27,405 nt of DNA, from positions 1-27,405 of the IMG/VR virus record IMGVR_UViG_3300008267_000941, one strand, 5' to 3'. Shown here piece by piece: positions 1 to 27,405 of the stretch. The stretch's first letter is position 1, and each line of letters starts with the position of its first letter. A model generated the notes under the pieces. It was given only the letters and a program-made list of their open reading frames with translations, was not told where the DNA came from and ran no database searches. The DNA comes from a virus. A program made the translations under genes and the position numbers.

Positions 1-81
1 GTATATATATACTATACTCCCATGCGTGTTATGGTCCATATACCCGGCTACCCGATAAACCTGTGTGAATACACACAAAAC

Positions 82-97
82 AGATCGTATACGATCT
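82..97. repeat. Perfect 16-bp palindrome
   Basis: AGATCGTATACGATCT is its own reverse complement. It lies 13 bp before a second perfect 16-bp palindrome. Such sites often bind dimeric proteins, but no binding protein can be named from this window. Confidence 0.75.
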
Positions 98-110
98 TTA
101 CGCGCCGATT

Positions 111-126
111 GTATATACGTATATAC
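111..126. repeat. Perfect 16-bp palindrome, partly repeated downstream
   Basis: GTATATACGTATATAC is its own reverse complement. Its first 12 bases (GTATATACGTAT) recur exactly at 232-243, and related GTATATA tracts lie at the window start and near 290-302. This suggests a repeated binding motif rather than chance AT-richness. Confidence 0.7.
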
Positions 127-261
127 GCTACATAGCATCCCACACATTTCCAGACTAACCCTTTGGGATATAGATGGTAAAACCCAAAATCTCTCTTTTA
201 TAACATTTTTTGGTATCGACCAAGTATATATGTATATACGTATTAAGGTGTGGTGGTGAAG

Positions 262-285
262 GGTCCACATGTGGGGGCCTTTTTC
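262..285 (+). terminator. Possible intrinsic terminator
   Basis: GGTCC (262-266) can pair with GGGCC (275-279), giving five pairs including one G-T, around an 8-base loop. T280-T284 follows directly. The shape fits a rho-independent terminator for a transcript entering from upstream. The stem is short, so this is tentative. Confidence 0.4.
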
Positions 286-313
286 CTTGGATATGTATAT
301 ATGAATTAAAGAT

Positions 314-344
314 AACGGCTTAGGACCGTTGTAGTTTAGGCTAC
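314..344 (+). other. Two adjacent hairpins resembling tRNA anticodon and variable arms
   Basis: AACGG (314-318) pairs perfectly with CCGTT (326-330) around the 7-base loop CTTAGGA. This is the size of a tRNA anticodon arm, and the loop would present TAG as for tRNA-Leu. The next base starts GTAG (331-334), which pairs with CTAC (341-344) around six bases, like a long variable arm. However, I find no D-arm upstream. The expected T-arm is replaced by a 12-bp hairpin, and no acceptor stem is visible. It may be a tRNA-Leu remnant or an unrelated RNA structure. Confidence 0.35.
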
Positions 345-346
345 TC

Positions 347-382
347 AAACCCCGGTGAATTCGCTACTCATCGGGGTTTTCT
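347..382 (+). terminator. 12-bp hairpin followed by TTTT, terminator-like
   Basis: AAACCCCGGTGA (347-358) pairs along its whole length with TCATCGGGGTTT (368-379), with one G-T pair, around a 9-base loop. T377-T380 then CT follow. This is a strong GC-rich hairpin but the T tract is short. It separates the left non-coding region from the promoter-like repeat at 420, so it could end upstream transcription or protect an RNA 3' end. Confidence 0.5.
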
Positions 383-419
383 ACACTCTCCCACCCTCTG
401 TTTGGCCTCCGGGTGAATT

Positions 420-440
420 GATGTTATATTTAGGTATAAT
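420..440 (+). promoter_or_regulatory. Promoter-like repeat, copy 1
   Basis: The 20 bases GATGTTATATTTAGGTATAA occur here and again, identically, at 980-999. Both copies sit a short way upstream of a start codon (15 and 29 bases), and both end in a TATAAT- or TATAAG-like hexamer that could be a -10 element. No good -35 hexamer lies at 17 bp. An upstream box inside the repeat may replace it, as happens at T4 middle promoters. The promoter role is inferred from the repetition and position. Confidence 0.5.
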
Positions 441-454
441 TAAATAATTAGAAC

Positions 455-619
455 ATGGTAACAACAGCAGCATTTATTTGGATGGCATATTGCGCAGTAT
501 CACATGTACGCATTGATGCTAAAAAGAAAGGTGAGGATTTGTCATTTAAATCTCAAGGTATCTGGTATGCAATTCAGATTGTGCTTTACTGGATTCTAAC
601 AGCAGCATTCATTATATAA
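455..619 (+). CDS. Small membrane protein, unknown function
   Basis: This 54-residue frame starts at ATG 455, just after the promoter-like repeat, and ends at TAA 617-619. The N-terminal segment (residues 3-18, VTTAAFIWMAYCAVSH) and the C-terminal segment (about 36-54, rich in I, W, Y, L and A) are hydrophobic. A charged stretch with KKKGED (23-28) separates them, so a two-pass hairpin in the inner membrane is plausible. There is no clear ribosome binding site. I do not recognise a family. Its position between a repeated promoter-like element and an AT-hook gene makes it a likely early or middle accessory gene. Confidence 0.55.
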   Translation: MVTTAAFIWMAYCAVSHVRIDAKKKGEDLSFKSQGIWYAIQIVLYWILTAAFII

Positions 620-641
620 TAATTAAACACAAATAAAAGTT

Positions 642-953
642 ATGGAACAAAAACGCAGAGGTCGCCCACCTGGATTGGGTAAAAAGAAAGAGGTTGAAAT
701 TCAATTGAACACAACTACTACAACAGAACCAAAAAAACGTGGTAGGAAAGCAGTGGAGAAACCAAATATTATATTCCCTGATGTGGTTATGGAGGGAGAA
801 ATTGAAGGAACTACTACTGAGAAATTGAAGTTCATGGCTGTTCAGGTAAAGCAAATGGATAAAACATTGGATTTGGAACCGTACCGAATGGATATACGGA
901 TGAAAAAACATGACACTATTCAACGAATCTGTTACTTGATTGAGAGTCTTTAA
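642..953 (+). CDS. AT-hook-like small DNA-binding protein
   Basis: The 103-residue product has two AT-hook-like motifs: KRRGRPPGLGKKK near residues 4-16, containing the GRP core with flanking basic residues, and KKRGRKA near 31-37. AT-hooks insert into the minor groove of AT-rich DNA, so a role in binding or organising this AT-rich phage DNA, or in transcription, is likely. The C-terminal half (about 55-103) is predicted helical and charged (KLKFMAVQVKQMDKTLDLEP), possibly a dimerisation domain. It begins 22 bases after the preceding stop, suggesting cotranscription. AAAAGTT before the ATG is not a convincing ribosome site. The exact target is unknown. Confidence 0.75.
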   Translation: MEQKRRGRPPGLGKKKEVEIQLNTTTTTEPKKRGRKAVEKPNIIFPDVVMEGEIEGTTTEKLKFMAVQVKQMDKTLDLEPYRMDIRMKKHDTIQRICYLIESL

Positions 954-961
954 CAGGAGGC

Positions 962-1000
962 TTGGCTCCACAGGAAAAGGATGTTATATTTAGGTATAAG
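962..1000 (+). promoter_or_regulatory. Promoter-like repeat copy 2 with TTGGCTCCACAG box
   Basis: Two repeated sequences meet here. TTGGCTCCACAG (962-973) recurs at 3201-3212, and the 20-nt element at 980-999 recurs at 420-439. The end of the second element with the next base reads TATAAG (995-1000). The distance from TTGGCT to this hexamer is too long for a normal -35/-10 pair, so the TTGGCTCCACAG box may bind an activator. The segment lies directly upstream of the DUF932-like gene. Confidence 0.5.
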
Positions 1001-1028
1001 TTAAAATATTAATTAAAAAATAAAGGTT

Positions 1029-1829
1029 ATGTTAGACATCGAAAAAAACACATTTCTAAACGAATCACAGATTCGTGAACAAGCAAAATCAATTTTCACA
1101 ACTAAGGGTGCTCCAGGCACTAGTGAAAAATATGCTCACATTTCCACCTTCCAAATCATTCAGGATATGGAAAAACTAGGTTGGGGAGTAGTTGATGCAA
1201 AACAAGTACGCGCCCGCAAAGGTGATGGTTACCAGAAACACCTAGTTGTGTTCCGCAATAATGAGATTGTCATTAAAGGAGATGATGGTGATCATGCTTA
1301 CCCACAGATTCTACTAACTAATAGTCACGACGGTAAAAATGCTTTTACTTTCACAGCAGGTTTGTTCCGTATGGTATGTGAAAATGGTTTGGTTATTTGT
1401 TCTAAGGAGTTTGAAAATCTTAAGATTCGTCACTACGGATATGATTTTGAAGAGTTAAAAGCAGTAATTGGTAAGATTGTAGAGAAACTTCCACTAACAG
1501 TTGAATCAATGAATACATTTAAGAAAAAGAAACTTCGTAAAGAACAAATTGCTGAGTTTGCTAAGAAAGCAGCTGCAATTCGATTTGGGGCAGAACAACT
1601 TCAAAATATTACAATTGATTATAATAAATTGATTGAACCAACTCGCCCTGAAGATAAAGGAACTGATTTGTGGAGCGTATTTAATGTAGTTCAAGAAAAA
1701 CTAGTACATGGTATGTTTGAATATACATCAGGTGCTAAGTTACGTAAAGCAAGAAAAATTAAGAATTTTAAACAAGACCTTGATTTGAATGCTAAACTAT
1801 ATGAACTTGCAATTGAGTATGCAGCTTAA
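1029..1829 (+). CDS. DUF932-family phage/plasmid protein
   Basis: The 266-residue protein matches the DUF932 (phage/plasmid-like) pattern as I know it. An early segment has KYAHISTFQIIQDMEKLGWG (about 36-55). A central region has HDGKNAFTFTAGLFRMVCEN followed by GLVIC (about 100-124), corresponding to the conserved R...C.NGL motif. A basic helical C-terminal half follows (KKKKLRKEQ near 160-168). The biochemical role of the family is not established; members occur on phages and plasmids and may act on nucleic acid. The start at ATG 1029 follows AAAGGTT and lies 29 bases after the promoter-like repeat. The length is normal for short DUF932 members. The next small gene overlaps its end. Confidence 0.75.
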   Translation: MLDIEKNTFLNESQIREQAKSIFTTKGAPGTSEKYAHISTFQIIQDMEKLGWGVVDAKQVRARKGDGYQKHLVVFRNNEIVIKGDDGDHAYPQILLTNSHDGKNAFTFTAGLFRMVCENGLVICSKEFENLKIRHYGYDFEELKAVIGKIVEKLPLTVESMNTFKKKKLRKEQIAEFAKKAAAIRFGAEQLQNITIDYNKLIEPTRPEDKGTDLWSVFNVVQEKLVHGMFEYTSGAKLRKARKIKNFKQDLDLNAKLYELAIEYAA

Positions 1830-2010
1830 TAATAAACAAGAATTACATCAGCTAATAAGTAAAGAGCTGAAATTAGAGCCAATCACCACCCACATAGATG
1901 AGTTGTGGGTGGTGGTTACAAGGACACTACATAAAGGAATTAATGTTTCTAAAGAGAACATTATTGATTATTATTTGACATGTTGTAAGTATGATAATCT
2001 AAAAGATTAA
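1819..2010 (+). CDS. Small unknown protein overlapping the DUF932 gene
   Basis: This frame overlaps the 3' end of the DUF932-like gene. I choose ATG 1819 (63 residues, 11-nt overlap) because long overlaps are unusual here. ATG 1789 (73 residues) and ATG 1801 are alternatives in the same frame. The protein is mixed charged and hydrophobic, with HIDELWVVVTRTLHKGINVS in its middle and YLTCCKYDNLKD at its end. I do not recognise a family or motif. The stop is only four bases before the first tRNA-like element, so the messenger probably runs into the RNA cluster. Confidence 0.55.
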   Translation: MQLNNKQELHQLISKELKLEPITTHIDELWVVVTRTLHKGINVSKENIIDYYLTCCKYDNLKD

Positions 2011-2014
2011 TTTA

Positions 2015-2135
2015 GGTCAAGTGGCGGAAGAAAGTGATTCTAGATGACACTTCAGGTAAACGCAAGTCGTAGGTAGCACTACCCATAACCAGCCTTAACG
2101 TGATGGGTTTGCAGGTTCAAATCCTGCCTTGACCA
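2015..2135 (+). tRNA. Unusual 121-nt tRNA-like element, anticodon not assignable
   Basis: The ends look like a real tRNA. GGTCAAG (2015-2021) pairs perfectly with CTTGACC (2128-2134). A canonical T-arm is present: GCAGG, loop TTCAAAT, CCTGC (2111-2127). CCA is not encoded, as in the two neighbouring tRNAs. TGGCGGAA (2022-2029) and CAGGTAAACGC (2053-2063) resemble the D-arm of tRNA-Leu. About 20 extra bases separate the two D-arm parts and can form AAGTG/CACTT (2032-2036 with 2048-2052). Between 2064 and 2110 I find no 5-bp stem with a 7-base anticodon loop, only GTAG/CTAC (2069-2072, 2079-2082) and CCCAT/ATGGG (2082-2086, 2103-2107). It may be a degenerate tRNA, one carrying insertions, or a tRNA-like regulatory RNA. 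Confidence 0.55.
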
Positions 2136-2140
2136 CGTAT

Positions 2141-2214
2141 GCCCCCATAGCTCAGTTGGATAGAGCAACAGATTTCTAATCTGTGGGCCTCAGGTTCGAA
2201 TCCTGATGGGGGTA
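2141..2214 (+). tRNA. tRNA-Arg (TCT)
   Basis: A complete cloverleaf can be drawn. The acceptor stem is GCCCCCA/TGGGGGT with a G-T closing pair, the D-arm is GCTC...GAGC, and the anticodon arm is ACAGA-TTTCTAA-TCTGT. The variable loop is GGGCC and the T-arm is TCAGG-TTCGAAT-CCTGA. The anticodon is TCT, reading AGA and AGG. AGA is visibly the main arginine codon in the late genes of this window, so the phage tRNA would help their translation. CCA is not encoded and must be added by an enzyme. Confidence 0.93.
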
Positions 2215-2220
2215 CTAATA

Positions 2221-2294
2221 GCACCTTTAGCTCAATTGGTTAGAGCAACTGACTCATAATCAGTAGGTCGCAGGTTCGATTCCTGCAAGGTGCA
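2221..2294 (+). tRNA. tRNA with CAT anticodon (Met elongator or Ile2)
   Basis: The cloverleaf is clear: acceptor GCACCTT/AAGGTGC, D-arm GCTC...GAGC, anticodon arm ACTGA-CTCATAA-TCAGT, and T-arm GCAGG-TTCGATT-CCTGC, with discriminator A and no encoded CCA. CAT can mean elongator methionine, or isoleucine if the first anticodon base is converted to lysidine by TilS. The GC-rich stems do not settle this. ATA codons are frequent in the late genes, so an Ile2 tRNA would be useful, but this is only inference. Confidence 0.92.
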
Positions 2295-2333
2295 CTAAAA
2301 AGTAAGTTATTTAAAATAAAGGAGAAACAAATT

Positions 2334-2651
2334 ATGGAAACAATGTATTTTGTTTTAGGTATGCTCTCGATTATTGCGGCTGCTATTATAGCTGTAATTG
2401 TTTGGGGTATAGTTAAGATTAACAAATTAACGTTTGAATTAAAAGCCACTCATGAGTGGATAGATAATAATACTCGAGAGAGGGATTATAATTTTGAACA
2501 AGTTTATAAAAAGATTGATGGGACAGAACGTCAAATGTCTTATGAATTTGAAAATATTCATAGGCTGATTGCTGAGCAGCGTTCATATACAGACTCACGA
2601 TTTGATAAAGCAACAGGTCTAACTGGAGCTAAACAATTAATTAAAGGATAA
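2334..2651 (+). CDS. Membrane-anchored coiled-coil protein
   Basis: The 105-residue product starts with a long hydrophobic segment (residues 3-28, FVLGMLSIIAAAIIAVIVWG) that looks like a single membrane anchor. A highly charged helical region follows with repeated aromatic and charged residues (EWIDNNTRERDYNFEQVYKK, about 41-60), then MSYEFENIHRLIAEQRSYTD (about 69-88), likely coiled coil. The short tail includes GLTGAKQLIKG. It is one of the few genes here with a Shine-Dalgarno-like AAGGAG (2319-2324), nine bases before ATG 2334. It follows the tRNA cluster and is closed by a strong terminator. The function is unknown; a lysis or membrane-remodelling role is possible but unsupported. Confidence 0.7.
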   Translation: METMYFVLGMLSIIAAAIIAVIVWGIVKINKLTFELKATHEWIDNNTRERDYNFEQVYKKIDGTERQMSYEFENIHRLIAEQRSYTDSRFDKATGLTGAKQLIKG

Positions 2652-2673
2652 TAATAATTTAAACTTACTTTTT

Positions 2674-2699
2674 AAAGCGGCTTTTAGCCGCTTTTTTTC
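2674..2699 (+). terminator. Strong intrinsic terminator
   Basis: AAAGCGGC (2674-2681) pairs perfectly with GCCGCTTT (2687-2694) around the loop TTTTA, and the T run continues to 2698. This is a textbook rho-independent terminator and ends the accessory/tRNA unit before the next gene block. Confidence 0.9.
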
Positions 2700-2779
2700 T
2701 TATTATATTACGATATATATAAAATATAAGTAAGTGTGTTAACCCTACTTAAAACTGCCTTTTACCATATGTATAATGT

Positions 2780-3193
2780 ATGAATATTAACAAAATATTT
2801 AGTTTATTTAAGTCTCCTGAAGAACCTGAAGAGACTATATCACAGATAGATTTATCTGAAAGTCCTGTAGTCTGGATAGGGATGTTTAAAAGATTAATTA
2901 CTAATTATGAGACATTTGCTAGACAATTAATTAAATTTTTAGGTGATGCTAACCCAGATCTAGATGTTATTGAAATTGAAAGAATTAGTGGGTATATGGT
3001 TTATGATAAAGCTTATAACCATTTATTTAAATTAGATATTACTAATCAAACACATCTTGATTGTATTAATCTATATTCAGATAATATATTCAAGAAAACA
3101 TTAGATGCAGCTTTAGTATATTTTGAAAGTGTAGAGGAATATGAAAGATGTATATTCTTGAAACAAATTCAAGATATAGTAAACCTCTCTTAA
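2780..3193 (+). CDS. Unknown 137-residue acidic protein
   Basis: The product begins MNINKIFSLFKSPEEPEETI and is acidic and mostly helical in character, with no signal peptide, cysteine motif or catalytic signature. Segments such as WIGMFKRLITNYETFARQLI (about 32-51) look amphipathic. I do not recognise the family. It follows the terminator at 2674-2699, so it should have its own promoter. The AT-rich gap 2700-2779 contains TATAAT at 2772-2777, too close to ATG 2780 to serve as a normal -10 element for this start. Codon use is like the late genes. Confidence 0.7.
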   Translation: MNINKIFSLFKSPEEPEETISQIDLSESPVVWIGMFKRLITNYETFARQLIKFLGDANPDLDVIEIERISGYMVYDKAYNHLFKLDITNQTHLDCINLYSDNIFKKTLDAALVYFESVEEYERCIFLKQIQDIVNLS

Positions 3194-3200
3194 GAATAAT

Positions 3201-3234
3201 TTGGCTCCACAGTTTTATTTTAGTATTATATAAT
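3201..3234 (+). promoter_or_regulatory. TTGGCTCCACAG box, second copy, with downstream TATAAT
   Basis: The 12-mer TTGGCTCCACAG (3201-3212) is identical to 962-973, and TATAAT lies at 3229-3234. In both places the box falls just after a gene end and before a -10-like hexamer. The rest of the gap up to 3310 is AT-rich and I see no ATG-started frame in it. A shared regulatory role is inferred from the repetition. Confidence 0.45.
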
Positions 3235-3310
3235 TACGAGTTATAGGAAAAACATTAAAACGTAGAGATAAGAAACGTGATAATGTAATAACGTTATTAA
3301 AAATAAATAT

Positions 3311-3514
3311 ATGAAACATAGAAACAGTATTTTACATGAACTTAATAAAATTGAGGGATTAACTAATCAACTTAATTTCATTGTTAATCAACAACAACCA
3401 ATTGAAGAATATAAGGCTGCTTTAGAGCGCATTAGAGAATCAATTGAACAAGCTAGAGCTTATGTTGAAAGCGAGCCCGTTGATGGTTATGAATTAAATG
3501 TTGCTACACGATGA
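3311..3514 (+). CDS. Small helical protein, unknown
   Basis: The 67-residue product is charged and almost entirely helix-forming, with probable coiled coil from residue 6 to 55 (ELNKIEGLTNQLNFIVNQQQ, then EEYKAALERIRESIEQARAY). It has no cysteines or known motif. Its TGA stop overlaps the ATG of the HD-domain gene by four bases, so translation of the two is probably coupled. It may be a partner or regulator of that hydrolase. The ATG at 3311 has no Shine-Dalgarno and is preceded by AAATAAATAT. Confidence 0.65.
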   Translation: MKHRNSILHELNKIEGLTNQLNFIVNQQQPIEEYKAALERIRESIEQARAYVESEPVDGYELNVATR

Positions 3515-4287
3515 AATTAACAGCAGAACAAATCCAAGACAATTGGAACAAATTTTTGTCCATCATTGATGAACATATCTCTGAACCTAGATGTTCTGAA
3601 TTAAAAGCATTTTATGAGCAATATGCTGAACGTGTTATGCTCATGCCTGCTTCCCATAAAAAAGAATATCATAATGCATTCCCAGGTGGTTATGTAGATC
3701 ATGTATTACGAGTAGTGCAGTGTGCTCTTAAACTAAATAAAGTTTGGGTAGAAATGGGAGTTGATGCTTCAACATATACAGTTGAAGAATTAGTATTTGC
3801 CTCTTTAAATCATGATCTAGGTAAAATGGGTGATGAACAAAACGAATCATATATCCCTCAGACAGACCAATGGCGTAAAGAGAAATTAGGTGAAGACTAT
3901 AAATTTAATGATCGACTTGAATATATGTCAGTACCAGATCGTGGATTGCATTTACTCATGTCTCATGGTATTACATTTTCCAGAAACGAAATGTTAGCAA
4001 TTAAATTACATGATGGTTTATATGATGATGCTAACAAGCCATATTTAATGTCTTGGTCACCAGAAACAAAACCACGTACTGCGTTAGTGTTTATTGTGCA
4101 TCAAGCGGATTTAATGGCGGCACGTATTGAGTTTGAACAAGTATGGATGCCTAAACTTAAAGGCGAAGTAACCCAAAGTAATTCATCAAATTTCACAATT
4201 GAAAAAAATAAAAAATCACCTATTAAGACTAAAGCTTTAGGTAATATCAAGAGTGAAGGATTAAAAAGTTTACTAGATAATATATGA
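3511..4287 (+). CDS. HD-domain metal-dependent phosphohydrolase
   Basis: The 258-residue protein carries the H...HD...D metal-binding signature. H64 lies in FPGGYVDHVLRVVQ, H101-D102 in FASLNHDLGKMGD, and D200 in VFIVHQADLMAAR. Additional histidines (H54, H167) may complete the site. HD-domain enzymes hydrolyse phosphoester bonds of nucleotides such as dNTPs or (p)ppGpp. The substrate cannot be told here. The region after residue 205 is basic and low-complexity, a likely flexible tail. The gene overlaps the small helical gene before it and the membrane-protein gene after it by four bases each, and leads to the late sigma factor. A role in nucleotide metabolism or in countering host signalling is inferred. 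Confidence 0.85.
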   Translation: MKLTAEQIQDNWNKFLSIIDEHISEPRCSELKAFYEQYAERVMLMPASHKKEYHNAFPGGYVDHVLRVVQCALKLNKVWVEMGVDASTYTVEELVFASLNHDLGKMGDEQNESYIPQTDQWRKEKLGEDYKFNDRLEYMSVPDRGLHLLMSHGITFSRNEMLAIKLHDGLYDDANKPYLMSWSPETKPRTALVFIVHQADLMAARIEFEQVWMPKLKGEVTQSNSSNFTIEKNKKSPIKTKALGNIKSEGLKSLLDNI

Positions 4288-4559
4288 TTATAGCAATTGT
4301 TATATTAAGTTTGATGGTCGTGATCTTAGGATACACGACCTTTAACTTACTTAGAAAAAATGAAAAACAAGAAGATATCTTAATGGGGTATATGTCTTAT
4401 TTAAATAAAGTATCTGATATAATTGAACTCTCAGATAAAAAACTTAAAGAAGTAGATGCTAAAGAATCATTCAAATCAGATGATGAAGTAGGTTTCTTTT
4501 TTGAATCAATTAAACAAATCCAAAGTATTTTAAATCAATTTAATATTAAAAATTTATGA
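4284..4559 (+). CDS. One-pass membrane protein before the sigma factor
   Basis: The 91-residue product has an N-terminal membrane segment (residues 1-22, MIIAIVILSLMVVILGYTTF), then basic LLRKNEKQ, then a soluble helical part. Near its end is the stretch FKSDDEVGFFFESIKQIQ (about 64-81). A short phage protein with a similar membrane helix and DDEVG..F..IK ending is something I recall from other T4-like phages, without a known function. The four-base overlaps on both sides tie it to the HD hydrolase and the gp55-like gene. It could anchor a complex at the membrane, but nothing in the sequence proves it. Confidence 0.7.
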   Translation: MIIAIVILSLMVVILGYTTFNLLRKNEKQEDILMGYMSYLNKVSDIIELSDKKLKEVDAKESFKSDDEVGFFFESIKQIQSILNQFNIKNL

Positions 4560-5275
4560 GTGATGAAGTAGCTGTAGTAGTTAAACCTAAAACAAGTGGA
4601 ATGTATTTCACTCAAGAAACAGAAAATGCTATTATTGAATATAATAATACTTTAGATTTTGAGGTAAGGAGTAGAATTTATAGTGATCGTATCCATTATG
4701 CTTTTTTTAAATTAACAGAAAATATTATCCATACTTTTAAATTTTACTATACTGAAGTCGATAATATTCAGGATTTACAACATGAAGTAATTTCATTTTT
4801 ACTTTCTAAAATCCATTTATTCAACCCAGAAAAAGGAGCTAAAGCATATTCATATTTTGGGACTATTGCTAAACGTTATCTTATTATTTCTAATACTAAA
4901 AATTACAAAAAACGAGTAGATAAAGCCCCAGTTGAAGAATTAGAATCAGATGAAAGACATAGTTATAATATTGATGATACTCCTGCTAATCAAAAATTAA
5001 ATGTGTTTATGGATCAATATGTTGATTATTGTTCTAAAAATATTCATACATTATTCCCTAAAGATGGGGATGCTAAAATAGCAGATGCAATTCTAGAATT
5101 ATTCCGTAAAAGAGAAAGTATAGAAATCTTTAATAAAAAAGCATTATATATCTATATTCGAGAAATTATTGATGCTAAAACACCTAAAATTACTAAAATA
5201 GCAAATAAACTTTATGATATATTTAAAGAATATTACTATTTCTATTTAGAAAATGGGTATACAAATTTCCCATAA
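4556..5275 (+). CDS. gp55-like late-transcription sigma factor
   Basis: The 239-residue product resembles the divergent sigma factors of T4-like phages (gp55), which replace the host sigma subunit on RNA polymerase and recognise the TATAAATA-type -10 element of late promoters. The most family-like part is residues 68-121: VDNIQDLQHEVISFLLSKIH, then FNPEKGAKAYSYFGTIAKRY, then a basic NYKKR. This is a region-2-like helical pair ending in the aromatic-rich strand-opening segment. T4 gp55 is shorter (about 185 residues); the extra length lies in the C-terminal half. Late-promoter-like sites downstream fit this role. The identification rests on motif resemblance, not alignment. Confidence 0.7.
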   Translation: MSDEVAVVVKPKTSGMYFTQETENAIIEYNNTLDFEVRSRIYSDRIHYAFFKLTENIIHTFKFYYTEVDNIQDLQHEVISFLLSKIHLFNPEKGAKAYSYFGTIAKRYLIISNTKNYKKRVDKAPVEELESDERHSYNIDDTPANQKLNVFMDQYVDYCSKNIHTLFPKDGDAKIADAILELFRKRESIEIFNKKALYIYIREIIDAKTPKITKIANKLYDIFKEYYYFYLENGYTNFP

Positions 5276-5278
5276 GTA

Positions 5279-5290
5279 TATTTATAACTA
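5279..5290 (+). promoter_or_regulatory. Late-promoter-like site
   Basis: TATTTATAACTA lies four bases after the sigma-factor stop and 22 bases before ATG 5301. It includes TATAACTA, close to the T4 late -10 consensus TATAAATA. It would start the virion-gene unit. Confidence 0.5.
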
Positions 5291-5300
5291 AATATATACC

Positions 5301-5639
5301 ATGAATGGGTTAGATAATATTGTATTTGGTAGTAAGAAATTTTCTGATATTTTAGAAGAAATATATAATAATCAAAAGAAAAAAGAAAAACAAATCTCTG
5401 CCCTTATATCAGAACTTAAACCACTAGTAAATGAGATAGGTGATGCTACTTTAATTGTTCCTTTAATTAAAGAATACTTAGAAATAAGTGTTAAGAATGA
5501 TGAACAATTAATTAAAATGGCTACAATCATCCAACGTATTATGAGTAATAATAATACTGAAGGAGGATTAGGAATATCTGAAGAAGAAAAAGCCCAATTA
5601 CTTGCTGAAATAGATAAGTTTAAAGAAGGAGGTGAATAA
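5301..5639 (+). CDS. Unknown helical phage protein
   Basis: The 112-residue product is helical, with a KKKEKQISALISELKPLV stretch (about 26-43) and LIVPLIKEYLEISVKNDEQL (about 51-70), and an acidic C-terminus. I recall similar short proteins beside baseplate genes in uncultured phages, but no function. It is probably the first gene of the late unit, 22 bases behind a TATTTATAA site. Its last codons contain AAGGAGGTGA, which may serve as the ribosome site of the next gene; the two overlap by one base. A chaperone or minor virion role is possible but not shown. Confidence 0.65.
   Translation: MNGLDNIVFGSKKFSDILEEIYNNQKKKEKQISALISELKPLVNEIGDATLIVPLIKEYLEISVKNDEQLIKMATIIQRIMSNNNTEGGLGISEEEKAQLLAEIDKFKEGGE
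5627..5635 (+). promoter_or_regulatory. Strong Shine-Dalgarno inside the preceding gene
   Basis: AGGAGGTGA lies six bases before ATG 5639 and matches the 16S rRNA tail very well. It is exceptional in this window, where most late genes lack such a site. It also encodes the Gly-Gly-Glu end of the preceding protein, so coincidence is possible. Confidence 0.5.
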
Positions 5640-6970
5640 TGTTTGATAAATGGACCCCAGATAAAAAAATAGGGAATTACAGTGGAGGTACAGTTTATAC
5701 TAATGATGATCGTGTTGGTAAAATTATATCTGTTAGAGTTATAGATATTATATTAGATAACAAACATGAACTATTTGAAGAATTTGGAAACTGGAATAGT
5801 ATAGGCACTATCTTTTTTGACCCAGTAAAAAATCCTAATCTTTCAATAAGTAAAACATCTAAAAAATTAATAGCTGCTTATCCTTTATTATCTAATATTA
5901 AACAATATCCGTTAATAAATGAAATAGTATCTATAGTGTATTTAGCTGATGTTGATGTAACAGAGAAAACAACATCAGTTTCCCCATATTATTTACCACC
6001 TATAAACATTTGGAATAGCCAAATACATAACGCGGTCCCTTCTTCAAATATTTTATCTGATAATCAAAAAAAAGATTATCAACAAGTTGAAGCAGGTTCA
6101 ACTAGAAGAGTGACAGATCAAAGTACTGAGATAGAGTTAGGTAATACTTTTAATGAAAATAATGTTTTAAATGTTTTCCCTCTTCTACCATATGAAGGAG
6201 ATATAATATATGAAGGTAGATATGGTAATTCTATTAGGTTAGGAGCAACAGTTAATAATTCTACTAATCCTAATCTTTGGTCTAGCATTGGTAATAATGG
6301 TAGCCCAATAATGATATTAAGAAATGGTCAATCATTTGATCAATTTAATGTTGGGGATACTAAAGAATCTTGGATACCATGCGTTGAAAATATAAATGAA
6401 GATCAGTCTTCTATTTATTTAACTTCAACTCAAAATGTACCTTTAAATCTTTCTAGCCCTTTAAAAGATTCTTATAATAAAACTACAGCTGAATCCCCAG
6501 CAGCTCCTAAAGATTTTTCAGGTAATCAAATCCTTTTAAGTTCTGGTAGATTAGTTTTTAATGCTAAAAATGATCATATAATATTAAGTTCTAATAAATC
6601 TATTCATTTAACAGCCCAGACCTCTATTAATTTAGATGGTTCTAATCTTTTTTCAACTAAAGCTGATCAAGTGATTATAACCTCACCTAGCATATATTTA
6701 GGATCTAACACCCCAGCATCTTCAAAACCTTTACATCCATTGGTTTTAGGTGAAAACTTAATAGATGTTTTAAATACAATATGTATTGCTTTAGATATAG
6801 TTAGCACAGCATTTGCTGGAGCTAGTGTTCCTTCTGATACTGGTAATTTAGCTGTTCCGTCTTTAGTAGCTAATTCTGGTAATATCTCAACAAAAGCATC
6901 TGAATTAAGATCTCTTATTGGTTCTAAACAAGATAGCAGATTATTATCTAAAACAACAAAAACTATTTAA
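5639..6970 (+). CDS. gp5/VgrG-like baseplate hub or spike protein without lysozyme domain
   Basis: The 443-residue protein has the layout of a contractile-tail spike. The N-terminal part (about 10-110) looks like a beta-rich OB-type domain. A middle beta segment follows (GDIIYEGRYGNSIRLGA, about 187-203), and then a repetitive C-terminal part with ILLSSGRLVFNAKNDHIILS, KSIHLTAQTSINLDG and DQVIITSPSIYLGS (about 298-356), typical of the repeating beta structure in gp5 C-terminal and VgrG proteins. A short helical end has LVLGENLIDVLNTICIALD (about 368-386). T4 gp5 also has an internal lysozyme domain; none is seen here. The position ahead of gp25 and gp6 equivalents matches P2 gpV. It probably forms the membrane-puncturing tip. 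Confidence 0.7.
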   Translation: MFDKWTPDKKIGNYSGGTVYTNDDRVGKIISVRVIDIILDNKHELFEEFGNWNSIGTIFFDPVKNPNLSISKTSKKLIAAYPLLSNIKQYPLINEIVSIVYLADVDVTEKTTSVSPYYLPPINIWNSQIHNAVPSSNILSDNQKKDYQQVEAGSTRRVTDQSTEIELGNTFNENNVLNVFPLLPYEGDIIYEGRYGNSIRLGATVNNSTNPNLWSSIGNNGSPIMILRNGQSFDQFNVGDTKESWIPCVENINEDQSSIYLTSTQNVPLNLSSPLKDSYNKTTAESPAAPKDFSGNQILLSSGRLVFNAKNDHIILSSNKSIHLTAQTSINLDGSNLFSTKADQVIITSPSIYLGSNTPASSKPLHPLVLGENLIDVLNTICIALDIVSTAFAGASVPSDTGNLAVPSLVANSGNISTKASELRSLIGSKQDSRLLSKTTKTI

Positions 6971-6972
6971 AA

Positions 6973-8466
6973 ATGTCTATCACTCCATCCCCAAGTACAA
7001 TTGCTTTAAATCCCTTTGGGGCCTACGACACACCATCAGGAACAGTAGGTTCTAGTGAAAATACAAATACAACTTTAGCTATTGAGGATAATATTATATT
7101 TGAAGGTGTAGTTTTAGACCAAAACGCTAAACCTATTCCTGGAGTTAATATAACTTTTACTCAAACCCCTCCCTCTACTGAAACCTCACCTATAATTAAA
7201 TCTATAACAGAAAATTTAGTTACTAATAATAAAGGTGAGTGGTCTATTATATATCCTAAAACAGCTATTAACCTTAAAAATATTAGTATAGTATTAATCA
7301 AATCAAAATATAATACTGAAACTATAACTAACCCTCAAATTACTTCAGTATACCCATCTACTGAGTATGATATTGTAAAAGTATCTACACCTGAAGTAGA
7401 ACCCCCATACGAATATAGAGTTGGTAATGAAGTATTTAAAAGTAATGATCAAAATGCTGCTAAATCAAAAGCAGAAGAATACCATAAAAAATTAAAAGAC
7501 TCTAAATATAAAAAAGCTAGCGTTGTTAGTATTAAGAAAAAACTCACCCCAATCCCAGATGAAAATGAAGCTTTAAAAAATTTAATTCAACCTATACTTA
7601 ATGATATTACTCAAACAGAATTAAAACAAATTAATCAAAATATTAAAAATCTTGTACCACCATTAGTTAGAATAGCTAATTTAGTTAGTATAGGAAAAGA
7701 ACAACTTAAAGCTCAATTAATACCTTTTATATTAAAATTATTATTACCTTTTGGTTTCCCTGTAGTACAAGCTGTTGTCAATAAAGTTCCTATAGATCAA
7801 ATAAAAAATCAAATATTATGTCTTAAAAAAGATAAAATATTAGAATTAGTTAAAAAAAGGAATAAAGTTATTAACCAAATAAATAAATTATATAAAACTG
7901 TATCTACTCTTTCAACACTAGTAACTACATTTGATTTAGTATCATTAGCCCTTAAAGCAGGTGTTATAGGAATTAGTATTATTCCATTTCCTATGCCTCC
8001 TGCTATCCCATTTGCAATTACTAAACTTGAAGAATTATTAAAAAGATTTGGAGTAATCATTAATACTTTAACTTTAACTTTAGCTTCTTTTGGGGCAGCT
8101 TTAGGATATATATTAAATTTAACAAATAGTTTAGATGCTTTATTACAAATTTGTTCTCAAGATTTAAATAAAGATGAAAATGTTTTTGTAGCTATAAATG
8201 ATGAATTAAATTTACTTATTAATGATTCAACTGGGATTGATAATAAGGTACTTCTTGATAAACCTCAAGTATATAAAGGTTTTACTTTAGAATTAATATT
8301 AGACCCATATAATCCTATAATTTACCCAAAACGTTTCGCCCAAGCATTAACTCGAAATGGAGTTCCTGTTTTAAAAACTGACTCATCTTTTGCCTCAGAA
8401 CCTCAAGTATTACTTGATCAATTAAAATTCCTTATAGATTTAAATCCTAATTTAACAGCTGGATAA
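6973..8466 (+). CDS. Baseplate-region protein with carboxypeptidase-regulatory-like domain and hydrophobic helices
   Basis: The 497-residue protein has a low-complexity N-terminus. Residues about 42-95 have the pattern of the carboxypeptidase-regulatory or CNA-B-like beta-sandwich: FEGVVLDQNAKPIPGVNITF and later VTNNKGEWSIIYP. A Lys-rich linker follows (about 150-190). The long helical half has hydrophobic stretches near 245-272, 320-352 (VIGISIIPFPMPPAIPFAI) and 364-383 (LTLTLASFGAALGYILNL). The C-terminus returns to a polar fold. The beta-sandwich is common in Bacteroidota surface proteins. It lies between the spike and gp25 genes, so it is likely a virion part, perhaps a hub or inner-tail protein that meets the cell membrane. 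The function is inferred from position only. Confidence 0.65.
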   Translation: MSITPSPSTIALNPFGAYDTPSGTVGSSENTNTTLAIEDNIIFEGVVLDQNAKPIPGVNITFTQTPPSTETSPIIKSITENLVTNNKGEWSIIYPKTAINLKNISIVLIKSKYNTETITNPQITSVYPSTEYDIVKVSTPEVEPPYEYRVGNEVFKSNDQNAAKSKAEEYHKKLKDSKYKKASVVSIKKKLTPIPDENEALKNLIQPILNDITQTELKQINQNIKNLVPPLVRIANLVSIGKEQLKAQLIPFILKLLLPFGFPVVQAVVNKVPIDQIKNQILCLKKDKILELVKKRNKVINQINKLYKTVSTLSTLVTTFDLVSLALKAGVIGISIIPFPMPPAIPFAITKLEELLKRFGVIINTLTLTLASFGAALGYILNLTNSLDALLQICSQDLNKDENVFVAINDELNLLINDSTGIDNKVLLDKPQVYKGFTLELILDPYNPIIYPKRFAQALTRNGVPVLKTDSSFASEPQVLLDQLKFLIDLNPNLTAG

Positions 8467-8471
8467 TTAAA

Positions 8472-8480
8472 TATTTATTA
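8472..8480 (+). promoter_or_regulatory. Late-promoter-like site (weak)
   Basis: TATTTATTA lies in the 16-base gap before ATG 8483. It differs by one base from the TATTTATAA found before other virion genes. The spacing would leave a very short leader. Confidence 0.3.
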
Positions 8481-8482
8481 AT

Positions 8483-8830
8483 ATGAAAACAGATTTTTTA
8501 AAAAAGTTAATTAAAGAAGCAGTTCGTGAAGCAATTCAAGAAGAAATTAAAGATATACTCCTTGAAGCAGTACGTACTCCTAAAACTGTAGTTAATGAAA
8601 ATGCTAACCCTATTCCTTATACTACTAAAACAACCCCCATCAACCCAGATATTAAACGTAATTTACGCAGTATGATTGGAGGTGAATTTGATGCTACTAT
8701 AACAGCTAATTCATCACATGCTCAACCTGCCTATACACCTCCTCCTGTTAGTACAGTAGGTGAAGGTTCAAGTTTACCTGGTGGTGAAGTAAGTTTAAAT
8801 CAAATAATGGGATTAATGAGTACTAAATAA
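8483..8830 (+). CDS. Unknown protein preceding gp25
   Basis: The 115-residue product begins with a strongly amphipathic helix (FLKKLIKEAVREAIQEEIKD, about 5-24), then becomes proline- and threonine-rich and probably disordered (TTPINPD, PAYTPPPVS). It ends with a short helical motif SLNQIMGLMSTK. There is no catalytic motif. Its stop overlaps the gp25 start by one base, so it is likely translated together with the baseplate wedge proteins. It may be an assembly factor or a small wedge component. I do not recognise the family. Confidence 0.65.
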   Translation: MKTDFLKKLIKEAVREAIQEEIKDILLEAVRTPKTVVNENANPIPYTTKTTPINPDIKRNLRSMIGGEFDATITANSSHAQPAYTPPPVSTVGEGSSLPGGEVSLNQIMGLMSTK

Positions 8831-9231
8831 TGGCTATTAGAGTAACAAATAAAAGTGCCTTAGAAACTAGTAAAAGAGTAGCTATTGGAGTAGCTATACC
8901 TTTTAGTTCTACTGATGTATTTAAATTAAATTATACAACAATAGATCAAATGAAATCTAATATAGTTAATTTTATATTAACAAATAAAGGAGAACGTGTA
9001 TTAAACCCTAATTTTGGTTCTAATCTAAGAGAATTTTTATTTGAAGATATAAATGAATCTACTTTAAAAGCTTTAGAAATTAAATTAACTAATGATATTC
9101 AAAATAATTTTCCTAATGTTACTATAAATTCATTAACATTAAATCCATTACAAGACGATAATACTATTCAGTTATCTTTAAGTTTATCTGTATATAATGG
9201 AGATATTCAAACCATCCAAATATTATTATAA
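8830..9231 (+). CDS. gp25/W-like baseplate wedge protein
   Basis: The 133-residue length is typical for T4 gp25 and P2 gpW. The family core TNKGERVLNPNFGSNLREFL (51-70) followed by FED is clear: GER near 54-56, the P-x-FGS turn, and the leucine-rich LREFLFE helix. The C-terminal half has the alternating beta pattern TINSLTLNPLQDDNTIQLSL that completes the fold. In contractile tails this protein joins the inner baseplate and sheath, and despite the name gp25-like lysozyme it is structural. It overlaps the preceding gene by one base and the gp6-like gene by one base. Confidence 0.9.
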   Translation: MAIRVTNKSALETSKRVAIGVAIPFSSTDVFKLNYTTIDQMKSNIVNFILTNKGERVLNPNFGSNLREFLFEDINESTLKALEIKLTNDIQNNFPNVTINSLTLNPLQDDNTIQLSLSLSVYNGDIQTIQILL

Positions 9232-11057
9232 TGGCAGCTGAAAATAGAGATATAAAATATTTAAATAAAGATTTTGGGGATTTTAAAGTATCTTTAACTG
9301 ATTATGCTCGAACATACTACCCTAATACTATAACAGATTTTTCCCCTGCTTCCCCAGGAATGCTGTTTTTAGAAATGTCAGCTTATGTAGGTGATGTTTT
9401 ATCATTTTATCTTGATAATCAAATTCAAGAAACATTTGCTCAATATGCTAGACAAGAAAGTAATCTTTATTCTCTAGCTTATATGTTAGGTTATAAACCT
9501 AAAGTAACAGGAGCTGCTACAGCTACAGTTGATTTTTATCAAAAAGTCCCAGCTACTGCTGGTGAACCTGATTATAGTTATGCTTTATCAATAGCTGCTA
9601 ATACATCTCTATCAGCTAATGCTGCTACATTTTTACTTAAAGATACAGTTGATTTTTCAGTTAACACTCCTTCTGATCCTACAAATGTTAGTGTTTTAAC
9701 CTTAATTGGTTCAACACCAGCTTATTTTCTTCTCAAAAAATCTCGAACAGTCACATCAGCTACTATTGTGACAAAAACTTTTTCATTTACTACCCCCCAA
9801 CGCTTTCAAACTATTGAAATTAATGATTCTAATATTATCCAAATTTTAGATATCACAGATAGTGAAGGTAATAAATGGTATGAGGTACCATATTTAGCCC
9901 AAGAGATGTATATGGAAGGCATAGCTAATACTGCTGGGGATTCTGGGGAGGTGCCTTATTTATTACAATTAAAAAAAATACCTAGAAGATTTGTATCTCG
10001 ATTTTTATCTCCATCTACCCTACAAATCCAATTTGGAGCTGGTACTACTACAGCTAATGTTGAAGAACAAATAATTCCTAACCCAACTAATATAGGTTCA
10101 TCCTTAACAGGAAATACTGAAGAATTCCAATATGTAGCTTTTGATCCAGCTAATTTTTTATTCACTAGCACATATGGTATAGCTCCATCTAATACTACTC
10201 TAACAATTAGATATTTAATTGGTGGAGGTATAGCAGCCAATGTACCAGCTAATTCCATTAATTCAATAGTAGATCTAAGTAATGTAACATTTGTTGGAAC
10301 AGCCCTTGATAGTGTGATAAGAAAAGATGTTTTAGGTTCATTAGCTATAACTAATACAACATCAGCTACTGGTGGATCAGATGGAGATACTTTAGATGAA
10401 ATAAGATTTAATTCTTTAGGTGTATTTGGGGCCCAATTAAGAACAGTAACCCAAGCTGATTATATTGTTAGGGCTTTAAGTTTACCTTCTCAATATGGAT
10501 CAATAGCTAAAGTATATGCTGAACCAGAAAAACTAGAAAATTTACTCCCTGGAGAATCTTTATCAGCTACAAATTTATATGTGTTAGCATATGATAGTAG
10601 TAAGAAATTAAAATATGCTTCAACTACTTTAAAAGATAATTTAAAAACATATCTTTCTCAATATAGAATGGTTAATGATTCTATTAAAATAAAAGATGGG
10701 TATATTATTAATATTAGTGTTGATTTTGATATAGTTGTATTACCTAATAGTAATAGTAATGATGTTTTATTTAGATGTATAACTGCTTTAAAAGATTATT
10801 TTAATATAGAAAATTGGCAAATGAATGAACCAATTTTATTAAAAGATATAGCTGTACTTTTAGATAAAATAGATGGAGTCCAAACAGTTAAAGATGTTAG
10901 AGTCACTAATTTAGTTGGAGGTGATAGATATTCTTCCTGGGCTTACGATATTCCAGGTGCCACTACAGGTAACGTGGTTTACCCCTCAGTTGACCCAATG
11001 GTTTTTGAAGTTAAATACCCTGATAGTGACATCAGAGGTCGTGTTGTATCTTTTTAA
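9231..11057 (+). CDS. gp6/J-like baseplate wedge protein
   Basis: The 608-residue protein has the baseplate J features. The N-terminal part is DFGDFKVSLTDYARTYYPNT, then DFSPASPGMLFLEMSAYVGD and VLSFYLDNQIQETF (about 14-65). A long beta-rich middle follows, and then the conserved block DGDTLDEIRFNSLGVFGAQL plus RTVTQADYIVRAL (about 383-417). The C-terminus has VDFDIVVLPNSN and DIAVLLDKIDGVQTVKDVRV, as expected for the family. It forms the dimeric backbone of the wedge and contacts gp25 and the next wedge protein. T4 gp6 is 660 residues, so the length fits. The last 140 bases are slightly richer in C and G than the body. Confidence 0.9.
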   Translation: MAAENRDIKYLNKDFGDFKVSLTDYARTYYPNTITDFSPASPGMLFLEMSAYVGDVLSFYLDNQIQETFAQYARQESNLYSLAYMLGYKPKVTGAATATVDFYQKVPATAGEPDYSYALSIAANTSLSANAATFLLKDTVDFSVNTPSDPTNVSVLTLIGSTPAYFLLKKSRTVTSATIVTKTFSFTTPQRFQTIEINDSNIIQILDITDSEGNKWYEVPYLAQEMYMEGIANTAGDSGEVPYLLQLKKIPRRFVSRFLSPSTLQIQFGAGTTTANVEEQIIPNPTNIGSSLTGNTEEFQYVAFDPANFLFTSTYGIAPSNTTLTIRYLIGGGIAANVPANSINSIVDLSNVTFVGTALDSVIRKDVLGSLAITNTTSATGGSDGDTLDEIRFNSLGVFGAQLRTVTQADYIVRALSLPSQYGSIAKVYAEPEKLENLLPGESLSATNLYVLAYDSSKKLKYASTTLKDNLKTYLSQYRMVNDSIKIKDGYIINISVDFDIVVLPNSNSNDVLFRCITALKDYFNIENWQMNEPILLKDIAVLLDKIDGVQTVKDVRVTNLVGGDRYSSWAYDIPGATTGNVVYPSVDPMVFEVKYPDSDIRGRVVSF

Positions 11058-11063
11058 TTTTTA

Positions 11064-11072
11064 TATTTATAA
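11064..11072 (+). promoter_or_regulatory. Late-promoter-like site
   Basis: TATTTATAA lies in the 21-base gap after the gp6-like gene, 15 bases before ATG 11079. It contains TATAATAA in its extension, near the T4 late consensus. Confidence 0.45.
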
Positions 11073-11078
11073 TAAAAA

Positions 11079-12200
11079 ATGGCTGTTTATAAAATATTTC
11101 CTGTTAAAGATGCTACTATCTATTCATTATATCCTAGTCGAAATACTGGATTAGATGAAATCATAGAGTCATCCATAACCATTGAAAATTCATCAGCTGA
11201 ACCCCAGACTAGTAGATTTTTAGTCCAATTTAATTCTACTGAAATAAATGATATAATTAATAATAAAATTAATGGATCTCAATGGCAAGCTAATTTTAAA
11301 GCATATATAGCTGTTTTAGAAGGATTAAATTTAGATACTAAACTTGAATTTTACCCTATATCTGGTTCATGGAATATGGGTACAGGAAAATATAATTATT
11401 CTCCTGAAGTTCAAAATGGTGTTAGTTGGGGTTGGAGGTCATATTCTGGTAGTAATGCTTGGGTGACTAGTAATTATCCTGTTAATGTAACAGCCTCATA
11501 TAGTGGTACTTTAGGTGGAGGTAATTGGTATTATAGTTCTTCAAATATTAGTGTATCACCTATATATTCAACTCAAAGTTTTAGTTATACTGAATCTAGT
11601 GATATTGATGTTAATATCACTAATATAATTAAAGCATGGTATAGTGGCACTATAGATAATAATGGTTTAATAATTAAACAAGCTGTTGAGTTTATTGATG
11701 GTGACAATTACCAAAACAAAATACAGTATTTTTCTAGAGATACTCATACTATTTATCCTCCTCAATTAGAATTTAGATGGAGAGATTATATTTGGAATAC
11801 AGGTTCATCTTCTACCACTATATTAAATGCTACTAACGCTACTATAGCCTTAAATGAAAACCCAGGTATTTTTTATCCTGAAAGTATAAATAGGTTTAGA
11901 ATTAATAGCAGACCAACATACCCCGCAAGATCATTCCAAACATCTTCTTTTTATACTCAAAATTACTATTTACCTACTTCTTCATATTTTTCAATAAGAG
12001 ACTTGGATACTAATGAAGTTATTGTAGATTACGACAATCAGTATACTCAATTAAGTGCTGATGAACAAGGTAGTTATTTTACACTTTATATGAATGGTTT
12101 AGAACCTGAACGATATTATAAAATTTTAATTAAAACTATCATTAATGGTTCAACATTAATTTTTGATGATAATTATTATTTTAAAATAATAAATGGCTGA
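11079..12200 (+). CDS. Tail protein with DNRLRE-like domain
   Basis: The 373-residue protein begins with the sequence pattern of the DNRLRE domain, a beta-sandwich module found mainly in extracellular proteins: KDATIYSLYPSRNTG (about 10-24) and SRFLVQFNSTEI (about 45-56). Later comes the typical DVNITNIIKAWYSGTIDNNG then LIIK (about 177-200). The middle is rich in Y, W, S and G. The C-terminal part (about 270-373), with YFSIRDLDTNEVIVDYD, looks like a second beta domain. No enzyme motif is visible. The position after gp6 and overlapping the next gene by eight bases suggests a baseplate-attached fibre or adhesin component. It could take the place of T4 gp7 or gp8, though the fold is different. 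Confidence 0.65.
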   Translation: MAVYKIFPVKDATIYSLYPSRNTGLDEIIESSITIENSSAEPQTSRFLVQFNSTEINDIINNKINGSQWQANFKAYIAVLEGLNLDTKLEFYPISGSWNMGTGKYNYSPEVQNGVSWGWRSYSGSNAWVTSNYPVNVTASYSGTLGGGNWYYSSSNISVSPIYSTQSFSYTESSDIDVNITNIIKAWYSGTIDNNGLIIKQAVEFIDGDNYQNKIQYFSRDTHTIYPPQLEFRWRDYIWNTGSSSTTILNATNATIALNENPGIFYPESINRFRINSRPTYPARSFQTSSFYTQNYYLPTSSYFSIRDLDTNEVIVDYDNQYTQLSADEQGSYFTLYMNGLEPERYYKILIKTIINGSTLIFDDNYYFKIING

Positions 12201-12573
12201 ATATCCTCTAAATAGAACAGTTTTTAAAAAAGATGCTTATGAAAATGCTATAGATACTTCTATAGGATCAACCACTCCATCTTCAGTTACTTCTACCCCA
12301 TTATTAGAAGATACCATCAGTGTCCCTGAATTTTTTAATCTATATACTGCTATATTCTACAATATCCCAGCTCAAGGAGATATTAATTCTCATGCTTATT
12401 TAGCTCAAATAAGTGGTGATTATGCTAATTTAGATCAAACTGATGAAACTACTCAAGCTTTATTAAATGAGATAACAGAATTAAGAAAGCAAAATTTAGA
12501 GTTAAATCAACAGATTGTAAATCTACAAGTCACATCTAGTTTAAATACTAACTTACCCTCTACTACTATATAA
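12193..12573 (+). CDS. Small virion-region protein with C-terminal coiled coil
   Basis: The 126-residue product is polar and Thr/Ser-rich in its first half. It then has FFNLYTAIFYNIPAQGDINS (about 47-66) and a regular leucine-heptad coiled coil near 91-112 (ALLNEITELRKQNLELNQQI). The tail is Ser/Thr-rich. It overlaps the preceding gene by eight bases and the following one by one. The coiled coil suggests a trimeric or dimeric linker between tail proteins. I do not recognise the family. Confidence 0.65.
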   Translation: MAEYPLNRTVFKKDAYENAIDTSIGSTTPSSVTSTPLLEDTISVPEFFNLYTAIFYNIPAQGDINSHAYLAQISGDYANLDQTDETTQALLNEITELRKQNLELNQQIVNLQVTSSLNTNLPSTTI

Positions 12574-15446
12574 TGAAGGCTTTAATTAATAGAATTGACT
12601 CAGAAACACTTCAATTACAAACTTATACTACTCAAGATTTAAATGCTATACCTTCAGAAGTAGTAGATTCATTTTGGGGGAATGATGGAAGTAAAGGAGA
12701 ATATGCTGAATGTACTATAATTTCTTTTGATCAAACTTTTCAAATAACTGATCAGTCTTTTCAAGGATTAACTACAGCTGGTTATACCTCAGCTACTGGA
12801 ATAGCTTATAATGTTAGTGTTGATCCTGAAAAAACATTAACAAATAAAGGATTTACAGGAGGTAATTATAATATAATATATAGATTTTTAAGAAATGAGT
12901 TAAGCTCATCATCTGACACTCGACCATATTTTATTAAAGAAATATCAGGGGATAGAACAGAATTAAGAGTAGCTACTAATTTTGTAAGTAATGATGATTT
13001 ATTACAATTAGTAACTGAATTTAAAAATAGACCTAATTCTGGGTATTTCCAAGATTTTTATCTTAATTTTGGAAGTAATAATTTAGTTATAGCTAATAAT
13101 GTTTTAATTGATAATTCAAAAGAAAAATATGATTTATTAATTAATTTATATGAACCTCTTCCTTCTAGATTCATTCTAAGAGAACCTTTATGGATTGTAA
13201 CTCAACCAGCTGATCCTTTAGCTTTTAATGTTCAATTTCAACCTGAAATTGTCACACCAAAGATATTTAACGCTACTATTAAAAGCGCTAATTTTAATAT
13301 TCCTGTAAAAGATAAAACTAATAACTCAACTCAACTTATTAATTATGAACAATTAATAACATCTAGTTTAGTATCTTCATATCAACAAATAAATTCATAT
13401 TTAGCTGACAAAGGAATTAATATAAGTATTGATTATTCTAATTTTGAAAATTTTATACATTTCTCCTCAGCGAAATCTAGAATTGAAAATTTTGTTTATA
13501 AAATACAATTAATTAGACAATATAAAAATGATGTAAGAACACTTGAATTAGCTGCGTCTACACCTTTAGTTGAATCTAATATTTTATATTTAAATAATAA
13601 AATTGATGATATTATTAAGAATCTTGATGGATTTGAATATTATCTTTATTTTGAATCAGGTTCAACATCATATCCTAAAGTTACATCTATTCCTCCATAT
13701 ACATTACGACCTTGGGGATCACCTCAAGCTGATACTTGGTACTCATCTTCAATAGAAAGTGCTTCATTTTATGATGAAAATAATAAAGATTATTTAATTA
13801 ATACTATACCTGATTACTTAAAAGAAGATCCTCAAAATGATCCATATAAAATCTTTGTTGATATGATGGGTCAACATTATGATAACATATGGATTTATTA
13901 TAAAGATGTTTCAAATCGTTATAATGGGGATAATCGTTTAAATCATGGTATTTCTAAAGATTTAGTAGCTGATGCTATTAAATCATTTGGATTAAATGTA
14001 TATCAAAATAATTTTTCATCAATTGACTTATTTAATGCTTTTATAGGTTATAATCCTGATAATAAATTAAGAGCTGTTAATTCCCCTATTGTTAATGATT
14101 ATAGATCTGTTTCTCAAGAAGCTTTAAATATTCCTTTAGATGATGTTAATAAGGAGATGTATAAACGTATTTATCATAATTTACCTTATTTATTAAAATC
14201 TAAAGGAACAGTAGCTGGTTTGCAAAATATTATTAGTATGTTTGGGATCCCCAACACTGTATTGACTATAAGAGAATTTGGAGGAAGATATAGTGGCCCT
14301 ACTACCCCAAGTTTTGGGGGTTTATCTGTAACAGGTATTAGAGATATTACTTTTGATAATATAGAAATTTACCCATCATTAGAAATGGATGAGAATAATA
14401 AAACTTATTCTACAATGGTTCCTATAGTTACTGAAGATGGAAATAATACTTATAAACCATTAGTATTATCAACTGTTAAAAGTACATTTCAAGAATCTTG
14501 GTATAATTATAATCTTAAAAGAAGTTTAGCCCCTAGTGTTAATACAATAGAAATTGCTTTTTCACCCCAAAATGATGTTGATACCTACATTGAAAACTCA
14601 TCAACTTTTGATATAGGTACATATATAGCTAATCCTATATATGATTTCAATAATTATTCTTCTTATTACTCTGGTTTACCATCTACTATATTATCAAGTA
14701 ATACATATAATCTTTCAAATTATCTAAATGTTATAAAACAATTTGATAACTCATTATTTTTAATGATTAAAGATTTTATCCCTGCTAAAACAAATCTTAA
14801 ATCAGGTATTCATGATGCCCCTAGAGCGTATGTAGATAGTAGCTCATATATAGGAACATCTTCCCCTTCAGGACAAGTTGAAGCGGGCACAGGAGGATCT
14901 TTTAACTTTAGAGCATTTAGTAATATAAAATCTGGTGTGTTAGTTGATTCAAATGTTGATCAATTTTGGTTTGAGCAGATACCAACTCCTCTTGGATATA
15001 CTGGTTCTTTCCATGGTGATAAAGCTGAATTTTATAATGGAGAATTACCTTACCAACCGGTTATAATAACAACTGGAGAAGCTAATAAAAATAATAAAAT
15101 AAAAATAAATCCTACCTTTCTAGGTTTCCAAGTAGTTAATTCTGCAATTCCTTCATCTTCATTTTTAAGCGGTGGTAACCCTGGATCTAATACTATAGCT
15201 CTTTGGTTTGACGCTACTGAATTAACATTTAATACACCTAATATTCTTCTACCACCAGATTTTGGACCAACTTTAGGTGTTATCAACTCACCAAACTCAG
15301 TACTCACTTCAACTGTACCATCAGTTTTACCTCTTACAACTGATACTGGAGGATCATCAGGAGGCGGATCAGGTGGAACTTCAATTGGTGGAACTGGTAG
15401 AACTACAAGAAATACTACCCCTGATGCTCCTACAACATTCAGATAA
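12573..15446 (+). CDS. Large tail protein with tail-protein-I-like segment
   Basis: The 957-residue protein contains, near residues 527-572, MYKRIYHNLPYLLKSKGTVA followed by GLQNIISMFGIPNTVLTIRE and FGG. This matches the pattern around the conserved core of P2-type tail protein I (LP.LL..KGT..GL..L...FGIP). That region normally docks to baseplate J, whose gene lies two genes upstream here. The long flanks are beta-rich and unlike known families. The C-terminus (from about 920) is a Gly/Ser/Thr linker (SSGGGSGGTSIGGTGRTTRN). The most likely role is a large wedge or fibre-connector protein; T4 gp7 is of similar size (1032 residues). The match is by motif, so the fold assignment is moderate. Confidence 0.65.
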   Translation: MKALINRIDSETLQLQTYTTQDLNAIPSEVVDSFWGNDGSKGEYAECTIISFDQTFQITDQSFQGLTTAGYTSATGIAYNVSVDPEKTLTNKGFTGGNYNIIYRFLRNELSSSSDTRPYFIKEISGDRTELRVATNFVSNDDLLQLVTEFKNRPNSGYFQDFYLNFGSNNLVIANNVLIDNSKEKYDLLINLYEPLPSRFILREPLWIVTQPADPLAFNVQFQPEIVTPKIFNATIKSANFNIPVKDKTNNSTQLINYEQLITSSLVSSYQQINSYLADKGINISIDYSNFENFIHFSSAKSRIENFVYKIQLIRQYKNDVRTLELAASTPLVESNILYLNNKIDDIIKNLDGFEYYLYFESGSTSYPKVTSIPPYTLRPWGSPQADTWYSSSIESASFYDENNKDYLINTIPDYLKEDPQNDPYKIFVDMMGQHYDNIWIYYKDVSNRYNGDNRLNHGISKDLVADAIKSFGLNVYQNNFSSIDLFNAFIGYNPDNKLRAVNSPIVNDYRSVSQEALNIPLDDVNKEMYKRIYHNLPYLLKSKGTVAGLQNIISMFGIPNTVLTIREFGGRYSGPTTPSFGGLSVTGIRDITFDNIEIYPSLEMDENNKTYSTMVPIVTEDGNNTYKPLVLSTVKSTFQESWYNYNLKRSLAPSVNTIEIAFSPQNDVDTYIENSSTFDIGTYIANPIYDFNNYSSYYSGLPSTILSSNTYNLSNYLNVIKQFDNSLFLMIKDFIPAKTNLKSGIHDAPRAYVDSSSYIGTSSPSGQVEAGTGGSFNFRAFSNIKSGVLVDSNVDQFWFEQIPTPLGYTGSFHGDKAEFYNGELPYQPVIITTGEANKNNKIKINPTFLGFQVVNSAIPSSSFLSGGNPGSNTIALWFDATELTFNTPNILLPPDFGPTLGVINSPNSVLTSTVPSVLPLTTDTGGSSGGGSGGTSIGGTGRTTRNTTPDAPTTFR

Positions 15447-15459
15447 TATATAAATTTAA

Positions 15460-15468
15460 TATTTATTA
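15460..15468 (+). promoter_or_regulatory. Late-promoter-like site (weak)
   Basis: TATTTATTA lies in the 31-base gap before ATG 15478, 18 bases upstream of it. It resembles the sites at 8472 and 11064. Confidence 0.3.
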
Positions 15469-15477
15469 TTAAAAATT

Positions 15478-16113
15478 ATGGCAACATTAGTATCAATATA
15501 TGGTGTACCTAATATTACAGGTTATAAAATGATGAAGATTAGTAAAATCTTTAATAATGAAGATATATCACCTTTATTATATGATTTACAATCTGTGACA
15601 ATACCTTCAACTAATTATGGACCTTTAACATTTAATGTTATTAGTACTTATAATTATCCTGATTATTTTTTATATTATATATCTGTTGTAGCTTTAGATA
15701 CAATAGCTATATTTAACGCAGGCCCAGAAGTCGTTTTAACTCCAGGTATAGCTGGATTTGTAGGAAATGATGATGATGTAACTTATGGTTCTATTAATTC
15801 TCCTCAATTTTCAGATAAGATTATGGCTATAGATTATGGTTGGAATGGTGGAATATCTACCCCATCTAATTTTAGTCTTATAATGGATGGGATAGCTGAT
15901 AGAGCTCCTGTCCAAGACTCAAATTATTCTTCCCCTTCATGGTCTAATATTAGGTATAATGGATCTAGAATAAGCTCATTTGATTTTAATGTAGCTGCCC
16001 CTCTTAATCCTAAAAAACCTACAACTCTTAGTGGAGGAGGATCAGGAGGCTCAGGTACATCAACATCCCCTCCACCAGCCTCTGCACCTTCAGAAATAAT
16101 ATCAGAACTTTAA
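15478..16113 (+). CDS. Virion-region protein with Gly/Ser/Pro tail
   Basis: The 211-residue product has a beta-rich body (VSIYGVPNITGYKMMKISKI, about 5-24, and FLYYISVVALDTIAIFNAGP, about 64-83). The low-complexity C-terminus, from about 178, is made of GGGSGGSGTSTSPPPASAPS. The preceding 957-residue protein ends in a similar Gly/Ser-rich linker, so the two may share a flexible display mode or a recent common module. No known domain is recognised. It lies in the late unit behind a weak TATTTATTA site. Confidence 0.6.
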   Translation: MATLVSIYGVPNITGYKMMKISKIFNNEDISPLLYDLQSVTIPSTNYGPLTFNVISTYNYPDYFLYYISVVALDTIAIFNAGPEVVLTPGIAGFVGNDDDVTYGSINSPQFSDKIMAIDYGWNGGISTPSNFSLIMDGIADRAPVQDSNYSSPSWSNIRYNGSRISSFDFNVAAPLNPKKPTTLSGGGSGGSGTSTSPPPASAPSEIISEL

Positions 16114-16142
16114 TTAATTATCAAAATACCTAGTTATAAAAT

Positions 16143-17744
16143 ATGGCTACTTATAATAATTCTAATTTAGATGCTTTTACTAATCTTGATAATCAAAATT
16201 ATCATTATGGAACACGTCCTGATTTTCCTGTAGCTGAACAAAATCAAACTTACTTTGCTTATTGGGATGGTATAGGAGGTACAGGAGCTGAAATTCCAAA
16301 TAACACAGCCTATTTTATAAAATACATTATTGACACTGAAGGAAATGTTGTAAATCCTGAACCTAAAACCGCTGGAAGTCCTCGAGATGAAGCTATTGGG
16401 TTATATAATTTACTTGATAATTTTGAAGTTGGGAAAAGAGCTATTATTAAATTAATAGAACCTGATCCAACACAACAAGATATTTCTGAAGAATCTGATT
16501 TATTAGGTACATATACTATAACAGGTATAGGTACATTAAGAAATATCATGACAACAGAAACAGGTAAAACACCTAATGATTATTTAGAAACTATGAGTTT
16601 CTATTATCCTAAGAATCCTGATGTTGCTTTAGCAACTGTACCATTTTATAATGCTCGTTATAAATGGGCAAGCTCATATATCTTAACCAAAGCAATTGAA
16701 CATTCAGCATCATACGTTGAGCCTGTATGGCAAACAGGTTGGAGTAATACACTGATAACTCCACCCGCAAATCCCCCACATATATATCCTTATAGATATA
16801 TCCAGCCAATAACTTCCTCAATAGATGTTGGCACAAGAATTAGATTTACTTTACTTATATGGTTAAGTCAAATAGATTATGCTGTTCCCGCTGGCATACC
16901 AGCAGGAAGTTATAATAGCTCAGCTGCTGAAAATAATAGCATCCAGTTTCGAATAAGAAATAACACTACAGGTCAAAGTATATTCACCTCACCATGGATA
17001 ACTCCTTCAACTACTGATGAATATAATCCTAGTGGATATTGGCTTGAAACAGGATGGGTAAATGTTAACACAACTGATACTTTTGTTGTAACATCTCAAC
17101 TATCAAATAATGCTTCAGGATCAAATGCCTCATATAGACCTATTCGTATAGATAATGATAGTTTATTCTCAGTTGAACAAGAATACTATCCTAATACTGA
17201 AGTAGAAGGTTTTAATACAGCCTATAGTCCATATTTCTCAAGGTGTGTGAATTACGCTGGTTATAGTCGACTTACCTTTTCTGAAGCTTTAGAAAATATT
17301 TTTCCTACAGATTACGCCCAACTTGTAACACCTGATCAACAACTTTTAGGTTTTAGTCCTTCTAATATACCTTTTAATGAAATAGGAGTTGGAGACTATA
17401 TCAGATTTGAATATAACCCAGATATGGTTTATAGAATTATAGGTCTATCAGCTAGATCTGGATCAGGTGATATAGGAGTATATTCATTAAAAATGGATAT
17501 AGCTCCAAGTTTAGATTTAACACTTGAGGGAACTAATTCTAGTGTTTCTAGTAGTATAAATATAAACCATTTTACAATATATAGAATAGAAAATGATGGT
17601 AGATATATTATTCTAAATGTCCCTAAAACATCTAAAGGTAATGCCTACTCAGGTATAATCCAATCTGAGTTTTCTTCTAAAGAATTAATAACTAAATATG
17701 ATAAAATAATTGCGGATTTATCACAAAAAGAAATAATTCAATAA
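16143..17744 (+). CDS. Large virion-region protein, unknown
   Basis: The 533-residue protein is rich in Y, N, S and T and in beta-forming residues, as expected of tail or fibre proteins. Recognisable only as such are NQTYFAYWDGIGGTG (about 34-48), a middle section with TRIRFTLLIWLSQIDYA (about 228-244), and a C-terminal part with VGDYIRFEYNPDMVYRIIGL (about 418-437). No catalytic motif is seen. The DNA for about residues 172-365 is visibly less A/T-extreme (GCC, CCC and CCA codons) than the ends, which may mark an exchanged segment. It lies directly before a clear TATAAATA site. Confidence 0.6.
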   Translation: MATYNNSNLDAFTNLDNQNYHYGTRPDFPVAEQNQTYFAYWDGIGGTGAEIPNNTAYFIKYIIDTEGNVVNPEPKTAGSPRDEAIGLYNLLDNFEVGKRAIIKLIEPDPTQQDISEESDLLGTYTITGIGTLRNIMTTETGKTPNDYLETMSFYYPKNPDVALATVPFYNARYKWASSYILTKAIEHSASYVEPVWQTGWSNTLITPPANPPHIYPYRYIQPITSSIDVGTRIRFTLLIWLSQIDYAVPAGIPAGSYNSSAAENNSIQFRIRNNTTGQSIFTSPWITPSTTDEYNPSGYWLETGWVNVNTTDTFVVTSQLSNNASGSNASYRPIRIDNDSLFSVEQEYYPNTEVEGFNTAYSPYFSRCVNYAGYSRLTFSEALENIFPTDYAQLVTPDQQLLGFSPSNIPFNEIGVGDYIRFEYNPDMVYRIIGLSARSGSGDIGVYSLKMDIAPSLDLTLEGTNSSVSSSININHFTIYRIENDGRYIILNVPKTSKGNAYSGIIQSEFSSKELITKYDKIIADLSQKEIIQ

Positions 17745-17756
17745 TATTTATAAATA
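17745..17756 (+). promoter_or_regulatory. Best late-promoter-like site: TATTTATAAATA
   Basis: This site contains the exact T4 late consensus TATAAATA (17749-17756) and starts right after the stop of the 533-residue gene. It lies 17 bases before ATG 17773. It probably drives the following tail genes under the gp55-like sigma factor. Confidence 0.6.
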
Positions 17757-17772
17757 AAATAATCTATAAAAA

Positions 17773-18438
17773 ATGGGATATCTTAATAATTCAATTGTCA
17801 CAGTTGATGCTATTTTAACAAGAGCAGGCAGAGCTGCTTTAGCTAGAGGTGACGGATCTTTTAAAATCACACAATTTGCTTTAGCAGATGATGAAATTGA
17901 TTATACAAATTATAATCCAAATGATCCTAGAGGATCAGCTTTCTATGGAGCAGCTATTGAAAATATGCCTTTATTAGAAGCATTTCCTGATGAGACTCAA
18001 GCCATGAAATATTTACTTACAACTTTACCTAGAGGATCATCTAAAGTTCCTGTTATTGATTTAGGATTTAGTGTTATATCCTTAGGTCAAGGAGCCTCAG
18101 TTGCTGTTACTCCTCAAACTCTCAATTATTTAGGTGGTACTCAAACATACGAATCATCAGGATATGTAGCTACAATTGCTGATGTTAGATTATTTAATAC
18201 AGTCAATGGTGTGGGAATTAATACTGCTAATGCTACTAATTTAAATTCTGTTGGTACTGTAGGTGCTCAAATTTCTAAGACAGTTATAGGAACAACTATT
18301 AATTTAACAGCTACAACTGTTAACTCTTTATTCCCAACTGGAGTTAATAAATTATATACTTCTCTAACTGTTATGGGTAGAGACAGCGGAGCTAGAGCTG
18401 TAGTACCTGTTATCCTTAATAAAAATACTAATAGTTAA
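17773..18438 (+). CDS. Phage virion-region protein with conserved N-terminus
   Basis: The 221-residue product starts with VDAILTRAGRAALARGDG, then FKITQFALADDEIDYTNYNP (about 11-49). I recall this N-terminal pattern (ltk.GR..LA.G...F.It.FALaDDEIDY) from virion-structure proteins of marine T4-like phages, with no assigned function. The rest is beta-rich with Gly/Ser/Thr and ends in VMGRDSGARAVVPVILNKN. It is followed 16 bases later by a family of three paralogues, so it may form part of the same tail structure. Confidence 0.65.
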   Translation: MGYLNNSIVTVDAILTRAGRAALARGDGSFKITQFALADDEIDYTNYNPNDPRGSAFYGAAIENMPLLEAFPDETQAMKYLLTTLPRGSSKVPVIDLGFSVISLGQGASVAVTPQTLNYLGGTQTYESSGYVATIADVRLFNTVNGVGINTANATNLNSVGTVGAQISKTVIGTTINLTATTVNSLFPTGVNKLYTSLTVMGRDSGARAVVPVILNKNTNS

Positions 18439-18454
18439 TAAAAATATTTAACCT

Positions 18455-19411
18455 ATGTCTTTTACAAGATTAGATCCTCAAGACTTTTTACTTAGTGCAG
18501 CATCTGTTACAGCTCCTGTATGGTCAAATACAGCCTCAGCTTTTTTAGATAGTTTCTCAATTAATAATACTCAAGTTAATAGTGATAGTGGACAATACTA
18601 TACCATTGCTTATTCAGATGGAGAACCTCAATTCTCAGTAGCTTATGGACATAAATTTGGATCAGGTTCAAATTTTTACTATGCAGGATCCCCAGGTTTA
18701 AGTCCTACAAAAACTGTTTATGATCAATTTAAAAATATTGTGTATGGGGAAGATGAAGGAGCTTCTTTTAATTTTTCAGGATATGACTCAGTAGACTTTC
18801 TAGCCATAACATTTAATAGAGCTCGTTATAGACAAGCTTTATTACCTGGTAGCCTCCGCCTTGGAGGGGTAGGTAATGTAACTCATGATATAACTGATAA
18901 TAGTGCTATTTCTACAGTTGTGGATTATCTTAATTGCGGGAGAGTATATAGATTAGGTTCAGGTAGTTTTGGTAATGGGACAATGCCTTCATCCGCTACA
19001 AATGGATCTTACGGATTTTTACTCCCAGATATAGGCACTATTATTTTAAACCCAAGAGCTTGTGGTATAACAACAAACCCACCTTCAAATGCTGGGAATA
19101 CTTTTGCTGATAATCTAATTACATCAATTAATAAATTTTACATGAATTTTCAAGAAACTGTAACCTCAGACTTTGTATTCATACGAGCTAGAAATGCTGA
19201 ATACAATTATTCATGTAATCCTAGTTTCTTCCAGTCTAGTAGTTTAGGTTTAGTTTTATATCCTGATTTTGCTCAAAATCCTCAAACTTTTATCACTTCA
19301 ATGGGTTTATATAATGATAATAATGAGTTATTAGCTGTGGCTAAATTATCAAAACCACTTAAAAAAGACTTTACTAAAGAAGCTTTAATACGTGTTAAAT
19401 TAGATTTTTAA
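18455..19411 (+). CDS. Tail-region paralogue 1 of 3
   Basis: The 318-residue protein is the first of three related proteins in tandem. Shared with the next two are the starting S/P-x-x-R-x-x-x-x-D pattern (FTRLDPQDFLLSA, about 3-15) and LLPGSLRLGG (about 129-138). Also shared are the block IRARNAEYNYSCNPSFFQ (about 244-261) and the C-terminal FITSMGLYNDNNELLAVAKL, then SKPLKKDF and VKLDF. The body is beta-rich with many Y, F, G and S. No enzymatic motif is visible. The three copies suggest a hetero-oligomeric virion part, for example fibre or collar components. It has a weak TATTTAACC upstream and no Shine-Dalgarno. Confidence 0.65.
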   Translation: MSFTRLDPQDFLLSAASVTAPVWSNTASAFLDSFSINNTQVNSDSGQYYTIAYSDGEPQFSVAYGHKFGSGSNFYYAGSPGLSPTKTVYDQFKNIVYGEDEGASFNFSGYDSVDFLAITFNRARYRQALLPGSLRLGGVGNVTHDITDNSAISTVVDYLNCGRVYRLGSGSFGNGTMPSSATNGSYGFLLPDIGTIILNPRACGITTNPPSNAGNTFADNLITSINKFYMNFQETVTSDFVFIRARNAEYNYSCNPSFFQSSSLGLVLYPDFAQNPQTFITSMGLYNDNNELLAVAKLSKPLKKDFTKEALIRVKLDF

Positions 19412-19415
19412 ATGA

Positions 19416-20240
19416 ATGGGTGCTTTCAAATCATTAACAGGTCAAGATATTATTATATCTCCATTAGTTGCTTATAGCGGTAATGTATTTAGTACTGGTA
19501 CTGCTCTTAAAGGAAAAAATGTACCATATGGATCTGATGATGATGAAACTAATCCTTCCCCATTCCCATCAGCTTCATTAATTTACGCTTCTGCTAAACA
19601 ATTATATTATAGTAATAGTATACCAAATCCTGAAGCTTCATTTACAAGCTCATTAAATATTCGCAGATTTGATAATTTTATTCAAAGTGGGCTTTACGCC
19701 CCTATGAATTTCCCTACAGGACCTGGAGCAGAAATATCAGTAATTAGTATTCCTAAATCACAGTTTGGAGATTATATAAAACCAGGAAGTGTTACTTGTG
19801 CTGGAGCAGTTGATGATGGAGAAGGGAATATGAGAGATAATAGTGATATATATGGTCCAATAGTTGGTAGGATTATTTATTCTCATGGTATGATAATTTT
19901 TACTGATGGAAGAGAAGGCCAAGCTTCTTTTAGATCAGCTAATACTATTTATGAAACTCAATATAAATGTACTATCAGACCAGATGAATTTAATTACTCT
20001 TGTAATCCAACAATTTTAAAAACAGATAGACCTACTAATTTAGCTTCCGCTGATGGTGAACCTACTGACTTAGGAGGTGTTGTTGAAGATTTCGTCACAG
20101 ATTCAGGTTTTGCTCCTTATATATCTGCTGTAGGTTTATATGATTCTAATAATGTATGTTTAGCTGTAGGTAAATTAGCTTTACCTATACCTACAAGTAG
20201 AACAACAGATATGAGTATAATTGTAAGTTTAGATAGATAA
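19416..20240 (+). CDS. Tail-region paralogue 2 of 3
   Basis: The 274-residue protein repeats the family plan: FKSLTGQDIIISPLVA (about 4-19), IKPGSVTCAG (about 126-135), IRPDEFNYSCNPTILKTDRP (about 187-206), and the terminal YISAVGLYDSNNVCLAVGKL then VSLDR. Two of the usual hallmarks are changed: the LLPGS helix is IKPGS and the terminal F is R. This is the most divergent copy. It starts five bases after the previous gene. A virion role is inferred from neighbours. Confidence 0.65.
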   Translation: MGAFKSLTGQDIIISPLVAYSGNVFSTGTALKGKNVPYGSDDDETNPSPFPSASLIYASAKQLYYSNSIPNPEASFTSSLNIRRFDNFIQSGLYAPMNFPTGPGAEISVISIPKSQFGDYIKPGSVTCAGAVDDGEGNMRDNSDIYGPIVGRIIYSHGMIIFTDGREGQASFRSANTIYETQYKCTIRPDEFNYSCNPTILKTDRPTNLASADGEPTDLGGVVEDFVTDSGFAPYISAVGLYDSNNVCLAVGKLALPIPTSRTTDMSIIVSLDR

Positions 20241-20241
20241 T

Positions 20242-21063
20242 ATGCCTTTACAAAGAATAGCCCCTGATGATATTGTTATTAGTAATGAGATAGTTACTAA
20301 TAATTGTTGGAAAAATGCTGATGGTACTTTTGCTGATGATGCTCCTAGTTTTGGTTCAACTCCTTTTACAAATGCTGGTATGAGTGTAACTAACTATACT
20401 CTTGGAACAGGAAACCTCCAATTTAGTGTAGCTAATGTAGGCCCAGACAATGGAGTAGAAGCAATACAAAATATTGTCACTGGGTGTAAAAATACCCCTA
20501 TTAGTTGGGGTGGTGCTAACCAAACTAGTTTTACAGTTATATCTATAGCTAGAGGGTGCTATAAATCAGCTTTACTACCAGGTAGTTTTCGTATAGGTAA
20601 TTACACAGATGATAGTAATATGGACCCTCCTAGAATACTAAATTGTGGTAGAGCATATAATGTAGTGACAGGAGCAGTCCTACCAGGAGGAGGTTTCACA
20701 TACGGAAGTTCAAGAATGAAATCAACACAAGGACTATTCCTCCCAGATGTAGGATTAATACTATTAAATAGTTTTCCTGGAACTAGTGATTTTACTCTTA
20801 GAACAGAAGACGTGACACCTACTATTCAAGTTTTTATTAGAGCTAGAAATTTTGAGTATAATTATTCTATGAATCCTAGTTTTATCTTAGGAAGTACAGG
20901 AGATTTAGGAATTAAACAATTTGACTACCATCCCCAAACTTACATTACTTCTATTGGTTTATATAATGATGATGGTGTATTAATGGCCACAGCTAAACTT
21001 CCTAAACCATTTAAGAAAACTTTTGAGACAGAATTATTAACAAGTATTACTTTAAGATTTTAA
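20242..21063 (+). CDS. Tail-region paralogue 3 of 3
   Basis: The 273-residue protein follows after one base. The family landmarks are PLQRIAPDDIVISN (about 2-15), LLPGSFRIGN (about 112-121), IRARNFEYNYSMNPSFILG (about 199-217) and YITSIGLYNDDGVLMATAKL, then PKPFKKTF and ITLRF. It is closer to copy 1 than to copy 2 in these blocks. Around bases 20670-20760 the codons are less A/T-rich (CCA, CTC, GGA and ACA), suggesting a mosaic patch. It is the last clear virion-type gene before the nuclease and primase genes. Confidence 0.65.
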   Translation: MPLQRIAPDDIVISNEIVTNNCWKNADGTFADDAPSFGSTPFTNAGMSVTNYTLGTGNLQFSVANVGPDNGVEAIQNIVTGCKNTPISWGGANQTSFTVISIARGCYKSALLPGSFRIGNYTDDSNMDPPRILNCGRAYNVVTGAVLPGGGFTYGSSRMKSTQGLFLPDVGLILLNSFPGTSDFTLRTEDVTPTIQVFIRARNFEYNYSMNPSFILGSTGDLGIKQFDYHPQTYITSIGLYNDDGVLMATAKLPKPFKKTFETELLTSITLRF

Positions 21064-21065
21064 AT

Positions 21066-21542
21066 ATGAATAATTGGTTTTGGTATGAAAATGTGGAAGT
21101 TAAAGAATTTAAAACAATAGAAGACTTCCCACAAGATTGTTTTGGTTTTATCTATGAAATCAAAAATACAATAACAGGTAAATTTTACATTGGTAAAAAA
21201 AGTCTTTACCATAACATAAAGAAAAAACTTACTAAAAAAGAACTAGCTGAACAATCAGGTCCTGGTAGAAAAGCAACTACTAAAAGAGTACAAAAAGAAT
21301 CTGATTGGGCTACATATTGGGGTTCTAATAAAGAAATACTTGCTGAAATAAAAACAAGCGGTAACTTAGCATTCACTAGACAAATCATTAAAATGGTAAG
21401 AACTAAAAAAGAACTTACCTATTGGGAAACTGCTTATCAATGTAAATATAATGTATTATTTGTAAATAGTTACAATGATAATGTATTAGGTAAGTTTTTT
21501 AAGAAAGACTTTGCTCCTAACGCTCTCCTCCATACATTATAA
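21066..21542 (+). CDS. GIY-YIG-like nuclease family protein
   Basis: The 158-residue product begins with a GIY-YIG-type core: FGFIYEIKNTITGKFYIGKK (26-45), with Y30 and Y41-I42-G43 in the places of the two signature motifs. A basic region rich in K and R follows (about 51-76), then SDWATYWGSNKEI (about 78-90). The family acid is a likely E120 (in TYWETAYQ), with a following N136 (VNSYNDN); their spacing is close to that of the catalytic Glu and Asn in I-TevI. Such proteins are annotated as Seg-like or homing endonucleases in T4-like phages. The lack of a clear DNA-recognition tail leaves free mobility uncertain. The activity is inferred from motifs. Confidence 0.7.
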   Translation: MNNWFWYENVEVKEFKTIEDFPQDCFGFIYEIKNTITGKFYIGKKSLYHNIKKKLTKKELAEQSGPGRKATTKRVQKESDWATYWGSNKEILAEIKTSGNLAFTRQIIKMVRTKKELTYWETAYQCKYNVLFVNSYNDNVLGKFFKKDFAPNALLHTL

Positions 21543-21545
21543 TGT

Positions 21546-22478
21546 ATGGTAAATCAGTTATTAATAACTTTAGTAGATTCTGTTTTAGGTAAAGGTAAAA
21601 ATACCTCTAAAAACAACAGAGCATACCATTGTCCATTTTGTAAACATCATAAACCTAAACTTGAGGTTAATATGGATACAAATGCTAAAGGTGACAATCC
21701 TTGGCATTGTTGGGTATGTAATACTAAAGGTAGAAAATTAACTCGTTTATTTAAACATGTAGAGGTACCATTAGATAAACTTCAAGCATTACATTCCTTA
21801 GTAGGCACTTCAAAATCAGAACATACAGAAGTTAATTTAGAGCAGGTTAAATTACCTGAAGAATTTATTCCGTTAACTGATGTGACATCTAATAATCTCA
21901 TTGGTAGACGCGCTTTAACCTACCTAAAACGCCGTGGTATTACTAAATATGATATACTAAAATATCAAATTGGTTATTGTGAGCACGGGCATTATTCTAA
22001 TATGATTGTTATACCTTCATATGATGAAAAAGGCAATTTAAATTATTTTACCTCTAGAGGATTTGAAGAATTTTCTAGATCTAAATATAAGAATCCAAAT
22101 GTATCAAGAAACATTGTTCCATTTGAATTTTTTATAAACTGGAATGTACCTATCATTTTATGTGAAGGTCCATTTGATATGATGGCTATTAAACGTAATG
22201 TAATACCTTTACTAGGCAAAAACATCCAGGACAAGCTAAAGAAAAAACTAGTCACCTCACAGGTACAAAAAATATATATAGCATTAGATAAAGACGCAAT
22301 TAAACAAGCTTTATCATTTTGTGAAGAATTATTAAACGAGGGTAAAGAAGTATATTTAGTAGAATTACAAGATAAAGATCCAAGTGAAATGGGTTTTGAA
22401 AACTTCACTAAATTAATTCAAACCACTCAACCATTAACCTTCTCAAACTTATTTGAGAAAAAACTAGAATTAGTATGA
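21546..22478 (+). CDS. gp61: DNA primase, gp61-like
   Basis: The 310-residue protein has an N-terminal zinc finger with C29-P-F-C32 and C55-W-V-C58. A TOPRIM catalytic domain follows: ILCEGPFDMMAIKRN (204-218, with E207) and IYIALDKDAIKQALSFCEEL (243-262, with the D248-K-D250 pair). KDPSEMG near 277-283 gives a further acidic residue. The linker contains RRGITKYDILKYQIGYCE and the strand IVIPSYDEKGNLNYFTSRGF. T4 gp61 (342 residues) has the same Zn-plus-TOPRIM design and works with the gp41 helicase to make RNA primers for lagging-strand synthesis. The start at ATG 21546 lies three bases after the preceding stop. The gene overlaps the nuclease that follows by four bases. Confidence 0.85.
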   Translation: MVNQLLITLVDSVLGKGKNTSKNNRAYHCPFCKHHKPKLEVNMDTNAKGDNPWHCWVCNTKGRKLTRLFKHVEVPLDKLQALHSLVGTSKSEHTEVNLEQVKLPEEFIPLTDVTSNNLIGRRALTYLKRRGITKYDILKYQIGYCEHGHYSNMIVIPSYDEKGNLNYFTSRGFEEFSRSKYKNPNVSRNIVPFEFFINWNVPIILCEGPFDMMAIKRNVIPLLGKNIQDKLKKKLVTSQVQKIYIALDKDAIKQALSFCEELLNEGKEVYLVELQDKDPSEMGFENFTKLIQTTQPLTFSNLFEKKLELV

Positions 22479-23284
22479 TTGAAAAAAATGTTCATGTCTA
22501 TAAAAAAAGTGTTACTCGTATTTTAGATATAGACCCTACATCTAAAAGAGTTAGTATTTTAGATAATCGATTCTATAGTCGAAACCAAGACTACTACCCC
22601 TCAGTAACAAGCATATTGCAATTTATGCCTAAAGGTAAGTTTTTTGAAACTTGGCTTAAAGATGTAGGACATAATGCTGATGTTATAGCTAGAAAAGCTG
22701 CTGATGAAGGTACTCAAGTACATGATGCTATTGAAAAATACCTTAAAGGAGAAAAAATTCAATGGTTAAATGAAGAAGGATATTCTAATTACTCTATGGA
22801 TGTTTGGAAATTAATTCTTAAATTCCATGACTTTTGGACAACTTATAAACCCACTTTGATTGAAAGTGAAATCCACCTATTCTCAGATCAATATAAATAC
22901 GCTGGAACATGCGACTTAGTTGTTGAAATTGATAATGTTAGATGGTTATTAGATATTAAAACTTCAAATTCAATCCATACATCTATGGATTTACAATTAG
23001 CAGCTTATGCTCAAGCCTGGAATGAAACATTTGAAGAAAAAATAGAAAAAACAGGTATTATCTGGTTAAAATCTTCTAAACGTGGTGAAGGTAAAGGAGA
23101 TAAAATTCAAGGTAAAGGATGGGAAATATATGAGCCAACACGTACTTTTGAAGAAAACTTAAAATTATTTAATTCTATACATGAGTTATTTAAACTTGAG
23201 TATCCTAACCCAAAACCATCTTCTGAACAATTTCCTATTGAGATTCAACTAGACCCTAATATTTATGAGAAAACTCAAGGATGA
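22475..23284 (+). CDS. PD-(D/E)XK nuclease, RecB/Cas4-like
   Basis: The 269-residue protein carries the RecB-type motifs in order. These are EGTQVHDAIEKYLKG (78-92, with H83), an E near 130-132, and AGTCDLVV (143-150, with D147). Then come WLLDIKTSNS (157-166, with the D160-I-K162 catalytic pair) and QLAAYAQAW (174-182), the Q..Y motif. These are the metal-binding and DNA-contact residues of exonucleases in this superfamily. A cysteine cluster as in Cas4 is absent. The gene is joined by ATGA overlaps to the primase before it and to the nucleotidyltransferase-like gene after it, which suggests a replication or recombination role. The preferred substrate cannot be told from the sequence. Confidence 0.85.
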   Translation: MIEKNVHVYKKSVTRILDIDPTSKRVSILDNRFYSRNQDYYPSVTSILQFMPKGKFFETWLKDVGHNADVIARKAADEGTQVHDAIEKYLKGEKIQWLNEEGYSNYSMDVWKLILKFHDFWTTYKPTLIESEIHLFSDQYKYAGTCDLVVEIDNVRWLLDIKTSNSIHTSMDLQLAAYAQAWNETFEEKIEKTGIIWLKSSKRGEGKGDKIQGKGWEIYEPTRTFEENLKLFNSIHELFKLEYPNPKPSSEQFPIEIQLDPNIYEKTQG

Positions 23285-24195
23285 TTTCTTTAATAAAGCT
23301 ACTGCGTGAGGTTCTTATTGACGAAGGTGGAAATGTGTTTAAAGGTACAGAATTTGATGCCCAAGATATAGTATTAGATAATATTAAACCTACAATTGAA
23401 AAATTTGTTAGTGATTTAAGTAAAATTTTTCCTAACAAAAAATCAACATTAACCCCATTAACTGATAAAAGTAACTGGTTAGGATCAACTGGTAGTAAAC
23501 CTAAATCAGGAGATGTTGATTTAGCTTACTCATCAGAATATCTGTTTAAAGATGGAAAAGCTGATACTGATGGTTGGGGTATTAATCAAAATGAATATGA
23601 TTCTTTATATGAAAAATTAAAGAAATCATCTCGTACAGCTACTGATGAAGCAATTCAAACTAATGCTTTAATACGTTTAATTGTTAATAAAATTAATAGT
23701 ACTGGAGGTGATATACATGCTAGTGATAAAGCAGCAAATGGAGGAACAATCCACTTTTCATATCCTCAATACACTCCATCTGGAGAAAAATTAGACTTAA
23801 GAGCTCAACTTGATATAGATACAGGAGATATGGACTGGTTAAAATTCAGATACAATTCTGAATTGCCTGAAGATAATCCTGAAATTAAAGGTCTACATAG
23901 AGGACAATTAATGTTAGCTATGTTTGCTGCTACAGGTTATACTTTTAAAAGTGGTAGAGGATTTATACGTAAAGATACAGGTGATGTTATCGCTGATAAA
24001 CCCCAAGGTGCTTTAGAAGTATTTAATCAAGAATACCAACCATCACAGCCATTAACTTTAGAGACAATTAATAATTATGATAAGTTAATGAGTTATATTA
24101 AAACTAATCTTAAACCTGAGGACAAAACTAAAGCGTTAGATTTATTTAAAGAAGCTTTACGTAGAGCTAATGCTTATGTTCCTGATAATATTTAA
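23281..24195 (+). CDS. Pol-beta-type nucleotidyltransferase-like protein
   Basis: The 304-residue protein has the signature of the Pol-beta nucleotidyltransferase fold near residues 67-82: LGSTGSKPKSGDVDLA. The GS pair is followed about nine residues later by the D78-x-D80 metal-binding acids. An acid further on in the LDLRAQLDID stretch (about 171-180) could be the third carboxylate. The C-terminal half is helical with HRGQLMLAMFAATGYTFKSG (about 206-225). Family members transfer nucleotides to RNA, proteins or small molecules; the substrate is not evident. The gene overlaps the PD-(D/E)XK gene by four bases, and the 851-residue protein with a second such motif follows after five. The two probably work together, which is inference. 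Confidence 0.65.
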   Translation: MISLIKLLREVLIDEGGNVFKGTEFDAQDIVLDNIKPTIEKFVSDLSKIFPNKKSTLTPLTDKSNWLGSTGSKPKSGDVDLAYSSEYLFKDGKADTDGWGINQNEYDSLYEKLKKSSRTATDEAIQTNALIRLIVNKINSTGGDIHASDKAANGGTIHFSYPQYTPSGEKLDLRAQLDIDTGDMDWLKFRYNSELPEDNPEIKGLHRGQLMLAMFAATGYTFKSGRGFIRKDTGDVIADKPQGALEVFNQEYQPSQPLTLETINNYDKLMSYIKTNLKPEDKTKALDLFKEALRRANAYVPDNI

Positions 24196-24200
24196 TTACT

Positions 24201-26756
24201 ATGAGTGGAGCAGCGGGTGGTGTCACCATTAATAAAGAAAATTTAAAAGACACAATACGTGATTATAGAGATACTGTCTTAAAACCATTAGGATTAGATA
24301 AATCTTATAATATCACTGGAGTTCGTTCTAGACCTGAAAAAAATACTTTTGGAGATATTGATATAATTATATCCTTTCCTGGAGGTGATAAAAAAGAACT
24401 TAAACTACAATTAGCTCAATTTATAAAACAAATAGAGAAAATCCCAGAAATCCCTCATAAAAAAAATAAAAAATATTTTATACATGGTAATATAGTTTCT
24501 ATTCTATATCCGATAACTGGTAAAGAAAATGAATATGTTCAAATAGATAATGTTGTGACATCATCTGAAGATGAAGGCAAATTCACATACAAAATGTTAG
24601 ATTTACCCGCTCAAGAGCAAGGTTTAGCTTTAGGTTTAGCTAAAGCTATATTCACAGAATTAGATGAAAAACAAATAGAAACTCTATTTAAAAATTTAAA
24701 CATTCCATCAAATATTGAAAAACCTGGTGAGGGAGAAGAATATGACTTTAATTTGAATACATCAGAATTATCTTTAAGAATTGTTCCTATAGGTAAAAAC
24801 AATGGTAGAGAAATATGGAAATCTAATAAGTTTTCTGATATTAAAATATTACTTGCTTCTTTAGGTGTTGATATTGAAAAAGATAAGTTTGAGACTATAC
24901 TTGAAAAAATTAAAAAATTTAAAAATAGAAGATCAATAGATAGACTTAAAGGAATGTTTGCTACAAACATTCGAGTTGGTGATACTGAAATTACAAGAGA
25001 AAAAGGTATTAAAAAACAACAATCACTAGATACTGTAGCTGCTTTAGAAGGTAAATATAGTCCATTAGTAATGAGTTTAATTAAACCATTTATTGAAGGT
25101 GAAACTATAATTGTAGAAGACGAAAACCAATCTAAAAAAGTAATAGCAGTATTCCCAGGTAAATTTAAACCACCTCATAAAGATCATATATCTCGAATTA
25201 AAGCCGCAGCTAATGATGCTGATGAAGTACTTGTTATAATATCAACAAAAACAGAGCCAGGTGGTGCTCCTAAAACTAAAAAAGAAAAAGAAAAACTTGA
25301 AAATAGATTAGGTACAGAAATGCCTATAACAGTTGATCAAAGTTTAGAAGTTTTTAAATCACTTAATCTTCCATCTAATGTTAAAGTAATAACATCAACA
25401 GATTCTTCTCTTCCTGTTCCCTTACCAAGTCCTGTAGCAGCAGCTTATGAATTATTTAAAAATAATCCTGATCAACAATATATAGGAGTATTTGGGAAAG
25501 AAGAAGATTTTGTTAGATTTGGAGACACTCCTTCAAATGTGACTATTAAAAATTATGATGGATCAGCTGGGAATTTAAGTGCTACTGATTTAAGAGTAGC
25601 GCTAAAAAATAACCAAGATATAACTTCTTTTCTACCAGATGGAATTACTTCAGATGGATATAAACAAGCTTTAGGTTTAGATGTAGTTCAAGAAGATAAA
25701 GAAATTACAACTTGGGTTGAAGAAAAAATAGATAATGAAGAATTAGATATAGATACAACTGGTGTGTTAGATGATACTGATATTATTATATCTAAACATG
25801 TCAAAGATAGAGCAAAAGAAAGAAACATTAGCGCAAATGATATTGAAAAATTCTTTCAACATCTAAAACAAGATTCTGAAGCTAATGATGAACTTAAAAT
25901 AGATTTGCAATATAATAATGCAGTCGCGTCTGATCTTAATAAAACAAAATCAAAACCAAACCCAACAAATATCAATATCCCACTTTCAAAAATTAAAAAC
26001 AACCAGACTGTAGCTACTACAATAATGAAAGGTAAAAATTTTATACCTAATAACGTTAGAGAACCTAAAATAGTATTTGAAAAAATTCAAGGTGATAGTA
26101 TAGTTTGTGATGATTGTGGTTGGACATGGGAAATAGAAGATGGAGGAAATGATTTATATATCTGTCATAAATGCGGACATGATAATACTCCTCAACAATC
26201 TTCTTCTAATAATTTCTTTGAACCTTTACAAAATCAAGATTTAAATTTAAATACATCTTCAACTTCAAATAGAGTTGATTACTATAAAGATCATATTAAA
26301 AATGTAGTACCATCTGATTTTAAGGTTGACAAACATAAAGATAAAATTGTTGTATCTAACATTACTAAAAAGGGATTAGAACATAATTCTGAATTTAGAG
26401 ATAATTTAATATCACTAACTATGTTTATGATAGATAATGATTTAAATATAGAACCATTACCTAATATAGAATTTATTGAAGATGATAAAGAAAACGCTAA
26501 TAATATGCTAGGACGCACAGCCCATTATGATCCCAATAAACAATGTGTTACTTTATATACTTATGGTAGACATCCAAAAGATATATTACGATCATATGCT
26601 CATGAAATGATCCACCATAAACAAAATTTAGAAGATAGACTTCAACATTATGATGGAACAAATATCAATGAAGATGATCATTTAAAGCAATTAGAAATCG
26701 AAGCTTACAGAGATGGAAATATTTATTTCCGTAGCTGGGAAAATTCAAAAAATTAA
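24201..26756 (+). CDS. Composite protein: two nucleotidyltransferase modules, zinc ribbon, HExxH peptidase-like end
   Basis: The 851-residue protein combines several modules. Residues about 30-130 resemble a Pol-beta-type nucleotidyltransferase, with FGDIDIIISF (50-59, D52 and D54). Residues about 313-480 have the HIGH-type signature of adenylyl/cytidylyltransferases: VFPGKFKPPHKDHI (317-330, H326 and H329) and later SATDLR (460-465), resembling the S-S/T-x-x-R motif. HVKDRAKERNIS (533-544) is a further conserved-looking patch. A zinc ribbon is formed by C636-x2-C639 and C655-x2-C658. The C-terminal part ends with AHEMIHHKQNL (800-810), the HExxH zinc site, and IEAYRDGN (833-840), whose E834 may be the third ligand. 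This is a very unusual fusion. I see no signal peptide or frameshift. NAD-related or protein-modifying roles are possible, but the function is not known. Confidence 0.7.
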   Translation: MSGAAGGVTINKENLKDTIRDYRDTVLKPLGLDKSYNITGVRSRPEKNTFGDIDIIISFPGGDKKELKLQLAQFIKQIEKIPEIPHKKNKKYFIHGNIVSILYPITGKENEYVQIDNVVTSSEDEGKFTYKMLDLPAQEQGLALGLAKAIFTELDEKQIETLFKNLNIPSNIEKPGEGEEYDFNLNTSELSLRIVPIGKNNGREIWKSNKFSDIKILLASLGVDIEKDKFETILEKIKKFKNRRSIDRLKGMFATNIRVGDTEITREKGIKKQQSLDTVAALEGKYSPLVMSLIKPFIEGETIIVEDENQSKKVIAVFPGKFKPPHKDHISRIKAAANDADEVLVIISTKTEPGGAPKTKKEKEKLENRLGTEMPITVDQSLEVFKSLNLPSNVKVITSTDSSLPVPLPSPVAAAYELFKNNPDQQYIGVFGKEEDFVRFGDTPSNVTIKNYDGSAGNLSATDLRVALKNNQDITSFLPDGITSDGYKQALGLDVVQEDKEITTWVEEKIDNEELDIDTTGVLDDTDIIISKHVKDRAKERNISANDIEKFFQHLKQDSEANDELKIDLQYNNAVASDLNKTKSKPNPTNINIPLSKIKNNQTVATTIMKGKNFIPNNVREPKIVFEKIQGDSIVCDDCGWTWEIEDGGNDLYICHKCGHDNTPQQSSSNNFFEPLQNQDLNLNTSSTSNRVDYYKDHIKNVVPSDFKVDKHKDKIVVSNITKKGLEHNSEFRDNLISLTMFMIDNDLNIEPLPNIEFIEDDKENANNMLGRTAHYDPNKQCVTLYTYGRHPKDILRSYAHEMIHHKQNLEDRLQHYDGTNINEDDHLKQLEIEAYRDGNIYFRSWENSKN

Positions 26757-26760
26757 ATAA

Positions 26761-27330
26761 ATGTCAGATAACGTTTTAAAAAAGGAGTTCCAACAAAAGG
26801 ATGTCCAACGCCTTCGTAACCTAATGCAAGGTAAATATGGAGACAAAACTTCTGTTGGGACAGGTTATACTAAACAGCAAGAGTTTTATGATGAAGGAGA
26901 TATCTGGGAAGCTGATGGTCGTTCTTGGACTATCAAAAACGGAATAAAACAAAATATTACTAAACTAGATAAAGCAAAAGAATCAATTAATTTGCCACTT
27001 TTCTGTCCTTGTTGCAGTAATATGATGAAACCTCATTTAGATAAACGTTTTTATCTCCAATATAAGAGATGCTTTAACTGCCAGGTAGATTTTGAATCAG
27101 ATTTAAGAAAAAAAGGTTTATTAGAAGAGTATGAAAAATTTGTCCTTAATTCAGATATTGATGGTATTATAAATGATTTTAATATTTGGATTGATGAGGA
27201 AATAAATGGGTCCAACACCTCATATGTCACTGAAGCAGGTGATGTAGAACGTTGGGTAGGTTCTTCAAAGCAGAAGTTGTTAGAGAATAAGGAAGAAACA
27301 ATTAAGTACCTACAAAGTTTAAAAAAATGA
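26761..27330 (+). CDS. Zinc-finger phage protein, unknown
   Basis: The 189-residue protein has YDEGDIWEADGRSWTIKNGI (about 43-62), then a treble-clef-like or ribbon zinc site with C82-P-C-C85 and C104-F-N-C107 (FCPCC...KRCFNC). A helical acidic region follows (LRKKGLLEEYEKFVLNSDID), then a C-terminal part with VERWVGSSKQKLLENKEETI. I recall proteins of this type, with the DIWEe.gr.WTIknGikq pattern, from many T4-like phages as conserved hypotheticals. The gene starts four bases after the 851-residue gene and overlaps the next by four bases. It may contact nucleic acid or act in virion assembly; there is no proof here. Confidence 0.7.
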   Translation: MSDNVLKKEFQQKDVQRLRNLMQGKYGDKTSVGTGYTKQQEFYDEGDIWEADGRSWTIKNGIKQNITKLDKAKESINLPLFCPCCSNMMKPHLDKRFYLQYKRCFNCQVDFESDLRKKGLLEEYEKFVLNSDIDGIINDFNIWIDEEINGSNTSYVTEAGDVERWVGSSKQKLLENKEETIKYLQSLKK

Positions 27331-27405
27331 GTGAAATTCAAATTATTGTTCCGATCATTATTGCGTTGACAACTTCAATTTTTGGTCCGTTACTAGTAAA
27401 ATGGG
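27327..27405 (+). CDS. Partial membrane protein, cut by the window end
   Basis: The first 26 codons from ATG 27327, which overlaps the preceding TGA by four bases, encode MSEIQIIVPIIIALTTSIFG followed by PLLVKW. This is a clear N-terminal membrane segment. The frame is still open at the last base, so the length and function are unknown. Confidence 0.6.
   Translation, partial: MSEIQIIVPIIIALTTSIFGPLLVKW

Follow-up and report, generated by a model that had tools for sequence, protein, structure and literature searches.

A multidomain phage chain with a zincin fold and prohead-protease-like motifs at its module joints: a candidate head-packaged polyprotein

The virus record IMGVR_UViG_3300008267_000941 (27,405 bases, referred to as the window), across which the genes are closely packed on the + strand, encodes at positions 24201..26756 (+) an 851-residue chain that joins nucleotidyltransferase modules to a C-terminal HExxH motif. 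This raises the question of what kind of enzyme the motif belongs to and how such a chain would be used by the phage. The first-pass annotation proposed a peptidase of the gluzincin type, associated with a zinc ribbon, in a virion-borne or self-processing enzyme.

The full-length model of the chain has a mean pLDDT of 66 and was therefore read domain by domain only. Residues 1 to 288 (24201..25064; this and all following features of the chain are on the + strand) form a Pol-beta-superfamily nucleotidyltransferase module with a GDIDI motif, which matched DNA polymerase beta in a Foldseek search with the full-length model (E = 3.4e-5) and, weakly, NTP_transf_2 of Pfam (E = 0.021). The module is followed by an internal leader-like stretch, LVMSLIKPFIE (residues 289 to 299, 25065..25097), at which the chains of relatives begin with Met (MKSLVKSLITPFLSE). 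Residues 314 to 495 (25140..25685) form a HIGH-superfamily nucleotidyltransferase resembling NMNAT/NadD, with the motifs PPHKDH and LSATDLR, as indicated by PHROG 3462 (E = 1.5e-6) and by a Foldseek match of the full-length model to NadD (E = 8.7e-6). The peptidase is thus fused to two nucleotidyltransferases, as had been claimed, i.e., one Pol-beta-like and one HIGH/NMNAT-like according to the structure matches. A low-confidence joint (residues 495 to 525, 25683..25775, pLDDT <50) contains the candidate cuts VVQE (498) and WVEE (508), and INE, IKE or LHE is located at the same place in aligned relatives. The next module (residues 526 to 616, 25776..26048) is DUF4258-like by a weak Pfam match below the cut-off (E = 0.018), and a related stand-alone gene is present in locus L017. 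A second low-confidence joint with KIVFE at 627 (residues 617 to 631, 26049..26093), a zinc ribbon with CDDC and CHKC (residues 632 to 663, 26094..26189) and a linker (residues 664 to 724, 26190..26372, pLDDT <50) precede the zincin metallopeptidase domain, which occupies the ~127 C-terminal residues (725 to 851, 26373..26753).

The translation of 24201-26753 contains the motifs as originally read: CDDC at 636-639, CHKC at 655-658, HEMIHHKQ at 801-808 and EIEAY at 832-836. An HExxH arises by chance in 2.6% of shuffles of the 851-residue chain. A 90-residue peptidase query of IMG/VR identified 142 related loci that encode the domain, of which 80 were kept, and HEMIHH and E-x-E-A are present in all chains examined. 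In an alignment of the window sequence with 39 relatives, whose identities range as low as 46%, His801, Glu802, His805, His806, Glu832, Glu834 and Ala835 are invariant in 40 of 40 sequences, which covers both the HEMIHH active-site motif (residues 801 to 806, 26601..26618) and E-x-E-A (residues 832 to 835, 26694..26705); loss of HExxH in most homologues, named beforehand as grounds against a peptidase, is the opposite of what is seen. Comparison with the closest ortholog, that of locus L009, which aligns over residues 1 to 849 with 72% identity, indicates purifying selection around the motif (dN = 0.113, dS = 0.749, dN/dS of about 0.15).

The AlphaFold2 model of the zincin domain, built from 39 sequences (pLDDT = 86.3), takes the order helix, strand, short helix, two strands, HExxH helix and Glu helix, with E-x-E-A on the helix that follows the HExxH helix (model helix 118-142). 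Almost all of its VIA-align matches are zincin metallopeptidases, including Wss1 (Z-score = 8.9), ERAP1 (8.0), PprI (7.2), SPRTN-type DPC-repair proteases (6.5) and ArdC (6.2). The model supports a zincin fold that carries a gluzincin-type motif, and its topology and fold matches are compatible with the closeness of His801, His805 and Glu834 that such a site would require; the third zinc ligand would be either Glu832 or Glu834, both of which are invariant. Foldseek returned no solved structure for this model under an E-value of 0.001 (the best was IrrE, 0.009), while predicted viral-protein structures matched it down to E = 6e-13, most of them without function names. Among 40 members, Pfam gave weak matches only, i.e., M91 in 26, DUF6782 in 20 and MPTase-PolyVal in 10 (best E = 0.003); the window zincin itself was not matched by MPTase-PolyVal. 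Assignment to Peptidase M91 (PF14891) was rejected, with 17.9 bits against a Pfam gathering cut-off of 25. The profile search proposed for the HEMIHH domain was thus informative in that its commonest weak Pfam matches point to zincins, but sequence searches of Pfam, PHROG and PDB gave no secure family name. The modelled structure gives good support for a zincin fold, but the domain cannot be placed securely in a named family; it appears to belong to a common aquatic family that existing family models match weakly.

The zinc ribbon is real as a pair of CxxC motifs, but its proposed association with the peptidase did not hold. It is present in about 34 of the 72 distinct chains, before or after the peptidase, and the L009 ortholog has no CxxC pair; the ribbon is therefore a separate, mobile module, and a role as part of the peptidase was ruled out on the same grounds.

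By a simple motif key, the 72 distinct chains fall into about 41 architectures in which the fusion partners vary and the zincin is constant. Further modules in the chains are a second HExxH (HELEHLT), a HAD module resembling 5'-nucleotidase and an ART-like module. The second HExxH module, HE[LI]EHLT followed by KEVDA, occurs besides the first zincin at L001:14071-14724 and in L035, L046, L057 and L076; gp088 of the Flavobacterium phage immuto is among these chains. In some phages this 5'-nucleotidase-like module stands alone as a gene with its own leader (MIKLTDLLKEVE), and in others it is located at the C-terminus of a chain. Nucleotidase and nucleotidyltransferase modules are also found as separate neighboring genes, and the Pol-beta nucleotidyltransferase is a stand-alone gene in L064.

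In an all-against-all comparison of the ORFs of the loci, positions at which similarity ended within both chains were taken as module ends. In the zincin-bearing chains, [LI]-x-E lies at 89 of 186 distinct module ends (within -8 to +4 residues), as against 25.8 +/- 4.6 at random points in the same chains, and the non-zincin proteins of the same loci are also enriched (29 of 83 versus 13.9); because related sequences are not independent, these figures exaggerate how many separate events took place. LxD, LxK, Lx[QN] and LxS showed no enrichment at the module ends of the zincin-bearing chains. Across the full set, alignments end on the Glu itself more often than at any other position (44 of 265). 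Since 82 joint motifs are encoded by 47 distinct DNA 9-mers, it is the peptide and not the DNA that is conserved at the joints, and a DNA-level recombination site as the source of the motif was disfavored for this reason. The prohead protease of T4, gp21, is known to cleave at L/I-x-E (PMC9026906). The joints of the window chain (FIE at 299, IVE at 306, VQE at 498 and VFE at 627) fit a relaxed form of this rule, although only IVE is a strict L/I-x-E; 8 of its 13 hydrophobic-x-E sites lie in low-confidence stretches, compared with 20 of 66 Glu residues overall (p of about 0.01).

The same motif closes the leaders. Where the start of a zincin chain is complete, the chain usually opens with a capsid-targeting-like leader of 12 to 16 residues, such as MNQLTKHLVDGILNE or MKSLVKSLITPFLSE, that ends in L/I-x-E. 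Its form resembles that of the T4 capsid targeting sequence; in T4 IPIII, ten N-terminal residues are enough for head incorporation, and residues 8 and 10 govern processing (PMC9026906). In the window chain the leader-like stretch is internal, with the Pol-beta nucleotidyltransferase fused ahead of it; it lies where relatives start and ends in FIE/IVE, and this nucleotidyltransferase-fused form has no leader at its N-terminus. In two related genomes, N-terminal leaders are common to unrelated genes (14 and 18 pairs at a value of at least 45, versus 0 internal), and over the whole genome of one relative N-terminal L/I-x-E is only mildly raised (46 versus 35.6 +/- 4.4), so that the leader comparison was the sharper test. 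Leaders that recur on unrelated genes in G001 (L104-L112) and immuto (L083-L085) include MKKSELKQIIKEEI..LNE, MNKEFLKMQKLAGIITE and MENFDLKKFLVENKLT, and could possibly represent capsid-targeting families. A small gene at 8483-8830 of the window, which adjoins baseplate genes, starts with a similar leader, MKTDFLKKLIKEAVREAIQEEIKDILLE.

The window is a fragment that lacks head genes, and the evidence for a protease comes from relatives. In immuto, whose laboratory host is Flavobacterium sp. LMO8, a gene annotated as a prohead core serine protease (gp070) lies between the portal and capsid genes, and the PF03420 prohead protease was detected above the Pfam cut-off in 12 of 15 records of relatives. 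The N-terminal regions of the capsid proteins of immuto and G001 contain LLE, ILE/MLE and V-x-E sites, which suggests that the protease may tolerate Val at P3; a script found no major capsid protein near the protease in the short loci of other relatives. The cultured counterpart of the window chain, immuto gp088 (NC_055915), has nucleotidyltransferase, NMNAT-like and zincin modules in the same gene neighborhood, whereas it lacks the zinc ribbon, has the second HExxH module at its C-terminus and is annotated only as NadR. This label is too specific, because the HIGH nucleotidyltransferase fold is present while Pfam and PHROG scans detected no P-loop kinase family. A literature text search on immuto phages found no virion proteomics. 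Elsewhere in immuto, gp079 (L001:18876-21401) is an 842-residue chain with repeated LNE/VNE sites and no HEMIHH zincin, and is a candidate second polyprotein.

Upstream of the 851-residue ORF, a gene of 304 residues (23281..24195, +) has a nucleotidyltransferase-like motif, GSTGSKPKSGDVDLA, and a capsid-targeting-like leader, MISLIKLLREVLIDE (23281-23325); its counterpart in immuto, gp089, occupies the same position. Baseplate wedge genes are at 8830-11057, and exonuclease and primase genes lie just upstream of the 851-residue ORF, neighbors that need not imply a virion role. Genes for tRNA-Arg(TCT) and tRNA-Met(CAT) lie side by side at 2141-2295. The gene at 21066-21542 is named 'NAD synthetase' after PHROG, but its other matches are homing endonucleases and it has a GFIYEI motif; it looks like a GIY-YIG endonuclease, and the name is probably wrong. 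The source phage is probably a T4-like aquatic phage, and its host probably belongs to Bacteroidota, as judged from the Flavobacterium phage among the relatives and from two contigs that carry a Flavobacteriales label. These contigs came from a genome-contig scan for a bacterial origin of the zincin, which was rejected: all six matches are short metagenome-assembled contigs, two of them labeled Flavobacteriales, and are thus apparently phage contigs.

Fusions of this kind are not without precedent, contrary to the first-pass annotation. Phage polyvalent proteins with zincin and Pol-beta nucleotidyltransferase domains were described in 2017 (Iyer et al., PMC5512222); in the accessible text of that paper, zincin MPTases are their commonest domain, Pol-beta nucleotidyltransferases and ARTs also occur, and the MPTase is proposed to act in autoprocessing or on host proteins. 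The window chain resembles them in having several unrelated enzyme domains, a zincin-like hub, Pol-beta nucleotidyltransferase and ART modules among its family, many architectures and a proposed injection with DNA, and with a Pol-beta nucleotidyltransferase, a HIGH nucleotidyltransferase and a zincin it unites two or more unrelated activities in one chain. It differs from what that text describes in the T4-type prohead-protease motif at its joints and in its capsid-targeting-like leaders; T4-type ARTs are not counted there among genuine polyvalent proteins. With most relatives of the window chain, the internal head proteins of T4 (IPI-III and Alt) share the short leader ending in L/I-x-E, a gp21-like protease and presumed delivery with DNA, but they are single proteins trimmed at their ends, whereas here many folded modules would be cut from one chain. 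DarB and DdrB of phage P1 are likewise large head-packaged proteins (PMC9024508); an N-terminal packaging signal was demonstrated for DarB, and Iyer et al. (PMC5512222) assign a zincin to the C-terminus of DdrB. Their modules and phage are different, and no L/I-x-E joints are described in the accessible text. A literature search that left most subscription journals outside its reach found no paper linking L/I-x-E joints and leaders to prohead-protease processing. What is new here is the evidence from joints and leaders, which, as sequence evidence, suggests that the chains of T4-like aquatic phages are processed by the prohead protease; a widespread zincin module, to which current family models give only weak matches, is added as well.

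We consider it rather likely that the chain is a packaged polyvalent internal-head protein that is cut by the prohead protease and whose zincin acts after delivery. The chain, which links the Pol-beta and NMNAT-like nucleotidyltransferases, the DUF4258-like module, the zinc ribbon and the zincin, would enter the prohead by means of a short capsid-targeting leader; a gp21-like prohead serine protease would cut after (L/I/V/F)-x-E in the flexible joints to give separately folded enzymes; the freed enzymes would exit together with the DNA; and the zincin would, most likely, cut a host protein early in infection. We infer packaging, cleavage and injection, and the activity and target of the zincin, from the observed domains, their conservation and shuffling, the L/I-x-E joints, the leaders and the protease gene of the relatives. 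The fuller proposal is more tentative, and we hold it at somewhat below an even chance: a bacteriophage polyprotein of interchangeable enzymes, split in the head by the capsid-maturation protease, would let the virion deliver an enzyme kit in which modules bounded by L/I-x-E are swapped.

A cytoplasmic role is unlikely. The chain might be a non-virion multi-enzyme of NAD and nucleotide metabolism during infection, with the L/I-x-E joints as relics of fused gene starts, as the NMNAT-like and nucleotidase modules, the NadR annotation of immuto gp088 and the upstream primase and exonuclease genes would suggest; this leaves unexplained why gene starts end in a prohead-protease motif and why leaders are common to unrelated genes. 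The same two neighbors, together with the best structural match to Wss1 and the match to SPRTN-type proteases, would fit a zincin that acts on DNA-protein crosslinks or bound host proteins during phage replication. We regard this as improbable: best Z-scores of 7 to 8 are commonplace and single out no family, no DNA-binding module was identified in the chain, and the partners change while the zincin stays.

Self-processing, in which the zincin itself would sever the polyvalent chain either ahead of packaging or following injection, accords with the proposal of Iyer et al. (PMC5512222) for polyvalent MPTases and is consistent with a zincin in every chain examined, though the chains were found through the zincin. 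However, the joint motif has the specificity of the T4 prohead protease, and L/I-x-E leaders and joints are likewise seen in proteins that lack this zincin, such as immuto gp079 and the stand-alone nucleotidase genes, in agreement with the enrichment among non-zincin proteins of the same loci. We therefore judge self-cutting, with the protease's own motif at the module joints, to be less likely than prohead-protease cutting, and quite doubtful in itself. Of the two options in the first-pass annotation, the virion-borne one is favored indirectly by the leaders and the joint motif.

If cutting by the prohead protease is correct, polyvalent injected proteins would be joined to T4 head proteolysis by a readable rule, in which modules end and begin at L/I-x-E. 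The cargo of T4-like phages could then be listed from sequence alone, it would be explained how so long a chain fits into and leaves the head, and a prediction that is testable in a cultured phage would follow.
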